DNA of 64,000 bases, taken from Terrabacter sp. Root181 (GTDB lineage Bacteria > Actinomycetota > Actinomycetes > Actinomycetales > Dermatophilaceae). Numbering within the stretch: the first letter of the stretch is position 1; the number at the start of each line of letters is the position of its first letter. Shown one piece after another: positions 1 through 64,000 of the stretch. Under the pieces are notes generated by a model. It was not told the origin of the DNA. It ran no database searches and was given only the letters and a program-made list of their open reading frames with translations. Location of the stretch: positions 124,133 to 188,132 of the forward strand of contig NZ_LMHU01000007.1 of NCBI RefSeq assembly GCF_001428505.1, read 5' to 3'. Position numbers and translations under genes: made by a program.

Positions 1-77
1 TCGGCCTCGATCATCGCCGGGATGGACCGCGTGAACCGCTCCGCCCGCGCCATCGAGGATGCCGTGCCGTGTGCCAT
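1..77 (-). CDS. Partial N-terminus, possible methylenetetrahydrofolate reductase-family protein (Rv2172c position)
   Basis: The first 25 codons of a reverse-strand gene that runs off the left edge. The ATG at 77 follows an AAGG ribosome-binding stretch by about 8 bases, and an in-frame ATG at 53 is an alternative. The visible peptide is basic, with an ARAERF-type segment. The family guess rests only on position: in Mycobacterium the gene divergent from the idsA2 prenyl synthase is an MTHFR-like protein (Rv2172c). Too little protein is present to confirm this from sequence. Confidence 0.4.
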   Translation of the reverse strand, partial: MAHGTASSMARAERFTRSIPAMIEA

Positions 78-183
78 GCCGCACACCTTAAGCCGCGCGC
101 GCCCGCGGCGTCCGGGCTGTTCACGACCGCACCCTCGCGCCGCGTAGGCTGACCACGATTCCCCCGACTCGATGGAGGACCCC

Positions 184-1278
184 GTGCAGACCCCCACCGA
201 CCTCGACGTCCTGCGCCGTCGGGTGCAGCAGGCGATCGACGGGCAGATCGCCGGGGCCACGCAGTCGCTGGCCGCGATCGGCGAGGAGACCGCCCCGCTC
301 GTGTCGGCCGTGTCCGGCCTGCTGACCGGCGGCAAGGGGCTGCGCGCCGGCTTCCTCTACTGGGGCTACCGCGCCGCCGGTGGCCCCGACTCCGACGCGC
401 TTGTGCGCCTGGCGGCGAGCATGGAGTTCTTCCAGGGCGCCGCCCTCCTCCACGACGACGTCATGGACCGCAGCGACACGAGGCGGGGTATGCCGTCCGC
501 GCACCGCGCCGTCGCCTCGCTGCACCAGGCGCGTGGCTGGGCGGGCGACCCCGACCGTTTCGGCGAGGGCACCGCGATCCTCGCCGGTGACCTGTGCCTG
601 ACGTGGTGCGACGAGCTGTACGCGACGTGCGGCCTGCCGGCCCACGAGCTCGCCCGCGGCCGACAGCTCTTCGACTCGATGCGCACGCAGCTCATGGGCG
701 GCCAGTTCCTCGACCTGCTCGAATCGGCCCGTGGCTGGGAGGGGCTCGACCTCGACGCCCGGATCGCCTCGGCCCGCAAGGTGATCCGCTTCAAGAGCGC
801 GAAGTACACCATCGAGCACCCCCTCCTCATCGGCGCCCTCGTCGGTGGCGCGCCCGACGGGTCGCTCGCTCCGCTGTCGGACTACGGCCTCGCCCTCGGG
901 GAGGCGTTCCAGCTGCGCGACGACCTGCTCGGCGTCTTCGGCGACCCCGAGGCCACCGGCAAACCCGCGGGCGACGACCTGCGCGAGGGCAAGCGCACCG
1001 TGCTCGTGGCTCACGCCCTCGACACGGCGTCCGAGACCGACCGTCAGACGGTCGAGAGCCTCTTCGGACGCGACGACCTCGAGCTCGCTGGTGTCGAGGC
1101 GATCCGCCGGATCCTCGTCGACACCGGTGCTGTCGACCGGGTCGAGAGCCTCATCACCGCGTTGGCCGGCGAGGCCTGCGCCGCGGTCGACCGGGCTCGC
1201 GCGACAGGCGCCTACGACCCGTCGGCGCTCGAGGTGCTCGAGGCGCTCGTCGCGGTCTCGACAGCCCGCCGGTCCTGA
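184..1278 (+). CDS. Polyprenyl (geranylgeranyl-type) diphosphate synthase
   Basis: All-trans prenyl diphosphate synthase that condenses isopentenyl diphosphate with allylic diphosphates in cytosolic isoprenoid synthesis. The first aspartate-rich motif DDVMD lies near residue 91-95, followed by a DTRRG segment. The second Asp-rich region (QLRDDLLG, then GDDLREGKR) lies near residues 240-270. The usual GGKRLRP box is changed to GGKGLRA, so the arginine that helps bind IPP is shifted or replaced. The GTG at 184 is preferred because GGAGG (174-178) sits 5 bases upstream; an ATG at 172 would overlap that site. A TAGGCT -10-like box is at about 147-152. It matches the idsA2 (Rv2173) position. Product chain length cannot be read from sequence alone. 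Confidence 0.9.
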   Translation: MQTPTDLDVLRRRVQQAIDGQIAGATQSLAAIGEETAPLVSAVSGLLTGGKGLRAGFLYWGYRAAGGPDSDALVRLAASMEFFQGAALLHDDVMDRSDTRRGMPSAHRAVASLHQARGWAGDPDRFGEGTAILAGDLCLTWCDELYATCGLPAHELARGRQLFDSMRTQLMGGQFLDLLESARGWEGLDLDARIASARKVIRFKSAKYTIEHPLLIGALVGGAPDGSLAPLSDYGLALGEAFQLRDDLLGVFGDPEATGKPAGDDLREGKRTVLVAHALDTASETDRQTVESLFGRDDLELAGVEAIRRILVDTGAVDRVESLITALAGEACAAVDRARATGAYDPSALEVLEALVAVSTARRS

Positions 1279-1284
1279 CGAACG

Positions 1285-1303
1285 GGCCACCCGGCATACG
1301 TCG
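1285..1303. repeat. Intergenic GGCATAC-containing repeat (half-site)
   Basis: GGCCACCCGGCATACGTCG lies between the convergent ends of the prenyl synthase and the Rv2175c homologue. It matches the arms of the hairpin at 57941-57985 and a single arm at 61135-61155, so it belongs to a dispersed short repeat family. A following GTCGGCCGGGC stretch could pair locally, so a terminator role is possible. Confidence 0.45.
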
Positions 1304-1342
1304 TCGGCCGGGCGGTCCCGTCGGGACCTGACCGACCGCGCG

Positions 1343-1741
1343 TCAGAAGGCGAGCTCCTGCGCGCGGCGCCGGATCTCGGTCTTGTGCCCGGCCAGCATG
1401 GCGTCAATGGGCGCACCCTCGACGGGCAGCGTCGCGTCCGGCGTGTGCAGCCACTCGATGATCTCGTCGTCGTCCATGCCGCCGTCGGCGAGGACGGTGA
1501 AGGTGCCGCGCAGCTCGGGCCGGGGTCCGGTCTCGTCGAAGAACTTCGCGGGGATCGCGACGACGCGCCGCTCGCCGATCCGGGCCGCGAGGACCTCGCG
1601 GTCGGCGATCAGCTGACGCACCTGCGACAGCTGCAGGCCGAGCCGCTCGGCGGCGTCGGGAACGGTCAGCCACTCCCCGACGAGCGACTCCAGGTCGCGG
1701 GTGGTGGGCACGTCGGGCTGCAGTTCGGGGGTCTCGCTCAC
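1343..1741 (-). CDS. Rv2175c-family DNA-binding protein
   Basis: About 132 residues. The N-terminal half carries a helix-turn-helix (WLTVPDAAERLGL, then SQVRQLIADREVLAAR). The C-terminal half has the family pattern of a VVAIPAKFF strand, an LADGGMDDDEIIEWL segment, an LHTPDATL motif and a terminal RRRAQELAF. This layout is that of M. tuberculosis Rv2175c, a DNA-binding protein reported as a substrate of PknL, and a pknL homologue lies nearby at 3352. The GTG at 1741 is chosen; a GTG at 1780 is possible but its only GGGAGG site directly abuts the codon. Faces the prenyl synthase tail to tail. Confidence 0.85.
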   Translation of the reverse strand: MSETPELQPDVPTTRDLESLVGEWLTVPDAAERLGLQLSQVRQLIADREVLAARIGERRVVAIPAKFFDETGPRPELRGTFTVLADGGMDDDEIIEWLHTPDATLPVEGAPIDAMLAGHKTEIRRRAQELAF

Positions 1742-1815
1742 AGGACGAGAGTCTGCCACCGTCCCGACCGGCCCGCGCACACCTCCCGGAGAGGCTGCCG
1801 CGAGCGGCCCGGGGC

Positions 1816-1868
1816 GAATTACAGCATTGTATTTATACTTTAGTGCTCAATTGTGCGCTATCGTCACA
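1816..1868 (+). promoter_or_regulatory. AT-rich promoter island upstream of the LysM transglycosylase
   Basis: A sharply AT-rich stretch (TTACAGCATTGTATTTATAC and onward) in otherwise very GC-rich DNA, between the Rv2175c start and the cell-wall hydrolase. It contains several TANNNT candidates, including TATACT and TATCGT. A C- and CA-rich leader of roughly 140 bases then runs to the ATG at 2014. The exact -35/-10 pair is not certain. Confidence 0.5.
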
Positions 1869-2013
1869 GGCGCCACTCGGCTCACAAGCGTCACACAGCA
1901 CCTCCGCAGCACCAGAGCAACCACCAGCACCACCACGCACGCCACCGAACCCCTTCCGAACGCCCCTCCACGCTCTCGAACTCAGCTGGGCTCCAGGAAA
2001 GGACTCCACCCCC

Positions 2014-3177
2014 ATGCCCTTCGCCGACGTCGCCGCGCTCGCCCTGCCCGCACACGCTGCCGTGGCCCCCGTGGCCGCCACCCCGTGGACGACCGTCACG
2101 GTCCGCCCGGGCGACACGCTCTGGCACCTCGCCCTCGCGCACCACACGACCATCCGGGCGATCGTCGAGAAGAACCGGCTCACCGCGGGCGGATCGGTGA
2201 TCCACCCGGGGCAGAAGCTGCTCGTCCCCGGCCGTCCGTCGTCGACCCCGACCAGATCCGCCACGTCGACGCCGGCACAGGCCCGCCCGGCGAGCACGAC
2301 CGCCACCGTCATCCACGTGGTGCGCTCGGGCGAGACCATGAGCGGGATCGCCACGCGTTACGGGGTGTCGCTGACCAAGCTCCTCGCCGCGAACCGGCTC
2401 GCCAACGCCGGACTCATCTTCGTCGGGCAGCGGATCAGCGTGCCGGGCGCGAAGGCACCGGCCACGCCGGCGCCCCCCACGCCGGCGCACTCCACACCGG
2501 CGACGCCGGGCGGTGTGGGCTCGATCTACGTCGTCAAGGCCGGCGACAGCATGAGCGTCATCGCGCAGCGCCACGGCGTCTCGCTGACCAAGCTGCTCGC
2601 GGCGAACAAGCTGGCTGACGCGAGCCGCATCTACGTGGGCCAGAAGATCGTCATCCCCGGCACCGTCTCGGCGCCTGCGCCGGCGACGCCGGCCCCCGCC
2701 CCGGCCCCCGCGCCGGGCTACCAGTACCCCAGCAAGACCGCGCAGGCCGTCGCCGCGAGCAAGGCGAAGCTCGCGGCCATGGACGTGCCCAGCCGCACCG
2801 ACACCGCAGCGATGATCCGCGCGACCGCGACCCGACACGGCGTCGACCCGAAGCTCGCACTCGCCATCGGCTGGCTCGAGTCCGGGTGGTACCAGCGCGC
2901 CGTCTCCTACACGAACGCCGTCGGCGTCATGCAGCTCATGCCGGTCTCCCAGACCTGGGCCTCGCAGCTCGCGGGCCGGACCCTCGACCGCTTCGACGCG
3001 CAGGACAACATCACCGGTGGTGTCCTCATCATCCGCGCCCTCCAGGCCAGCGCCGACTCGCGCGAGCAGGCGATCGCCGGCTACTACCAGGGCCTCTACT
3101 CGGTCCGCACCAAGGGCCTGTACGAGGACACGAAGAAGTACGTGGCCAACGTCATGGCCGTCTACGACCGCCTCTGA
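2014..3177 (+). CDS. Secreted LysM-repeat lytic transglycosylase
   Basis: About 387 residues. It has three LysM peptidoglycan-binding domains at roughly residues 28-72, 99-144 and 170-215, separated by Ala/Pro/Thr linkers, then an SLT-type transglycosylase domain from about 262 to the end. Glu289 in the GWLESGW motif is the expected catalytic acid, followed by a GVMQLMP segment. The role is cleavage or remodelling of cell-wall glycan outside the membrane. The ATG at 2014 follows AGGAAAGGA by about 10 bases. The predicted N-terminus has an AHA cleavage-like site but no basic n-region, so the signal peptide is weak. The frame is open upstream to a GTG at 1843, which would add a long Pro-rich segment. 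It lies directly before pknL, a kinase with PASTA cell-wall sensor domains. Confidence 0.85.
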   Translation: MPFADVAALALPAHAAVAPVAATPWTTVTVRPGDTLWHLALAHHTTIRAIVEKNRLTAGGSVIHPGQKLLVPGRPSSTPTRSATSTPAQARPASTTATVIHVVRSGETMSGIATRYGVSLTKLLAANRLANAGLIFVGQRISVPGAKAPATPAPPTPAHSTPATPGGVGSIYVVKAGDSMSVIAQRHGVSLTKLLAANKLADASRIYVGQKIVIPGTVSAPAPATPAPAPAPAPGYQYPSKTAQAVAASKAKLAAMDVPSRTDTAAMIRATATRHGVDPKLALAIGWLESGWYQRAVSYTNAVGVMQLMPVSQTWASQLAGRTLDRFDAQDNITGGVLIIRALQASADSREQAIAGYYQGLYSVRTKGLYEDTKKYVANVMAVYDRL

Positions 3178-3351
3178 CGGTGGCCGCTCCGCGTCCGGGG
3201 CCGTCCGTCGAGGAGGTCGCCGGAGGGGCCCTCAGGCGCGGAGCGCAGGCGGAGGGTCTCGCGGTGCCCATGACGCGGCGCGCGCACCGGGCGGGCGACG
3301 CGCCCGCACCGCGAGACCCCGCCGCCCGGGCCAGCCCGTAAACTTCGCTCC

Positions 3352-5343
3352 GTGACGTCCAGCGTGGCGGACGCCCTCGTCGGTCGGGTGATCGACGGCC
3401 GGTACCGCATCCTCTCCCACCTCGCAGACGGAGGCATGGCCTCTGTCTACGTGGCGCTGGACGGACGCCTCGACCGGGAGGTGGCCCTCAAGATCATGCG
3501 CCCCGGGCTCGCGACCGACGACGTCTTCGTCGAGCGGTTCCGCGCCGAGGCCCGGTCCGCCGCGCGGCTCAGCCACCCCAACGTCGTCGCCGTCTTCGAC
3601 CAGGGCGAGGACGACGGCGAGGTCTTCCTCGCGATGGAGCTCGTCGAGGGCAAGACCCTGCGCGACGTCATCCACGAGGAGGCGCCGCTCACCGCCCGTG
3701 AGGCCCTCGCCATCCTCGAGCCGATCCTCCTCGCGCTGCGGGCCGCCCACGTGGCCGGCATGATCCACCGCGACGTCAAGCCCGAGAACGTCATCGTGCG
3801 CCGCGACGGCGAGGTCAAGGTCGCCGACTTCGGCCTCGCTCGCGCCATCACCAACCAGGCCGCGACGAGCCAGACGGGTGTCCTGCTGGGCACCGTCTCC
3901 TACCTCTCCCCGGAGCAGGTCGAGCGCGGCGTCGCCGACACGCGCAGCGACGTGTACGCCGCGGGCCTGCTCCTCTTCGAGATGCTCACGGGGCGCAAGG
4001 CCGTCACGGGCGGCACCCCGATCCAGATCGCGTACAACCACGTCCACGGCTCGATCGTCACCCCGAGCTCCGTCGTCCCGGGGGTTCCGGCCGAGCTCGA
4101 CGACCTCGTCGCCCACGCGACGGCGCTGGAGCCGGAGGACCGTTTCGACTCGGCCGCGGCGTTCGTGGCCGCGCTGCGCGCGGTGCGGCGTGGCCTCTCG
4201 GCGGACGAGCTCGACCGGCGCGGGACCGCGGTCGTGCCCGACCCCGCCACGACGTCGGTGCTGCCGGCGGACTCGTCGACGACGCAGGCCTCCCCCGCCG
4301 CTCGACCACGGCGGGCCGACCTGCCGACTGCCCCGGAGCGTCACCGCACGCGACCCAACGAGGTCGGGCGTGCAGCGCTCGCCGGGCTGCCCGTCCACGA
4401 CGACGCTCCCGCGCTCGAGCACACCGCGGCCATGCCGATCGACCGACGGGCCGGGCGTCGGCGACGTTGGCCCCTCTGGCTGGCGGCCGTCCTGGTCCTG
4501 GTCGGCGGCGCGTTCGGTGGGTGGTGGTTCACGATGGGGCCCGGTGGCTCGACCGTCGTGCCGGCCGTCGTCGGCCAGCCGATCTCGCAGGCCGTGGGAG
4601 CGATGGAGCAGGCCTCCCTGTCGGTCGAGACCGTCGAGGAGTTCTCCGAGGGCAAGGCCAAGGGAGTCGTCCTGCGCGTCGAGCCCGGTGCGGGCAGCGA
4701 GCTCGGCAAGGAGTCCACGGTCCGCGTCGTCGTCTCCAAGGGCAGGGAGAGGTATGCCGTCCCGAAGCTCGTCGGGACCAGGCTGAACGGCGCCGGGGCG
4801 GCCCTGTCACCCCTGACCCTCCGGCTCGGCGACCGGGCGCAGGACTGGAGCGAGACCGTGCCCGAGGGCGTCGTCATCTCCCAGGACCCCGCGCCCGGCG
4901 AGTCGGTCAGGCGCAACACCGCCGTGTCCGTCGTCGTCTCCAGGGGCCGCCAGCCGATCGAGGTGCCCACGGTCACCGGCGCGCCGTTCGACGCCGCGTC
5001 CGCCGCCATCACGAAGGCCGGGCTCACGGTGCGTCGTGGCGAGGACGTCAACAGCGACGCCGTCCCCGCAGGGCAGGTCGTCTCCCAGTCGCCCGACAAG
5101 GGGACCCTGCACCGGGGCGACGCCGTCACGGTGGTCGTGTCCAAGGGTCCGGTCATGGTCCAGGTCCCCAACGTCGTCGACCAGCCGGACACCGCCGCCG
5201 AGAAGACGCTCACCGACCTCGGCTTCAAGGTCGACAAGCAGTACCCCTTCGGTGAGCTCTTCGAGAAGAAGGTCCGGGCCCAGAGCCTCGCCGCCGGCAC
5301 GTCCGTGCCCAAGGGCAGCACGATCAGCCTGACGATCGTCTGA
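3352..5343 (+). CDS. pknL: PASTA-domain serine/threonine protein kinase, PknL-like
   Basis: 663 residues. The N-terminal kinase domain spans about 13-275, with Gly-rich loop LADGGMASVY, Lys47, HRDVKPEN at 139-146 and DFG at 159-161, so it looks catalytically intact. An Ala/Pro/Thr-rich juxtamembrane segment and an Arg cluster precede one membrane helix near residues 374-393. Four extracellular PASTA domains (about 400-663) should bind peptidoglycan or lipid II fragments. The GTG start at 3352 lacks a clear ribosome site, but TAAACT at 3339-3344 lies 7 bases upstream, as expected for a leaderless transcript. The neighbouring Rv2175c homologue is the known substrate type for PknL. Confidence 0.93.
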   Translation: MTSSVADALVGRVIDGRYRILSHLADGGMASVYVALDGRLDREVALKIMRPGLATDDVFVERFRAEARSAARLSHPNVVAVFDQGEDDGEVFLAMELVEGKTLRDVIHEEAPLTAREALAILEPILLALRAAHVAGMIHRDVKPENVIVRRDGEVKVADFGLARAITNQAATSQTGVLLGTVSYLSPEQVERGVADTRSDVYAAGLLLFEMLTGRKAVTGGTPIQIAYNHVHGSIVTPSSVVPGVPAELDDLVAHATALEPEDRFDSAAAFVAALRAVRRGLSADELDRRGTAVVPDPATTSVLPADSSTTQASPAARPRRADLPTAPERHRTRPNEVGRAALAGLPVHDDAPALEHTAAMPIDRRAGRRRRWPLWLAAVLVLVGGAFGGWWFTMGPGGSTVVPAVVGQPISQAVGAMEQASLSVETVEEFSEGKAKGVVLRVEPGAGSELGKESTVRVVVSKGRERYAVPKLVGTRLNGAGAALSPLTLRLGDRAQDWSETVPEGVVISQDPAPGESVRRNTAVSVVVSRGRQPIEVPTVTGAPFDAASAAITKAGLTVRRGEDVNSDAVPAGQVVSQSPDKGTLHRGDAVTVVVSKGPVMVQVPNVVDQPDTAAEKTLTDLGFKVDKQYPFGELFEKKVRAQSLAAGTSVPKGSTISLTIV

Positions 5344-5351
5344 GGCCGCCC

Positions 5352-6251
5352 GTGACCCCTGCGGCGCGCACGCGCCTGGCCACTCTGCTCCTCGTCGCCC
5401 TGACGGCCGTGTGGGGCTCGACGTTCTTCCTCATCCGCAACCTCCTCGAGACCGTGCCTCCCGTGGACTTCCTCGCGGTGCGCTTCAGCCTGTCGGCCGT
5501 CATCATGCTCATCGTGTTCTGGCGACCGGTGCGCGCCCTGAGCCGCCAGCAGGTCCTCGTCGGCGTCGGCCTCGGTGCGCTGTACGGTCTGGCCCAGATC
5601 TTCCAGACGCAGGGGCTCGCGACGACCCCGGCGTCCGTGTCGGGCTTCATCACGGGCACCTACGTCGTGCTCACCCCGGTCTTCACCGCCGTGCTGCTGC
5701 GCGAACGCGTGGCCGGGTCCACCTGGGCCGCGGTCGGGCTCGCGACCGTGGGCCTGGCGCTGCTGTCCCTCAACGGGCTCCCCGTCGGCGTCGGAGAGGC
5801 GATCACCCTCCTCGCCGCCGCCCTCTACGCACTGCACATCGTGGGTCTCGGCCGCTACAGCGCGTCCGAGATCGCGACCGGACTGTCCGTGGTCCAGATG
5901 GTCGTCATCGCGCTGCTGTGCGTCGTCGGTGCGGTGCCCGGCGGCGTCATCCTGCCGAGCACGCCGGCCCAGTGGGCGTCGGTGCTCTACATGGTCGTCT
6001 TCGCGAGCATCCTCGCGCTGTGGGTGCAGACGTGGGCGCAGGCGCACATGCCGGCCACGCGGGCAGCGATCGTCATGACCCTCGAGCCGGTCTTCGCGGC
6101 GTTCTTCGCGGTGACGCTCGGCGACGAGACCGCGACGCTGCGGATGGTGGTCGGCGGCGCGCTCGTGCTCGCAGCGATGTATGCCGTCGAGCTCCTCGCG
6201 CGCCGACGCCCGGGTGAGCTGCCGGCCGAGGCCCTCCACCACGAGGTCTGA
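5352..6251 (+). CDS. EamA/DMT-family transporter
   Basis: 299 residues with about ten hydrophobic helices in two homologous halves, the pattern of the drug/metabolite transporter superfamily (EamA). The second half has the typical TRAAIVMTLEPVFAAFF segment. It is an inner-membrane exporter of unknown substrate, often amino acids or related metabolites in this family. The GTG start lies 8 bases after the pknL stop, suggesting co-transcription. The end is convergent with threonine aldolase across a double palindrome. Confidence 0.88.
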   Translation: MTPAARTRLATLLLVALTAVWGSTFFLIRNLLETVPPVDFLAVRFSLSAVIMLIVFWRPVRALSRQQVLVGVGLGALYGLAQIFQTQGLATTPASVSGFITGTYVVLTPVFTAVLLRERVAGSTWAAVGLATVGLALLSLNGLPVGVGEAITLLAAALYALHIVGLGRYSASEIATGLSVVQMVVIALLCVVGAVPGGVILPSTPAQWASVLYMVVFASILALWVQTWAQAHMPATRAAIVMTLEPVFAAFFAVTLGDETATLRMVVGGALVLAAMYAVELLARRRPGELPAEALHHEV

Positions 6252-6270
6252 CCCCCACCTGCCCTCCCCG

Positions 6271-6340
6271 CCGAACGCGGCGTTCGGTGGCGAAAGCGCT
6301 GTTCTACCAGTGAGTTCGGCACCGAACGCGGCGTTCGGTG
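6271..6340. terminator. Twin palindromes between convergent genes
   Basis: Two copies of the interrupted palindrome CCGAACGCGGCGTTCGG, at 6271-6287 and 6320-6340. The second extends to 10-base arms as CACCGAACGC and GCGTTCGGTG around a central G. They lie between the 3' ends of the EamA transporter (+) and threonine aldolase (-). Bidirectional termination is the simplest reading. There is no T tract, and the repeat of the same word in two copies also resembles a protein-binding site. Confidence 0.55.
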
Positions 6341-6359
6341 CGAGGAGTCGGGGCTCGGG

Positions 6360-7430
6360 TCAGGCGGCGGTGGGCGCCGAGCGCAGCAGGCCCGTGAGGA
6401 CGTCGATCGCGACGTCGGTGCCCGCGTCGTCGACATCGAGGTGCCAGACGAGGCGCACGGCACCCGGCCCCACGGCATACGTCCTCACGCCGGCGGCGAG
6501 GGCTGCCTCGACGAAGGCGGCGGACGTCCAGCCCACCGCGGCCACGTCGACGATGACGATGTTGGTCTCGACCGTGGCGAGGTCGACGGCGCCGGGAGCC
6601 GACTCGGCCATCGCCTCGGCCGCGCGTCGCGCTCGGGCATGGTCGTCGGCCAGGCGGTCGACGTTGTGGTCGAGGGCGAAAAGCCCTGCGGCAGCGAGGA
6701 TCCCGGCCTGCCTCATCCCGCCACCGAAGCGCTTGCGCCAGATGCGCGACTCGGCCATGGCGTCGGCAGAGCCCACGAGCACGCTGCCGACGGGCGCCCC
6801 GAGGCCCTTGCTCAGGCAGATCGAGACGGTGTCGAACTCGCGACCGTAGTCCCCGATCGGCACGCCGGAGGCGACGTGGGCGTTGAAGAGCCGCGCCCCG
6901 TCGAGGTGCATGGCGACGCCTCGCTCGCGCGTCACCTCGCGGGCCCGCCGGATCTCGTCGAGCGACTGCACGGTGCCGCCGCCGAAGTTGTGGGTGTTCT
7001 CGACGATCACGAGGGACGTGCAGACCTGGTAGGGCCCGACACCGGTGATCATGAGCGACGCCGCGTCGCCGGCCCGGAACCGGCCACGCTCGGACACCCA
7101 GGTGCGCGACGAGATGCCCGAGAGCACGGCGGCCGCCCCGAGCTCGGCCCGCACGACGTGGGCGAGGGAGTCGCCGATGAGCTCCTCCCCCGGCCTGACG
7201 TGCAGCCGCACGCCGAGCTGGTTGGCCATCGAGCCCGAGGGCGTGAAGAGCGCGGCCTCGTGCCCGAGCATCCCGGCGACGCGCTCCTCGAGGGCGCGCA
7301 GCGTCGGGTCCTCACCGAAGACGTCGTCGCCGACCTCCGCGCGCGCCATGGCATCGCGCATGGCCTCGGTCGGGCGGGTCAGGGTGTCGCTGAGCAGGTC
7401 CGCCCGGTAGGGGCTCGTGGCCGCCACCAC
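6360..7430 (-). CDS. Low-specificity threonine aldolase (beta-eliminating lyase family)
   Basis: PLP-dependent aldolase expected to split L-threonine or L-allo-threonine into glycine and acetaldehyde in the cytosol. 356 residues, fold type I. The sequence shows a DLLSDTLTRPT start, HLDGAR at 175-180, the PLP lysine in CLSKGLGAPVGS (Lys208) and a conserved ENTHN segment. The GTG start is immediately after the TGA of the upstream DAHP synthase gene, so the two are probably co-transcribed and translationally coupled. Confidence 0.9.
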   Translation of the reverse strand: MVAATSPYRADLLSDTLTRPTEAMRDAMARAEVGDDVFGEDPTLRALEERVAGMLGHEAALFTPSGSMANQLGVRLHVRPGEELIGDSLAHVVRAELGAAAVLSGISSRTWVSERGRFRAGDAASLMITGVGPYQVCTSLVIVENTHNFGGGTVQSLDEIRRAREVTRERGVAMHLDGARLFNAHVASGVPIGDYGREFDTVSICLSKGLGAPVGSVLVGSADAMAESRIWRKRFGGGMRQAGILAAAGLFALDHNVDRLADDHARARRAAEAMAESAPGAVDLATVETNIVIVDVAAVGWTSAAFVEAALAAGVRTYAVGPGAVRLVWHLDVDDAGTDVAIDVLTGLLRSAPTAA

Positions 7431-8819
7431 TCAGGCCTGGCCGAGCATCTCGGCGACGAGGAACGCGAGCTCGAGCGACTGCTGGTGGTTCAGACGCGGG
7501 TCGCACACGGACTCGTAGCGCTTCTCGAGGTCGGAGTCGATGATCTTCTCCGCGCCGCCGAGGCACTCCGTGACGTCGTTGCCGGTGAGCTCGACGTGGA
7601 TGCCACCGGGGATCGTCCCGAGGGACTGGTGCACCTCGAAGAAGCCGCGCACCTCCTCGACGATGTCCTCGAAGTCGCGCGTCTTGTAGCCCGAGGGGCT
7701 CTCGAACGTGTTGCCGTGCATCGGGTCGCAGATCCACGTCACGGTGGCACCGGAGGCGGTCACCTTGTCGACGAGCGCCGGCAGCGCGTCGCGGATCGTG
7801 CCGGCACCCATGCGGGTGATGAACGTCAGGCGGCCGGGCGTGCGGTTCGGGTCGACCTTGTCGATGAGGCGCAGCACCTCGTCGATGTCGGCCTTGGGCC
7901 CGAGCTTGACGCCGATCGGGTTGCTGATGCGCGAGACGAAGTCGACGTGCGCGCCGTCGAGCTGGCGCGTGCGCTCGCCGACCCAGACGAAGTGCCCCGA
8001 CGTGTCGTAGAGGCGGCCGGAGCGCGAGTCGATGCGCGTCAGCGGGCGTTCGTAGTCGAGCAGCAGCGCCTCGTGGGCGGCGTAGAACTCGACGGTGCGC
8101 ATGGCGTCGAAGTCGGCGCCACAGGCCCACATGAAGCGCATCGCCTTGTCGATGTCCTTGGCGATCTTCTCGTAGCGCTGGTTGGCCGAGTTGGCCACGA
8201 AGCCGCGGTTCCAGTCGTGGACGTGGCGGAGGTCGGCGAATCCGCCTGTCGTGAAGGCGCGCACGAGGTTCAGCGTCGCCGAGCTCGCGTGGTAGGCGCG
8301 GACGAGGCGCTGCGGGTCGGGGATGCGGGCGGTCTCGTGGAAGGCGAAGTCGTTGACCATGTCGCCGCGGAAGGCGGGCAGGGTGACGCCCTCACGGGTC
8401 TCGACCGTCGAGCTGCGCGGCTTGGCGTACTGCCCGGCCATGCGCCCGATCTTGATGACGGGGACGGAGGCGCCGTAGGTGAGCACGGCGGCCATCTGCA
8501 GGATCGTCTTGATGCGGTCGCGGATGTTGTCGGCGGTCGCGGAGGCGAAGGTCTCGGCGCAGTCGCCGCCCTGGAGCACGAAGGCCTCGCCGACGGCGGC
8601 CTTGGCCATCCGGTCGGTGAGGATGTCGCACTCGCCCGCGAAGACGAGCGGAGGATACGAGGCGAGGGTCTCGATCACCTCGGCCAGGGCAGCCGTGTCG
8701 GGCCAGGCAGGCTGCTGCTGGGCCTCGAGCTCGGTGGCCGCGGCCGTGAGGGCTGCGAGGGCCTCGGACCCGTCAACGGGTTCGAGGCCGGCATCGGCGG
8801 TGACGGTCCTCGTGTTCAC
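7431..8819 (-). CDS. aroG: Class II 3-deoxy-7-phosphoheptulonate synthase
   Basis: First committed step of the shikimate pathway: phosphoenolpyruvate plus erythrose 4-phosphate gives DAHP. About 462 residues, the same length as M. tuberculosis AroG (Rv2178c). It shows LQGGDCAETF, RIGRMAGQYAKPRS-like and KPGRLT-like blocks, CDPMHGNT and a C-terminal CDPRLNHQQSLELAFLVAE. The frame is open upstream to 8867. The GTG at 8819 is preferred because TACGCT (8831-8826) lies 6 bases upstream, fitting leaderless translation, and because the length then matches the family. Confidence 0.94.
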   Translation of the reverse strand: MNTRTVTADAGLEPVDGSEALAALTAAATELEAQQQPAWPDTAALAEVIETLASYPPLVFAGECDILTDRMAKAAVGEAFVLQGGDCAETFASATADNIRDRIKTILQMAAVLTYGASVPVIKIGRMAGQYAKPRSSTVETREGVTLPAFRGDMVNDFAFHETARIPDPQRLVRAYHASSATLNLVRAFTTGGFADLRHVHDWNRGFVANSANQRYEKIAKDIDKAMRFMWACGADFDAMRTVEFYAAHEALLLDYERPLTRIDSRSGRLYDTSGHFVWVGERTRQLDGAHVDFVSRISNPIGVKLGPKADIDEVLRLIDKVDPNRTPGRLTFITRMGAGTIRDALPALVDKVTASGATVTWICDPMHGNTFESPSGYKTRDFEDIVEEVRGFFEVHQSLGTIPGGIHVELTGNDVTECLGGAEKIIDSDLEKRYESVCDPRLNHQQSLELAFLVAEMLGQA

Positions 8820-8912
8820 CCCGACAGCGTAGACGTCGCGCGGGGGTGCTCCCGCCGGGGTCCGCATCCCGAAACCTCCGGCGCGCGCCGAGTCACCGAC
8901 GACGTATGCCGT

Positions 8913-8934
8913 CCGGCCCCCTCGCGGGGGCCGG
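8913..8934 (-). terminator. GC hairpin downstream of macR
   Basis: CCGGCCCCC and GGGGGCCGG form a 9-bp stem with a TCGC loop, just beyond the stop of the response regulator gene (8940) on the reverse strand. A copy of the GTATGCC motif lies immediately beside it at 8904. No U tract follows, as is usual in actinobacteria. Confidence 0.6.
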
Positions 8935-8939
8935 TGGGC

Positions 8940-9632
8940 TCACGTCGGGTCGCCGAGGTCGAGGCCGCGTTCCATCGCGAAGCGGACGAGCTCGACGCGG
9001 TTGTGCATCTGGAGCTTGCCGAAGATGTTCTGGACGTGGTTCTGGACGGTGCGGTGCGAGAGGAAGAGCGTCGCCGCGATCTCCTTGTAGCCCATGCCGG
9101 TCGCGACGTACTTGAGGATCTCGGTCTCGCGGTCGGTGAGCTCGGGGATGGGCCGCTCCGGGCTCCCGCCACCGGCGGCCTTGACCCGCCTGAACTCGCC
9201 GAGCACGAGGCCGGCGAGACCCGGCGTGAAGACCGGCTCGCCGGCTGCCGTCGCGCGGACCGCGGCGAGGAACTCCTCCCGGCCGGCCGACTTCACGAGG
9301 TAGCCCAACGCGCCGGCCTTGACGGCGTCGAGGACGTCCTGGTGGTCGCCGCTCGCCGAGAGGATGAGGATGCGGGTCGGTACCTCGGCGGCGGCGAGGG
9401 CGGCGCACACCTGGGCGCCGGACAGGCCCGGGAGGTTGAGGTCGAGGACGAGGACGTCGGGCACGGTCGCGCGTGTCCGGGCCACGGCCGACCGGCCGTC
9501 GTCCGCGGTCGCGAGGACCTCGAACCCGGCGTCGGCGAGGTCACGGGCGACGGCGTCACGCCACATCGGGTGGTCGTCGGCGACGACGACCCGGATGTGT
9601 TCGGGCGGCGTGCTGCTCCCCTGCTGCGGCAT
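8940..9632 (-). CDS. macR: NarL/LuxR-family response regulator, MacR-like
   Basis: About 230 residues. The receiver domain occupies residues 13-130, with acidic pocket DD19-20, phospho-acceptor Asp64 in LVLDLNLPG and Lys114 in the YLVKSAGR loop. A LuxR helix-turn-helix (LTDRETEILKYVATGMGYKEIA) follows near 160-225. The ATG at 9632 has AGGAGG five bases upstream and so is preferred over the GTG at 9653. It follows the histidine kinase by 17 bases. The gene order beside aroG and glucokinase matches Streptomyces MacRS (SCO2120/2121), a system linked to morphology and cell-envelope genes. Confidence 0.88.
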   Translation of the reverse strand: MPQQGSSTPPEHIRVVVADDHPMWRDAVARDLADAGFEVLATADDGRSAVARTRATVPDVLVLDLNLPGLSGAQVCAALAAAEVPTRILILSASGDHQDVLDAVKAGALGYLVKSAGREEFLAAVRATAAGEPVFTPGLAGLVLGEFRRVKAAGGGSPERPIPELTDRETEILKYVATGMGYKEIAATLFLSHRTVQNHVQNIFGKLQMHNRVELVRFAMERGLDLGDPT

Positions 9633-9649
9633 GGCCTCCTCCTGGTCCG

Positions 9650-11011
9650 TCACGATGCTCCTCGTCCCCTGGTCCGGGCCTCGCTCGCCCGGTCGGTCGT
9701 CCGGTCGGTCGTCGTGTCCGTCCGGCGACCATGGTGCCGGTTCGTCGGGCGCGCCGTCCGGCGATTGGGGATCCGCAGCTCGACGGTCGTCCCGCCCGCG
9801 GGTCCCGACGTGATGCTCGCGGTGCCGCCGAGGTCGGCGAGCCGACCGAGGATGCTCGACGATACGCCGAGACGTCCCTGACCGACGGCCTCCTCGAGCC
9901 GCCCGGACGGCACGCCGCGACCGGAGTCGCGGATCGTCACGGCGATCTCGTCGCCGTCGTCGTCGAGCAACACCCAGGCCCGGGCGTCGTCACCCGCGTG
10001 CTTGCGGACGTTGTCCAGGGCAGCCTCCACGGCGGCGACCACCTCGTCGGCGACCCGTCGGGGCAGCAGTACCGCGTCGGCGGGCGAGACGAGCTGGACG
10101 CCCTCGCCCTCGACGTGGCGCAGCAGGCCGCGCAGGTCGACGTCGCCGCTCAGGGCGCGCCCCACCTCGGAGAGGTCCGTCTGGCTCACCAGGGTGCGCA
10201 GGATCCGCTCCTGCTCGCCGGCCATCGCTCCGAGCCGCGCCGTCTCCCCGCCGATGTCGGTCGCCCGCCGGTTGATGAAGGCGAGCGTCTGGAGCACCCC
10301 GTCGTGGACGGTCCGGGCGAGCCGGTCACGCTCGGCGCGCGCGGCGTCGAGCCGCATCGCCTCGGCGAGCGCCGCGTGGCTCGAGCGGGCGAGGTCGACG
10401 CAGTAGCCGATGCAGCCGCCGAGCAGGAGGCCGAAGATCGAGTTGGTGATGGTGTTGGGGGTCGGTTGGACCACCTCGACGAAGGAGCAGGCCGCGACGA
10501 GCGAGGCGGCGGCGAGACCACCGCGCCAGCCCCGGAGCACGGCGAACCCGACGACGGCGGCGGTCGGCCAGATCGAGGGGATCGTCTTGGCGCCGGCCGT
10601 GATGACCTCGGGGTCGTCGACGAGCCGCGTCGCAAGGATCGCGGAGCAGCCGATGGCCAGCTCGATCGTGTAGGCGCGGACCGTGCGCACCGGCCGCAGC
10701 GTGACGGCCAGAGTCCAGCCGGCGAGGACGGCGAGGATGGCGACCGCCCCGACGAGGTGGGCGATCTGCTCGTGACGCTCCCAGACCGACCACACGGCAT
10801 ACGCGAGGGCGAGGCAGCGGAAGACGTCGACGCCTCGCCACAGCCCGCGCACGATGGCGTGCTCGTCGTCGAGGACCGCCACCGTCGACGCGGCCACCGG
10901 CGCGTCGGCGGCCACGGCCACGCCGTCGAGGGGCGGCACCGGGGCCGGCATCACCTCGGCGCCGGGACCACCCTCGTGGTCCGGACCAGCGCCGCGGCGC
11001 GTGGGGTCCAT
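9650..11011 (-). CDS. macS: Membrane sensor histidine kinase, MacS-like
   Basis: About 453 residues. A poorly structured N-terminus is followed by five to six hydrophobic helices between roughly residues 60 and 205. A HisKA_3 dimerisation/phosphotransfer segment has His236 in RTVHDGVLQT, and an HATPase domain has the N-box EAALDNVRKHA and the G1 box DSGRGVP. The ATG at 11011 is four bases past the stop of the acyltransferase gene, so plsC-macS-macR form one reverse-strand operon. The open frame continues upstream inside the acyltransferase gene, but that part is not credible coding sequence in this frame. Confidence 0.88.
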   Translation of the reverse strand: MDPTRRGAGPDHEGGPGAEVMPAPVPPLDGVAVAADAPVAASTVAVLDDEHAIVRGLWRGVDVFRCLALAYAVWSVWERHEQIAHLVGAVAILAVLAGWTLAVTLRPVRTVRAYTIELAIGCSAILATRLVDDPEVITAGAKTIPSIWPTAAVVGFAVLRGWRGGLAAASLVAACSFVEVVQPTPNTITNSIFGLLLGGCIGYCVDLARSSHAALAEAMRLDAARAERDRLARTVHDGVLQTLAFINRRATDIGGETARLGAMAGEQERILRTLVSQTDLSEVGRALSGDVDLRGLLRHVEGEGVQLVSPADAVLLPRRVADEVVAAVEAALDNVRKHAGDDARAWVLLDDDGDEIAVTIRDSGRGVPSGRLEEAVGQGRLGVSSSILGRLADLGGTASITSGPAGGTTVELRIPNRRTARPTNRHHGRRTDTTTDRTTDRASEARTRGRGAS

Positions 11012-11015
11012 GGCC

Positions 11016-11909
11016 TCAGGACGCCGCCACGACGGGAGTGTCGCCGTCGTCGTCGGACCGGGCGTCCGTGGGGTCCGCGTCATCGGCCGACGGCGTGGAC
11101 GGCGTGGACGGCGTGGACGCAGGCGCCTGACGGGACTTGCCCTCGGCGGCGTCGAGCGCCTCCTCGAGCTCGGGCGCGGCACTGCCGGGCTTGGCGGCCT
11201 CCTGGAGCTCGCGGGCCTTGGCCCGGGCCGCGGAGACGAGGCGGTCCTTCATCGACGTGGCGTACATGTCGACGTACTCCCGGCCCGACAGGAGCATCAG
11301 CTCGTACATGATCTCGTCGGTGATCGAGCGCAGGACGAAGCGGTCGTCCTCCATGCCCTCGTAGCGGGAGAAGTCGAGCGGCTTGCCGACCCGCACCCCG
11401 ACCCGCATGATGCGCGGGATGACCTTGCCGGTGGGCTGCGCCTTGTCGGTCCCGATCATGGCCACCGGGATCACGGTGACCCTGCCCTCGAGCGCCATCC
11501 GCGCCACGCCGGTGCGGCCGCGGTAGAGGCGGCCGTCGGGCGAGCGGGTGCCTTCGGGGTAGATGCCCAGCAGGTCGCCGCGACCCAGGACCTTCAGCCC
11601 CGAGCTGAGCGCCGCGTTGCTCGCCTTGCCACCCGACCGGTCGACGGGCAGCTGGCCCACGCCCTTGAAGAAGGCGGCGGTGAGCCGGCCCTTGATGCCG
11701 CGCCCGGTGAAGTAGTCGCTCTTCGCGAGGAAGGTGACGCGACGGGACACCACGAGCGGGAGGAAGATCGAGTCGGAGAAGGACAGGTGGTTGCTCGCGA
11801 AGATCGCGGCACCCTCCTCGGGGATGTTCTCCTCCCCCTCCACCCACGGACGGAAGAGGAGCTTGATGATCGGCCCGATGACGATCGTCTTGAGGAACCA
11901 GTAGAACAA
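11016..11909 (-). CDS. PlsC-type lysophospholipid acyltransferase
   Basis: 1-acyl-glycerol-3-phosphate acyltransferase-like enzyme, about 297 residues. It has the HX4D catalytic motif (NHLSFSDS) near residue 40, a FLAKSDYF segment, and the glycerolphosphate-binding YPEGTRSPDG block. The C-terminal about 60 residues are acidic and Thr/Ser/Pro-rich, including a repeated STPSTPSTPS run encoded by direct repeats at 11092-11125. The TTG at 11909 is favoured because homologues begin at the FYWFLK hydrophobic segment and a GGAAGG site lies upstream; a GTG at 11960 is the alternative. First gene of the operon with macS and macR. Confidence 0.87.
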   Translation of the reverse strand: MFYWFLKTIVIGPIIKLLFRPWVEGEENIPEEGAAIFASNHLSFSDSIFLPLVVSRRVTFLAKSDYFTGRGIKGRLTAAFFKGVGQLPVDRSGGKASNAALSSGLKVLGRGDLLGIYPEGTRSPDGRLYRGRTGVARMALEGRVTVIPVAMIGTDKAQPTGKVIPRIMRVGVRVGKPLDFSRYEGMEDDRFVLRSITDEIMYELMLLSGREYVDMYATSMKDRLVSAARAKARELQEAAKPGSAAPELEEALDAAEGKSRQAPASTPSTPSTPSADDADPTDARSDDDGDTPVVAAS

Positions 11910-12097
11910 CCGTGTCCGCCTTCCGTCTGTGACGGCTCGAACTCTACGACACTCGCGCACCGACGGCGGCGCATGCGAGGATCAGCAGGTCCAGTCGCTT
12001 CGCCCGAGGAGCCCCACCGTGACGGTCCGTCCCGACGCCGCAGGGGCCTTCGGCGTGTCTGCCGCACTCCCCCGCCCGACGGCCGGGGAGGCCTGCG

Positions 12098-12748
12098 ATG
12101 GGTGACCGCGACCTCGACGCGGAGTTCGCGCGCATCATCGCCGGATGGGATGACGAGGCCCCCGAGCCGCAGCGCCGTGACACCACGGCGCCGGACACCA
12201 CCGCGTCGCCCGCGGAGCCCTCCGATCCGGCGTCCCACCCGGTGTCGCTCGCTGACCCGGACGCCGGGACCGCCCAGGCCGGCACGCCGTCCGCACCCGA
12301 CTCGGAGCACTCCCCCGTCGAGCGCCGCCCCGACGACGGCCGTGGCGTCGACCCCGCGGCGCCGCCACAGCAGCCCGGCCCCGGCGGCGCGAGCCCGTCG
12401 GCGTCGTCCGGTCTGCTCGAGCTGCCGATCGCCCCGACGACGTCCCACGCGTGGCGCGGCCCCACGTCGCGCCGCGACGCCGCCGACGACCCGTCGGACG
12501 GCGACGACCACTTCGTCCCGCCGTCCGAGATCGACCTCCCCTCGGCCGAGACCGACCCGATGTTCTGGGCGATCGTCGGCGGGCTCGTCGGTGGCCCGCT
12601 CCTGCTGCTCTACGTCCTCTTCTTCGACCGGGACGGCAGCGACTGGTGGGTCGTCACGGCCCTGACCATGATCGTCGTCGGCTTCGTGCTCCTCGTCCTG
12701 CGCGGCGGCACGGAGCGCGACCCGTTCGACGACGGCACCCGGGTCTAG
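12098..12748 (+). CDS. Actinobacterial membrane protein of unknown function
   Basis: 216 residues. The first about 150 residues are acidic, Pro/Ala/Asp-rich and probably disordered. Two hydrophobic helices follow near 158-178 and 184-202, with a WW pair in the loop and a short acidic tail. The start MGDRDLDAEFARIIAGW has a well spaced GGGGAGG site six bases upstream. The layout of a long acidic cytoplasmic tail before two helices is common in small actinobacterial envelope proteins near macRS. No enzymatic motif is visible. Its 3' end is convergent with the endonuclease-like gene at 12774. Confidence 0.75.
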   Translation: MGDRDLDAEFARIIAGWDDEAPEPQRRDTTAPDTTASPAEPSDPASHPVSLADPDAGTAQAGTPSAPDSEHSPVERRPDDGRGVDPAAPPQQPGPGGASPSASSGLLELPIAPTTSHAWRGPTSRRDAADDPSDGDDHFVPPSEIDLPSAETDPMFWAIVGGLVGGPLLLLYVLFFDRDGSDWWVVTALTMIVVGFVLLVLRGGTERDPFDDGTRV

Positions 12749-12773
12749 CCTCGCCAGGCTGCTGCCCGGGCCG

Positions 12774-13469
12774 TCAGGCTGCCGTGGGGTCGAGGTCGAC
12801 CCACACCGGCCGGTGGTCCGAACCCGCCTCGAGGTCCCGCTCGTCCACGTGCGTCGCCGCGGACCGGACGACCTGCAGCCCCGGACCGGCGAAGACGACG
12901 TCGAGCGCGGTGTGTGGTCGACGGGCGGGAAACGTCGGTGCGTCGCCGGACACCGGCGCGTAGCGCGCGGCGATGAGGTCGTATGCCGTCCCGCCGGGTC
13001 CCTCGTTGAGGTCCCCCGCGATGACGGCGCGATCACCGACCCCGCCGCCTCCGTCGAGCGCGGCGAGCACGGCCGCGGCGTGCCTGGCCCGCTCGGACGC
13101 GCGAAGCCCGAGGTGCACGCTGACGACGGTGACGGCGGGACCCGACGGACCGCCCGCCTGGAGCGAGACGGTCGCAGCGGCGTACCCCCGTGTGCGGTCG
13201 GGGAAGCGGACCCGGAGGCGACCACGCAGGACACCGTGGACGACCACCCTCGGCGCCGTGAGCACCGCCGTGCCACCGGTGCCGAGGCGTCCACGGTGCC
13301 GGGCCAGGCCGCAGTCGCGCGCAAAGGACGGGAGCCTCAGCTCCGTCGTGAGCCGACGGGGCACCTCCTGCAGGCACAGCACGTCGGGCCCGACGGCCCG
13401 CACGACACGGACGGCCGCAGCCCGGTCGTCGAGCAGGTCGTGGACGTTGTAGCTCATGACCCGCAGCAC
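12774..13469 (-). CDS. Endonuclease/exonuclease/phosphatase-family protein
   Basis: About 231 residues of the EEP fold (DNase I / exonuclease III-like phosphodiesterases). It shows MSYNVHD at the start, CLQEVP (metal-binding Glu), a VSVHLGL segment, GDLNEGPGG (Asp/Asn pair) and a terminal GSDHRPVWVDL (Asp-His), so all expected catalytic motifs are present. Substrate unknown. The GTG at 13469 has GGAG upstream; an ATG at 13457 is the other choice. Last gene of a reverse-strand operon starting at 15509. Confidence 0.86.
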   Translation of the reverse strand: MLRVMSYNVHDLLDDRAAAVRVVRAVGPDVLCLQEVPRRLTTELRLPSFARDCGLARHRGRLGTGGTAVLTAPRVVVHGVLRGRLRVRFPDRTRGYAAATVSLQAGGPSGPAVTVVSVHLGLRASERARHAAAVLAALDGGGGVGDRAVIAGDLNEGPGGTAYDLIAARYAPVSGDAPTFPARRPHTALDVVFAGPGLQVVRSAATHVDERDLEAGSDHRPVWVDLDPTAA

Positions 13470-13497
13470 GTGCTCCGGTCGTCCAGGGGCCACGGGT

Positions 13498-14466
13498 TCA
13501 GCGGCCGGCGCGCGCCAGCTCGGCCGCGCCGATGAGGCCGGCGTCGCTGCCGAGCACGGCGCGCACGATCCGCGCCTCCGGCCGGTAGCCGCGGCCCGGG
13601 AGCTGACGACGGAAGGCCTCGCGGGCCGGTCCGATGAGCATCTCGTCGGCCGCGCTGACGCCGCCGCCGATGACGAAGAGACCCGGGTCGAAGGCCGAGG
13701 CGAGGTTGGCCAGCCCGATGCCCAGCCACTCGCCGATGTCGGCGAGCAGCTCGCGCGCGGTCGGGTCACCCTCGCGGGCGGCCTCGGTGATGAAGGGGCC
13801 GGTCAGCGCGCTGGCGTCGCCACCGAGACGGGCGAGCAGGTCGGCGACGACGGGCGACCCGGCCTCGATCATGGCGCGGGCCTCGCGCACGAGCGCGTTG
13901 CCGCTGGCGTACTGCTCCCAGCAGCCACGGTTGCCGCACTCGCAGCGTGCGCCGCCCGGCATGATCTGCATGTGGCCGAACTCGCCGGCGATGCCGTGCC
14001 GCCCGCGCTGGACGTTGCCGTCGATGATGAGGGCGCCGCCGATGCCCGTGCCGAGGGTGATGACGACGACGTGCGACTCACCCCGGGCGGCGCCGAAGGT
14101 CGCCTCGGCCCACGCCGCGGCGTTGGCGTCGTTGTCGACGGTGATGGGCAGCGCGATGCGCTGGGACAACGCATCGCGCAGCGGCTCGTTGCGCCAGGAC
14201 AGGTGCGGCGCGAAGACGACGGTGGCCCGGTCCTCGGCGACGAAGCCCGCGGCGCCGATGCCGACGGCGACGACGTCCTCGGGGTCGACCTGGCTCAGCA
14301 GCTCCTCGACCGACTCGACGATGGTGTTCTCGACGACCGCGGGCGAGGTCGAGCGGTGCGGCGTGTCACGACGGGTGCGGTGGGTGATGGCCCCTGACTC
14401 GTCGACGACACCACCGGCGACCTTCGTGCCGCCGATGTCGATGCCGATCGCGAGTCGCCTGCTCAT
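13498..14466 (-). CDS. glkA: ROK-family glucokinase
   Basis: Phosphorylates glucose at the entry to glycolysis. About 322 residues. It has the ATP-binding motif GIDIGGTKVAGG at 7-18, sugar-binding and catalytic DNDANAAAWAE, TLGTGIGGAL, a GEFGHM block and the ROK zinc site CECGNRGCWEQYASG. The ATG at 14466 has GGAGG six bases upstream and overlaps the previous gene's TGA (ATGA), indicating translational coupling. Context and sequence match Streptomyces GlkA (SCO2126), the kinase involved in glucose repression. Confidence 0.93.
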   Translation of the reverse strand: MSRRLAIGIDIGGTKVAGGVVDESGAITHRTRRDTPHRSTSPAVVENTIVESVEELLSQVDPEDVVAVGIGAAGFVAEDRATVVFAPHLSWRNEPLRDALSQRIALPITVDNDANAAAWAEATFGAARGESHVVVITLGTGIGGALIIDGNVQRGRHGIAGEFGHMQIMPGGARCECGNRGCWEQYASGNALVREARAMIEAGSPVVADLLARLGGDASALTGPFITEAAREGDPTARELLADIGEWLGIGLANLASAFDPGLFVIGGGVSAADEMLIGPAREAFRRQLPGRGYRPEARIVRAVLGSDAGLIGAAELARAGR

Positions 14467-15059
14467 GCGCTGCCTCCGGGCCCGGTCTCGTCGGTCTGGG
14501 TCTCGCTCGTGTCGGTCCCGGTCGTGTCGGTCCCGGTCGTGTCGGTCCCGGTCGTGTCGGTCTCGGTCCGTCGCTCCCGCTGGGCGGTCGCGAGGTCGCG
14601 CAGGGCCGTGGCCGCGAAGCCGACGAAGTCGGCGACCTTCTCGATGGTGTCGGGGTTGACCTGCTGGACGAACGCGATGAGCTGGCAGACGGGACACACG
14701 CGGCACGCGGCAGGTGTCGTGCCCCCGCAGGTGCACTCCCCCGCCGGCCCGTCGGGTCGGCCGGCGGTTCCGGGACCCGTCGGGTCCCCCGTCGTGTGAC
14801 CCGCGTCCGCGTCGTGGTCGTGCGCGGCGCTCCCTGCACGCTCACCCCGGGAGCTGCCGGACGGCATACCCGAGGTGCTCGACCAGCTGCGGCGTGAGAG
14901 CAGCTCGACGAGCAGCGCGGCCTCGGCAGCGACGCTGCCCGGGGGCGGAGGGTCGCCGGGGCGCGTCGACCCGGTCTCGTTCGTCGGCTCGGACTGGTCG
15001 CGCTGGTCGCGCTGGTCGGGGTCGGCCGGGGCTGCGCCTGGACCGTCGTTCGGGGTCAC
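14463..15059 (-). CDS. Uncharacterised acidic protein with a central Cys cluster
   Basis: 198 residues. An N-terminal acidic, Asp/Gln/Arg-rich stretch leads to an LLVELLSRR helix, then a disordered Gly/Thr-rich part. A compact cysteine cluster follows (CTCGG, then CRVCPVCQL near 115-130), then FVQQVNPDTIEKVADFVG and a Thr/Asp-rich tail containing GTDTT repeats. The cluster suggests zinc or another metal. The repeats come from three 15-bp tandem units at about 14517-14565. It overlaps the glucokinase start by four bases and begins six bases after the SRPBCC gene. No known domain recognised beyond its conserved operon place. Confidence 0.75.
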   Translation of the reverse strand: MTPNDGPGAAPADPDQRDQRDQSEPTNETGSTRPGDPPPPGSVAAEAALLVELLSRRSWSSTSGMPSGSSRGERAGSAAHDHDADAGHTTGDPTGPGTAGRPDGPAGECTCGGTTPAACRVCPVCQLIAFVQQVNPDTIEKVADFVGFAATALRDLATAQRERRTETDTTGTDTTGTDTTGTDTSETQTDETGPGGSA

Positions 15060-15065
15060 GGTCGG

Positions 15066-15509
15066 TCAGGCCTCGACGCGCTTCTTCAGCTCCTTGAGCG
15101 CGGTGTCGACGATGACCTTCTCCGCCTTGCGCTTGAGCAGCCCGATCATGGGGATCTTGACGTCGACGGACAGGCGGTAGGTCACCTTCGTGCCCGTGCC
15201 GTCACTCGCGAGGGTGTACGAGCCGATCATGGCCTTGAGGACGTGGGCCGACACGAGTGACCAGGAGACGACCCCGGTGCCGTCCTCGACGACGTCCCAC
15301 TCGTAGTCGAGGACGTAGGTGTCCTTGATGGCGCCGGCGTCGAGCGTGAACTGCACCTGGTCGGCCCAGCCGTCGCCCTCCTCGGCGAGGACGTTGACGT
15401 TCTTCACCTCACCCGCCCACTCGGGGTAGGCCTCGAAGTCCGCGATGACGTCGAGCACCTCGCCGGGCGGGGCGTCGATGACGATGGAGGACTCGGTGCG
15501 ATCGGCCAT
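15066..15509 (-). CDS. SRPBCC-family (polyketide cyclase/START-like) protein
   Basis: 147 residues, one START-like helix-grip domain. It begins with a SSIVIDAPPGEVLDVIADFEAYPEW segment and ends in an amphipathic LLKRKAEKVIVDTALKELKKRVEA-like helix. Such domains bind hydrophobic ligands in a deep cavity. It corresponds to Rv2185c in the mycobacterial gene order. The ATG at 15509 has TAGCCT (15522-15517) 7 bases upstream and no ribosome site, which fits a leaderless transcript. First gene of the operon running to 12774. Confidence 0.88.
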   Translation of the reverse strand: MADRTESSIVIDAPPGEVLDVIADFEAYPEWAGEVKNVNVLAEEGDGWADQVQFTLDAGAIKDTYVLDYEWDVVEDGTGVVSWSLVSAHVLKAMIGSYTLASDGTGTKVTYRLSVDVKIPMIGLLKRKAEKVIVDTALKELKKRVEA

Positions 15510-15676
15510 GCGCCGAAGGCTATCGCGTCACCAACGGCCCGTCGGGTGGTTGTCCCCGCGGGTGTCACGGCGCGTCGGGCACGTGCCAAGATGGGGACGA
15601 CGGCAGCCCTGCGCCGACGGGTGGCGCGCCCGACCTCGGACCACGCCCTGTGATCACGGTGACGTGGTCTGCGCGG

Positions 15677-15690
15677 TTACCGATCGGTAA
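15677..15690. promoter_or_regulatory. Perfect 14-bp palindrome, likely TetR-type operator
   Basis: TTACCGATCGGTAA is a perfect palindrome 39 bases before the acyl-CoA ligase start and 168 bases from the divergent SRPBCC start. Its size and ACCGATCGGT core are typical of TetR-family operators, several of which control fatty-acid genes in actinobacteria. No TetR gene lies in this window. Confidence 0.6.
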
Positions 15691-15729
15691 GGTGCAGCAC
15701 AGTTCCCCGCCCCGCCATCAGGAGTGACA

Positions 15730-17520
15730 GTGAAGGACAACGTCGTCGCACCACTTGCCCCCGTCACGACGGAGGGAAGCCTCGCGGACCTCCCCGTGCG
15801 CAACGCCAAGGAGAGCGCGAGCGAGACCGCGTTCTCCCGCAAGACGCCCTCCGGTGGGTGGACCCACGTGACCTGGGCCCAGTTCGCCGACGACGTCGCG
15901 GCCGTCGCCAAGGGCCTCGTCGCCGAGGGCCTCCAGCCCGGCGACCGGGTGGCCCTCATGTCACGCACCCGCTACGAGTGGACCCTCGTCGACTTCGCCG
16001 CCTGGAGTGCGGGCGCCGTGGTCGTGCCGATCTACGAGACGTCCTCCGCGGAGCAGGTCCAGTGGATCCTCTCCGACTCCGACGCGCACGTCGTCGTCGT
16101 CGAGACCGATGCCCACCGGTCCACCGTCGAGCAGGTCAGGGGCGACCTGCCCTCGCTCCGCGACGTCGTGACCATCGACGGCGGCGGGCTCGAGGCTCTG
16201 CGCGAGAAGGGGCGGGACGTCTCCGACACCGACCTCGCCGCTCGTCGCGACGGCCTCGACCGCCGGTCGGTCGCCACCATCATCTACACGTCGGGCACGA
16301 CGGGGCGGCCCAAGGGCTGCGAGCTGACCCACGGCAACTTCCTCGACCTCGCCGAGAACGCCATCGAGAAGCTCGGTCAGGTCGTCCTCAGCGACAACGC
16401 CTCGACGCTGCTCTTCTTGCCGCTCGCCCACGTCTTCGCACGCTTCATCGAGGTGCTCTGCGTCGCGGGCCGTGCCCGGATGGGCCACTCGGCCGACATC
16501 AAGACCCTGCTCGACGACTTCGCCGGCTTCCAGCCGACCTTCGTGCTCGCCGTCCCGCGTGTCTTCGAGAAGATCTTCAACTCGGCCGAGGCCAAGGCGT
16601 CCTCCGAGGGCAAGGGGAAGATCTTCCTGCGGGCGGCCACGGTCGCCATCGCCTACAGCGAGGCCCTCGACTCCGGTGGGCCCGGCCTGCTGCTGCGCCT
16701 CCAGCACGCGATCTTCGACCGCCTCGTCTACGGCAAGCTGCGCGCGGCCATGGGCGGGCACGTGCGCTACGCCGTGTCCGGCGGAGCACCGCTCGGCACC
16801 CGGCTCGGCCACTTCTACCGCGGCATCGGGGTCGTCATCCTCGAGGGCTACGGCCTGACCGAGACCACGGCCCCGGTCGCGGTCAACACGCCCGACAAGA
16901 TCAAGATCGGCACCGTCGGACCGCCGCTGCCCGGCACCGGCATCCGCATCGCCGACGACGGCGAGATCCTCCTCAAGGGGGTCGGCGTCTTCAGCAGCTA
17001 CCACGCCAACCCGACGGCGACGGCCGACGCCATCGTCGACGGGTGGTTCCACACCGGTGACATCGGCGAGATGGACGACGACGGCTACCTGCGGATCACC
17101 GGGCGCAAGAAGGAGATCCTCGTGACGGCGGGCGGCAAGAACGTCGCCCCGGCGGTGTTGGAGGACCGGCTGCGCGCTCACCCGCTCGTCTCCCAGTGCA
17201 TCGTCGTCGGCGACCAGAAGCCGTTCGTCGCCGTGCTCGTGACGCTCGACGAGGAGATGTGGCCGCTCTGGGCCAAGTCGCACGGCGTCGAGGGCGTGTC
17301 CCTCGACCAGGCTCGCACCGAGCCGAAAGTGCTCGAAGCGCTGCAGGAGGCCGTCGACCGGGCCAACGAGGCCGTATCCAAGGCCGAGTCGATCCGCAAG
17401 TTCGCCGTCCTGCCGGGTGACTTCACCGAGGCCAACGGCTACCTGACGCCCTCGCTGAAGCTGAAGCGCAACGTCGTCATGAAGGACTACGCCGACGAGG
17501 TCGAGAAGCTCTACGCCTGA
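15730..17520 (+). CDS. Long-chain fatty-acid-CoA ligase (AMP-forming), FadD15-like
   Basis: About 596 residues. Activates fatty acids to acyl-AMP and then acyl-CoA at the inner face of the membrane. The A3 motif IIYTSGTTGRPKGCEL lies near residue 180, a GYGLTETTAP block near 380, the HTGDIG motif in the 440s and the hinge/A10 region GRKKEILVTAGGKNVAP after it. The GTG at 15730 is preferred because AGGAG lies five bases upstream; the GTG at 15724 overlaps that site. A perfect operator-like palindrome sits just upstream. It matches the Rv2187 (fadD15) position. Confidence 0.93.
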   Translation: MKDNVVAPLAPVTTEGSLADLPVRNAKESASETAFSRKTPSGGWTHVTWAQFADDVAAVAKGLVAEGLQPGDRVALMSRTRYEWTLVDFAAWSAGAVVVPIYETSSAEQVQWILSDSDAHVVVVETDAHRSTVEQVRGDLPSLRDVVTIDGGGLEALREKGRDVSDTDLAARRDGLDRRSVATIIYTSGTTGRPKGCELTHGNFLDLAENAIEKLGQVVLSDNASTLLFLPLAHVFARFIEVLCVAGRARMGHSADIKTLLDDFAGFQPTFVLAVPRVFEKIFNSAEAKASSEGKGKIFLRAATVAIAYSEALDSGGPGLLLRLQHAIFDRLVYGKLRAAMGGHVRYAVSGGAPLGTRLGHFYRGIGVVILEGYGLTETTAPVAVNTPDKIKIGTVGPPLPGTGIRIADDGEILLKGVGVFSSYHANPTATADAIVDGWFHTGDIGEMDDDGYLRITGRKKEILVTAGGKNVAPAVLEDRLRAHPLVSQCIVVGDQKPFVAVLVTLDEEMWPLWAKSHGVEGVSLDQARTEPKVLEALQEAVDRANEAVSKAESIRKFAVLPGDFTEANGYLTPSLKLKRNVVMKDYADEVEKLYA

Positions 17521-17525
17521 CCCGC

Positions 17526-18884
17526 TCAGCGCAGCAGGTCGCGGATGCGCGCCTGCCAGTCCCGCACGAACGCGGCACGCGTCATGCCGGTCGAGGCGCG
17601 CAGGGCCGCGTCGACGGCGGCCTCCTTGTCGTCGATCCGGGAGGTCGGGACGTCGAGCCCGCCCGCCGCGGCTCGGTAGAGACGGACGACGGCCTGGGTG
17701 CCGTGCGCGTCCGCCAGGGTGCGCAACGCCAGGAGGGACAGGCCGTATGCCGCCGGCAGCGCGTGCGTGCCCGGGTCGAAGTCCGCGTCCGCCGGCAGCG
17801 CCTGCGGCAGGCCGGACGCCCGGACCCGCTCGAGCGCCGGCGCGACGACGGTCGCCTCGGGCAGGTCGATGGGCTCGTACGCGACGAGCTCGGCGAAGCC
17901 CTCGGACAGCCAGACCGGCACCGCCCTGGTGGTCGACGCGCGCACGGTGGCGTGGGTCAGCTCGTGCGTCATGACGACGTCGCGCCCGTCAGGGCGCAGG
18001 GACGACCAGGCCCCGGGGACGAGCACGATGCGGTCGGCCCCCGCTCGCTCCCCCGGCGTCAGCGGACCGTCCGTGGCGGCGGCGACGCCGGAGAGGTCGT
18101 CGGCCGCGCGCCCGAGCAGCCTCGCGGCGTCGGCATCGGTGGCCGGGGCGATCCAGACGGCGGGCCGCACCCCGTCCCAGACGGCCGCGACACGCGAGGC
18201 CGCCGTCCGTGCGCGACGGACCACCTCCTCGACCCGCTCGTCGTCGCCCACGGCCAGCACCAGGGCGGTGTCCGACCGCCGCACGACGAGACCCGTGAGG
18301 TCCCAGGGCTGCGGCCGTCCGGAGGGTGACGACGCCGTGATGAGCAGACCGGACGGGTTCGACGGGTCAGCCTTGAGGGTGAGGTCGAGGTCGAAGGATC
18401 GCGGACCGGAGTCGAAGCCTCGGAGCCTGTAGGTGAGGCTCGCCCTGACGTCCCACGCGACCGCCGTCCCGCGGGCCGCCGGGACCGGCGCGGTGGTCTC
18501 GCGCACACCGACGAGCCGGACGCTCCCCACCGCCATGCGGGTCATGCGGTCGAGGACGGCGGCCTGCGTCATCCGCAACGGCGTGGACGAAGAGCCCTGC
18601 AACGGCGCGAGCCAGCCGGCCTCGTCGGCCCGCTCGACGGCGGCGAACCGGGTGCGCAGCAGGTTCGTGACCGCGCGCTGACGGGCGCTCGCCCACGCCT
18701 CCGCAGTGACGTCGGAGGCGACGGCTGTCGCGCCAACGGGTGGGGTCGGCGCACCTGCCGTGGACGTCGACACGCCTGCGCCAGGACCGGCCGGCGTGCA
18801 GGCAACGAGCGTCAGGGACGTGATTCCGGCCAGGACCGCCGAGGCCGCGTCCCGCGCAGGGCTTCGACGACGGAGGCTGCACAC
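17526..18884 (-). CDS. Secreted lipoprotein zinc metallopeptidase (peptidase MA-like)
   Basis: 452 residues. The signal peptide has a basic RRR n-region and lipobox LVAC, so the mature protein should be lipid-anchored at Cys29. The C-terminal half contains the zincin motif HELTH followed about 20 residues later by the third ligand in SEGFAE, the arrangement of the gluzincin/peptidase MA superfamily. The N-terminal region resembles a NTF2- or lipoprotein-type accessory domain. The GTG start is at 18884. It is convergent with the acyl-CoA ligase, with only five bases between the stops. Confidence 0.82.
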   Translation of the reverse strand: MCSLRRRSPARDAASAVLAGITSLTLVACTPAGPGAGVSTSTAGAPTPPVGATAVASDVTAEAWASARQRAVTNLLRTRFAAVERADEAGWLAPLQGSSSTPLRMTQAAVLDRMTRMAVGSVRLVGVRETTAPVPAARGTAVAWDVRASLTYRLRGFDSGPRSFDLDLTLKADPSNPSGLLITASSPSGRPQPWDLTGLVVRRSDTALVLAVGDDERVEEVVRRARTAASRVAAVWDGVRPAVWIAPATDADAARLLGRAADDLSGVAAATDGPLTPGERAGADRIVLVPGAWSSLRPDGRDVVMTHELTHATVRASTTRAVPVWLSEGFAELVAYEPIDLPEATVVAPALERVRASGLPQALPADADFDPGTHALPAAYGLSLLALRTLADAHGTQAVVRLYRAAAGGLDVPTSRIDDKEAAVDAALRASTGMTRAAFVRDWQARIRDLLR

Positions 18885-18960
18885 GGCGACATCGTGTCAC
18901 GCGGACCTGTCGCGGCGACCTGTCGCAGCGACAGGTCGCGGCGCCGGTTGCCCGGAGGGC

Positions 18961-19305
18961 TCACACGGCCCGTCGTGCTCGGTGGCGGGTCTCGACCTCG
19001 ACGGGGTCGAGCTCCGCCCGCGCCGCGTTGGCCGTGGTCACGTTGACGAGGCCCGCCGCGACGAAGGCCGACACGGCCCGTCGCTCGGCACGGTCGAGGG
19101 GCGCCGTCACGACCCCGTCGACCTCGCGGGTGTCGCCGACGGCGCGCGAACGGCCCGCCCGTGCGCCCGTGCGCCCGTGGCCGTCGGTGTCGGCGCCGGG
19201 CGGGGTCGCGCCCGGACGCAGCGGGATCGCCGTCAGCGCGGTCACCATGCAGTCTGCGCAGTGGACGTCCCGCACCGGGCAGGTCTGGCAGTCGACGAGC
19301 ATCAT
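18961..19305 (-). CDS. Small Cys-motif protein, possible zinc binder
   Basis: 114 residues. The N-terminus carries CQTC-x6-CADC within the first 20 residues, a compact CxxC...CxxC knuckle that could hold zinc. A Gly/Arg-rich linker and a C-terminal alpha-helical part (RAERRAVSAFVAAGLVNV) follow. The reverse-strand frame starts with two ATGs at 19305 and 19302 behind a weak AAGGG. It is divergent from the exonuclease gene, and a small Cys protein beside this exonuclease is a recurring actinobacterial arrangement. Function unknown. Confidence 0.7.
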   Translation of the reverse strand: MMLVDCQTCPVRDVHCADCMVTALTAIPLRPGATPPGADTDGHGRTGARAGRSRAVGDTREVDGVVTAPLDRAERRAVSAFVAAGLVNVTTANAARAELDPVEVETRHRARRAV

Positions 19306-19569
19306 CGTGGTCCAACCCTTCGTCTCTCGTTGCGATCTGTCGTGAAGGACGCTAAGCGGCCCCACCGACACTGCCCACCCACCGGCGGACCTCAGGCCGG
19401 GCAGTGCGCCCGACCTGCCGGCGTGCCGTCCGGTCGTGGACCGGTGGCCACGGACGTGGGGCGCGACCCCGCGACGAAGGGGGACGCGGCCCGGACCCCT
19501 TGTGGCAGAAGGGCTTGCGACCGACGCGCCTCCGGGGCATTGTCGGCGCCCCGGCATACCGTCGAGGTC

Positions 19570-21360
19570 ATGCAAGCGATCCAGGCGACGTTCGACGACC
19601 TCGGCACCCCCCTTGCCGGCGTCACGTTCGTCGTCGTGGACCTCGAGACGACAGGCGGGTCACCCGCCCAGTGCGGCATCACCGAGATCGGCGCCGTCAA
19701 GGTGCGCGGCGGCGAGGTCCTCGGCGAGTTCCAGACCCTCGTCAACCCGGCCGAGCCCATCCCGGCGTTCATCTCCGTCCTCACGGGCATCACCGACACG
19801 ATGGTCCGCGACGCTCCGCGCATCGACAGCGCGTTGCCCGCCTTCCTCGAGTTCGCCGCCGGCAGCGTCCTCGTCGCCCACAACGCCGGCTTCGACATCG
19901 GCTTCCTCAAGGCTGCCGCCGCCCGCGTCGGCGCACCGTGGCCCGGCTTCCCCGTCCTCGACACCCTCCAGCTGGCCCGTCAGCTCGTCGTGCGCGACGA
20001 GTCCCCGAACCACCGCCTCTCCTCGCTCGCCCAGGTCTTCGGCTCCACGACCGCCCCCGACCACCGGGCCCTGCACGACGCGCGCGCCACGGTCGACGTG
20101 CTCCACGGGCTCATCGAGCGCGTCGGCAACCTCGGGGTGCACACGCTCGAGGAGCTCTCCAGCTACAGCTCGCGGGTCACCCCCTCGCAGCGGCGCAAGC
20201 GGTTCCTCGCAGACCCGCTGCCGAGCGCTCCCGGCGTCTACCTCTTCAAGGACGGCAGCAACCGCGTCCTCTACGTCGGCACGAGCCGCGACATCCGCAC
20301 CCGCGTGCGCACCTACTTCACCGCCTCCGAGCAACGCAGCCGGATGGCCGAGATGGTGCGGCTCGCCCACGTCGTCCACCCCGTCGTGTGCCAGACCTCG
20401 CTCGAGGCGCAGGTGCGTGAGCTGCGGCTCATCGACGAGCACAAGCCACGCTTCAACCGACGCTCCAAGGACGGCCGCAAGGTCATGTGGGTCAAGCTCA
20501 CGCAGGAGCGCTTCCCGCGCCTGTCGATCGTCAGGCAGGTGCGCGACGACGACGCCCACTACATCGGCCCGTTCCGGTCCCGGGCCACCGCCCAGGCGGC
20601 CATCGACGCGGTCCACGAGGTCGTGCCGCTGCGTCAGTGCACCGGCCGGCTCACGGGCCGCGGCACCGCCTGCGCCCTGGCCGACATGGGTCGCTGCGGC
20701 GCCCCGTGCACCGGGGCGCAGTCCGAGGGCGACTACGCCGTCGTCGTCGCAGAGTGCCGCGCCATCTTCACCGGCAACGCCCGACCGGGCGCCGAGCTGC
20801 TCCGCGCCCGGCTGGAGGAGCTGGCCTCCCAGGAGCGCTTCGAGGACGCGGCCCGGGTGCGCGACCGTTTCCTCCAGCTCGTCCGGGGGGCGGCCCGGGC
20901 GCAACGACTCGCCCCCCTCGTGCGCTCCCCCGAGATCATCGCCGCACGCCGCAGCGACCTCGGCGGGTGGGAGCTCGTCGCCATCCGCCACGGCCGCATG
21001 GCAGGCGTCGTCGTCAGTCCGCGAGGCGCCGACCCGATGCCCTACGTCCACTCGATGCAGGCCACCGCCGAGGTCGTGCCGGCTCCCACGCCCGACCGGC
21101 CCTCGGCGCTCACCGAGGAGACCGAGATCCTGCTTCGCTGGCTCGAGGCTCCGGGCGTGCGCATCGTCGAGCTCGAGGGGTCCTGGACCTGCCCGGTCGG
21201 CGGCGCCGGCTCCGTACGCAGCGAGCTCGAGCCCGCCGTCGCCTCGGCGCACGATGTCGTCGGGTTCGACCACGACGTCCCGGGGTCACGCGCGGGCACG
21301 ACCACCGGCGGCCGACCGGGTCGCGCGGGCCGGGGCGGTGGCCTGCGCCGCGCCGGGTAG
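19570..21360 (+). CDS. DEDDh exonuclease fused to UvrC-like GIY-YIG nuclease
   Basis: 596 residues. Residues about 15-180 form a DnaQ-type 3'-5' exonuclease: VVDLETTGG (Asp-Glu), an AHNAGFD motif and HRALHDARAT (His-Asp), so the DEDDh set is complete. Residues about 215-300 form a GIY-YIG domain (GVYLFKDGSNRVLYVGTS), followed by a UvrC-like middle part with four cysteines (QCTG...CALADMGRCGAPCTG) and a UVR-type helix pair (EERFEDAARVRDRF-like). It corresponds to Rv2191. The role is presumably DNA repair or nucleic-acid processing. The ATG at 19570 has TACCGT (19557-19562) 7 bases upstream, suggesting a leaderless start; the longer upstream open frame is not coding. Confidence 0.88.
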   Translation: MQAIQATFDDLGTPLAGVTFVVVDLETTGGSPAQCGITEIGAVKVRGGEVLGEFQTLVNPAEPIPAFISVLTGITDTMVRDAPRIDSALPAFLEFAAGSVLVAHNAGFDIGFLKAAAARVGAPWPGFPVLDTLQLARQLVVRDESPNHRLSSLAQVFGSTTAPDHRALHDARATVDVLHGLIERVGNLGVHTLEELSSYSSRVTPSQRRKRFLADPLPSAPGVYLFKDGSNRVLYVGTSRDIRTRVRTYFTASEQRSRMAEMVRLAHVVHPVVCQTSLEAQVRELRLIDEHKPRFNRRSKDGRKVMWVKLTQERFPRLSIVRQVRDDDAHYIGPFRSRATAQAAIDAVHEVVPLRQCTGRLTGRGTACALADMGRCGAPCTGAQSEGDYAVVVAECRAIFTGNARPGAELLRARLEELASQERFEDAARVRDRFLQLVRGAARAQRLAPLVRSPEIIAARRSDLGGWELVAIRHGRMAGVVVSPRGADPMPYVHSMQATAEVVPAPTPDRPSALTEETEILLRWLEAPGVRIVELEGSWTCPVGGAGSVRSELEPAVASAHDVVGFDHDVPGSRAGTTTGGRPGRAGRGGGLRRAG

Positions 21361-21379
21361 GCCCGGCTAGGGTGTTCTC

Positions 21380-21664
21380 GTGATCACCGCCATCGTCATG
21401 ATCAGCTGCGAGGTCGACCGCATCCCGGAGGTGGCCGAGGCCATCGCCGACATCCCGGCCGTGTCCGAGGTCTACTCGGTGACGGGCGACGCCGACCTCA
21501 TCGCCATGGTGCGGGTCAAGGCGCACGAGGAGTTCGCCGACGTCATCGCCGACCGGCTCAACAAGGTGCAGGGCATTGTCGGCACGTCGACCCACATCGC
21601 CTTCCGCACCTACTCCTCGCACGACCTCGAGGCGGCCTTCAGCCTCGGCCTCGAGGGCGAGTAG
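21380..21664 (+). CDS. Standalone Lrp/AsnC ligand-binding (RAM) domain protein
   Basis: 94 residues consisting only of the alpha-beta RAM effector domain of Lrp/AsnC regulators (VYSVTGDADLIAMVRVK and GTSTHIAFRTYS-type strands), with no helix-turn-helix. Such proteins form oligomers that bind amino acids and may modulate partner regulators. The GTG at 21380 is preceded at 6 bases by TAGGGT (21368-21373), a textbook leaderless arrangement. It lies 19 bases after the exonuclease stop and is convergent with trpD. Confidence 0.88.
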   Translation: MITAIVMISCEVDRIPEVAEAIADIPAVSEVYSVTGDADLIAMVRVKAHEEFADVIADRLNKVQGIVGTSTHIAFRTYSSHDLEAAFSLGLEGE

Positions 21665-21708
21665 CCCGACTGCCCCGTCCACCGGCGGCTCGTGGACGAG
21701 CCGCCGAG

Positions 21709-22758
21709 TCAGCGTCGGGTCGCCGCCACCCAACGATCGACGAGGCCCGTCGCGGCGCCGCTGTCGATGGCGTCCGCCGCGAGGTCCATCCCGGCTCGCA
21801 CGTCGGCGTCGAAGTCGGCCTCCGACGATCCCGAGTCGGATCGGGTGAGGGCGAGCGCGATGCCCGCGTTGAGCAGCACCGCGTCCCGGATCGCGCCGGT
21901 GGCGCCGGCGAAGACGTCGCGGACGACGCTCGCGTTGTGTGCCGCGTCCCCGCCGCGCAGATCCTCGATCGGGTGCAGCTCGAGCCCGAGCCGTGTGGGG
22001 TCGACGGAGCGCTCGGTCACGCTCCCGCCCCGGACCCACCACACGTGAGTCGTCGTCGACACGGTGACCTCGTCGAGCCCGTCGTCACCACGGAAGACCG
22101 CAGCATCCTTCCCACGATCGGCGAAGACCCCCGCCAGCAGCGGGGCCATGCGTGCGTCCGCGCAGCCCACGGCGGCATACGTCGGCTGGGCGGGGTTGGT
22201 CAGGGGACCGAGGAAGTTGAACGCCGTCCCGATGCCGAGGTCGCGGCGCGGCACGGCGGTGTGACGGAACGAGGGGTGGAAGGTCTGCGCGAAGCAGAAG
22301 GTGATGCCGGCCTCCGAGGCGACCTCGACGACGCGCTCGGGCGTCAGGGACAGGTCGACACCGAGTGCCTCGAGCACGTCCGCCGAGCCCGACGACGACG
22401 ACGCGGCCCGGTTGCCGTGCTTGACGAGCCGCACACCGGCGGCAGCGGCCACCATGGAGGACATCGTCGAGATGTTGACCGTGTGGGCCCGGTCCCCGCC
22501 GGTGCCGACGATGTCGAGGCTCGGTCCTGGCACCTCGATGCGGCGCGCGTGGGCGAGCATCTGCTCGGCCAGCCCCAGCATCTCCTCGATGCTCTCACCC
22601 TTGGCCCGGAGACCGATGAGGAAGCCCGCGACCTGCGAGGGCGTGGCTTCTCCGGACATGATCTGCTCCATGGCCCACTCGGCCGTCGCCCGGTCGAGGT
22701 CACGACCGGCGATGAGGTCGGTCAGCAGTGCGGGCCAGGTCGTCGCGTCGGGCGCCAT
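21709..22758 (-). CDS. trpD: Anthranilate phosphoribosyltransferase
   Basis: Second step of tryptophan synthesis: anthranilate plus PRPP. 349 residues. It shows DIVGTGGD (PRPP loop), VNIST, the [15 protein letters not shown] block that binds substrate, and an ETFHPSFRH-like region. The ATG at 22758 is three bases past the stop of the upstream atypical receiver gene, so the two are transcribed together. It is not clustered with other trp genes, as in Mycobacterium (Rv2192c). Confidence 0.94.
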
Positions 22759-22761
22759 GCG

Positions 22762-23232
22762 TCAGGCCGTGGGCACGCCCGAGCGCGCGAGCGTGGCGAT
22801 GGCCGACGTCAGCGCGATCGGGTCGAGCGGGTGCGGGACGGCCAGGTCGGCCTGGGACCAGGCGGCGAGCCAGCTGTCCTGCGGGCGGCCCGTGAGCACC
22901 ACGATCGGCGGGCACTCGAAGATCTCGTTCTTCAGCTGGCGGGCCAGCCCCAGACCGCCGACCTTGGCGGCCTCGCCGTCGAGCACGAGGATGTCGAACC
23001 GCTCGGACTCGACAGAGCTGATCACCGCGTCGGCGGTCGCGCACTCGTGCCAGCGGACGACCTCGACGTCCTTGGCGGGGCGACGACCGACGGCCGCGCG
23101 CACCGCGTCACGGGTCGTGAAGTCGTCGCTGTAGAGCAGCACGCTGACCCGGGCCACCGGCCGCTGCGAACCGGCCGTCGTCGCGATCTCGGTGGACGAA
23201 CCCTGTGCTGCGCTGTCGTTCGAGGCGGTCAT
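22762..23232 (-). CDS. Atypical receiver-domain protein
   Basis: 156 residues: a disordered N-terminal 25 residues, then one CheY-like receiver with no output domain. The phospho-acceptor Asp85 (ILVLDGE) and Thr114 (VVLTGRP) are present. The conserved Lys near the end is replaced by His134 (VPHPLDP), and the acidic pocket is SDD. The protein may be phosphorylated poorly or act constitutively. The ATG at 23232 has TAGCAT (23245-23240) 7 bases upstream, so it is probably leaderless. It is divergent from the ctaE-qcr operon and upstream of trpD. Confidence 0.75.
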
Positions 23233-23351
23233 GCGCCCGATGCTACCGGGCGGGCCCGCGACCGACGGCACGACCTCCCCACCCGCGAGACGCCGGTGGA
23301 CACCGGCGTGGGAAGGTGGTGACGGACGGCCCACGACACGGCTGTTCAGGG

Positions 23352-23373
23352 TTCGTGTCGGAATGGTCACGAA
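23352..23373. promoter_or_regulatory. Inverted repeat upstream of ctaE-qcrCAB
   Basis: TTCGTG-N10-CACGAA lies 74 bases before the ctaE start, within the divergent promoter region. A CTCTACAC -10-like sequence follows at about 23377-23384. The six-base arms could bind a dimeric regulator of respiration. The evidence is symmetry and position only. Confidence 0.35.
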
Positions 23374-23446
23374 TCCTCTACACCCGCGCGAGAAAGGGCC
23401 CCGATGCGGGGGGTCCCTCGCACAGCCGGACAGGAATGTGGGAATA

Positions 23447-24109
23447 ATGTCCAACGTGGCGACAGCATCGGCAGTTCCTTCAAGCGCAGTAGCGAATCCG
23501 GCCCATCACGGGCCGGCGACCCGCCCCAACATGGTTGCCGTCGGCACCATCGTGTGGCTCTCCAGCGAACTCATGTTCTTCGCGGGTCTCTTCGCCGTCT
23601 ACTTCCAGCTCAGGTCGGTCCGCGGTGACCTCTGGGCGGTGCAGACCGAGAAGCTGAACCTCCCGTTCGCGAGCGTCAACTGCCTCGTGCTCGTCATCTC
23701 CTCCGTGTGGTGCCAGCTCGGCGTCTGGAAGGCCGAGCGCGGCCAGAAGGCCCGCTCCGGCAAGCTCCTCGACATCAAGGGCTGGGGCATGCGCGAGTGG
23801 TACGTCCTGACGTACCTCTTCGGCGCCTTCTTCATCGCCGGTCAGGTGATGGAGTACTCCGAGCTCGTCCACGAGAACGTCACGCTGAGCTCCGACGCCT
23901 ACGGCTCGGTCTTCTACATGGCGACCGGCTTCCACGGTCTCCACGTGACCGGTGGCCTGATCGCCTTCCTGCTCATCATCGCCCGCACGTTCACGACGCG
24001 TCGCTACACGCACGCCAACGCCACCGGCGCCGTCGTCACGTCGTACTACTGGCACTTCGTCGACGTCGTGTGGATCGCGCTCTTCGCGACCATCTACATC
24101 CTCCGCTGA
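23447..24109 (+). CDS. ctaE: Cytochrome c oxidase subunit III
   Basis: About 220 residues with five hydrophobic helices, the short form of COX3 typical of actinobacteria. Characteristic segments are [16 protein letters not shown], a [13 protein letters not shown] helix with the conserved His residues, and [15 protein letters not shown] at the C-terminus. A structural subunit of the aa3 oxidase in the bcc-aa3 supercomplex. The ATG at 23447 has AGGA/GTGGGA upstream; the longer upstream open frame is discounted. First gene of ctaE-qcrC-qcrA-qcrB. Confidence 0.95.
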
Positions 24110-24169
24110 CCCCGGCATGAGCGCGCAGCCGGACCCGACCCCCACCTCCATGGACGACAGGAACCCACA

Positions 24170-24979
24170 GTGAACGCCTTGGCCACCCGACGCCGACACC
24201 CCGCCGCCATCGCGGTGCTGCTGCTGCTCGGCCTCCTCGTGACCGGTGGCGCCTACTCCTTCCTCGCCCCGAAGGACGCCAACGCGGCCGCGTCGGCCGC
24301 CGCCGCCGACGACGTCGCCAAGGGCAAGGACCTCTTCATCGCCAACTGCGCCAGCTGCCACGGCGTCGGCGCCCAGGGCACCAAGTCCGGGCCGTCTCTC
24401 GTCGGCGTGGGCGCGGCGTCGGTCGACTTCCAGGTCGGCACCGGGCGCATGCCGCTCGCCGGCCCGAACGTCCAGGCTCCCCAGAACAAGGTCAAGTTCG
24501 ACGACGAGCAGATCGCCGCCCTCGCGGCCTTCGTCGCCTCGCTCGGCCCCGGCCCGGCGATCCCCGAGGAGAAGTACACGACGGTCATCGAGCCGGGCAC
24601 GCCGGAGAACAACAAGGCGATCGCCGAGGGCGGCGAGATCTTCCGCGTCAACTGCGCCATGTGCCACAACTTCGCCGGCGCGGGCGGTGCCCTGACCCGA
24701 GGCAAGTACGCCCCGGCACTCGACGGCGTCACGCCGAGGCACATGTACGAGGCCATGGTCTCCGGCCCTCAGTCGATGCCGGTGTTCAACGACACGAACC
24801 TCACGCCGGAGTCGAAGCAGAAGGTCATCTCCTACCTCAAGGCGCAGGAGAACCAGACCAACGTCGGCGGGCTCACGCTCGGCAACCTCGGTCCGGTGTC
24901 CGAGGGTCTCTTCGCCTGGGTGTTCGGCCTCGGCATCCTCATCGGCTGTGCCGTCTGGCTCGGCAAGAAGGCCGCATGA
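24170..24979 (+). CDS. qcrC: Diheme cytochrome c subunit of the bcc complex
   Basis: 269 residues. An N-terminal signal/anchor helix, two c-type heme sites (CASCH near residue 63 and CAMCH near 163), each with a distal Met region, and a C-terminal membrane helix (LFAWVFGLGILIGCAVWLG). In actinobacteria this diheme subunit passes electrons directly from the Rieske centre to the CuA of the oxidase, replacing soluble cytochrome c. The GTG at 24170 has AGGA seven bases upstream. Confidence 0.95.
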   Translation: MNALATRRRHPAAIAVLLLLGLLVTGGAYSFLAPKDANAAASAAAADDVAKGKDLFIANCASCHGVGAQGTKSGPSLVGVGAASVDFQVGTGRMPLAGPNVQAPQNKVKFDDEQIAALAAFVASLGPGPAIPEEKYTTVIEPGTPENNKAIAEGGEIFRVNCAMCHNFAGAGGALTRGKYAPALDGVTPRHMYEAMVSGPQSMPVFNDTNLTPESKQKVISYLKAQENQTNVGGLTLGNLGPVSEGLFAWVFGLGILIGCAVWLGKKAA

Positions 24980-25028
24980 CCCCGCGCTGCATCGTCCCGA
25001 TCACGAACGACGACAGGACCACGACCCG

Positions 25029-26138
25029 ATGAACGACCACGAGACCACGGACCACGGGAAGAGCACGGCTCTCGTCCCCGCATCCAGCGACGGTCACGAC
25101 CTGCTGCCGGCTTCGCTGATCACGGGCGTCGACCAGTTCGAGAACCCCGGTCTACCCCCGCACATCCACCGGGCCGCCGACGACGACCCCGCCGCCGCCA
25201 AGCGCGCCGAGCGCCAGGTCGCGACGCTGTTCGGCCTGTCGATGCTCGCGACCCTCGTGTTCGTCGTCAGCTACTTCGCCGTGCCCGACGAGGCCACCTT
25301 CTTCCTTCCCGGGGTCGGTCTCACCAAGACGCAGAACGTCGTGCTCGGCCTCTCGCTCGGCTTCTCGATCTTCCTCATCGGCATCGGCGCCGTGCACTGG
25401 GCCAAGACGCTCATGTCCGACGAGGAGATCGTCGAGGAGCGCCACGAGCAGGCGTCGACGGCTGAGCAGCGCGCCAAGGCCGTCGCGGTCGTCAGCGAGG
25501 GTGTCGGATCCACCCAGCTGCCCCGTCGCCCGGTCCTCAAGTACTCCCTCGGCGGCGCGCTCGGTCTCTTCATCCTTCCCCTCGGCCTCCAGGTCGCCGG
25601 GTCGCTCGGACCGACGAACATCGAGGAGCTCAAGCACACCATCTGGGACCCGAAAGACAACGGCGGCAAGCCGATCCGGCTCATGCGTGACCCGGAGATG
25701 ACGCCCATCCGCTTCGACGAGGTCACCTCGGGCTCCGTCTTCCACGTGATGCCCGAGACGCTCCAGAAGTACATCGACGAGGGCAAGCACGTCCTCGAGG
25801 CCAAGGCCAAGGCGGCGGTCATCCTGATCCGCCTCGACCCCGACCTGATCAAGGTGCAGAAGGCCAAGGACTGGGGCGTCGACGGTGTCGTCGCCTACTC
25901 CAAGATCTGCACCCACGTGGGCTGCGCGGTCGGCCTGTACGAGCAGCAGACGCATCACCTGCTCTGCCCGTGCCACCAGTCGACCTTCGACCTCACCGAG
26001 GACTGCGCCGTCATCTTCGGCCCGGCCAAGCGGGCCCTGCCGCAACTCAAGATCACCGTCGACGACGCGGGATACCTCGTCGCCCCCGCAGGCTTCGCAG
26101 AGCCCGTGGGACCGAGCTTCTGGGAGCGTGCGCGATGA
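25029..26138 (+). CDS. qcrA: Rieske iron-sulfur subunit of the bcc complex
   Basis: About 369 residues. The N-terminal half has three membrane helices, the actinobacterial arrangement. The C-terminal Rieske domain carries the two [2Fe-2S] motifs CTHVGC (near residue 298) and CPCHQS (near 318). The long insert between helix 3 and the cluster domain (DPKDNGG to DPEMTPIRF) is also typical. The ATG at 25029 is chosen; the stop overlaps the qcrB start (ATGA). Confidence 0.95.
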   Translation: MNDHETTDHGKSTALVPASSDGHDLLPASLITGVDQFENPGLPPHIHRAADDDPAAAKRAERQVATLFGLSMLATLVFVVSYFAVPDEATFFLPGVGLTKTQNVVLGLSLGFSIFLIGIGAVHWAKTLMSDEEIVEERHEQASTAEQRAKAVAVVSEGVGSTQLPRRPVLKYSLGGALGLFILPLGLQVAGSLGPTNIEELKHTIWDPKDNGGKPIRLMRDPEMTPIRFDEVTSGSVFHVMPETLQKYIDEGKHVLEAKAKAAVILIRLDPDLIKVQKAKDWGVDGVVAYSKICTHVGCAVGLYEQQTHHLLCPCHQSTFDLTEDCAVIFGPAKRALPQLKITVDDAGYLVAPAGFAEPVGPSFWERAR

Positions 26139-27898
26139 GCACCATCAACGAGACTCGTCCCGCCGACGCACTCCGCGCCGGCGACCGCCAGGCCGACGAG
26201 CACGCCTCCGCCACCAAGCCCCTCGGCGGCATCGCCGGTTGGATGGACGACCGCCTCGGCGGCGCGAAGGGTGTCTCCTTCCTCGCGAAGAAGGTCTTCC
26301 CCGACCACTGGTCGTTCATGCTCGGCGAGATCGCGATGTACTCGATGATCGTCTGCCTGCTGACCGGCGCCTTCCTCACGTTCTGGTTCGTGCCGAGTGC
26401 CACCCAGGTCGTCTACGACGGCTCCTACGTCCCGCTGCAGGGCGTGACGATGTCCGACGCCTACCGCTCGACGCTCGGGATCTCCTTCGACATCCGCGGC
26501 GGCCTGCTCATCCGGCAGATCCACCACTGGGCCGCCCTCATCTTCGTCGTGGCGGTCTTCGTCCACATGGCCCGCGTGTTCTTCACCGGCGCCTTCCGCA
26601 AGCCGCGTGAGATCAACTGGGTCTTCGGCACCATCCTGTCGCTGCTGGCCTGCATCGAGGGCTTCGCCGGCTACTCGCTCCCCGACGACCTGCTCTCCGG
26701 CACCGGCATCCGCGCCATGAACGGCTTCATCCAGTCGGCGCCGGTGATCGGCTCGTACCTGTCGTACTTCATCTTCGGCGGCGCGTTCCCGGGCGAGGCG
26801 ATCATCCCGCGCCTGTACTCCGTGCACGTGCTGCTCATCCCGGCCATCCTCGTGGGCCTGTTCACGGCGCACATCCTGCTCGTGTTCCTGCACAAGCACA
26901 CCCAGTTCCCCGGACCGGGTCGCACCAACAAGAACGTCGTCGGCTACCCGCTCATGCCGGTGTACATCGCCAAGGCCGGTGGCTTCTTCTTCATCGTGTT
27001 CGGCGTCATCGCCCTCATCTCGGCGGTCGTGACGATCAACCCGATCTGGGCCTACGGCCCGTACGACCCGTCCCCGATCACGGCGGGCTCGCAGCCCGAC
27101 TGGTACATGGGCTTCGCCGACGGCGCACTGCGTCTGCTGCCCGGCTTCCTCGAGTTCGAGACGTTCGGCTTCACGTGGAGCATGAACATCTTCCCGGGCT
27201 CGCTCATCCTGCTGCCCCTGATGTGGACGATCATCGGGGTCTACCCGTTCGTCGAGGCCTGGGTGACGGGTGACAAGCGGGAGCACCACCTGCTCGACCG
27301 CCCGCGCAACGCACCGACACGCACCGCGATCGGCATCGCCGGTATCTCGATGTACGTCGTGCTCTTCCTCGCCGCGGGCAACGACCTCATGGCGATCAAG
27401 CTGCACCTGTCGATCAACGACATCACCCAGACGCTGCGCGTGCTCTTCTTCGTGGCCCCGCCCGTGGCCTTCTGGATCACGAAGCGCATCTGCCTCAGCC
27501 TGCAGCGTGCCGACCGTCAGAAGGTCCTGCACGGCCGCGAGACCGGCACGATCTGGCGACACGCCGACGGTCGCTTCGAGGAGATCCACGCCCCGCTCAC
27601 ACCGGAGGAGCGCTGGGTCCTGGTCCAGCACGAGTCCCTCGAGCCGCTCGAGCTCACGGCGGGCAAGGACGCCAACGGGGTCGACAGCCCGATCGCCCGC
27701 AAGGAGCGCCTGCGCGCGAAGTTCTCGCGCTTCTACTTCCGCGACCGGGTGGCACCGGCGACCCCCTCTGAGCTCGAGGCGGCCCACCACGAGCACGACG
27801 ACCACGCAGCCGCACTTGACGGTGGGCACGAGGCCATCGAGCCCGCAGCGGCCGGCCAGGAGCGCGAGACGGTCAAGGCGGACAAGCAGCACGGCTGA
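26135..27898 (+). CDS. qcrB: Cytochrome b subunit of the bcc complex
   Basis: About 587 residues. The N-terminal b6-like part has the four-helix bundle with heme-ligating His residues (RQIHHWAALIFVVAVFVHMARVF region) and GYSLPDDL at the Q-site. The C-terminal part has the PEWY-type motif altered to PDWYMG, the usual actinobacterial form. A long cytoplasmic C-terminal extension with His- and Glu-rich tail follows. It oxidises menaquinol. Last gene of the operon, followed by a strong hairpin terminator. Confidence 0.95.
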   Translation: MSTINETRPADALRAGDRQADEHASATKPLGGIAGWMDDRLGGAKGVSFLAKKVFPDHWSFMLGEIAMYSMIVCLLTGAFLTFWFVPSATQVVYDGSYVPLQGVTMSDAYRSTLGISFDIRGGLLIRQIHHWAALIFVVAVFVHMARVFFTGAFRKPREINWVFGTILSLLACIEGFAGYSLPDDLLSGTGIRAMNGFIQSAPVIGSYLSYFIFGGAFPGEAIIPRLYSVHVLLIPAILVGLFTAHILLVFLHKHTQFPGPGRTNKNVVGYPLMPVYIAKAGGFFFIVFGVIALISAVVTINPIWAYGPYDPSPITAGSQPDWYMGFADGALRLLPGFLEFETFGFTWSMNIFPGSLILLPLMWTIIGVYPFVEAWVTGDKREHHLLDRPRNAPTRTAIGIAGISMYVVLFLAAGNDLMAIKLHLSINDITQTLRVLFFVAPPVAFWITKRICLSLQRADRQKVLHGRETGTIWRHADGRFEEIHAPLTPEERWVLVQHESLEPLELTAGKDANGVDSPIARKERLRAKFSRFYFRDRVAPATPSELEAAHHEHDDHAAALDGGHEAIEPAAAGQERETVKADKQHG

Positions 27899-27928
27899 CG
27901 CCGCGTCGCCGGTCACGCTGACCGACCA

Positions 27929-27963
27929 CGAGAGGGACCTCCCGATACGGGAGGTCCCTCTCG
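27929..27963 (+). terminator. Terminator of the ctaE-qcrCAB operon
   Basis: A perfect 16-bp stem (27929-27944 with 27948-27963, CGAGAGGGACCTCCCG on the left arm) and a three-base ATA loop, 30 bases after the qcrB stop. Confidence 0.85.
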
Positions 27964-28016
27964 GCGTCCCGGGTCCATCCCTGGGCGCGGGATGTCGCTC
28001 ATGAGAACTTTCAGAG

Positions 28017-28466
28017 ATGTCGTCGAGAGCACCTGGGCGCACGGCTGTACCCCCCGTCCCCGAACGACAGGCACTGTCGACCGAGTCGGGCGAGTCGCTC
28101 GAGCGGCGGGTCGAGCACAGCGACCTCATCGAGACCCACTCCCAGCTCGCCGAGGGTCTGCTGCTCTGGGTCATCGGTCTCGCCGTCGCCGCGGCCCTGC
28201 TCCTCGTCGTGGCCCGGCGAGAGCGCGATTCACACACCACGCCTCCTGCCGACGGCTCACCGGCCGCACGTACGGACGAGGCCCGCGCCCGCACGTCGGT
28301 CGTCCCGCGCCCGGTCCTGCTCGCGGGAGCGGTCCTCGGGCTCGTGGCGGCACTCGGCACGAGCGTCCAGGTCGTGCGCATCGGCCACAGCGGCGCCTTG
28401 GCCGCCTGGTCCGACTCCGTGTCGCAGACGCCGGCGCCCTCCGGCGGCGACGATGACGGCAGCTGA
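28017..28466 (+). CDS. Small two-helix membrane protein, possibly a truncated DUF2231 remnant
   Basis: 149 residues with two hydrophobic helices (about 46-66 and 98-118) separated by a basic/polar loop. The HSDLIETHSQLAEGLLLW and VVRIGHSGALAAW segments resemble the second half of DUF2231 membrane proteins, whose first helices with the LHP/VHFP motif are missing here. There is no convincing ribosome site before the ATG at 28017. It may be a degraded or shortened gene; Rv2197c occupies a comparable place in Mycobacterium. Confidence 0.5.
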   Translation: MSSRAPGRTAVPPVPERQALSTESGESLERRVEHSDLIETHSQLAEGLLLWVIGLAVAAALLLVVARRERDSHTTPPADGSPAARTDEARARTSVVPRPVLLAGAVLGLVAALGTSVQVVRIGHSGALAAWSDSVSQTPAPSGGDDDGS

Positions 28467-28557
28467 TCCCGAGGGCCTCGCGAGCAGCCGGCCGCAGGCC
28501 GCTCGGCTGCTCGCTCGCGCGGGACTCCGCGACGAACGGTCATGACAGACTCGGACC

Positions 28558-28908
28558 ATGCGGCTGTCCGAGGCGGAGTTCGAGGAGGCGGTGGGCGATG
28601 CCCTCGACTCGATCCCTCAGGAGCTGGCCCGCGCCATGGACAACGTCGTGGTGCTCGTCGAGCAGGAGCCCCCACCCGACGATCCCGACCTGCTCGGGGT
28701 CTACGACGGGACACCGTTGACCGAGCGGGACGGCTGGTGGGACGCCGGATCGCTTCCCGACCGCATCACGATCTTCCAGGGCCCGCTGGAGCGCATGTGC
28801 GACACCACGGCCGAGCTGCGCGAGGAGATCGCGATCACCGTCGTGCACGAGGTGGCCCACCACTTCGGCATCGACGACGAGCACCTCCACGAGCTGGGCT
28901 GGGGCTGA
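28558..28908 (+). CDS. Minimal zincin metallopeptidase-like protein
   Basis: 116 residues, the compact single-domain metallopeptidase family (PF06262, DUF1025-like). The HEVAHHFGI motif near residue 97 supplies the HExxH zinc site, followed by a DDEHLHELGWG tail. The N-terminal MRLSEAEFEEAVGDALDSIP segment is also typical. Peptidase activity is unproven for the family. The start is ATG 28558 with no ribosome site, so possibly leaderless. Confidence 0.85.
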   Translation: MRLSEAEFEEAVGDALDSIPQELARAMDNVVVLVEQEPPPDDPDLLGVYDGTPLTERDGWWDAGSLPDRITIFQGPLERMCDTTAELREEIAITVVHEVAHHFGIDDEHLHELGWG

Positions 28909-28930
28909 GCTCGCTCGCGCCTTCACCACG

Positions 28931-28970
28931 AACACCCGCGGACACCCGCGGACACCCGCGGACACCCATG
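28931..28970. repeat. 10-bp tandem repeat
   Basis: About four copies of a 10-base unit (GACACCCGCG and variants) just after the metallopeptidase gene. A simple tandem array with no visible function. Confidence 0.6.
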
Positions 28971-29029
28971 GGCGCCCAGCGTGGCGTCTCGCACCCGGGA
29001 CAGTTTGTCGGGGCCGCCCGGAGCGCCCC

Positions 29030-29058
29030 TTTACGTGGTCGCCGACCGGGGATACCGT
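29030..29058 (+). promoter_or_regulatory. Sigma-A-like promoter of the 14-residue peptide unit
   Basis: TTTACG (29030-29035), a 17-base spacer and TACCGT (29053-29058) give a well spaced housekeeping-type promoter. The predicted transcript would start near 29065, about 30 bases before the small start codon, and end at the hairpin at 29158-29186. Confidence 0.55.
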
Positions 29059-29096
29059 CGAGGAACCGTTCAACCGATCGGATGGAGGTGCGTCAG

Positions 29097-29141
29097 ATGT
29101 TCTCTCCCACACGATCGCACTGCGAGCCACTCGGACCGTGA
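29097..29141 (+). CDS. Candidate 14-residue peptide (MFSPTRSHCEPLGP)
   Basis: A tiny open frame with an excellent ribosome site (GGAGG at 29084-29088, 8-base spacing to ATG). It is set between a promoter-like pair and a strong hairpin, with no downstream gene on the same strand. It could be a genuine micropeptide, an attenuator-type leader whose target gene is missing, or the translated part of a regulatory small RNA. The adjacent His-Cys codons and Pro residues are the only notable content. It sits between the two halves of the respiratory gene cluster. Confidence 0.4.
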   Translation: MFSPTRSHCEPLGP

Positions 29142-29157
29142 AGGTCAGGGTCGGATC

Positions 29158-29186
29158 GAAGGGGAAGGCCCACGGCCTTCCCCTTC
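29158..29186 (+). terminator. Hairpin ending the small peptide unit
   Basis: A perfect 13-bp stem (29158-29170 with 29174-29186, left arm GAAGGGGAAGGCC) and a CAC loop, 16 bases after the micropeptide stop. No U tract. Confidence 0.7.
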
Positions 29187-29280
29187 GCGCTGTCCGGCTC
29201 CGGGCGGAGCGTCGTCAGGCAGATGAGACGACGCCGTCACCGCAGCACCTCCTCGTGACGGGGCTGCCACCGAGCATGCG

Positions 29281-29311
29281 GAAGGGCCCCGGTCGACGAC
29301 CGGGGCCCTTC
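29281..29311 (-). terminator. Terminator downstream of ctaF
   Basis: A perfect 15-bp inverted repeat (left arm GAAGGGCCCCGGTCG) around one central base, 41 bases beyond the ctaF stop on the reverse strand. It may also stop any readthrough from the small unit upstream. Confidence 0.75.
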
Positions 29312-29351
29312 TGCTGCGTGACCTTGGCGCGCGGGCGCCGGACGCATCGAC

Positions 29352-29753
29352 TCAGATGGAGTACTCGCCCGAGAAGGACTCGAAGACCCAGAGGCACACG
29401 GCGACGACTCCGAACACGGCGCCGATGATGAACAGCCACCAGCCGATCGCCAGACCCGCGAACATGATCGCGCCGGACCCGGCGAGCCACAGCGGGGTCC
29501 AGGAGCTGGCGACGAAGTAGCCGTAGTTGCCCTCGGCGTCCTCGATCTCACCGGCAGCGTTGTCCTCGGGGCGCAGCGGCAGCTTCTTGCCGGTCATCCA
29601 GAGGTAGAAGCCGGTGAGCGCGAACAGCAGGGCGGTGAGGACCAGCGCCGTGACGCCGATCGGCTCCTCCCACTTGGACCAGAAGCCGTACATGAGCACG
29701 ACGGGGACGAAGAAGACGAACAGGTAGAGGAAGAGCTTGGTCTCGACGCGCAT
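29352..29753 (-). CDS. ctaF: Cytochrome c oxidase subunit 4, actinobacterial type
   Basis: 133 residues with four hydrophobic helices. The family signature includes an N-terminal METKLFLYL-like start, YLWMTGKKLPLRPED after helix 2, and two C-terminal helices. A small structural subunit of the aa3 oxidase found in actinobacteria. It begins five bases after the ctaD stop and is the last gene of ctaC-ctaD-ctaF. Confidence 0.93.
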   Translation of the reverse strand: MRVETKLFLYLFVFFVPVVLMYGFWSKWEEPIGVTALVLTALLFALTGFYLWMTGKKLPLRPEDNAAGEIEDAEGNYGYFVASSWTPLWLAGSGAIMFAGLAIGWWLFIIGAVFGVVAVCLWVFESFSGEYSI

Positions 29754-29758
29754 CGGGA

Positions 29759-31528
29759 TCAGTCCTCACGCTTCTCGGTGCTGGCGGTGGCCTTCTCGGA
29801 CCCGGCGACGTCGGCCGGCCCCATGACCTGGACGAGGGTGCCCTGGTCGGCGACGGGCGCGACGCCCGTGACGGCCTCGGGGTGGTGCAGGTCGAACGCG
29901 GGACGTTCGGACCGGATACGCGGCAGCGACGTGAAGTTGTGCCGCGGCGGCGGGCACGACGTGGCCCACTCGAGCGAGGCGCCGTAGCCCCACGGGTCGT
30001 CGGACTCGACGAGCGGCGCCGTGCGCCACGTCTTCCAGACGTTGTACACGAACGGGATCATCGAGGCGCCGAGCAGGAACGAGCCGGCGCTCGAGACGAT
30101 GTTGGCGAGCTGGAAGCCCTCCTCGGGCAGGTAGTCGGCGTAGCGACGTGCCATGCCCTCCACACCGAGCCAGTGCTGGATGAGGAACGTCATGTGGAAG
30201 CCGATGAAGAGCATCCAGAAGTGGATCTTCCCGAGCGTCTCGTCGAGCATCCGCCCCGTCAGCTTGGGCCACCAGAAGTAGTAGCCGGCGAACATCGCGA
30301 AGACCACGGTGCCGAAGACGGTGTAGTGGAAGTGCGCGACGACGAAGTAGCTGTCGGACAGGTGGAAGTCGAGCGCCGGGCTGGACAGGATGATGCCGGT
30401 CAGACCGCCGAAGAGGAAGGTGACGAGGAAGCCCATCGCCCACAGCATCGGGGTGGCCATGACGACCTTGCCGCCCCACATCGTGCCGATCCAGTTGAAG
30501 AACTTCACGCCGGTGGGCACGGCGATGAGCATCGTCATGACGGCGAAGAAGGGCAGGAGCACCTGTCCCGTGACGTACATGTGGTGCGCCCAGACGCTCG
30601 CCGACAGGGCCGCGATGGCGATCGTGGCGAAGACGAGCGTCTTGTAGCCGAAGATCGGCTTGCGCGAGAAGACCGGCAGCACCTCGCTGATGATGCCGAA
30701 GAACGGCAGGGCGATGATGTAGACCTCTGGGTGCCCGAAGAACCAGAACAGGTGCTGCCAGAGCATGGCGCCACCGTTCTCGGCATCGAAGATGTGCATG
30801 TCGAAGCGCCGGTCGCCGCCGAGCGCGAAGAGCGCCGCGGCGAGGATCGGGAAGACGAGGATCACCAGGAGCGAGGTGATCAGCACGGTCCACGTGAAGA
30901 TCGGCATGCGGAACATCGTCATGCCGGGTGCACGCAGGCAGATGATCGTCGTGATGAAGTTGACGGCACCGAGGATCGTGCCGAAACCCGCGAACGCGAG
31001 GCCGAACACCCAGAGGTCACCGCCGACGCCGGGCGAGTAGCTGACGTCGGACAGCGGGGCGTAGGCGAACCAGCCGAAGGCGGCCGCACCCTGCGGCGTC
31101 AGGAAGCCGACGGACGCGATGAGGCCACCGAAGAGGTAGAGCCAGTACGCGAACATGTTGAGGCGCGGGAACGCGACGTCGGGCGCACCGATCTGCAGCG
31201 GCATGACGGCGTTCGCGAAGCCGGCGAAGAGCGGCGTCGCGAAGAGCAGCAGCATGATCGTGCCGTGCATCGTGAAGAGCTGGTTGTACTGCTCGGGGTT
31301 GTCGACGACCTGCAGACCCGGCGCCATGAGCTCGGCGCGGATGAGCAGCGCCATGAGGCCGCCGAGCAGGAAGAAGATGAAGGACGTGATGAAGTAGAGG
31401 TTGCCGATGACCTTGTGGTCGGTCGTCGTCACCCACTTGACGAACGTCTGTCCCTTGGCCAGCCGCGGCCGCGCGGTGGTGGTCATGCCCGGGACCTGGG
31501 CGTCACGGTTGAAGGCTGCGGACGTCAT
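29759..31528 (-). CDS. ctaD: Cytochrome c oxidase subunit I
   Basis: About 589 residues with twelve membrane helices. The catalytic heme a3-CuB subunit is clear from [15 protein letters not shown] (His-Tyr crosslink region), AHHMYVTGQ (CuB His pair) and HFHYTVFG (heme ligands). D- and K-channel segments are present. The ATG at 31528 overlaps the ctaC stop (ATGA). The C-terminal tail is long and acidic, as in other actinobacteria. Confidence 0.96.
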
Positions 31529-32454
31529 CAGTTGCTCCCAGTGCGAGCCGGTGCGGGGATCTTGTCGATGTCGGCCTGGACCATCTTCTCGCGGCTGACG
31601 TCGACGGGAATGAGGCCCTCCTGGCCGATGGACCGGAGGTGTTCCATCTCCTGGTCGTACTCCGCCTGCGGCACGACCTTGACCATGAAGAGCATCTGCG
31701 AGTGGTAGGCGCCGCAGAGCTCGGCGCACTTGCCCTGGAACGTGCCGACCTGCGTGGGCGTCAGCTGGAACTTGTTGGTCTTGCCGGGCAGCATGTCCAT
31801 CTTCATCATGAACGCCGGCACCCAGAAGCTGTGGATGACGTCACGGGCGTTGAGGACGAACTCGACGCGCTTGTTGACGGGCAGGTAGAGCACGGGCATC
31901 TGGGCCCGCTTGCCCTCGCTGCCGTCGAGCTCGGTGTGGACGCCGGTCTCGTGGACGTTCGAGTCGACGTAGTTGAAGTCCCAGCTCCACTGCTTGGCGA
32001 CCACGCTGACCGTCAGGTCCTTCTTCGTGCTCGTGTCGACGAGCCTGGCCTCGTCACGCGCGGTGTAGTAGAAGAAGACGGCCACCATGAAGACGGGGAT
32101 GACCGTGTAGAGCATCTCCATGGGCACGTTGTAGCGCAGCTGCACGGGAAGCGTCTCGTCACCCCGGCGCTTGCGGAAGCGGACGGCGGCGTAGAGCATC
32201 AGGCCCCAGGTGACGGCGCCCACGGCCAGCACCGCGATCCAGCTGCCGATCCAGAGGTCGGTCACCCGCTGGCCGGTGTCGGAAACCACCGGGGGCAGGT
32301 ATCCGTTGGACACCTGTCCCTGGCAGCCGCTGAGGGCCAGCGCCGCGATCCCGGCGATCCCGGCGATGCGCAGACCCGTGCGTCGCCGCCCGGTCTGACC
32401 TACCACCGTCGTCACCACCGGCGACGCCGCTGGGGTGTCTTCGAGCTCAGGCAC
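31528..32454 (-). CDS. ctaC: Cytochrome c oxidase subunit II
   Basis: About 308 residues. The lipoprotein signal has lipobox LALSGC. Two membrane helices are followed by the periplasmic CuA domain with [11 protein letters not shown] and [12 protein letters not shown] (two Cys, His, Met ligands). The GTG at 32454 is chosen because AAGGTG lies about six bases upstream; an open frame continues to 32568. First gene of the reverse-strand oxidase operon. Confidence 0.94.
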
Positions 32455-32599
32455 CAGGTGCACCTTTCGTTCCGTACGTGGGCGCGCAGGGCGCGCGTCG
32501 AACGTGTTCACGTCAAACCGTCTGGGCGGCAAAGGCCCACGGCGCAACCCTACCGTCCCACTTGTCACGCTGTCCGCAGGGGGCGGCTAACGTTGCGGA

Positions 32600-33931
32600 G
32601 TGGTCAGTCACGATCCGGGCACGAACGTTGGACCGGGCCCGTCGTCCCCTCCCGGAGGCTCCCAGCGGGCGTCCGGCGGGCTCCCCGACGCCCGCCAGCA
32701 GGCGACCGAGCCCTCCCCCGAACCCTCCGCCGAGCCCTCCCGTGTGGCCTCGACGGGGCCCTCCCGGCCACCGGTCGTGCGGCGCCTCCTCGACGCGGCG
32801 TCGGGGCCGCTCCATCCGGTCGCGCGCGACACCCTGCTGGCCGCCGTCGAGGTGGGCTGGGCCGACCCCGCCCGCCTGCACGCCGAGGGTCGCCGGGCCC
32901 GAGCCCTGCTCGACCGGTCGCGCGAGGTCGTCGCCGCGGGGCTCGGCGCCAGGCCCACCGAGGTGAGCTTCCTGCCCAGCGGTCCGACCGCCCTGGCCCG
33001 GGCCGTCGACGGGCTGGCGTATGCCGCTCGGCGGCGTGGGGCGCGCACCGTGGCCTCCGCGGTCGAGCACTCCGCGGTGCTGGTCCCGGGGCGGGCCCGC
33101 GCGGCTGCCGCCGACGACCCGGCCCTGTTCGCCGAGGTGGCCGTCGACTCCGTCGGACGGCTCGACCTCGATGCGTGGCGCAACGCGTTGGCCGTCCCCG
33201 GCAGCGTCGTGGCGGCGCTGCAGAGCGCGAACGGCGAGGTCGGCACCCGCCAGCCGCTCGCCGCTGCGCGTGACGCGGCCGCGGCCCACGGCATCCCTCT
33301 CGTCGTCGACGCGATGGCGTCGCTGGGGCGGGACGACGTGCCGAGCGACTGGGACGTCCTCGTCGGTGAGGCGCGGTCGTGGGGCGGGCCGCCGCTCGGC
33401 GTGCTCGTCGTGCGTGAGGGTGTCAGGTGGCACTGGCCCGAGGCCCGGGCCGACGTCGAGCAGGGTCGCGCAGACGTCACTCCCTGGGTGCCGCTCGCGC
33501 TCGCCGCGGCCGAGGCGTGGCAGCAGACCACGGCCACCCGGCCGGCGGACACGCAGGTCGCGCGAGCCCTCGTGGACGACATCCGCCGCGCCGCGTCGAC
33601 GGTGCCCGACACCGAGGTCGTCGGCGACCCGGACGACCGGCTCCCCCACGTCGTGACCTTCTCCAGCCTCTACGTCGACGGCGAGGCCGTCGTCGGCGCC
33701 CTCGACGCCGCCGGGTTCGCCGTCGCGAGCGGGTCCGCCTGCACGTCGAGCACGCTCGAGCCGAGCCACGTGCTCGCGGCCATGGGGGTCCTGACGCACG
33801 GCAACGTTCGGGTGACGCTGCCCCTGCCCGCGGTCTCCCCCGCACTCGCCGACGACGTCCGGGCCTTCACCGCTGAAATCGCGCCGAGCATCCGCGCCGT
33901 CCGCGACCAGCTCGGGGTCGGCGACCTGTGA
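32600..33931 (+). CDS. Cysteine desulfurase-like class V aminotransferase lacking the PLP lysine
   Basis: 443 residues. A Pro/Ser-rich N-terminal about 55 residues is followed by a fold type I domain like IscS/NifS. His157 (VEHSAV), Asn211 (QSANGEVGT) and Asp237 (VVDAMAS) are conserved, and the mobile loop keeps the persulfide Cys381 in SGSACTSSTLEPSH. However, the segment that normally reads AHK-F/W-GGP is ARSWGGPPLG, so the Schiff-base lysine is Ser260. The Gln after the Asp is also lost. It could still carry sulfur on Cys381 without normal PLP chemistry. TAACGT at 32588-32593 lies 6 bases before the GTG, so it is probably leaderless. Overlaps the TusA gene. Confidence 0.82.
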   Translation: MVSHDPGTNVGPGPSSPPGGSQRASGGLPDARQQATEPSPEPSAEPSRVASTGPSRPPVVRRLLDAASGPLHPVARDTLLAAVEVGWADPARLHAEGRRARALLDRSREVVAAGLGARPTEVSFLPSGPTALARAVDGLAYAARRRGARTVASAVEHSAVLVPGRARAAAADDPALFAEVAVDSVGRLDLDAWRNALAVPGSVVAALQSANGEVGTRQPLAAARDAAAAHGIPLVVDAMASLGRDDVPSDWDVLVGEARSWGGPPLGVLVVREGVRWHWPEARADVEQGRADVTPWVPLALAAAEAWQQTTATRPADTQVARALVDDIRRAASTVPDTEVVGDPDDRLPHVVTFSSLYVDGEAVVGALDAAGFAVASGSACTSSTLEPSHVLAAMGVLTHGNVRVTLPLPAVSPALADDVRAFTAEIAPSIRAVRDQLGVGDL

Positions 33932-34185
33932 CCGACGACGAGGCCGTCGTCGACGCACGCGGCGAGCGCTGCCCCCTCCCCGTGATCCGTCTCGCCCGGC
34001 TCGTCCGCGACCGTCCCGACCTCGCGTCCGTCACCGTGCTCGCGACCGACCCGGCCGCAGCCCACGACGTCCCCGCCTGGTGCCGGATGCGCGGCCACCG
34101 CTTCGTGGGGGCGCGCGACGAAGGCGACCACACGGCATACCTCGTCGAGGTCGTCAGGCCCAGCAGGCCGGAAGGGGCGCGCTGA
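33928..34185 (+). CDS. TusA-family sulfur carrier protein
   Basis: 85 residues. The hallmark CPxP motif appears as RCPLPVIRLARLV near residue 15, with a second Cys in AWCRMRGHRF. TusA proteins accept persulfide sulfur from cysteine desulfurases and pass it to tRNA thiolation or cofactor synthesis. The GTG overlaps the stop of the desulfurase-like gene (GTGA), implying a functional pair. The 3' end overlaps the convergent aat gene by 32 bases. Confidence 0.88.
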   Translation: MTDDEAVVDARGERCPLPVIRLARLVRDRPDLASVTVLATDPAAAHDVPAWCRMRGHRFVGARDEGDHTAYLVEVVRPSRPEGAR

Positions 34186-34828
34186 GCACGGTCGGCAGGA
34201 TCGCGAGGTACTCGTCGCGAGGGACCTCACGCACCCCCAGCGTGGCCAGGTGCGGCGTCTGCCACTGGACGTCGAGGAGGCGACGCGGGTCCCCGTCGGT
34301 GACGAGCAGGTCGCGCAGGCCGACGAGCGCGACCTTCGACGCGTCGCGCTCGTGGTGGAACATCGACTCGCCCGCGAAGAGCCCGCCGATGGCGACGCCG
34401 TAGAGCCCGCCGACGAGCTCGCCGTCCTGCCACGTCTCGACGGAGTGCGCCCAGCCGGCCCGGTGCAGCTCGACGTAGGCGTCGACGATCTCGGGAGTGA
34501 TCCACCGACCGTCCCGGTCGGGAGCCGCGCAGGCCTCGACGACGGCCCGGAAGTCGGTGTCGACGCGCACCTCGAAGCGGGCGACGGCCTTGCGCAGCGA
34601 GCGGCTGACCCGCAGCTCGCGCGGCCGCAGGATGCCGCGGGGGTCCGGTGACCACCACCCGATCGGCTCGGCGCCGTGGTCGCCGATGCCCATGGGGAAG
34701 ACACCGACGGAGTACGCCTCGAAGAGCGTCGCGACGTCGAGGTCCGCGCCGATGCCGATGAGGTCCTCACCCGGGGGCACGCGGTCGAGCGCGAAGTCCC
34801 AGGGGGTGGACGGCGGCGGCGTGGGCAC
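34154..34828 (-). CDS. aat: Leucyl/phenylalanyl-tRNA-protein transferase
   Basis: About 224 residues. Transfers Leu or Phe from aminoacyl-tRNA to the N-terminus of proteins with basic N-terminal residues, marking them for ClpS/ClpAP. It shows AYSVGVFPMG, WWSPDPRGIL, HSVETWQDGELVGGLYG, GESMFHH and a DVQWQTPHLATLG block, all family features. The GTG at 34828 has GGGAG about eight bases upstream. Its end overlaps the tusA end on the opposite strand. Confidence 0.92.
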   Translation of the reverse strand: MPTPPPSTPWDFALDRVPPGEDLIGIGADLDVATLFEAYSVGVFPMGIGDHGAEPIGWWSPDPRGILRPRELRVSRSLRKAVARFEVRVDTDFRAVVEACAAPDRDGRWITPEIVDAYVELHRAGWAHSVETWQDGELVGGLYGVAIGGLFAGESMFHHERDASKVALVGLRDLLVTDGDPRRLLDVQWQTPHLATLGVREVPRDEYLAILPTVLSAPLPACWA

Positions 34829-34901
34829 GGACGGGCTCCCGGGTCTCGTGGGGGTGGGCTGCTCAGAACCTCTGAGCGTCAGCGCCGGTCCGGCGACGGC
34901 G

Positions 34902-35888
34902 TCACGGCCGTGGACACGTGATGTGGGGACCGATCTCGTCGGCGGACTCGGCACCGTAGGCCTCGGCCAGGCGCTCGAGGAAGCGCTCCTTGCCCAGGGC
35001 GTACTCCTGCGTGCCGATCGTCTCGATGACGTAGGTCGCGAGCATCGAGCCGAGCTCGGCGCAGCGCCGGACCGGCAGACCGGCCGCGAGACCGGTGAGG
35101 TAGCCGGCCCGGAAGGCGTCGCCGACGCCGGTCGGGTCGGCCTTGCGCACCTCGCGGGCGATCCCCACCTCGACGGGCTCCTCGCCGCGCACGCGGACGG
35201 TGACGCCGTCCTTGCCGCGGGTCTTGACCTGCACCCGGACGCGGTCGGCGAGCTCGTCCTCGCTCCAGCCGGTCTTCTGGCAGGCGAGGTGGCTCTCGTA
35301 CTCGTTGGTGAAGAGGTACTCGGCGCCGTCGATGAGGCGTGCGATGGTCGGGCCGTCGCAGAAGGCCAGCTGCTGCGACGGGTCGGCTGCGAACGGGATG
35401 CCCCGCGAGCGGCACTCGTCGGAGTGGCGCAGCATGGCCTCGGGGTCGTTGGCGCCGACGACGACGAGGTCGAGGCCACCGACGCGGTGGGCGACGGGCG
35501 CGAGCTCGATGTCGCGCGCCTCGGTCATGGCTCCCGCGTAGAACGTGGCGATCTGGGCCATGTCGCGGTCGGTGGTGCAGATGAAGCGGGCCGTGTGCTG
35601 GGACTCGGAGTAGTGCACGCCGCCGCAGTCGACACCGTGCCGCTCGAGCCAGCTGCGGTAGTCGGTGAAGTCCTCACCGACGGCGCCGACGAGCAGCGGC
35701 CGCTGGCCGAGGTTGGCCATGCCGAACGCGATGTTGGCGGCGACACCGCCCCGGCGGACCTGGAGGTCCGAGGTGAGGAACGACAGGGAGATCTTGTCGA
35801 GCTGCTCGACGACGAGCGAGTCGGCGAACAGTCCGTCGAAGGTCATGAGGTGGTCGGTGGCGATGGAACCGGTGATGGCGATCTGCAC
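34902..35888 (-). CDS. adoK: PfkB-family kinase, probable adenosine kinase
   Basis: 328 residues, ribokinase/PfkB fold. It shows GGVAANIAFGMANLG (substrate Gly motif) near residue 45-60 and DPTGVGDAFRAGYLTG with the catalytic Asp near 255. Sequence style and gene order (Rv2202c) support adenosine kinase of the bacterial type. The GTG start has TAGGTT (35900-35895) six bases upstream, so it is probably leaderless. Confidence 0.87.
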   Translation of the reverse strand: MQIAITGSIATDHLMTFDGLFADSLVVEQLDKISLSFLTSDLQVRRGGVAANIAFGMANLGQRPLLVGAVGEDFTDYRSWLERHGVDCGGVHYSESQHTARFICTTDRDMAQIATFYAGAMTEARDIELAPVAHRVGGLDLVVVGANDPEAMLRHSDECRSRGIPFAADPSQQLAFCDGPTIARLIDGAEYLFTNEYESHLACQKTGWSEDELADRVRVQVKTRGKDGVTVRVRGEEPVEVGIAREVRKADPTGVGDAFRAGYLTGLAAGLPVRRCAELGSMLATYVIETIGTQEYALGKERFLERLAEAYGAESADEIGPHITCPRP

Positions 35889-35961
35889 AGCACGAACCTA
35901 CCCGGGATCGCGGCGTCGCCGACGCCGACCCGAGGACCACGACAGACCCGAGGACGACGAC

Positions 35962-36026
35962 AGGCACGGGGACGACGACAGGCACGGGGACGACGAAGGG
36001 CCCGACCGTGACGGTCGGGCCCTTCG
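35962..36026 (-). terminator. Terminator of erpA plus an 18-bp direct repeat
   Basis: Arms 35994-36009 and 36011-36026 (CGAAGGGCCCGACCGT on the left) form a perfect 16-bp inverted repeat around one base, 37 bases downstream of the erpA stop. Immediately beside it, AGGCACGGGGACGACGAC is repeated twice at 35962-35997. Confidence 0.75.
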
Positions 36027-36062
36027 GACGGGCGAGGCGCCGGGCGCCCTGGTGCGTGCGAC

Positions 36063-36440
36063 TCAGCTGAAGGAGTCGCCGCAGGCGCAGCTGCTGCCGG
36101 CGTTGGGGTTGTCGATCGTGAAGCCCTGCTTCTCGATGGTGTCTGCGAAGTCGATCGTGGCGCCCTCGAGGTAGGGGGAGCTCATGCGGTCGACGACGAC
36201 CTCGACACCGTCGAAGTCGCGGACGAGGTCACCGTCGAGGCTGCGCTCGTCGAAGTAGAGCTGGTAGATCAGGCCCGAGCACCCACCGGGCTGGACACCC
36301 ACGCGCAGGCGGAGGTCGTCGCGACCCTCCTGCTCGAGCAGGCTCTTGACCTTCGTGGCCGCGACGTCCGTCAGGACGACACCGTGGGCGGGAGCCTCGG
36401 TCTGAACCTCGGCGGGAGATGCGTTCGTCTCGACACTCAT
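36063..36440 (-). CDS. erpA: Iron-sulfur cluster insertion protein, HesB/IscA/ErpA family
   Basis: 125 residues, A-type Fe-S carrier. The three cluster cysteines are visible: GGCSG near residue 54 and SSCACG near the C-terminus. It transfers [4Fe-4S] or [2Fe-2S] clusters to apo-enzymes; local candidates for clients include the Rieske protein and NadA. The ATG at 36440 has GAAGGA seven to eight bases upstream. It corresponds to Rv2204c. Confidence 0.93.
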   Translation of the reverse strand: MSVETNASPAEVQTEAPAHGVVLTDVAATKVKSLLEQEGRDDLRLRVGVQPGGCSGLIYQLYFDERSLDGDLVRDFDGVEVVVDRMSSPYLEGATIDFADTIEKQGFTIDNPNAGSSCACGDSFS

Positions 36441-36567
36441 GTGTTGGTCCTTCACGTCGTGGAGCATGGGTCGGAAGAGAGAACCCATGCCGCGCCGGAT
36501 GTGTTCCCGACGCCTCAAGGATACGTCGGGCCTCGACCGAAACGCGCATCCTCCCCCATCTCGCCGT

Positions 36568-37734
36568 TCAGGACGCGGACGGCGACCACGTCCGCGCGAC
36601 GCGCGCCGTCCGCTCAGCGAGACGGGCCGCGGGCTCGGCGAGCGCGGCGGCGACCTGGTCGGGACGCTCCGCGACGGCGTACACCCCCGACAGACCGGCC
36701 GTCATCGCCTCGCGGCGGCCGACGAGGGACTGGCCCGGCACGGCGATGACCGGGACGCCGACCCGCCCTGCGGCCTCGGCGACGCCGACGACGACCTTGC
36801 CACGCAGCGACTGCCAGTCGAAGCTGCCCTCGCCGGTGACGACGAGGTCGGCCGAGGCCACGAGATCGGCGAACCCGACCGCGTCGAGCACCGCCTCCAC
36901 CCCGGAGACCCGGCGCGCACCGAGGAGGTGCAGGGCGTAGCCGAGCCCCCCGGCGGCGCCGGCGCCCGGTTCGCGCTCGGGTTTGAGCAGGGTGCCCGTC
37001 AGCAGGTCCTTGGCGGGCGGACGCACCCGGGCCACGACGCTCGCGAAGTGGCCCAGCGCGTTCTCGAGCCGTTGGGCGTCCTCCTCGGACGCGCCCTTCT
37101 GGGGCCCGAAGACAGCACTCGCACCCTTGAGGCCGAGCAGCGGCGAGTCGACGTCGCTGGCGATGACGAGGTCGATGCCCCGGAGGCGGTCGCGGGCGGC
37201 GTCCAGGCCCGCGACGTCGTCGGGGGTGGTCCCGGCGAGCGCCAGTCCGCCGTGGCCCAGTCGTGCGACCGGGCCGACCCCGAGGGCGGCGAGGAGCCCG
37301 GCCCCTGCGTCGTTGGTGCCCGACCCGCCGAGACCGATGACCACGCGCCGCGCGCCGGCGTCGAGCGCCGCGAGCACGAGCGTGCCGACCCCGGACGTCG
37401 ACGTGCGGGTCGGGTCCCGCTCGTCGGGTGCGAGCAGGTGCAGTCCTGCGGCCTGGGCGGACTCGACGTAGGCCGTCCGCCCGCCTGCGCCGGTGGCCAG
37501 CAGGATGGTGCCGGGCACCTCGCGACCGAGCGGGTCGGTGGTCACGACGGCGTGGACCTCGCCGTCGAGGCTCTCGGCGAGGACGTCGACGAAGCCGGGT
37601 CCGCCGTCGGAAAGGGGCACGAGCGTCAGCCGGTCGCCGGGGGCGGTGCGGCCCCAGCCCTCGGCCATCGCGGCCGCGGCCTGGGCCGCGGTGAGGGTGC
37701 CGGTGTAGCAGTCGGGGGCGATGATGACGTGCAC
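36568..37734 (-). CDS. glxK: Glycerate kinase
   Basis: About 388 residues, GlxK/GarK family (glycerate to phosphoglycerate). It shows IIAPDCYTGTLTA at the start, PLSDGGPGFVDVL, a GLGGSGTNDAGAG block and EGSFDWQSLRGK near the C-terminus. GGGAGG abuts the ATG at 37743 with no spacing but lies nine bases before the GTG at 37734, so the latter is the more likely start. It corresponds to Rv2205c. Confidence 0.92.
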   Translation of the reverse strand: MHVIIAPDCYTGTLTAAQAAAAMAEGWGRTAPGDRLTLVPLSDGGPGFVDVLAESLDGEVHAVVTTDPLGREVPGTILLATGAGGRTAYVESAQAAGLHLLAPDERDPTRTSTSGVGTLVLAALDAGARRVVIGLGGSGTNDAGAGLLAALGVGPVARLGHGGLALAGTTPDDVAGLDAARDRLRGIDLVIASDVDSPLLGLKGASAVFGPQKGASEEDAQRLENALGHFASVVARVRPPAKDLLTGTLLKPEREPGAGAAGGLGYALHLLGARRVSGVEAVLDAVGFADLVASADLVVTGEGSFDWQSLRGKVVVGVAEAAGRVGVPVIAVPGQSLVGRREAMTAGLSGVYAVAERPDQVAAALAEPAARLAERTARVARTWSPSAS

Positions 37735-37779
37735 GTCCGGCATCCTCCCACTGCCGTGTCGCCGTGCGTCGGTCCGCCG

Positions 37780-38874
37780 TCAGCGGCGGGGCAGGAAGAG
37801 GCCCGCGTCGCCGAACTCGTGCCACGCGTAGCGGTGGGCGACCGCCTCGTCGTAGGCCCGCTGGGCCAGGGCGGCACCGGCCACCGACTCGACGAGGAGC
37901 AGGTGCGAGGCGTCGGGGTCGTGCCAGCCGGTGACGAGGCCGTCGACGACGCGCGCGGGTCGGTCCGGGGAGATGACGACCTCGGTCCAGCCCGCCGCGG
38001 GGTGCACCCGGCCGTCCGGGTCGGCTGCCGACTCGATGGCGCGCGTGGCGGTCGTGCCGACGGCGACGACCCGGCTGCCCCGGGAGCGCACGAGGTTGAC
38101 GAGGTCGGCCGTCTCCCCCGACACCGCGAACCGCTCCGGCTGCGGCGCCTCGCCGGCCTCCTGCGACGACAGTCCGGTGTGCAGGGTCACCGGGGCGACG
38201 AGCACCCCCGACGACACGAGCCCGGCCACGAGGGAGGCCGTGAACGGCCTGGCGGCGCTCGCCATCTCGGCGCTTCCGGGGAGCCGGGCGAAGACGGTCT
38301 GGTACGCGTCCACGGGGTACCGGGAACGCAGGTAGCCGTACGCGATGGGGCGGCCGTGCGTCGCGAGGTGCTCCGCGAGCGCAGAGCCCTCGATGTCGAC
38401 CGCCCGCCACAGCCGGTTGCCGCGTCCCGTGGGCGACGAGTCGGACCTCGGGTACGGCGCCTCGAGCCGCAGCCGGGGGCCGCCCGACGCCAGCTCGACG
38501 AGGTCGCCCTCCAGGGCGTCGAGCAGGGGGTGCGCGGCGTCGGGCGCCGAGCGGAGCTCCACGACCCACGTGCCGTCGTCGAGCGCGGTCGCGACGTGGA
38601 CGACGACGGCGCCCCGGCCGTCCAGGCGTGCGTCCACCTCGCCCGCCACGGTCGCCGAGTTGTTGACGAGGAGCAGGTCGCCGGGCAGCAGGTGGTCACC
38701 GATGGCGGAGAAGGTGGTGTGCGAGATGCGCACCGCGCCGGACGAGGACTGCGAGGCGACGAGGAGGCGTACGCCGTCGCGTCCGATACCCCTCACCTCG
38801 GGGGGCGCGTCGGCCGTGAGGTCGTCGGTCCGCCGGAAGACGGTGTGGGGCGGATGCGTGAGAGCCGCGGTCAC
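37780..38874 (-). CDS. queA: QueA-like S-adenosylmethionine:tRNA ribosyltransferase-isomerase
   Basis: About 364 residues with the QueA layout: LLVNNSATVAGEVDARL, LRLEAPYPRSD, a GRPIAYGYLRSRYPVDAYQTVFA block (QueA HxTPIRYxY-like), VTLHTGLSSQE and VVAVGTTATRAIES. Classical QueA makes epoxyqueuosine in tRNA. No other queuosine gene is in the window and many actinobacteria lack that pathway, so a divergent function is possible. The GTG at 38874 has GGAGGTGG upstream and overlaps the SDR stop (GTGA). Confidence 0.85.
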   Translation of the reverse strand: MTAALTHPPHTVFRRTDDLTADAPPEVRGIGRDGVRLLVASQSSSGAVRISHTTFSAIGDHLLPGDLLLVNNSATVAGEVDARLDGRGAVVVHVATALDDGTWVVELRSAPDAAHPLLDALEGDLVELASGGPRLRLEAPYPRSDSSPTGRGNRLWRAVDIEGSALAEHLATHGRPIAYGYLRSRYPVDAYQTVFARLPGSAEMASAARPFTASLVAGLVSSGVLVAPVTLHTGLSSQEAGEAPQPERFAVSGETADLVNLVRSRGSRVVAVGTTATRAIESAADPDGRVHPAAGWTEVVISPDRPARVVDGLVTGWHDPDASHLLLVESVAGAALAQRAYDEAVAHRYAWHEFGDAGLFLPRR

Positions 38875-39596
38875 GAAGCCACCTCCGTCGTCGCCGCGGC
38901 GACGAGGTCCGCCGCGCGGTAGCGGCCGCTCGCGGGGCGCGACCCGACGAGGGCAAGGATCCCGGGGACGGCGACCTCCTCCGGCAGCGGCCGGTCGCTG
39001 ATGTCCTCCCCCGGGAACGCGGACTGGTGCATCGCGGTCCGCATGTCGCCCGGGTCGACGGCATACGCCCGGACCGTCGGCAGCTCCGCGGCCAGGGTCA
39101 GCGTCAGGTGGTCGAGCGCCGCCTTGCTCGCGCCGTAGGCCCCCCACGTCTCGTAGTGCTCGACGCCCGCGTCCGACGAGATGGCGATGACCGTGCCTCC
39201 GGCCGCCTCGAGCGACGGGAGGAGCGAGCGGGTCAGCCCGTGCGGGGCGAGGACGTTGACGGCGAGCACGGCAGCGAGGTCGTCCGTCGTCAGGTCGCGC
39301 AGCGGACGGAGCGGGACCGGGCCGAGCGTGCTCGCGTTGTGGACGAGCAGGTCGAGGCCGCGCGCTCCGGCCAGGTCGGTGACGGCCTCGGCCACCTCGT
39401 CCCGGTGGACGGCGTCGCCGACGTCGCCGGCGAGGCCGACGACGTCGTGACCGTGGGTGCGCAGGTGGGAGACGGTCTCGGCGACGCTCGACGCGTCGCG
39501 GGCCGTGACGACGAGATCCCAGCCCCGGGCGGCGAGGGACTCGGCGAGAGCCCGGCCGAGGCCGTGGGTGGCGCCGGTGACGAGTGCGGTGGGCAT
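38871..39596 (-). CDS. SDR-family NAD(P)-dependent oxidoreductase
   Basis: About 241 residues, classical short-chain dehydrogenase. Cofactor motif TGATHGLGRALAE at 8-20, NAS (HNAST) near 88, catalytic Ser in ISSDAGVE and YGASK near 148-152. Substrate unknown. The ATG at 39596 is five bases after AGGAG; an adjacent ATG at 39599 is too close to it. A SoxR-like operator overlaps the promoter region upstream, suggesting redox control, and the QueA-like gene is translationally coupled behind it. Confidence 0.9.
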   Translation of the reverse strand: MPTALVTGATHGLGRALAESLAARGWDLVVTARDASSVAETVSHLRTHGHDVVGLAGDVGDAVHRDEVAEAVTDLAGARGLDLLVHNASTLGPVPLRPLRDLTTDDLAAVLAVNVLAPHGLTRSLLPSLEAAGGTVIAISSDAGVEHYETWGAYGASKAALDHLTLTLAAELPTVRAYAVDPGDMRTAMHQSAFPGEDISDRPLPEEVAVPGILALVGSRPASGRYRAADLVAAATTEVAS

Positions 39597-39641
39597 CATG
39601 ACTCCTGTGGTGGTCGTGGGTCGATCACCACAAGCGTCAGA

Positions 39642-39659
39642 CATCAAGTTGACTTGAGG
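39642..39659 (-). promoter_or_regulatory. SoxR/MerR-type operator upstream of the SDR gene
   Basis: On the reverse strand CCTCAAGTCAACTTGATG closely matches the SoxR box (CCTCAAGTTAACTTGAGG), with perfect TCAAGT/ACTTGA arms. A TTGACC -35 element overlaps its upstream edge in the SDR direction, the MerR-family promoter layout. No soxR gene is present here. Confidence 0.6.
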
Positions 39660-39707
39660 TCAAGTGCCCGAGCGCTCGCAGCCCGCGCGGCGGCATACGA
39701 TCTGCAC

Positions 39708-40916
39708 ATGACGACCGACACGACATCGGCCCCGGCACCTGCTCCGCTCCCGCTCCTCGTGCTCGGGCAGGGCACCGACCTGCACACCGAGCGCGGAGTC
39801 GAGTGCCCGGGCGACCTGCCGGCAGCGTCCGACCCCGGCCTCGTCGAGCGCGCTCGCGCCGCCAAGGCCGCGCTCGGGGACCGCGTCTTCGTCCTCGGCC
39901 ACCACTACCAGCGCGACGAGGTCATCGAGTTCGCCGACGTCACGGGCGACTCCTTCAAGCTCGCCCGCGACGCCGCAGCCCGGCCCGACGCGCCCTACAT
40001 CGTCTTCTGCGGCGTGCACTTCATGGCCGAGTCGGCGGACATCCTGACGAGCGACGAGCAGACCGTGATCCTGCCCGACCTCGCCGCCGGCTGCTCGATG
40101 GCCGACATGGCCGCCATCGCCCAGGTCGAGGACTGCTGGGAGCAGCTGGCCGCGGCCGGCGTCGCCGACCGGGCGATCCCGGTCACCTACATGAACTCGT
40201 CCGCGGCGATCAAGGCCTTCACCGGTCGCCACGGCGGCACGATCTGCACGAGCTCCAACGCCCGCACGGCGCTCGACTGGGCCTTCGAGCAGGTCGGCGG
40301 CGTCGACGGCACGGGCAAGGTGCTCTTCCTGCCCGACCAGCACCTCGGCCGCAACACCGCCGTGCGCGAGCTCGGCCTGTCGCTCGACGACTGCGTCGTC
40401 TGGGACCCGCACCGCCCCGGTGGCGGCCTGACCCGTGAGCAGCTCGAGAACGCCCGGATGATCCTCTGGCGCGGGCACTGCTCGGTGCACGGCCGCTTCT
40501 CGGTCGACGCCGTCGAGGCCGCTCGCCGCGAGATCCCCGGCGTCAAGGTCATCGTCCACCCCGAGTGCCAGTACGAGGTCGTCGAGCGGGCCGACGAGGT
40601 GGGCTCGACCGAGAAGATCATCCAGACCATCGCCGCCGCCCCGGCCGGCACCTCGTGGGTCGTCGGCACCGAGCTCAACCTCGTGCGCCGGCTCGCCCAG
40701 CAGTTCCCCGAGCAGCGGATCGCCTTCCTGGAGAAGAACGTCTGCTACTGCTCGACGATGAACCGCATCGACCTGCCGCACCTCGTGTGGGCGCTCGAGT
40801 CCCTCGTCGAGGGCCGGGTCGTCAACCCGATCCACGTCGACCCGACCGTCGCCGCCGAGGCGCGCGCGGCGCTCGACCGGATGCTCGCCCTGCCGGGCAC
40901 GACCCACAAGGACTGA
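39708..40916 (+). CDS. nadA: Quinolinate synthase
   Basis: About 402 residues. Condenses iminoaspartate with dihydroxyacetone phosphate in de novo NAD synthesis. It shows LGHHYQRDEV near residue 63, ADVTGDSFKL, the first Fe-S cysteine region FCGVHFMAESA, TYMNSSAAIKAF, RGHCSVHGRF with a cluster Cys, HPECQYEVV and the final VCYCSTMN cysteines. The ATG follows TACGAT (39696-39701) by 6 bases, so it is probably leaderless; this -10 overlaps a copy of the GGCATAC motif. No nadB or nadC is adjacent. Confidence 0.95.
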   Translation: MTTDTTSAPAPAPLPLLVLGQGTDLHTERGVECPGDLPAASDPGLVERARAAKAALGDRVFVLGHHYQRDEVIEFADVTGDSFKLARDAAARPDAPYIVFCGVHFMAESADILTSDEQTVILPDLAAGCSMADMAAIAQVEDCWEQLAAAGVADRAIPVTYMNSSAAIKAFTGRHGGTICTSSNARTALDWAFEQVGGVDGTGKVLFLPDQHLGRNTAVRELGLSLDDCVVWDPHRPGGGLTREQLENARMILWRGHCSVHGRFSVDAVEAARREIPGVKVIVHPECQYEVVERADEVGSTEKIIQTIAAAPAGTSWVVGTELNLVRRLAQQFPEQRIAFLEKNVCYCSTMNRIDLPHLVWALESLVEGRVVNPIHVDPTVAAEARAALDRMLALPGTTHKD

Positions 40917-40921
40917 GCCGG

Positions 40922-41701
40922 GTGAGCGTCCCCGCCCGCGACCTCCACCGGGTCGCCGTCGTCTCCGACGTGCACGGCAACGTCACGGCGTACGACGCCG
41001 TCCTCGCCGACATCGCCCGCCGCGGCATCGACGACGTCATCAACCTGGGCGACCTCGTGGGGAAGGGGCCGCGCGGGTCGGAGTGCATCCGGATCACCCG
41101 GGACCGCGGCATGCCGACCGTGCGCGGCAACTGGGACGCCTTCATCGCGCGCGACGACGTGCAGCCGTGGGAGCACGCCCAGTGGGTGCGCGACGCGCTC
41201 ACGCCCGCAGACCGGAGCTGGCTCGCGGACCTGCCGAACGTCCACGAGATCGTGCTGAGCGGCCAGCCGATCCGCTTCTTCCACGCGTCACCGGTCAGCG
41301 AGTTCACCCGCGTGTTCACCCCCACGACCGAGGCCGAGCACCGCGCGTTCGTCGAGCAGACCGCGTTCACGGGCGACGGTCAGGTGCCCACGATCGTCGG
41401 CTACGGCGACATCCACGGGGCCTACCTCGCGGTCGACTACGGCATCACCGTCTTCAACGCCGGCTCGGTCGGGAACGCCCTCGACGGTCCCGGCGCGCCC
41501 TACGTCGTCCTCGAGGGAACCTTGGCCGGCCCCGGCGAGGACGAGCCGCCCGGCCACGTCGGCATCAGCTTCGTCCGGGTGCCCTACGACGTCGAGTCCG
41601 AGATCGCCGCGGCCGAGGAGCTCGGCATGCCCGGCGTGGAGGCGTACGCCCTCGAGCTGCGCGAGCAGCGCTACCGGGGGTCGGCCGTCTCCACCTCCTG
41701 A
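40922..41701 (+). CDS. Metallophosphoesterase (YfcE/calcineurin-like)
   Basis: About 259 residues. It shows VSDVHGN (metal ligands) at 15-21, NLGDLVGKGP, VRGNWD, a HASP segment and GYGDIHGAY, the set expected for a dinuclear metallophosphoesterase. Substrate unknown; relatives hydrolyse phosphodiesters or diadenosine polyphosphates. The GTG at 40922 lies five bases after the nadA stop, so the two are probably co-transcribed. A long perfect palindrome follows the stop. Confidence 0.88.
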   Translation: MSVPARDLHRVAVVSDVHGNVTAYDAVLADIARRGIDDVINLGDLVGKGPRGSECIRITRDRGMPTVRGNWDAFIARDDVQPWEHAQWVRDALTPADRSWLADLPNVHEIVLSGQPIRFFHASPVSEFTRVFTPTTEAEHRAFVEQTAFTGDGQVPTIVGYGDIHGAYLAVDYGITVFNAGSVGNALDGPGAPYVVLEGTLAGPGEDEPPGHVGISFVRVPYDVESEIAAAEELGMPGVEAYALELREQRYRGSAVSTS

Positions 41702-41749
41702 CGATGGAAGGCGGGGTCCCGGCACGTGCCGGGACCCCGCCTTCCATCG
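41702..41749. terminator. 48-base perfect palindrome, bidirectional terminator
   Basis: Directly after the metallophosphoesterase stop, 24-base arms (beginning CGATGGAAGGCGGGGTCCC) meet at a central CACGTG with no mismatch. It ends 15 bases before the end of the convergent dipeptidase gene. The length and perfection suit a terminator acting on both strands. Confidence 0.85.
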
Positions 41750-41764
41750 CGTCTGCCGGTCGCC

Positions 41765-43135
41765 TCAGTGGGTCGGCCGCAGCGCTCCCAGCCGGGCGAG
41801 GAAGACCGCCTCGGCCACGCAGACCTTCTCGAACTCGCCCAGATGGAGCGACTCGTTGGCGCCGTGGGCGCGCGTGTCGGGGTCCTCGACACCGGTGACG
41901 ATGATCGAGGCGTCGGGAAAGCGCGCCGAGAAGTCGGAGATGAACGGGATCGAGCCGCCGACGCCCATGTCGACGGGCTCGGTGCCCCAGGCGTCGGCGA
42001 AGGACGCCCGCGCCTCGTCGTAGACGGTGCCGTTCGCGTCAGCCGCGAACCCCGACCCGTGCTCCTCGAGCTCGACGGTGAGGCGGGCCCCCCACGGCGC
42101 GTTGGCCTCGAGGTGCTCGCGCACCCGCTCGAACGCGGCGAGGGGGTCCTGCGTCGGCGCGAGACGCACGGAGATCTTGGCGGCGGCCTTGGCCGACAGG
42201 GTGTTGGAGGCCTTGTCGATCGACGTCGCGTCGATGCCGATGGTCGTGATCGAGGGCTTGTTCCACAGGCGGCTGAGGATCGAGCCGGACCCGATGAGCG
42301 CGACCCCGTCGAGCAGGCCGGACTCCGCGCGGAAGCGCTGCTCGTCGTAGTCGATGTCGGCGGCCTCGCCCGCGTCGAGACCGGTCACCGCGACGTTGCC
42401 GTCGGCGTCGTGGAGCGAGGCGAGCAGGCGCACGAGGGCGGTGGTGGCGTCGGGTGCCGCCCCACCGAACATGCCCGAGTGCACGGAGTGGTCGAGGGTC
42501 TGCACCCGGACGACGACACGGATGCCGCCGCGGAGGGTCGTCGTCAGGGCGGGCGTGCCGATGTCCCAGTTGCCGGAGTCGGCGATGACGATGGCGTCGG
42601 CGGCGAGTCGGTCGCCGTGCTTCTCGAGGATCGTGCCGAGCGAGGGCGACCCCGACTCCTCCTCGCCCTCGACGAACACCGTCACCCCGACCGGCAGGTT
42701 GCCGGCGTGGGCGCGCAGCGCCGCCACGTGCGCCATGACGCCGGCCTTGTCGTCGGCGGCACCGCGGCCGTAGAGGCGACCGCCGCGCTCCTCGGGCTCG
42801 AACGGCGAGCTGTCCCAGTCGGCGTCGTCACCGGGCGGCTGCACGTCGTGGTGCGCGTAGAGCGTCACGGTCGGTGCGCCCTCGGGACCGTCGAGGTGAC
42901 CGATGACGGCCGGGCGGCCGCCCTCGACGACCACCTCGACGTCAAGGCCCTCGCGGCGCAGCAGCTCGGCGACGGCCTCGGCGCTCCGGGTCACCTGGCT
43001 CTGGTCGAAGGACGAGGCCGAGACGCTCGGGATGCGCACGAGCTCCTCGAGGTCGGCCCGGACCTGCGGCATGAGGTCGGCCACGCGGTCGCGGATCTGT
43101 TGGATCTGGTCGGGGGTGAGGGCGTCGTCAGTCAC
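41765..43135 (-). CDS. M20-family dipeptidase
   Basis: About 456 residues. Zinc motifs of the M20 peptidases: LYAHHDVQP, GRGAADDKAG (bridging Asp), EGEEESGS (catalytic Glu), IADSGNWD and a late HGANE-like His. An ArgE/DapE-type dimerisation domain lies between. It probably cleaves dipeptides or carnosine-like substrates in the cytosol. The GTG start has TAGGGT (43148-43143) 7 bases upstream, so it is probably leaderless. Confidence 0.92.
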   Translation of the reverse strand: MTDDALTPDQIQQIRDRVADLMPQVRADLEELVRIPSVSASSFDQSQVTRSAEAVAELLRREGLDVEVVVEGGRPAVIGHLDGPEGAPTVTLYAHHDVQPPGDDADWDSSPFEPEERGGRLYGRGAADDKAGVMAHVAALRAHAGNLPVGVTVFVEGEEESGSPSLGTILEKHGDRLAADAIVIADSGNWDIGTPALTTTLRGGIRVVVRVQTLDHSVHSGMFGGAAPDATTALVRLLASLHDADGNVAVTGLDAGEAADIDYDEQRFRAESGLLDGVALIGSGSILSRLWNKPSITTIGIDATSIDKASNTLSAKAAAKISVRLAPTQDPLAAFERVREHLEANAPWGARLTVELEEHGSGFAADANGTVYDEARASFADAWGTEPVDMGVGGSIPFISDFSARFPDASIIVTGVEDPDTRAHGANESLHLGEFEKVCVAEAVFLARLGALRPTH

Positions 43136-43215
43136 CTGCCCGACCCTACCGACGCAGACGCCGGGCCACGAGGGAGCCGACGTGCCGGTGCGTCCTCGCG
43201 ACGGAGCGCTGCTGC

Positions 43216-43263
43216 GGGTGCCGCCGTGGGTGCCGTCGTGGGTGCCGTCGTGGGTGCCGTCGT
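43216..43263. repeat. 12-bp tandem repeat in the M20/methyltransferase divergent region
   Basis: Four copies of GGGTGCCGYCGT immediately upstream of the methyltransferase promoter (TAGGTT at 43274). Period 12 keeps any reading frame, but no gene is assigned here. It may affect promoter strength if copy number varies. Confidence 0.7.
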
Positions 43264-43286
43264 CCCCGATGGGTAGGTTCGACCGG

Positions 43287-44096
43287 ATGGGAGACAACAC
43301 GTTCGTCGCCGGGCAGGAGCCCTGGCTCGAGCGCCTGGGCAACCTGCGCAACGTCGTGCGCCAGGAGTTGGTCACCCGGCAGCTCGCGGCGCACCTGCCT
43401 CGTGGACCCCTGCGCGTCCTCGACGTCGGCGCCGGCCAGGGGACGCAGGCGCTGCGCCTGGCCCGACTCGGCCACTCGGTGACCGCCGTCGAGCCGGACG
43501 GGCGGATGCGTGCCGCCTTCGAGCAGGCTGCCGCCGGGCTCACTCCCGAGCAGCGGGAGCACGTGACGCTCGTGGCCACCGACCTCGCCGGGCTGGCGAG
43601 CGTGACACGCCCGACGGCATACGACGTCGTCATGTGCCACGGCGTGCTCATGTACCTCCCCGAGAGCCGCGCCGCGGTTGCGGGCCTGGCCCGCCGGGTC
43701 GCGCCGGGCGGCATCGTGTCGATCGCGGCGCGCAACGGGGACGCGATGGCGTGGCGCCCGGCCGGCCGTCACGACTGGCCGGCCGCCCTCGCCGCGCTGG
43801 ACGAGATGCGCCGGGCGGCCGAGGAGGGCCGGGACGCCCGCTACCGCAACGAGATCGGCGTCGACGCCCGCGCCGACACGCTCGCGTCCCTGACGGCCGA
43901 CTGCGAGGCCGCCGGCCTCGAGGTCACCGCGTGGTACGGCATCCGCGTCGCCAGCGACGACGTCCCGGTCGACGAGCCCGCGCCCACCGGCGTCGAGCTG
44001 GCGGCCCTGCTCGACGTCGAGGAGCGGCTCGGCGCGTCCGACCCCTACCGCGCGCTCGGCACGCTCCTGCACGTCATCGCGCGCCGGAGGGCCTGA
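43287..44096 (+). CDS. Class I SAM-dependent methyltransferase
   Basis: About 269 residues. The motif I sequence VLDVGAGQGTQALRLA lies near residue 42, with VTAVEPDGRM (motif II) and a VMCHGVLMYLPE segment (motif IV). The C-terminal half is helical and Glu-rich. It resembles SmtA/CmoA-type small-molecule or tRNA methyltransferases, but the substrate cannot be inferred. TAGGTT (43274-43279) lies 7 bases before the ATG, suggesting leaderless expression. Confidence 0.88.
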   Translation: MGDNTFVAGQEPWLERLGNLRNVVRQELVTRQLAAHLPRGPLRVLDVGAGQGTQALRLARLGHSVTAVEPDGRMRAAFEQAAAGLTPEQREHVTLVATDLAGLASVTRPTAYDVVMCHGVLMYLPESRAAVAGLARRVAPGGIVSIAARNGDAMAWRPAGRHDWPAALAALDEMRRAAEEGRDARYRNEIGVDARADTLASLTADCEAAGLEVTAWYGIRVASDDVPVDEPAPTGVELAALLDVEERLGASDPYRALGTLLHVIARRRA

Positions 44097-44169
44097 CCGC
44101 ACCCCTCACCGCACCCTCACCGCTCCCGTCGGGGCTGACGCCGAGGCTCCGGCGTGCTTGGCTCGGACC

Positions 44170-44751
44170 ATGGACGCGGTCGACCGGGTGGAGCGAGCCT
44201 TCGCCGCAGTGCCTCGCGCCGGCTTCCTCCCACACGGAGCCCGCGGCCGCGCCTCCTACGACGGACCCATCCTCATCGGGCACGGACAGACGAACTCCCA
44301 GCCACGGACCGTCGCCGACATGCTGCGGCTGCTCGACGTGCGACCCGGCCAGCGCGTGCTCGACGTCGGCTCGGGGTCCGGCTGGACGACCGCCCTGCTC
44401 GCCCACCTCACCGGACCCGAGGGCGAGGTGGTCGGCGTCGAGCTCGAGCCCGCGCTCGCCCGATGGGGCGCCGCGAACCTCGAGGGCGCACGGATGCCGT
44501 GGGCCGGGATCCACGAGGCGACCGCCGGGGTGCTGGGCGACCCCGACCACGCCCCCTGGGACCGCATCCTCGTCTCGGCGGAAGCCTCAGCCCTCCCCCA
44601 GGCGCTCGTCGACCAGCTGGGCGACCCCGGACGGATGGTGATCCCGGTCGTAGGCACCATGACACTCGTGGTGCGCGAGCACGGCGCGCTGGCGACGACG
44701 CGCCACGGGCGCTACCGCTTCGTGCCGCTGCGCACGGCCCCGGGACGCTGA
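44170..44751 (+). CDS. Protein-L-isoaspartate O-methyltransferase-like protein
   Basis: About 193 residues. PCMT family: AFAAVPRAGFLPHGARGRASYD at the N-terminus, GHGQTNSQP (catalytic/substrate loop), VLDVGSGSGWTTALLA as motif I and GVELEPALA as motif II. The canonical GHGQTISQP reads TNSQP here. Repairs isoaspartyl damage in the parent family. The ATG at 44170 is preferred over a TTG at 44158. Confidence 0.85.
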   Translation: MDAVDRVERAFAAVPRAGFLPHGARGRASYDGPILIGHGQTNSQPRTVADMLRLLDVRPGQRVLDVGSGSGWTTALLAHLTGPEGEVVGVELEPALARWGAANLEGARMPWAGIHEATAGVLGDPDHAPWDRILVSAEASALPQALVDQLGDPGRMVIPVVGTMTLVVREHGALATTRHGRYRFVPLRTAPGR

Positions 44752-44838
44752 CCTCCGGGAGGGTCGTATGCCGTGGGGCTGCGGGCGCGATGCGGGCGCG
44801 ATGCGGGCCGGGAGCCAGCTTCGGCTTAGAGTGTCCCC

Positions 44839-45420
44839 GTGTTCGGACGCAAGAAGACCCTCAACGACGAGCTCGCACCCACGGCCTCGACCGACCAGTC
44901 GGCCCGCCCCGGTGCGAAGAACCGGCCCACGCCGAAGCGGCGCGAGCAGGAGGCCCTCAACAAGCGTCCCCTCATCGTCACCGACCGCAAGGCCGCCACG
45001 AAGCAGGACAAGACGGTCCGCCGGGAGGCCATGGCCAAGCAGCGCGCCGGCATGATGACCGGCGACGAGAAGTACCTCCCCGCCCGGGACAAGGGCCCGC
45101 GTCGCCGCTTCATCCGCGACACGGTCGACGCGCGGTGGAACATCGGCGAGTTCATGCTCCCGATCATGCTCATCGTGCTGCTGCTCAGCTTCGTCCGCAC
45201 GAACTGGGCCCTGCTGCTCGTCTTCGTGCTCGTCTACGGCCTCATCCTCGTGGCCATCGGTGACGCCCTGCTCATGTGGCGCCGGACGCGCCGCAAGATG
45301 GACGACAAGTTCGGCGGCGCCGAGAAGGGCGACGCGTGGTACGCCATCATGCGCGCCTTCCAGATGCGTCGCACGCGCATGCCGAAGCCCCAGGTCGCCC
45401 GCGGCGAGCACCCCGCCTGA
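44839..45420 (+). CDS. DUF3043 membrane protein
   Basis: 193 residues. A long basic N-terminus (MFGRKKTLNDE, then KRREQEALNKRP) is followed by two closely spaced hydrophobic helices near 106-124 and 127-146, and a basic tail. This is the actinobacterial DUF3043 arrangement; function unknown. TAGAGT at 44827-44832 sits 6 bases before the GTG, so it is a clear leaderless candidate. Confidence 0.9.
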   Translation: MFGRKKTLNDELAPTASTDQSARPGAKNRPTPKRREQEALNKRPLIVTDRKAATKQDKTVRREAMAKQRAGMMTGDEKYLPARDKGPRRRFIRDTVDARWNIGEFMLPIMLIVLLLSFVRTNWALLLVFVLVYGLILVAIGDALLMWRRTRRKMDDKFGGAEKGDAWYAIMRAFQMRRTRMPKPQVARGEHPA

Positions 45421-45476
45421 CCGGTCGAGCCGGCCCGGGCCCGGTTCCCTGACCCGCTCTGCCTGACCGCCCGAAG

Positions 45477-46850
45477 TCAGCCCTGCAGGTCGGCGAACGC
45501 GAGCGGTGCCCGTGTCACGGCATACGTCGCGAAGTAGAGCTTGTCGACCGAGCCGTCACCGGCGCGCACGACCTCGAGCACCTCGCCCCGCTCCCGACCC
45601 GCCACGGCACGGAAGCGGTCGCTGCCCTCGGCGGCATACCGCGTCTCGGACAGCGGTTCGTCGTCGACGAGCCGCGACCACAGCTCGCCGTCGCGGACGA
45701 AGTACGTGATCGGCGACCCCTCCGACCACCACAGGCCGAGGAGCTCGGCCAGGGCCGGCTGCTCCGTCTCGGGCACCCACGCCGCGGCGAGCGACGGCTC
45801 GGCATCCACGACGGCCTCGACGAGGTCGGTCGCGAGCCCGAGCGTCAGGGCGCCGGACGTGGCGTTGGCGAGGACGATCGCCCCGACGCCCTCCTTGCGC
45901 CGGACTCGCAGGCCGGTGAGGAAGCCGGGCATGGCGCCACCGTGTCCGACGTAGACGCGGTCGCCGCGGCGGCCCATCCCGAAGCCGAGGCCGTAGGCAC
46001 CGCTCCAGCCGTCGACGTCGGTCATGATGATCGGCCGGCACATCTCCTCGACGGTCTCGGGCCGCACGACCCGGTCGTCGGGGCTCGCGACGTAGGCGGC
46101 ATAGCGCGACATGTCGGCGACGGTCGACCAGAGGCCGCCGAGGGGCGCCGTGGCGTTGAGCGTGAAGAGCGGCTCCTCGCTCGCGGTGCCGGCGTACGGG
46201 TCGACCTGGTAGCCGAGCGCGCGGTCGCCCGCGGGCGTCAGGCCCGTGCGGCTCATCCCGAGCGGCTCGAGCACCCGCTCGCGGACCACGTGCTCCCAGT
46301 CGCGGCCGGTCACGCGCTCGACGACCTGCCCGAGCAGGCCGTAGGCGAGGTTGGAGTAGTGGAAGGCGTGGTGGGCGGGCAGCACCTGCTCGGCCTGCTC
46401 GACGCCGGCGAGGAACTCCTCGCGCTCGGGCGCCAAGAGGCTCTCCCAGATGTTGCCGACGGGCTCGCGCTGCAGCCCGGAGGCGTGGGCGAGCATCTGC
46501 CGCAACGGGACCCGCGCGTGCCTCGTGCCGGGGACGTACGTCTCGAGCGTGTCGTCGAGCGACAGCAGACCCTCGTCGCGCAGCGACATGACGGCCAGGG
46601 CCGTGAACGTCTTCGTCACCGAGCCGATCATGAACTGCGTGTCGTCGGTGGCCGCGACCGGCTGGGACCCGAGACGCGCCGACCCCACGTGCGCCGACCA
46701 GACGAGGCGGCCGTCGCGCACGACACCCACGCTGACCCCCGGCGAGCGCCAGGCCCGCTGGGCCGTGACGACCCGGGCGAGCAGGTCGCGCTCGAGCCCC
46801 GCCGACAGTGCCGCGTCCGGAGAGCCGTCTGAGCCCAGCGGCGCGCTCAC
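45477..46850 (-). CDS. Serine hydrolase of the beta-lactamase/D-alanyl-D-alanine carboxypeptidase family
   Basis: About 457 residues. Active-site SxxK as GSVTKTF near residue 77, YSN (YxN) near 160 and a late GHGGAMPG motif in place of KTG, typical of class C-like esterases and peptidases. No signal peptide is visible, so it is probably cytosolic. The GTG start at 46850 overlaps the stop of the small gene upstream (GTGA), so the two are translationally coupled. Confidence 0.88.
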   Translation of the reverse strand: MSAPLGSDGSPDAALSAGLERDLLARVVTAQRAWRSPGVSVGVVRDGRLVWSAHVGSARLGSQPVAATDDTQFMIGSVTKTFTALAVMSLRDEGLLSLDDTLETYVPGTRHARVPLRQMLAHASGLQREPVGNIWESLLAPEREEFLAGVEQAEQVLPAHHAFHYSNLAYGLLGQVVERVTGRDWEHVVRERVLEPLGMSRTGLTPAGDRALGYQVDPYAGTASEEPLFTLNATAPLGGLWSTVADMSRYAAYVASPDDRVVRPETVEEMCRPIIMTDVDGWSGAYGLGFGMGRRGDRVYVGHGGAMPGFLTGLRVRRKEGVGAIVLANATSGALTLGLATDLVEAVVDAEPSLAAAWVPETEQPALAELLGLWWSEGSPITYFVRDGELWSRLVDDEPLSETRYAAEGSDRFRAVAGRERGEVLEVVRAGDGSVDKLYFATYAVTRAPLAFADLQG

Positions 46851-47062
46851 TCCGCGGCCCGCAGGCTCATCGGGCCGTAGACGACGGTGTCGTTCTCCCG
46901 CAGGGTGACCGCCTCGACGCCGGCGTCGAGCAGCTCGCGCCACGACTCCCCCAGGTAGCTCTCGGCGTCACTCTGGGTCGGGAACCCGGTCGTGGTCACT
47001 CCCTCCCCCTCCATCGGGTTGCCGTGGGCGTCGAGGAACAGCCAGGACCAGTCAGCGCTCAT
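46847..47062 (-). CDS. Small conserved actinobacterial protein of unknown function
   Basis: 71 residues, no membrane segment. It begins MSADWSWLFLDAHG and contains a GFPTQSDAESYLGESWREL helix and a VEAVTLRENDTVVYGPMSL strand pair. Short proteins with this layout occur widely in actinobacteria, with no assigned role. The ATG at 47062 follows TAGGGT (47075-47070) by 7 bases, another leaderless case. Coupled to the serine hydrolase gene. Confidence 0.8.
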   Translation of the reverse strand: MSADWSWLFLDAHGNPMEGEGVTTTGFPTQSDAESYLGESWRELLDAGVEAVTLRENDTVVYGPMSLRAAE

Positions 47063-47107
47063 GCGGGCCACCCTAGTTGCCGCGCCGTTTGACGTGCGGA
47101 CGCCCCG

Positions 47108-47245
47108 CGTGCGACGGTTCGCCTAACCGAAGGATGATGGGGCAAGCCGGTGTGACTCCGGCGCTGACCCGCAACCGTGAAGCCACCTCCCGCCGCTGCG
47201 CGGCCCGGGGTGACCAGCCGGAAAACCCGCGTCCCACCGGCTCCT
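47108..47245 (+). ncRNA. Cobalamin riboswitch
   Basis: The B12-box region is clear at 47145-47184: GCCGGTGTGACTCCGGC forms the conserved stem, followed by GCTGACCCGCAACCGTGAAG. An upstream GGTTCG/CGAACC-like stem and a downstream GGTGACCAGCCGG segment complete the aptamer. It precedes an operon for an ECF transporter and CobU/CobS, so repression by adenosyl- or other cobalamin is expected. The expression platform between 47245 and the start at 47341 was not resolved. Confidence 0.9.
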
Positions 47246-47340
47246 TTGTCAGTCTGTCGTGGAATGCGGACCGGAGTCACCCCGCCGGGCCGGCCTCAGC
47301 CAGCAGACCCGACATGGTGTCCGACCGCGAGGAGGAAACC

Positions 47341-48081
47341 GTGTCCCCTGCCCGTCGTGCCCCGCTCCGGGTCGTCCTCGCCGCGCTCGTCGCGGCCTGC
47401 CTGTCCGCCCTCACCATCGCGCCGGCGCACGCAGCCGCCTATCGCTACTGGGGCTTCTACCAGCTCTCCGACGGCGCCTGGACCTTCGCGCAGAAGGGCC
47501 CGGACCAGACGGTCCCGAAGGACGGCAGCGTCGACGGCTGGCGCTTCGCCGTCGCCGACGAGGCCTCCACCCGCTACCCGCGCGCCGTCCTCACCTTCGA
47601 CGAGCTCTGCGGCACGACCCCCGCCCAGACGGGCAAGAAGCGCGTCGGCCTCGTCGTCGACTTCGGCCGCCCGGCGGACGCCGCCGACGGCGCCACGCCG
47701 CCCGAGCCCAAGGCCCTGTGTGCCGTCGTCGCCGCCGACGCCACGAGCGCCGTCGTGCTCGCCGCCGCCGGCGACGTGCGCACCGAGAAGGGCCTCGTCT
47801 GCGGTGTGGACGGCTACCCGACGACCGACTGCGGCGGTGCCGTCAAGGAGGTCAGCCCCGAGGCGAAGGCCGCCGACGAGCCGGTGACCATCGCGGCCCC
47901 GGCCGCGACACCGTCGGCCTCCGCGTCGGCGCCTGCCGCCTCGAGCACCGACGTCGCCGTGGCGACCACCGCGTCCTCGGGCGCGAACGTGACGGCATAC
48001 GTCATCGCGGGCCTCGTCCTGCTCGCCCTCGTCGGCTACCTGCTCGTGCGCTCGCGTTCCCGCGCCCGCCAGGACGCCTGA
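47341..48081 (+). CDS. SCO2322-family secreted protein of a cobalamin-controlled ECF operon
   Basis: About 246 residues. Signal peptide with twin Arg and AHA cleavage site, an extracytoplasmic domain (YRYWGFYQLSDGAWTF; three Cys at about residues 92-165), a Thr/Ala-rich linker and a C-terminal membrane helix with a basic end. In Streptomyces the SCO2322-2325 genes have the same order. A role as accessory or substrate-handling protein for the transporter is inferred. The GTG at 47341 has GAGGAGG six bases upstream; an ATG at 47314 is less well supported. Confidence 0.85.
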   Translation: MSPARRAPLRVVLAALVAACLSALTIAPAHAAAYRYWGFYQLSDGAWTFAQKGPDQTVPKDGSVDGWRFAVADEASTRYPRAVLTFDELCGTTPAQTGKKRVGLVVDFGRPADAADGATPPEPKALCAVVAADATSAVVLAAAGDVRTEKGLVCGVDGYPTTDCGGAVKEVSPEAKAADEPVTIAAPAATPSASASAPAASSTDVAVATTASSGANVTAYVIAGLVLLALVGYLLVRSRSRARQDA

Positions 48082-48096
48082 GGAGCCACGACGAGC

Positions 48097-49182
48097 GTGA
48101 CGCGGCTCCGGCTCAAGGCCCGGCTCCAGCACCCCGCAGCCTGGTGGCTCTGGGGGCTGGGCCTGGCCACGGCTGCGTCACGCACGACCAACCCGGTGCT
48201 GCTGCTGCTCGTCATCGGGGTCTGCGTCCTCGTCGTCGCTGAGCGCCACGACCCCGCGACGGTCAACCCGCTGCCGGCCTTCCTCGTCATCGGCGCCGTC
48301 GTCGTCGCGTTCCGCATCGTCATGACGGCTCTGCTCGGAAACGGCATCGTCGGCGAGACCGTCGTCATGACCCTTCCGAGCGTGCCGCTGCCGGACTGGG
48401 CCGCCGGCGTGCGCATCGGCGGCACGGTCACGCTCGAGTCGCTGTTGTATGCCGCCTACGACGCCCTGCGCCTCGCCGCGGTCCTCGCGTGCCTCGGTGC
48501 CGCGAACGCGCTCGCGAGCCCGCGTCGACTGCTGCGCTACCTGCCCGCCACGCTCTACGACGTCGGCACCGCGGTCGTCGTGGGGCTGACGTTCGCGCCG
48601 CAGCTGCTCACCGATGCGCGCGAGGTGCGAGCCGCGCGCACGCTGCGCGGTCGCGACGGTCGAGGGCTGCGGGAGATGGCCCGGCTCACGGTGCCCGTCC
48701 TCGAGACCGCGTTCGAGCGGTCGCTCGGACTCGCGGCGTCGATGGAGTCGCGCGGCTACGGCCGCGCGGTCCGCTCCACGACGACGAGCCGCAGGGCAGC
48801 CACGGGGCTCGCGCTCGCCGGCCTCGTCGGTGTCCTCGCCGGGCTCTACGGCCTGCTCGACGCCTCCGCCGGGGGCGTGCTCGGGCTACCGGTCCTCGTG
48901 CTCGGCGCACTCCTGGCCGGCTCGAGCCTCCTCGTCGGCGCGTCCCGCGACCCCCGGTCCGGTCACCGCCGCGACCGGTGGACGTGGACCGAGACCGTCA
49001 CGGTCGTCGCGGGCGCCGTCCCGGCCGCCGTCCTCGTCATCGCCTCCGTGCAGGGCTGGGACGGCGTCGTGCCGAGCCAGCAGGCCGAGCTGCCCGCCGT
49101 GCCGCTCCTCGCCGTGCTCGCCGTGCTCGTGGCCGCCGTGCCGGCCTGGCTCACGCCCCGTCCCCGGGAGGTCGCACCGTGA
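48097..49182 (+). CDS. ECF transporter transmembrane (T) component, CbiQ/EcfT-like
   Basis: 361 residues with about six to eight membrane helices. The cytoplasmic Ala-Arg-Gly coupling motifs of EcfT are visible: REVRAARTLRGRDGR and SMESRGYGR in the second half. It couples the ATPase to the S component. The GTG at 48097 follows the previous stop by 15 bases; the stop overlaps the ATPase start. Confidence 0.92.
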   Translation: MTRLRLKARLQHPAAWWLWGLGLATAASRTTNPVLLLLVIGVCVLVVAERHDPATVNPLPAFLVIGAVVVAFRIVMTALLGNGIVGETVVMTLPSVPLPDWAAGVRIGGTVTLESLLYAAYDALRLAAVLACLGAANALASPRRLLRYLPATLYDVGTAVVVGLTFAPQLLTDAREVRAARTLRGRDGRGLREMARLTVPVLETAFERSLGLAASMESRGYGRAVRSTTTSRRAATGLALAGLVGVLAGLYGLLDASAGGVLGLPVLVLGALLAGSSLLVGASRDPRSGHRRDRWTWTETVTVVAGAVPAAVLVIASVQGWDGVVPSQQAELPAVPLLAVLAVLVAAVPAWLTPRPREVAP

Positions 49183-50801
49183 TCACCTTCGAGCACGTGT
49201 CGGTGCAGTACGCCGATGCCCCGGCTCACAGCCTCCACGACGTCACGCTCGAGATCCCAGAAGGTGAGCTCGTCCTCGTCGTCGGCCCCACGGGGAGCGG
49301 CAAGTCCACGTTGCTGCGCACCATCAACGGGCTCGTGCCGCACTTCAGCGGAGGCACCCTGACGGGTCGCGTCACCGTCGACGGCCTCGACACCGCCGAG
49401 CACCGGCCGCGCGACCTCGCGACGGTCGTCGGCCTCGTCGAGCAGAACCCGTCGTCGACGTTCGTCACCGACGTCGTCGAGGACGAGGTCGCCTACGGCA
49501 TGGAGACGATGGGACTGGACTCGACGACGATCCGCCGCCGCGTCGAGGAGACCCTCGACCTCTTCGGGCTCACGCCGCTGCGCGCCCGGGCGCTGCGCAC
49601 GCTCTCCGGCGGTCAGCAGCAGCGCGTCGCGATCGCCGCGCTCTTCGCCGCCGGCCCTCGGGTCCTCGTGCTCGACGAGCCGACGTCGGCCCTGGATCCC
49701 GTTGCGGCAGAAGAGGTTCTGGCGTCGCTCCATCGCATCGTGCACGACCTCGGCGTCACGGTCGTGCTCGCCGAGCACCGGCTCGAGCGCGTCGTGCACC
49801 ACGCCGACCGCGTCGTCCTCGTCGACGAGGGCCGCGTGTCCGAGCTGCTCGACCCTGCCGAGGCGATGCTCCGCTCCCAGATCTATCCGCCCGTCGTCGG
49901 TCTCTCCCGCCTCGTCGGGTGGTCGCCCACGCCGCTGTCGATCCGCGACGCCCGCCGCAAGGCCGCCGCCCTGCGCGAGGCCCTCGGCACCAGCGCGCCG
50001 CGACCGGTCACCGACCTCAGGGTGATCGGGCCCGCCGACGCCGTCGTCGCCACCGGTGTCCGCGTCGTGCGCGGTGGCCGGGTCGTCCTCGACGGCGTCG
50101 ACCTCGCCGTGGCCCGGGGCTCCGTGACGACGCTCATGGGACGCAACGGGGCCGGCAAGTCCACGCTCCTCGGCGCCATCGCGGCCCAGCACCGGCTGGC
50201 CGGGGGACGGGTGCGCGTCGGGGCCGAGGGCATCGACCCGCACACCCGGTCCGCGCGGGAGCGAGTGCGCACCGTCGGGCTGGTGCCCCAGCAGCCCGAG
50301 CTGCTCCTCTACGCCGACTCCGTCGCCGCCGAGTGCGCGGCGGCCGACCACGACTTCGGGGCTGCACCCGGCACGGCCCGTGGCCTGCTCGACCGCATCT
50401 CCGGCGGCATCGACCCCGCCGTGCACCCGCGCGACCTGTCCGAGGGCCAGCGCCTCGAGCTCGCCCTGGCCGTCATCCTCTCCGGGTCACCCGAGGTGCT
50501 CCTGCTCGACGAGCCCACGCGCGGTCTCGACTACGGCGCCAAGAAGCGGCTCGGCGAGATGCTGACGAGCCTCGCCGCCCAGGGCACGACGGTCCTGCTC
50601 GCCACCCACGACGTCGAGCTCGCGGCCGAGGTCGCCGACCGCGTCGTCATCCTCGCCGACGGTGAGGTCGTCACGGACGGCGCGGCCCGTGAGGTCCTCG
50701 CCTCGTCGCCGGCGTTCGCCCCGCAGGTGACGAAGGTGCTCCTCCCCCAGACCTGGCTCACGGTCGCCGAGGTCGCGGGCGCCCTCGCGAGGATCGCATG
50801 A
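49179..50801 (+). CDS. ECF transporter ATPase with two ABC domains (EcfA-EcfA' fusion)
   Basis: About 540 residues. Domain 1 (2-270): Walker A GPTGSGKST, signature LSGGQQQR, Walker B VLVLDEPTS, followed by the H-loop VLAEHR. Domain 2 (about 285-530): Walker A GRNGAGKST, a diverged signature LSEGQRLE, Walker B LLLDEPT and LATHD. Both ATP sites look intact. The GTG at 49179 has GGGAGG seven bases upstream and overlaps the T-component stop. Confidence 0.93.
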   Translation: MITFEHVSVQYADAPAHSLHDVTLEIPEGELVLVVGPTGSGKSTLLRTINGLVPHFSGGTLTGRVTVDGLDTAEHRPRDLATVVGLVEQNPSSTFVTDVVEDEVAYGMETMGLDSTTIRRRVEETLDLFGLTPLRARALRTLSGGQQQRVAIAALFAAGPRVLVLDEPTSALDPVAAEEVLASLHRIVHDLGVTVVLAEHRLERVVHHADRVVLVDEGRVSELLDPAEAMLRSQIYPPVVGLSRLVGWSPTPLSIRDARRKAAALREALGTSAPRPVTDLRVIGPADAVVATGVRVVRGGRVVLDGVDLAVARGSVTTLMGRNGAGKSTLLGAIAAQHRLAGGRVRVGAEGIDPHTRSARERVRTVGLVPQQPELLLYADSVAAECAAADHDFGAAPGTARGLLDRISGGIDPAVHPRDLSEGQRLELALAVILSGSPEVLLLDEPTRGLDYGAKKRLGEMLTSLAAQGTTVLLATHDVELAAEVADRVVILADGEVVTDGAAREVLASSPAFAPQVTKVLLPQTWLTVAEVAGALARIA

Positions 50802-51655
50802 CCGGCCGCCGCGTCATCCCCCTGCGCTGGCCGGCGGTCGTGGCCGTCGCGGTGGTGGGTGTCGTCGGCCTGGTCGCCTTCACCTGGCCCTTCTTCGTCA
50901 GCGGGGACTTCGCGCGCGACCACGGCAACGACGCGCCCTGGCTCTTCGCGGTCCTCCTCGGGCTGCTCGCGGTCGTGTGCCTCGCCGAGGTGACGGCCGG
51001 GCGCCTCGACGCCAAGACGATCGCAGTCCTGGGTGTCGCCGCCGCGGCCGGCGGTGGTCTGCGGCTGCTCAGCGCCGGCACCGCCGGGCTCGAGCCGATG
51101 TTCTTCGTCGTCATCGTCGCCGGTCGCGTGCTCGGCCCCGGCGTCGGCTTCGTGTCCGGCTCCCTCGCCGTCACGACCGGCGCCCTGCTGACCGGCGGGG
51201 TCGGCCCGTGGCTGCCCTTCCAGATGATCTGCGCCGGAGGCATCGGCCTCGGGGCCGGTCTGCTGCCCGCACGTGCGGGAGGGCGCGCCGAGCGGTGGGT
51301 GCTCGCGGCATACGCCCTCGTGACGGGGCTCGCCTTCGGCCTCTTCATGAACCTCTGGTTCTGGCCCTTCCTCGGGACCACCGCGCCCGGTGGGATGGGC
51401 TTCGTCCCCGGCGCACCCCTCTCGGAGAACCTCGCCCACTACGCCCTCTTCTACCTCGCGACGTCCCTCGCCTGGGACCTGCCGCGCGGGGTGCTCAACG
51501 CCCTCCTCGTCGTGCTGGCCGGTCCGGCGCTGCTGCGGGTCTTCCGGCGGGGAGCGCGGCGGGCCGCCTTCGGGGTGCCGGTCGTCTTCGAGCCGGCGGC
51601 CGCGACCGGGTCGGGCCACGTGGCGCCGCTCCAGGACGCCGGGGGTGCCCGGTGA
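50798..51655 (+). CDS. ECF transporter substrate-binding (S) component
   Basis: 285 residues with six or seven helices, in the family of actinobacterial ECF S proteins paired with SCO2322-type operons. Its location behind a B12 riboswitch and before cobU/cobS points to cobalamin, a cobinamide precursor or cobalt as substrate. The sequence alone does not decide which. It starts inside the ATPase stop (ATGA) and its stop overlaps cobU. Confidence 0.88.
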   Translation: MTGRRVIPLRWPAVVAVAVVGVVGLVAFTWPFFVSGDFARDHGNDAPWLFAVLLGLLAVVCLAEVTAGRLDAKTIAVLGVAAAAGGGLRLLSAGTAGLEPMFFVVIVAGRVLGPGVGFVSGSLAVTTGALLTGGVGPWLPFQMICAGGIGLGAGLLPARAGGRAERWVLAAYALVTGLAFGLFMNLWFWPFLGTTAPGGMGFVPGAPLSENLAHYALFYLATSLAWDLPRGVLNALLVVLAGPALLRVFRRGARRAAFGVPVVFEPAAATGSGHVAPLQDAGGAR

Positions 51656-52248
51656 CCCATCCGGGCGCGGCCTCGACCACCACCCTCGTCACCGGTCCGG
51701 TGCGCAGTGGCAAGAGCCGCCACGCCGAGGACCTGCTGGAGGGGCACGAGGACGTCACCTACGTGGCGACCGGGCGCACGGCCGACCCCACCGACCCCGA
51801 GTGGAGCCGACGCGTCGCGCACCACCGAGCCCGCCGACCCGGGACGTGGCGGACCCTCGAGACGACGGACGTGGCCGGTGCCATCCGCGCCGCCACGGGC
51901 CCGGTGCTCGTCGACTGCCTCGGCACGTGGCTCACGGCGCTCGTCGACGACGCCGGGTGGGACGACCTCGTCGCAGCGGCCGACGCGGTGCGCCGTGAGG
52001 CTGATCGCCTGGTGGAGTCGCTTTGCGCCGCAAGGGTGCCCGTCGTCGTCGTCACCAACGAGGTCGGCTGGTCCCTGGTGGCGACGACGGCTTCCGGACG
52101 CCTGTTCCAGGACGAGCTGGGTCGGCTCAACGCGCTCGTCGGCGGGGTGGCGGCCCAGGTGCACCTCGTCGTCGCGGGACGCGTCGTCGACCTCAGCGGG
52201 GCGCCCGTCGTGCCCCGCGAGCCGAGGCCGAGGACGCTCGATGCGTGA
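51652..52248 (+). CDS. cobU: Adenosylcobinamide kinase/adenosylcobinamide-phosphate guanylyltransferase
   Basis: About 198 residues. P-loop TGPVRSGKSRHAE at 11-23, a YVATGR strand, and a DCLGTW motif, as in CobU/CobP. It phosphorylates and GMP-activates adenosylcobinamide in nucleotide-loop assembly. The GTG at 51652 overlaps the S-component stop, and the gene overlaps cobS by eight bases. Confidence 0.93.
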   Translation: MTHPGAASTTTLVTGPVRSGKSRHAEDLLEGHEDVTYVATGRTADPTDPEWSRRVAHHRARRPGTWRTLETTDVAGAIRAATGPVLVDCLGTWLTALVDDAGWDDLVAAADAVRREADRLVESLCAARVPVVVVTNEVGWSLVATTASGRLFQDELGRLNALVGGVAAQVHLVVAGRVVDLSGAPVVPREPRPRTLDA

Positions 52249-53050
52249 CGCCTGGCGGCTCACGTTCGGCACCTTCACCGCGATCCCCGTCGGGCCACCG
52301 GCTCACGTCGACCGCACCGTCCTCGGCCAGGCCATGCTCCTCGCGCCGGTGACGACGGCACCTGCCCTCGTCGGGTGGGTCGCCCTCGGCACTGCGTCGA
52401 CCATGGGTTGGGCACCTGCGGCCGTGGTGGCCGTGCTCGGGCTCATCGTCACGGCGCTGCTCTCGCGGGCCCTCCACCTCGACGGGCTCGCCGACCTCGC
52501 CGACGGGCTCACCTCCGGCCACGACCCGGCGCGGTCGCTGGAGGTCATGCGACGGGGCGACACCGGTCCAGCGGGAGCGGCGGCGGTCGTCCTCGTGCTC
52601 CTGCTCGACGCCGCCTGCCTCTCGGTCCTCCTCCACGGTGAATGGGGCACGGCCCTGGCCGTCGTGGCCCTCGTGGCCAGCCGGCTCGCGTGCGCGGTGT
52701 GCGCGCGGGACGGCATACCTCCCGCGCGTTCCGAGGGACTCGGTCAGGGAGTCGCCGGCACCGTCCGCCGGGGGCGCCTGGTCGGCCTCGTCGCCGTGGT
52801 CAGCGTGATCGCCGCGATCGGGGTCGCCGGCCTCGCGGCTGCCGTGGCCGGGGTCTCGTGGTGGGCTGCCGGGTTCGGAGCCGTTGCGGTCGTCCTGGTC
52901 AGCGTGGTCACAGCCGTCGTGACGCGACGCCACGCGGTGCGTCGTCTGGGCGGCGTCACCGGCGACGTCATCGGTGCCGCGATCGAGATCTCCCTCGCCG
53001 CCGGACTCGTCACCGCCTCGCTCGTCGTCACCGCCCTCCCCCACCCCTGA
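52241..53050 (+). CDS. cobS: Adenosylcobinamide-GDP ribazoletransferase
   Basis: About 269 residues, polytopic membrane enzyme that joins adenosylcobinamide-GDP to alpha-ribazole as the last assembly step. Conserved HLDGLADLADGL with the metal-binding DxxxD, and RRGDTGPAG near residue 105-113. The ATG at 52241 lies within cobU. Last gene of the riboswitch operon; followed directly by the phased inverted array. Confidence 0.94.
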   Translation: MRDAWRLTFGTFTAIPVGPPAHVDRTVLGQAMLLAPVTTAPALVGWVALGTASTMGWAPAAVVAVLGLIVTALLSRALHLDGLADLADGLTSGHDPARSLEVMRRGDTGPAGAAAVVLVLLLDAACLSVLLHGEWGTALAVVALVASRLACAVCARDGIPPARSEGLGQGVAGTVRRGRLVGLVAVVSVIAAIGVAGLAAAVAGVSWWAAGFGAVAVVLVSVVTAVVTRRHAVRRLGGVTGDVIGAAIEISLAAGLVTASLVVTALPHP

Positions 53051-53052
53051 CC

Positions 53053-53225
53053 CGTCGAGAGGCCACCTCTGGCCGCATCCCTCACGTCGAAAGGCCACTA
53101 CTGGCCGCATCCCTCACTTCGAAAGGCCACTACTGACCGAGCGAGAGCTGGCCTCTCGACGACGACAGGGCGGCCCCTCGCGGCCTCTCGACGGTTGCCG
53201 GGCGGCCACTTGTGGCCTCTCGACG
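53053..53225. repeat. Six-module 32-bp-phased inverted repeat array
   Basis: Three forward modules start at 53053, 53085 and 53117 (CGTCGARAGGCCAC...TGGCCGC), and three reverse modules end at 53161, 53193 and 53225. Every pair of positions sums to 106278, so the array is exactly symmetric. Within each module GGCCAC and GTGGCC-type words form a second mini-inverted repeat. It sits between the convergent ends of cobS and gatD. A lone copy of the same word pair forms the hairpin at 60785-60819. Likely a REP-like element or bidirectional terminator. Confidence 0.85.
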
Positions 53226-53242
53226 GTTGGAGTCGGGGTGGG

Positions 53243-54028
53243 TCAGCGGCGGAGGCGGGCTGCGACGGGACCCGGCAGGCGGCTGCGCCACTCGGCCTTC
53301 GGCGCGGTGCGCCGGGCCTCGGCGATGCGCTCGCGCCGGGCGCGCTCGACGGCCGGCGACTCGAGGGCGGGCCACGGCTCGGACCGCTGCGTGGCGCGTG
53401 CCAGCACGAGGTCGGCCAGCTCGGGGTTGAGGGCGAGCAGCGGGCCGTGCAGCCGCGTGCCGATGACCGAGCCGGCGATCACGCCCTCCGACGTCTCTCC
53501 GACGGCCTCGTCGGTGCGGTTGCCCGCGCCGACCTCGAGGGTGAAGAGCGCGCGGGCGTCGTCCTCGCGGACCGTCCGCAGGTCGTGGGCCTCCCACCCG
53601 ATGAGGGCGGGCAGGTCGAGGGAGGCGTCCGGCCGGGTGACGACCGTGCCGGTGACCTCGGGGGCCGAGTGGACGGTGACGGGTGCGAGACCGAGTCCCT
53701 GGTGACGGGCACCGGACGGGTCGACCCACGATCGCGCGATCGCGTCGAGACCGGCGTCGACCGCGAGGACCACGGCGCCGTCTGCGACCCGCGCCGCGAG
53801 GTCCGTGGAGGTCAGCGCCTCGACGAGTGCGGCCACGCCGCCGCGTCCCGTGCCGCCGACGAGGTAGACGTCGGCGCCGACGAAGGAGTCGGCCCGGTCG
53901 ACGGTGACGGTCTCGACGGTGAGGTCACGCGCGGCGCCACGACGCACGAGGGCACTCGCGTTGGCCTCGTCGGCCGCGGCGACGGTGGCGAGCGGGAAGA
54001 GCGTGGCCACGGTGAGGGTCCGGCTCAA
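53243..54028 (-). CDS. gatD: GatD-like protein (lipid II amidotransferase glutaminase subunit) with the nucleophile lost
   Basis: 261 residues, class I glutamine amidotransferase fold of the CobB/CobQ-like GatD family. The C-terminal GTRLHGPLLALNPELADLV block keeps His194, and GNRTDEA is present. In GatD the loop should read like VLAICAAIQ or VCGGYQ; here it is VLAVDAGLDA, so Cys becomes Asp91 and the following Gln becomes Asp95. As written it should not hydrolyse glutamine. It starts with TTG overlapping the murT stop, with GAGGAGG upstream. Confidence 0.85.
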   Translation of the reverse strand: MSRTLTVATLFPLATVAAADEANASALVRRGAARDLTVETVTVDRADSFVGADVYLVGGTGRGGVAALVEALTSTDLAARVADGAVVLAVDAGLDAIARSWVDPSGARHQGLGLAPVTVHSAPEVTGTVVTRPDASLDLPALIGWEAHDLRTVREDDARALFTLEVGAGNRTDEAVGETSEGVIAGSVIGTRLHGPLLALNPELADLVLARATQRSEPWPALESPAVERARRERIAEARRTAPKAEWRSRLPGPVAARLRR

Positions 54029-55272
54029 TGGGTGCCTCCTCGGAACTGCTTCGAGATGCGTCGGAAGGCCGGGTAGTTGCAGGCCACGATCACCTCACCC
54101 GGAGCGTGGGCCCGGACGGCGGACTCGATGTCGGGTGCCTCGACGACGTCGACGCCTGCCGCGTCGAGGATCGCCACGGCGTCCGCCGTGCGTCCGCCGG
54201 TGACGGCCACCCGCTGACCGGCGAGACGCTGGAACGGCGCCTCCCACATCGTGGCGGTGTCCTTGGGCCCGAACGGGTCGACGGCCACGACGAGCGGACG
54301 CTCGGTGGAGACGGCGACGTCGATGGCCTCGGCCCAGCCGGCCGGGTTCTTGAGCATGAGCAGGCGAGCGGCGTGGTCGCCCAACCGGTAGGGCGCATAG
54401 CGGCCGTCGACGTCGGCGACGGCGCTCACCCGCTCGGCGGCCTCGGCGACGTCGACACCGAGGGCGTCCGCGGCGGCGAGCGCGAAGGCACCCCCCACGG
54501 GCCCCGTGCGTCCCGGAACGGTCACCTCGATGCGGGTGCGCCGACCGTCGTGCTCGACGGCCCAGCCGTCCCCGTCCGGCACGACCTTCCAGTCGGGCGC
54601 GGGACGCGACCGCCCGCAGCCGGGGCAGCTCCACGAGTCGTCGGTGAAGTCCTGGACCGAACCGCACGCCGGGCAGATGAGGGCATCGCCGCGCCAGTAG
54701 AGGCCACCGCTGACGCCGACGCGACGCGGAGCGGTCTCGAAGGCCCAGCTGACGAGCGGGTCGTCGACGTTGACGATGGCCACGCAGTCGTCCGGGAGCG
54801 CGGCGGCCGTGCGGCGCCAGTGCTCGAGCGTGCTCTTGAGGGACACGCCGCGGGTGTACTCGCGCGAGCTGTTGAGCACGACGACCGCCTGGGGCCGGGT
54901 GCCTCGCGCGACCTGCTCGAGGTAGACCTCGTCGACCTCGAGGGCCGCGAGCTCGGAGGTGCGGTCGGCCGACAGGGCGGTGACGATGCCGTCGGTCATG
55001 TTGGCGCCGGTCGTGTTGCTCACGACCGTGCCGCCGGGCGTGATGGCGGCCGCCACGAGCGCCGTCACCGTGCTCTTGCCGTTGGTCCCGGTGACGAGGA
55101 CGCTGCGCCGGTCGCCGGCCACGGCGCGGAGCACCTGGGGGTCGACGCGGAGGGCGAGGCGGCCTCCGATCATGGAGCCCGAGCCCTTGCCGAGGGCCTG
55201 CGAGAGCCGTCCGGCCGACCGTCCCGTGGCGAGCGCCAGGCGGGCGCGGAGCGGATCGCGTGCGTCAGACAA
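54025..55272 (-). CDS. murT: MurT-like ligase (lipid II isoglutaminyl synthase subunit), active-site residues diverged
   Basis: 415 residues, Mur-ligase fold. P-loop TGTNGKST at 61-68, NTTGANM, the four-Cys zinc ribbon inserted at Cys200, 203, 216 and 219, and LMLKNPAGWAEA. In the MurT C-terminal region the catalytic-triad aspartate lies in a SWxWD-F motif; here the segment is TATMWEAPFQ, so Asp becomes Glu344, and the preceding NxR-type motif is VDPFGPKD. Starts with TTG at 55272; divergent from the P1 peptidase. Confidence 0.87.
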   Translation of the reverse strand: MSDARDPLRARLALATGRSAGRLSQALGKGSGSMIGGRLALRVDPQVLRAVAGDRRSVLVTGTNGKSTVTALVAAAITPGGTVVSNTTGANMTDGIVTALSADRTSELAALEVDEVYLEQVARGTRPQAVVVLNSSREYTRGVSLKSTLEHWRRTAAALPDDCVAIVNVDDPLVSWAFETAPRRVGVSGGLYWRGDALICPACGSVQDFTDDSWSCPGCGRSRPAPDWKVVPDGDGWAVEHDGRRTRIEVTVPGRTGPVGGAFALAAADALGVDVAEAAERVSAVADVDGRYAPYRLGDHAARLLMLKNPAGWAEAIDVAVSTERPLVVAVDPFGPKDTATMWEAPFQRLAGQRVAVTGGRTADAVAILDAAGVDVVEAPDIESAVRAHAPGEVIVACNYPAFRRISKQFRGGTH

Positions 55273-55413
55273 AAGCGGTTACCCTTCTCGACATCGTGGG
55301 TCGCGCCGCTCGGCAGCGAGGGGCGACCGCTCGGTGACATGCCAGATCGACAAGCCAGATCGTAGCCGCAGCACCGGTCCTCCCGGTCCGCGGGTGGACG
55401 AGGAGGAGACCGC

Positions 55414-56550
55414 GTGCGAGCCACCGATGTCGGGATCGAGATCGGGACGGGCCGCTCGGGTCCACTGAACGCCATCACCGACGTCGAGGGCGTCCGCGTC
55501 GGCTACAGCACGATCGTGCACGGCGAGGGCGAGATGACCGTCGGGCAGGGCCCGGTGCGCACCGGTGTCACGGTCGTGCTCCCCCACGGCGGCCGCGCCT
55601 CCACCGAGCCCGTCTTCGCGGGCTACCACCGCCTCAACGGTTTCGGTGAGCTGACCGGTCTCGAGTGGCTGCACGAGTCGGGCATGCTCTCGAGCCCGAT
55701 CGCCCTGACGAACACCGACAGCGTCGGCGTCGTGCGCGACTCGCTCATCGCACGCGAGACGCGCCTGCCGGGGCGGATGCCGATCATGCTGCCCGTCGTC
55801 GGCGAGACGTGGGACGGCATCCTCAACGACATCAGCGGGCAGCACGTGACCCGCGAGCACGTACACGCCGCCTTCGACGACGCCCGCAGCGGCGTCATCG
55901 CCGAGGGCAACGTCGGCGGCGGCACCGGCACCCAGTGCTACGGCTTCAAGGGCGGCACCGGCACCGCCTCCCGGGTCGTCGACCTCGGCGACCGGCACTT
56001 CACCGTGGGCGTCCTCGTGCAGGCCAACCACGGCGACCGCAAGCACTTCGAGGTCAACGGCGTGCCGGTCGGCCACGTGCTGACCAAGAAGGTCGTGCCC
56101 TTCCCCCGCATGTCGGAGATCACCCGGGTCCCGCCGCCAGGCACGGGCTCGGTGCTGGCCGTCGTCGCGACCGACGCGCCCCTGCTGCCCCACCAGCTCA
56201 ACCGTCTCGCCCAGCGCGCCGGACTCGGCATCGCCAAGTTCGGCGCCCGTGGCGACAACTACTCCGGCGACCTCATGATCGCCTTCTCGACGGCTGCTCA
56301 CGGGATGCCCGACCAGGGCCCCGGAGCGCGCACCGAGATCGGGATGCAGGTCGAGATGCTCGCGCTCGAGTACTTCGACGCGATGTTCGGTGCCGTCATC
56401 GAGGCCACGGCGGAGGCGATCCTCAACGCGATGCTCCAGGCCGACACGATGGAGGGGCGCGACGGACTGACGATCCATGCGCTCGACGGTGAGCGTCTCG
56501 CCGGCATCCTCGACCGCCACGGCCGGCGCCACTTCTCCCTGCGCGACTAG
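55414..56550 (+). CDS. P1-family peptidase (DmpA/S58 aminopeptidase)
   Basis: 378 residues. Self-processing N-terminal nucleophile fold related to DmpA and beta-aminopeptidases. The segment GNVGGGTGTQCYGFKGGTGT followed by ASR lies near residues 170-192 and contains the autocleavage region. The N-terminal NAITDVEGVRVGYSTI is the other family hallmark. The GTG at 55414 has GAGGAGG with seven-base spacing. Confidence 0.9.
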   Translation: MRATDVGIEIGTGRSGPLNAITDVEGVRVGYSTIVHGEGEMTVGQGPVRTGVTVVLPHGGRASTEPVFAGYHRLNGFGELTGLEWLHESGMLSSPIALTNTDSVGVVRDSLIARETRLPGRMPIMLPVVGETWDGILNDISGQHVTREHVHAAFDDARSGVIAEGNVGGGTGTQCYGFKGGTGTASRVVDLGDRHFTVGVLVQANHGDRKHFEVNGVPVGHVLTKKVVPFPRMSEITRVPPPGTGSVLAVVATDAPLLPHQLNRLAQRAGLGIAKFGARGDNYSGDLMIAFSTAAHGMPDQGPGARTEIGMQVEMLALEYFDAMFGAVIEATAEAILNAMLQADTMEGRDGLTIHALDGERLAGILDRHGRRHFSLRD

Positions 56551-56627
56551 CGGATCCGGACGCCCCGCGCTCGGAACGCGGATCCGGCACGACGCGGCAG
56601 CGGGTGTCGACACCCTTGATTACTTGT

Positions 56628-56645
56628 CAATATCGTGAAATATTG
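56628..56645. promoter_or_regulatory. Operator-like inverted repeat upstream of arsR gene
   Basis: CAATAT-N6-ATATTG is perfectly symmetric, lies 6 to 23 bases before the ArsR ATG and is part of an AT-rich island in GC-rich DNA. Autoregulation by the adjacent ArsR-family protein is the obvious hypothesis. Confidence 0.6.
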
Positions 56646-56650
56646 CGGCC

Positions 56651-56980
56651 ATGCACGATGGTCTTGAGGCTGAGCGATTCGCGGCCCTCGGCGACCCCGT
56701 ACGGCTCGCGACGGTCAAGGCTCTGGCCGGGGGCCCGCTGAGCGCCGGAGAGCTCGCCCGGCTCGCCTCGGTCTCGCCGTCGGTCATGAGCAGACACCTG
56801 CGCACCCTCCACGAGGTCGGCCTCGTCACCGACACCCGCGACCCGCGAGATGCCCGCCGTCGTGTCTTCGCGCTCGACCACGTCGGCCTCGTGGCGGCCC
56901 GCGCCTGGATGGACCAGGTTCAGGCCCAGTGGGACGAGCAGCTCGCTGCCTTCCGCGCGCACGTCGAGGCGGGTTCATGA
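56651..56980 (+). CDS. ArsR-family winged-helix regulator
   Basis: 109 residues. ArsR/SmtB winged helix: FAALGDPVRLATVKAL, LASVSPSVMSRHLRTLHEVGLV (recognition helix) and a RRRVFALDH wing. No metal-binding ELCVCDL-type cysteines are present, so it probably senses something other than thiophilic metals. Overlaps the SRPBCC-fusion start (ATGA). Such ArsR-SRPBCC pairs are common and often respond to small hydrophobic ligands. Confidence 0.9.
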   Translation: MHDGLEAERFAALGDPVRLATVKALAGGPLSAGELARLASVSPSVMSRHLRTLHEVGLVTDTRDPRDARRRVFALDHVGLVAARAWMDQVQAQWDEQLAAFRAHVEAGS

Positions 56981-57930
56981 TCTCGCATGGCGGCGCCGGG
57001 ACACCGCCCGGCCGCCCCGAGGCCCGCGCCGAGGTCGAGGTGGCGGTGTCGCCCGACCGCGCCTTCGAGGCGTTCACGGCCGAGATCAGCGAGTGGTGGG
57101 TGCCCGGACCGATCAACTTCTTCGACGCCCGCCGCTCTCCCACGATGCGTGTCGAGTGCCGACCCGGTGGTCGCGTGCTCGAGGTCTATCCCGACGGAGA
57201 GCTCGTCATCGCCGAGATCACCGTGTGGGAGCCGGGGGTCCGGCTCTCCTACCGCGGCATCGTCGACGACAGCCAGACAGACGTGAGCTTCGACCGGTCC
57301 CCCGCAGGCACCACCGTGCGGCTGCACCAGTACCTGCGCGATGACGGCGATCGAGCCTTCCTCTTCTGGCCCAACGTCATCGGCTGGCTCGTTTCCTGGT
57401 GCGACGACGACCGACAACCCGACGCAGCACCACCATCGCACCCGACCGCACAGCTGGACCGAAACCACGGAGGTAGCGCCATGACCGACCCTGTCGAGAT
57501 CCTGCGAACCGCCCGGACCGTCGTGCTCCACGACTGGCCGTCCGAGGACGTCCCGAACGCCCTCGTCGGCGCCGGGCTCGACATCACCTTCCAGGGTGGG
57601 CCGCAGCCGGACGACCTCTATGTCACCCGACTCGTCGACGGTCGTCAGGAGACCGAGCGCGTGTCCGGCCTACCCGACCACGCGGACATCGTCTACAGCC
57701 ACCGCCCCATCGACGACATGCCGCGCCTGCTCGAGGAGGCCCGGCGTCTCGGGGCGTCCACGCTCTGGCACCAGTCCGGCCTCGACGAACGGGGTGAGAA
57801 GGACCCTGCCGGCGTCCACCTGACCGAGGCCGAGGCCGACCAGAGGGCAGCGCTCGCCCATGAGGTCGGGGTCGACTTCGTCAGCGCCCCGTACATCGTC
57901 GAGGCCGCCGCGGCCGTCCGCGGCCGCTGA
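56977..57930 (+). CDS. SRPBCC domain continuous with a second small domain (CoA-binding-like)
   Basis: About 317 residues in one frame. Residues 15-145 are an Aha1/CalC-type SRPBCC domain (VAVSPDRAFEAFTAEISEWW to an IGWLVSWC end). About 25 unstructured residues follow, with sequence that looks like former intergenic DNA. Then a second protein starts at Met169 (MTDPVEILRTARTVVLHDWPS) whose RTLGASTLWHQSGL-like part resembles the CoA-binding_2 / Rossmann family. A strong ribosome site precedes that Met (57481), so the second domain may also be made alone (149 residues). Either stop-codon loss joined two genes, or the fusion is original. Confidence 0.75.
   Translation: MISHGGAGTPPGRPEARAEVEVAVSPDRAFEAFTAEISEWWVPGPINFFDARRSPTMRVECRPGGRVLEVYPDGELVIAEITVWEPGVRLSYRGIVDDSQTDVSFDRSPAGTTVRLHQYLRDDGDRAFLFWPNVIGWLVSWCDDDRQPDAAPPSHPTAQLDRNHGGSAMTDPVEILRTARTVVLHDWPSEDVPNALVGAGLDITFQGGPQPDDLYVTRLVDGRQETERVSGLPDHADIVYSHRPIDDMPRLLEEARRLGASTLWHQSGLDERGEKDPAGVHLTEAEADQRAALAHEVGVDFVSAPYIVEAAAAVRGR
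57469..57483 (+). promoter_or_regulatory. Internal ribosome site and ATG for the C-terminal domain
   Basis: GGAGG at 57469-57473 with seven-base spacing to ATG 57481, located inside the fused frame exactly at the boundary of the second domain. This would allow independent translation of residues 169-317. Confidence 0.6.
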
Positions 57931-57940
57931 GCCCGTCCGA

Positions 57941-57985
57941 GACGTATGCCGGGTGGCCGCTTGAGTGCGCCACACGGCATACGTC
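57941..57985. repeat. GTATGCC/GGCATAC hairpin between convergent genes
   Basis: Arms GACGTATGCCGGGTGGC (57941-57957) and GCCACACGGCATACGTC (57969-57985) pair over 17 bases with one mismatch around an 11-base loop, between the CoA-binding-like (+) and gcvT (-) ends. Single arms of the same sequence recur at 1285 and 61135. Confidence 0.75.
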
Positions 57986-58000
57986 AGCGCAGAAGGAGGC

Positions 58001-59119
58001 TCAGGCCTCGCGCACCTGGACCTGGACGAACGGCGGCTTGACGACGGTCGCCTCGAGCGCGCGGCCACGCACGTCGATCGACACCGTCTCGCCGTCGGCG
58101 ATCTCGGGGTTGAGGAGGGCGAGGGCGATGCCCTGCTTGAGGGTGGGCGAGAAGGTGCCCGAGGTGACCTCGCCGGCGGCCGCGCCGTTCCACGACACGG
58201 TGCAGTGGGCCCGGGGGATACCGCGGCCGGTGACGAGGAGGCCCCGCATGAGGCGCGTCGGGTGGGCGCGCTCGGCCTCGAGGGCCTGCTTGCCCCAGAA
58301 GGCGTCCTTCTTCCAGCCGACGGCCCAGCCGGCGCGGGCCTGGACGGGTGAGATCTGCAGCGACAGGTCCTGTCCGTGCAGCGGGTAGCCCATCTCCGTG
58401 CGGAGGGTGTCGCGCGCACCGAGGCCGCACGGCTTGCCCTCGAACGGCGCGACCGCCTCGACGAGCGCGTCCCACAGGGCGGGCGCGTCGTCCCACTGCG
58501 GCACGAGCTCGTAGCCGCGCTCGCCGGTGTAGCCGGTGCGACACACGATGACGGGGTGGCCCTGCCAGTCCGCCTCGACGAAGGACATGTAGTCGTGGCC
58601 GGTCGGCAGCCCGAGCGACTCGAGCACCTCGTCGCTCTTCGTGCCCTGGACGGCGATGACGCCGTAGTCCCGGTGCAGGTTGGTCACCGTGATGCCCTCG
58701 GGCGCAGCGGCCTGGAGGCGACGGACGACCTCGGCAGTGTTGGCCGCGTTGGGGATGAGGAAGACGTCGTCGTCGGCCTTGAGGTAGACGATGAGGTCGT
58801 CGACGACGCCGCCGGCGTCGTCGCAGCAGAGGGTGTACTGCGCCGACCCGGGCTGGATGCGGCGCACGTCGTTGGTCAGGCACGTGTTGACGAAGTCGGC
58901 CGCCCCGGGACCGGTCACCGAGGCCTTCCCGAGGTGGCTCACGTCGAAGACGCCGACGCGCTCGCGCACGGCGGTGTGCTCGGCGACGACGCCGCCGCCG
59001 GGGTACTCGATCGGCATGTCCCAGCCACCGAAGTCGGCCATCTTGGCGCCGAGGGCGACGTGGCGGTCGTGGAGGGGTGAGGTCAGCGGGGAGGTCGTCC
59101 CCGACGTCGCTGTCGTCAT
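58001..59119 (-). CDS. gcvT: Aminomethyltransferase, glycine cleavage T protein
   Basis: About 372 residues. Transfers the aminomethyl group from lipoyl-H protein to tetrahydrofolate. It shows [39 protein letters not shown], the [10 protein letters not shown] block (folate-site region), [20 protein letters not shown] and a C-terminal PFVQVQ. The ATG at 59119 follows TAGGTT (59132-59127) by 7 bases, again leaderless-like. The glycine cleavage partners are elsewhere. Confidence 0.95.
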
Positions 59120-59304
59120 GGGCGCCAACCTACCGCTCACCGGGTCCGCCCCCCTCGCTCGTTATCATCGAACGCCGCCAACAGCGGCGGTGTCGTGAGG
59201 CCGACCGGCGCACGAACCCGTGCCCGGCCGGCGCACCATCGACACACCCCTCAGGACGTGCTGTCACCCGTGCGCCCGACAGCACCTCGACAAAGGAGTC
59301 CTTC

Positions 59305-60774
59305 GTGGCCAACCTGACCATCTCGAACCGCTCGGCCGCCGACACGGCCGGCGACGCGCTCGTCGTCGCGCTCGTCCCCGGCGACGGCGGTGCCACCCTG
59401 GCCCCCGGCCACGGCCTCCCCCGCAAGACCGTCGCGCACCTCAAGTCCGTCGTCACCGACCTCGAGCTCGCCGGCAAGGTCGGTGAGGTCACCACCCTCA
59501 CGGCCGTGCCCGAGGTCGCCGCGAAGCTCGTCGTCCTCGCCGGTGTCGGCCCGCTGTCCTCCGACCCCTCGGCCCTCGAGGACGTCCGCAAGGGCGTCGG
59601 CGGCGCGATCCGCTCGCTGAGCCGGAAGAAGAAGGTCGCGGTCGTCGTGCCCGGCACGTCGGTCGAGCTCGTCTCCGCCGTCGCCGAGGGCGTGGCGCTC
59701 GGGGCGTACGCCGTGTCCAAGGCGGGCACGAGGAGCACCGACGCCGTCGCGGCCGTGGCGCTCGTCGGCCCGGCCGACGCCGCGTCCCGCCGGGCCGTCA
59801 AGCGGGCCGCCGCTCTCGGCGAGGCCGTCGCGTACACCCGCGACCTCGTCAACCTCCCCCCGAACCTGCTCTACCCGGAGACGTTCGTCGACTCCCTCAC
59901 CGACCGCATCAAGGGCACGAAGGTCAAGCTCAAGTCCTACGACATGAAGGCGCTGCGCGCCGGCGGCTTCGGTGGCACGGTCGGCGTCGGCCAGGGCTCG
60001 GCCAACGAGCCGCGGATCGCCGTCCTCAGCTACACGCCGTCGCGGCCCAAGGCGTCCATCGCCTTCGTCGGCAAGGGCATCACCTTCGACTCCGGCGGCC
60101 TGTGCATCAAGCCGGCCAACGGGATGCTGACGATGAAGTGCGACATGGCCGGCGCTGCTGCGGTCGCGGGCGCCGTCCTCGCGATCGCCGAGCTCGGTCT
60201 GCCCATCGCCGTCACCGGCTACCTCGGTCTCGCCGAGAACATGCCGAGCTCCACGGCGCAGCGTCCGAGCGACGTCGTGACGATGCGTGGCGGGACGACC
60301 GTCGAGGTGCTCAACACCGACGCCGAGGGTCGCATGGTCCTCGGTGACTGCATCGCCCTCGCCTCGGAGAGCAAGCCCGACGCCATCGTCGACATCGCCA
60401 CCCTCACCGGCGCGCAGGTCGTCGCGCTCGCCAACACGGCGGCCGTCATGGGCAACGACGACGACTTCCGCACGCGCGTCCTCGAGGCGGCCTCCGCGGT
60501 GGGCGAGGCCATGTGGCCGATGCCCCTGCCGACGGAGCTGCGTCCGGGCCTCGACTCGATCAACGCCGACCTCGCGCACAAGGGCGGCGCCGAGGCCGGC
60601 ATGCTGACGGCCGGCATCTTCCTCGGCGAGTTCGTCGGCGAGGGCATCCCGTGGAGCCACCTCGACATCGCGGGACCGGCCTACAACGACAAGGCCCCGA
60701 CGGGCTACTGGCCCAAGGGCGGCACCGGCTTCGGCGTGCGCACCCTCGTCGGCCTCGCCGAGTCGTACGTCTGA
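59305..60774 (+). CDS. pepA: Leucyl aminopeptidase (M17)
   Basis: About 489 residues. Two-zinc M17 catalytic core: GKGITFDSGGLCIK (Lys, Asp) near residue 255, KCDMAGAAAV (Asp), NTDAEGRMVLGD (Asp, Glu, Arg) near 337, and NxxGLAENMPS-type block. Releases N-terminal residues from peptides in the cytosol. The GTG has AAAGGAG six bases upstream. It corresponds to Rv2213 (pepB). Confidence 0.95.
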   Translation: MANLTISNRSAADTAGDALVVALVPGDGGATLAPGHGLPRKTVAHLKSVVTDLELAGKVGEVTTLTAVPEVAAKLVVLAGVGPLSSDPSALEDVRKGVGGAIRSLSRKKKVAVVVPGTSVELVSAVAEGVALGAYAVSKAGTRSTDAVAAVALVGPADAASRRAVKRAAALGEAVAYTRDLVNLPPNLLYPETFVDSLTDRIKGTKVKLKSYDMKALRAGGFGGTVGVGQGSANEPRIAVLSYTPSRPKASIAFVGKGITFDSGGLCIKPANGMLTMKCDMAGAAAVAGAVLAIAELGLPIAVTGYLGLAENMPSSTAQRPSDVVTMRGGTTVEVLNTDAEGRMVLGDCIALASESKPDAIVDIATLTGAQVVALANTAAVMGNDDDFRTRVLEAASAVGEAMWPMPLPTELRPGLDSINADLAHKGGAEAGMLTAGIFLGEFVGEGIPWSHLDIAGPAYNDKAPTGYWPKGGTGFGVRTLVGLAESYV

Positions 60775-60784
60775 CCCGAACGCA

Positions 60785-60819
60785 CGAGAGGCCACGTCCT
60801 GGGGGGACGTGGCCTCTCG
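60785..60819. terminator. REP-like hairpin between pepA and the DUF5302 gene
   Basis: CGAGAGGCCACGTCC (60785-60799) pairs perfectly with GGACGTGGCCTCTCG (60805-60819) around a TGGGG loop, between convergent 3' ends. The AGAGGCCAC/GTGGCCTCT words are those of the phased array at 53053-53225. Confidence 0.8.
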
Positions 60820-60835
60820 GCGTGTGCGGCTGTGG

Positions 60836-61024
60836 TCAGCCGCCGGACTTGCGACGGAACATCTGCTGGGCCTTGGCGGGGCCGTGTGCGCCGTGCACCT
60901 TGGTGCGGTCGTGGTCGTCGGAGACGTCCTTGCCACCGTGGGCGTGCTTCTTGTCGAGCGCGGCCCGGAACTTGGCCTTCATCTCCTCGCTCGGACCGCT
61001 GGATTCGCCATCCTGCTTCGACAT
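60836..61024 (-). CDS. DUF5302-type small protein
   Basis: 62 residues, strongly charged, no membrane segment. The N-terminal half is an amphipathic helix (EEMKAKFRAALDKK), followed by a His/Asp-rich part and a terminal GPAKAQQMFRRKSGG motif, the actinobacterial DUF5302 pattern. Function unknown. The ATG has AGGAGG with seven-base spacing. Confidence 0.85.
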   Translation of the reverse strand: MSKQDGESSGPSEEMKAKFRAALDKKHAHGGKDVSDDHDRTKVHGAHGPAKAQQMFRRKSGG

Positions 61025-61134
61025 TCGAGAACCTCCTGTGTGCTGTGGCGCCGAATCCGGCACGGACTGAACACTTTTCACCCTGTCAGGCGAACCGGGA
61101 CCCGGTCCACCCCTTTTGCCCGGCAACCGACCAC

Positions 61135-61155
61135 GAGGTCGTATGCCGTGTGGCC
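61135..61155. repeat. GTATGCC repeat arm downstream of the gene at 61159
   Basis: GAGGTCGTATGCCGTGTGGCC repeats one arm of the 57941-57985 hairpin. It lies four bases beyond the stop of the reverse-strand gene at 61159. Confidence 0.5.
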
Positions 61156-61158
61156 GGG

Positions 61159-61506
61159 TCAGGCGTCTCCCTGACGTCGGCGCTTGCTCCACTCGCGCAT
61201 CCGGTTGGGATAGCCCGTCTTGTTGACGTCGTAGACCGGCACGCCGAGCTTCTGGCTGATCTCGAGACCCTCCTTCGGCGAGCCCACGGCGCGCCGCGTC
61301 CACTCGCCGTCCCAGGCGATGAGCACGATCGTCGTGGGGCTGACGCTCGTGGCGGGCTCGACGTACGCCTCGACGCCGAGCCGGGAGTCGACGAACGAGC
61401 GGAGGTGCTGCTCGACCGCCTTGCGGTCGATCTCCATCTGCGGCCCGTCGGAGCGGGTGGGACGCCCGTCACCCTTGCGGCTGCCGCGTCGTGAGAACCA
61501 GCCCAT
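61159..61506 (-). CDS. Conserved actinobacterial hypothetical protein
   Basis: 115 residues. A basic N-terminus (MGWFSRRGSRKG) is followed by an alpha-beta domain with VEQHLRSFVDSRLGVEAYVEP, TTIVLIAWDGEWTRRAV and a SQKLGVPVYDVNKTGYPNRMREW segment. No catalytic motif recognised. The ATG at 61506 is divergent from lpdA. Similar short proteins occur beside lpd/sucB in other actinobacteria. Confidence 0.8.
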   Translation of the reverse strand: MGWFSRRGSRKGDGRPTRSDGPQMEIDRKAVEQHLRSFVDSRLGVEAYVEPATSVSPTTIVLIAWDGEWTRRAVGSPKEGLEISQKLGVPVYDVNKTGYPNRMREWSKRRRQGDA

Positions 61507-61707
61507 GGCGGCACTGTACGTGGTCCGGCCGTGCCCGCCGCCACAGCGCGCCGGGCGGCGTGACCTGCCTGTGACGTCTCATCCGATCAATGACAAGATG
61601 CTGTTGCACGCCCACCCGTACGCTCACCCATGCGTACGCCCGAACCTCCGCGGACTCCTGCTGCACGACGGCGGGAGCAGGCGATTCACCCGAAGGAGCA
61701 CATGCAC

Positions 61708-63087
61708 ATGCCGGCTGGTGCCGCAGGCGACTACGACGTCGTCATTCTCGGTGGAGGGTCCGGCGGCTACGCCTGCGCCCTGCGGTCGGCAGAGCTGGGG
61801 CTCTCCGTGGCGCTCGTGGAGAAGGGGCGTCTGGGGGGCACCTGCCTGCACCAGGGCTGCATCCCGACCAAGGCGCTGCTCCACGCCGCCGAGGTCGCCG
61901 ACGTCGCCCGCGAGGGCGCGTCGTTCGGCGTCAAGACCACCTTCGAGTCGGTCGACATGTCGGGCGTCAACGCGTACAAGGACGGCGTCATCAGCCGTCT
62001 CTACAAGGGCCTGCAGGGCCTGGTGAAGGCAGCGAAGATCGACTACGTCGAGGGCGCGGGTATCCTCGACGGCCCGCACACCGTCGTCGTCGGCGACCGA
62101 CGCGTCACGGGCCGCAACGTCGTGCTCGCGACCGGCAGCTACGCGAAGTCGCTCCCCGGTCTCGAGATCGGGGGCCGCATCATGACGAGCGAGCAGGCGC
62201 TCTCCATCGACGACGTGCCCGCCCGGGTCGTCGTCCTCGGTGGCGGCGTCATCGGCGTCGAGTTCGCCTCGGTCTTCAGGAGCTTCGGCTCCGAGGTGAC
62301 GATCGTCGAGGCCCTGCCCCGGCTCGTCGCCGCCGAGGACGAGGCCATCAGCAAGCAGCTCGAGCGCTCCTTCCGCAAGCGCAAGATCGCCTTCAAGACC
62401 GGAGTCGCCTTCGCCGGCGCGACCCAGAAGGGCGACGTCGTCACCGTCTCGCTCGAGTCGGGCGAGACCATCGAGGCCGACCTCCTGCTCGTCGCCGTCG
62501 GGCGGGGCCCGGTCACCGACGGGCTCGGCTACGAAGCCGCAGGCGTCACGGTCGACCGCGGCTTCGTGCCCACCGACGAGCGCCTGCGCACCAGCGCCCC
62601 CGGCGTCTACGCCGTCGGCGACATCGTGCCGGGCCTGCAGCTGGCGCACCGCGGCTTCGCCCAGGGGATCTTCGTCGCCGAGGAGATCGCGGGTCTCGCT
62701 CCGGCCGTCATCGACGAGACGGGCATCCCCCGGGTGACCTACTGCGACCCCGAGATCGCGAGCGTCGGGCTCACCGAGACCCAGGCGCGTGAGAAGCACG
62801 GCGAGGTCGCGACGTACGAGTACAACCTCGGCGGCAACGGCAAGTCCCAGATCCTCGGCACCCAGGGCTTCGTCAAGCTCGTGCGTCAGGTCGACGGACC
62901 CGTCGTCGGCATCCACATGATCGGGGCCCGGATGGGCGAGCAGATCGGCGAGGCACAGCTCATCGTCAACTGGGAGGCGCACCCGGAGGACGTCGCCGGT
63001 CTCATCCACGCGCACCCCACACAGAACGAGGCACTCGGCGAGGCACACTTGGCCTTGGCGGGTAAGCCCCTGCACGCACACGCTTGA
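61708..63087 (+). CDS. lpdA: Dihydrolipoyl dehydrogenase
   Basis: About 459 residues. FAD-binding [17 protein letters not shown] at 15-31, redox disulfide [14 protein letters not shown] with Cys46 and Cys51, NAD-binding [14 protein letters not shown], and the C-terminal HAHPTQNEA His-Glu pair at the dimer interface. Re-oxidises dihydrolipoyl groups for 2-oxoacid dehydrogenases and the glycine cleavage system. An ATG at 61702 (spacing 3) and 61708 (spacing 9 from AAGGAG) compete; the latter is chosen. 31 bases separate it from sucB. Confidence 0.95.
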
Positions 63088-63118
63088 GCCAGAAACTGGG
63101 AAGAGGAGAAAACACGTC

Positions 63119-64000
63119 ATGTCAGAACGCGTGACCATGCCGGCCCTGGGTGAGTCCGTCACCGAGGGGACCGTCACCCGCTGGCTGAAGAACGTCGGTG
63201 ACCGCATCGAGGTTGACGAGCCACTGCTCGAGGTCTCGACGGACAAGGTCGACACCGAGATCCCCTCCCCCGTGGCGGGCACCCTCCAGGAGATCCTCGC
63301 CCAGGAGGACGACACCGTCCCCGTCGGCGCCGACCTCGCCGTCATCGGTGACGGCGACGCCCCTGCGTCGGGTGGCGACGCCCCGGCCGCCGAGCCGGAG
63401 GCCGCGCCCGAGGAGGCACCCGAGCCCGAGGCCGCCCCTGCACCGGAGGCGCCCAGCACCGAGCAGGAGCCGCAGGCCGCCACGAGCGAGCCGGAGGCCG
63501 CGCAGGCGGAGCAGCCGCAGGCCGCCGCCTCGGCGTCGGGTGGCGGCGAGGGCCAGACGGTGACGATGCCTGCTCTCGGCGAGTCCGTCACCGAGGGCAC
63601 CGTCACGCGCTGGCTGAAGTCCGAGGGCGACGAGGTCGCCGTCGACGAGCCCCTCCTCGAGGTCTCGACCGACAAGGTCGACACCGAGATCCCGTCGCCC
63701 GTCGCCGGCACGCTGACCAAGATCCTCGTCCAGGAGGACGACACCGTCCCCGTGGGTGCCGACCTCGCCGTCATCGGCGGCGGTGCACCCGCAGCCGGCG
63801 CAGCACCGGAGCCCGAGAAGGCCCCGGAGCCGGCGCCTGAGCCCGAGCCCGAGAAGGCACCCGAGCCCGCTGCCGAGGCACCCAAGGCTCCCGCTCAGGA
63901 GCAGCAGGAGGAGGAGGCCCCTGCGGCCGCCGGCACGCCGGCCGACGCCGAGCGTCCTCCGGCCCAGCAGTCCCCCGAGGCCGCCGCCCCGGCCCCGACG
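63119..64000 (+). CDS. sucB: 2-oxoglutarate dehydrogenase E2 (dihydrolipoyl succinyl/acyltransferase), partial
   Basis: First 294 codons; continues past the right edge. Two lipoyl domains: residues about 3-78 with lipoyl Lys43 (STDKVDTE) and about 147-222 with Lys186, joined by long Ala/Pro/Glu linkers. The two domains are nearly identical, so their DNA is a long imperfect direct repeat. The E1-binding and catalytic domains are outside the window. Start ATG at 63119, with GAGGAG about 11 bases upstream. It corresponds to Rv2215 (dlaT). Confidence 0.93.

Follow-up and report, generated by a model that had tools for sequence, protein, structure and literature searches.

Terrabacter sp. Root181 carries a MurT/GatD-like gene pair in which the glutaminase cysteine of GatD and the triad aspartate of MurT are replaced by aspartate and glutamate respectively, and such altered pairs are a real subfamily, found in Terrabacter, Humibacillus, Intrasporangium oryzae and a genus of another order. 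Loss of the glutamine-dependent ammonia supply in a complex of the window type is supported by homology. Since two orders conserve the pair next to the same peptidase gene although the cysteine is gone, what it joins is probably not ammonia from glutamine, and with a probability of roughly 0.45 we read it as a repurposed amide ligase that depends on ATP, is not supplied by glutamine any more and works with an S58-family peptidase. A conserved glutaminase-free branch of a well-studied wall enzyme would show an amidotransferase turning into another ligase. Beyond the initial annotation of this DNA, which had described the pair itself, the analysis adds a descent away from the MurT/GatD type of the host's own family, the occurrence in a second order and the co-inherited S58 peptidase.

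The altered gene pair

The window, the whole stretch of 64,000 nucleotides that was analysed, belongs to a genome of 4.94 Mb in 12 contigs and holds the following features of the pair.

53243..54028, minus strand: GatD-like subunit of the GATase_3 family, 261 amino acids (Pfam, NCBIfam and PDB searches; residue count)
53447..53449, minus strand: codon of GatD His194, LHGP motif kept (phmmer alignment, per-genome residue count)
53756..53758, minus strand: codon GAC of GatD Asp91, in the place of the glutaminase Cys (phmmer alignment, per-genome residue count)
54025..55272, minus strand: MurT-like subunit of 415 amino acids with P-loop, Cys4 insertion and MurT C-terminal domain (Pfam, NCBIfam and PDB searches)
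54232..54279, minus strand: DPFGPKDTATMWEAPF in MurT, where others have, for example, NARGADGRDPSWIWDVDF (two-residue gap; alignment)
54241..54243, minus strand: codon GAG of MurT Glu344, in the place of the triad Asp (phmmer alignment, per-genome residue count)
54616..54675, minus strand: Cys4 insertion of MurT (C200, C203, C216, C219), kept (alignment)
54841..54873, minus strand: NSSREYTRGVS in MurT, where others have, for example, NLTRDQLDRGSE (one-residue gap; alignment)
55072..55089, minus strand: ATP-binding GTNGKS of MurT, kept (alignment, per-genome residue count)

Both frames are intact and overlap by four bases, with GGAGG preceding the start of gatD, the second gene of the pair; promoter and terminator scans found nothing. 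The window GatD reaches 48 bits with Pfam GATase_3 (cut-off 27), and the window MurT 29 bits with Mur_ligase_M (cut-off 24) and 22 bits with MurT_C, which is under the cut-off of 25, the latter score being 25.5 in the genome-wide search. The equivalog cut-offs of NCBIfam are missed by MurT (96 and 66 of 800 bits) as well as by GatD (56 of 450 and 37 of 400 bits), these cut-offs being narrow, as the MurT one is passed by 1 of 14 control genomes. The closest solved structures are the S. pneumoniae and S. aureus MurT and GatD chains and one further pair of entries. A search for a second copy, advised in the initial annotation, found no other gatD or murT in the genome, MurT_C and the window MurT each giving a single match at E 0.001. 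At E 1, six matches to GATase_3 turned up, including the window GatD; our guess is that the other five are two cobalamin synthases on contig C5 and other enzymes of the GATase fold.

With the lipid II isoglutaminyl synthase MurT/GatD of S. aureus, S. pneumoniae and mycobacteria the pair shares overlapping genes, domain families, the P-loop, GAN, the acidic Mg residues, KNP, the His of the GatD HGP motif and the Cys4 insertion of many members. It differs in both catalytic replacements, in the oxyanion and neighbouring motifs of GatD, in the replaced RDQLDR and NARGADGRD-type motifs of MurT and in having an S58 gene as neighbour.

By phmmer alignment, D91 of the window GatD falls on the Cys and H194 on the His of S. 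aureus GatD, as had been proposed from the letters of this DNA. In the pairs from 118 loci that were compared (117 MurT, 115 GatD; top search matches and thus not a random sample, tallied by genome), Asp occupies position 91 in all 11 altered genomes and Cys in 84 of the 85 others, with one gap or unreadable residue, and the His in LHGP is kept in 11/11. The two-residue change originally described for GatD (Asp91, Asp95) is correct in that both residues are present, but it is wider than that, since the oxyanion glycines GGG have become GGT or GGD, the CAGLQ block DAGLD or DAGMA and the GYENH block GWEAH, GWEAN, GWESN or GWRSD. As the window GatD contains no Cys among its 261 residues and the GatDs of the eight related loci likewise have none, a neighbouring Cys cannot serve in these proteins, while both GatDs of the second order (genomes G605 and G570) hold Cys at other positions. 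Neither of the two findings that the initial annotation had named as speaking against its reading was thus made: no close orthologue seen has Cys at position 91, and another nearby Cys does not exist in the window protein. The exchanges C94S and C94G of S. aureus GatD abolish glutamine-dependent activity (PMC6113224; PMC3266927), and by this homology the earlier suggestion that ammonia derived from glutamine would be unusable for the complex is strengthened.

In MurT, the window E344 falls on the Asp of the WD motif of S. pneumoniae MurT, the position being E in 11/11 altered genomes and D in 82 of the 87 others, with five gaps. As S. pneumoniae MurT D355A keeps 28% activity (PMC6085368), the change from Asp to Glu alone would not be decisive; D349N in S. 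aureus MurT causes a severe reduction in activity (PMC6113224; PMC3266927). The alignments confirm Glu344 and the change of the nearby NxR-type motif, both noticed beforehand, but this account of MurT was incomplete, the RDQLDR loop being altered too. It is replaced by R-EYTRG, and the DNAAD/NARGADGRD-type motif by DPFGP--KD, each with a small gap; the DNAAD-like motif is said to meet the lysine of the stem peptide (PMC6113224). NxxREYTRGVS and DPxGPxDTxTMWExPF are shared between the window type and G605/G570, proteins which are 61% (MurT) and 47% (GatD) identical, and Asp91 too is unchanged in G605 and G570 despite this divergence. The window MurT keeps GTNGK, GAN, EVDE, DGR and KNP. Lys66, Asn91, Asp114 and Asn309 are constant in 11/11 altered-type genomes and Glu115, Gly290 and Lys308 in 10/11, the exception being I. 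oryzae. GTNGK, GAN, ExD and KNP, among others, have been tied to ATP, Mg and the acceptor, partly by docking (PMC6085368).

Descent, selection and the S58 neighbour

Among 186 genomes of the family, 132 give MurT matches at E 0.001, a figure that includes weak partial matches which are probably other Mur ligases. The altered pair is present in nine of the 186, namely in six of the nine genomes of the genus, two of a second genus and one of a third; the other strong matches are mostly 27–35% identical and represent the family's own type, of which the family search found no second MurT in the nine genomes with the pair. A scan of the genome collection with two peptide patterns, which would miss the group of G605 and G570, gave eight loci (three in Terrabacter, one each in Terracoccus, Intrasporangiaceae and I. 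oryzae, and two in Humibacillus xanthopallidus) and two further weak loci that were taken as unrelated. It was a class-wide GatD search of 394 genomes that led to G605 and G570, the second group outside the order; of four genomes from the order of G605, two have the pair, one has a partial match and one is without. A second round with a broadened model (E 1e-30) in 393 genomes, largely overlapping the first draw, returned no further members, the next score being 143 bits versus 408. When MurT was searched for across the order and across the phylum, in 396 genomes each time, nothing outside the family came near the altered-type scores; the returned loci were examined residue by residue. Carriage on plasmids was set aside, the best of 12 matching plasmid records being 39% identical.

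Both the MurT and the GatD tree recover the altered type as a single clade, supported at 100/100 and set on a long stem. In the MurT tree the common actinobacterial and the altered types stand together, set apart by a 100/100 branch from the type of the host's own family; the corresponding branch of the GatD tree, for which the program gave a long-branch warning, has 82/99, is not starred and leaves two common-type rows on the side of the host family. In the best trees the altered clade lies within the common type, and the starred branches also allow a sister position, so that the altered pair groups with the common actinobacterial MurT/GatD, beside or within it, and not with the family's own type. 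The latter is also not supported as parent by its scores, the listed matches reaching 54–76 bits with the altered MurT model versus 130–300 for the common type, and both trees place the pair with the common type. Gene transfer is likely.

Retention rather than simple decay, argued initially from the intact frames, is backed by the low dN/dS within the genus (0.05–0.10 for MurT, 0.12–0.21 for GatD). The values versus Humibacillus (0.19 for MurT, 0.33–0.35 for GatD) and versus I. oryzae (0.33 and 0.55) are higher, likely through saturation of dS in GC-rich DNA. The pair was not found in three of nine genomes of the genus, one of which is 74% complete. In genome G588 (locus L156, about 6375–7003; G588:C17:50374–51002), short adjoining matches to a MurT and to the GatD model lie in order, one with a stop, apparently the remnant that a deletion has left of the altered pair. 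Absence in three of nine genus members together with this remnant makes the pair dispensable, which counts against the preferred reading, as do the replacement of Lys308, Gly290 and Glu115 in I. oryzae MurT and the lack of an adjoining S58 gene in that species. The I. oryzae gene (L044, 5565–6818) is an open frame with DNP for KNP, DER for DGR and VDD for VDE, and this copy is perhaps losing function.

Divergently from MurT, a peptidase gene is located.

55273..55413, no strand: gap of 141 bases between the divergent MurT and S58 genes (gene coordinates)
55414..56550, plus strand: co-inherited S58 (DmpA/P1-type) peptidase-family protein of 378 amino acids with DNYSGD, an SGD nucleophile-type motif (PF03576 and PDB matches)

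The protein scores 365 bits with PF03576 (cut-off 23.9) and possesses the nucleophile Ser motif; the closest solved relatives, a D-aminopeptidase (5tzb) and the S58 enzymes DmpA and BapA (1b65, 3n2w), are matched nearly over full length with E of 9e-92 to 3e-82, SGD motif included. Two comparisons give dN/dS of 0.03–0.04 for the gene. A match of at least 91% identity is present in 8 of the 186 family genomes, which are exactly eight of the nine with the altered pair, the next-best match being 58% identical. In the three genus members without the pair the match is absent or weak (E 8e-7, 3e-4), and the best that G588, the genome with the remnant, offers is 48% identical. The gene adjoins the pair in the window and in seven of the eight related loci; the exception is I. 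oryzae, which has the pair with no S58 gene beside it and a homologue of 58% on a different contig. In the other order, the S58 gene of G570 (78% identical) is on the same strand directly upstream of MurT, while the copy of G605 (80%) is incomplete on its contig, with MurT beginning at the edge of a different one, adjacency of the two genes being plausible.

Reactions open to the pair

As the ATP and acceptor side of MurT is conserved, other parts were rebuilt and then stayed constant, and a GatD without Cys was kept, an amide ligase independent of glutamine is favoured. Judged from the sequences, MurT would still form an acyl-phosphate, most likely on the D-Glu α-carboxyl of a lipid-linked wall precursor or on a related carboxylate, with GatD retained as a non-catalytic partner that would complete the complex. 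Asp91 and His194, together with the new MurT loops, might hold an amine nucleophile not derived from glutamine, and the S58 enzyme might cleave or supply the same kind of amide, whereby the three proteins would form one small pathway. It is the motifs that point to this acceptor, which the motif replacing DNAAD may also touch. MurC, MurD, MurE and MurF, to which the window MurT shows weak matches over the middle domain, activate a carboxylate at the expense of ATP prior to attack by an amine and thus resemble the proposed ligase; they are not known to have a GatD partner. S. aureus MurT continues to depend on GatD even when the latter has lost its Cys (PMC3266927). Archaeal MurT-like proteins are likewise relatives of MurT untied to a working glutaminase (PMC11915815), but they lack a GatD homologue, whereas here a Cys-less GatD is kept under selection. 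No title or visible beginning of an abstract in a search of the MurT/GatD literature dealt with a Cys-less GatD.

A more specific version, in which the ligase couples an amino acid or other amine such as glycine to the D-Glu α-carboxyl, or extends or amidates that glycine, with the dead glutaminase as amine-binding partner and the S58 enzyme editing the product, is unlikely. The walls of Terrabacter are probably similar to that of I. calvum. A MurT that adds glycine is therefore attractive, as the I. calvum wall has a triglycine bridge and glycine on the α-carboxyl of D-Glu (PMC3035309, the available wall data of which cover I. calvum only); loss of amidation in I. calvum fits with an occupied carboxyl. 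The genome taken as I. calvum (G041), however, yielded nothing at E 0.001 when searched twice for MurT, so that something else must add the I. calvum glycine, which weakens the glycine version and in particular a glycine ligase as sole explanation. We know of no enzyme that puts glycine on D-Glu in actinobacterial walls. The pair is a testable candidate for this addition, with the peptidase gene as a second handle. The accessible text of PMC6113628 contains no statement on glycine in the Terrabacter wall, and that of PMC7766514 does not mention peptidoglycan. Several family genomes, G041 included, are without a MurT match at E 0.001; murTgatD has been called universal in Actinobacteria (PMC6085368).

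A reaction outside the cell wall, with the pair and the S58 enzyme making and breaking an amide in a small-molecule pathway, is somewhat doubtful. The patchy presence within the genus, the tight link to a peptidase-family gene and not to known wall genes, and the replacement of the DNAAD-like motif with its reported stem-peptide contact (PMC6113224) would suit it, but this MurT still has the GAN motif, N-terminal region and Cys4 insertion of an ordinary one. The complex might instead still produce D-isoglutamine from free ammonia, which we regard as quite unlikely: ATP and acceptor motifs are kept and at pH 8.5 the S. aureus complex of MurT and GatD C94G can amidate lipid II from NH3/NH4Cl, GatD being needed, but no such activity was seen at pH 7.5 (PMC3266927), and the rebuilt, constant MurT loops and the fixed Asp91 would be left unexplained. 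That both proteins are pseudoenzymes kept for binding, as non-catalytic leftover or regulator, agrees with the absence of the glutaminase nucleophile in every member, the further MurT residues lost in I. oryzae and the G588 remnant; since I. oryzae alone departs from constancy at the checked residues of the ATP and Mg motifs and dN/dS is low, it is distinctly improbable. A sequencing error or recent decay is regarded as refuted, its probability being negligible, since the same Asp and Glu recur in the genomes of two orders, changes are mostly at third codon positions and the frames are open.

The DNA beyond GatD

Beyond GatD, ECF-transporter-like and CobS-like genes (50798–53050; named by eye) are present in all eight related loci, and no functional link of these genes to the pair was seen. 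Between the convergent CobS-like and GatD genes, at 53053–53225, six CGTCGARAGGCCA-like elements are arranged at an exact spacing of 32 bases, three on each strand. Such exact three-plus-three arrays are absent from six of the related loci and present in the other two (L039 and L045). In the window, the element has eight matches with up to one mismatch versus 0.57 expected.
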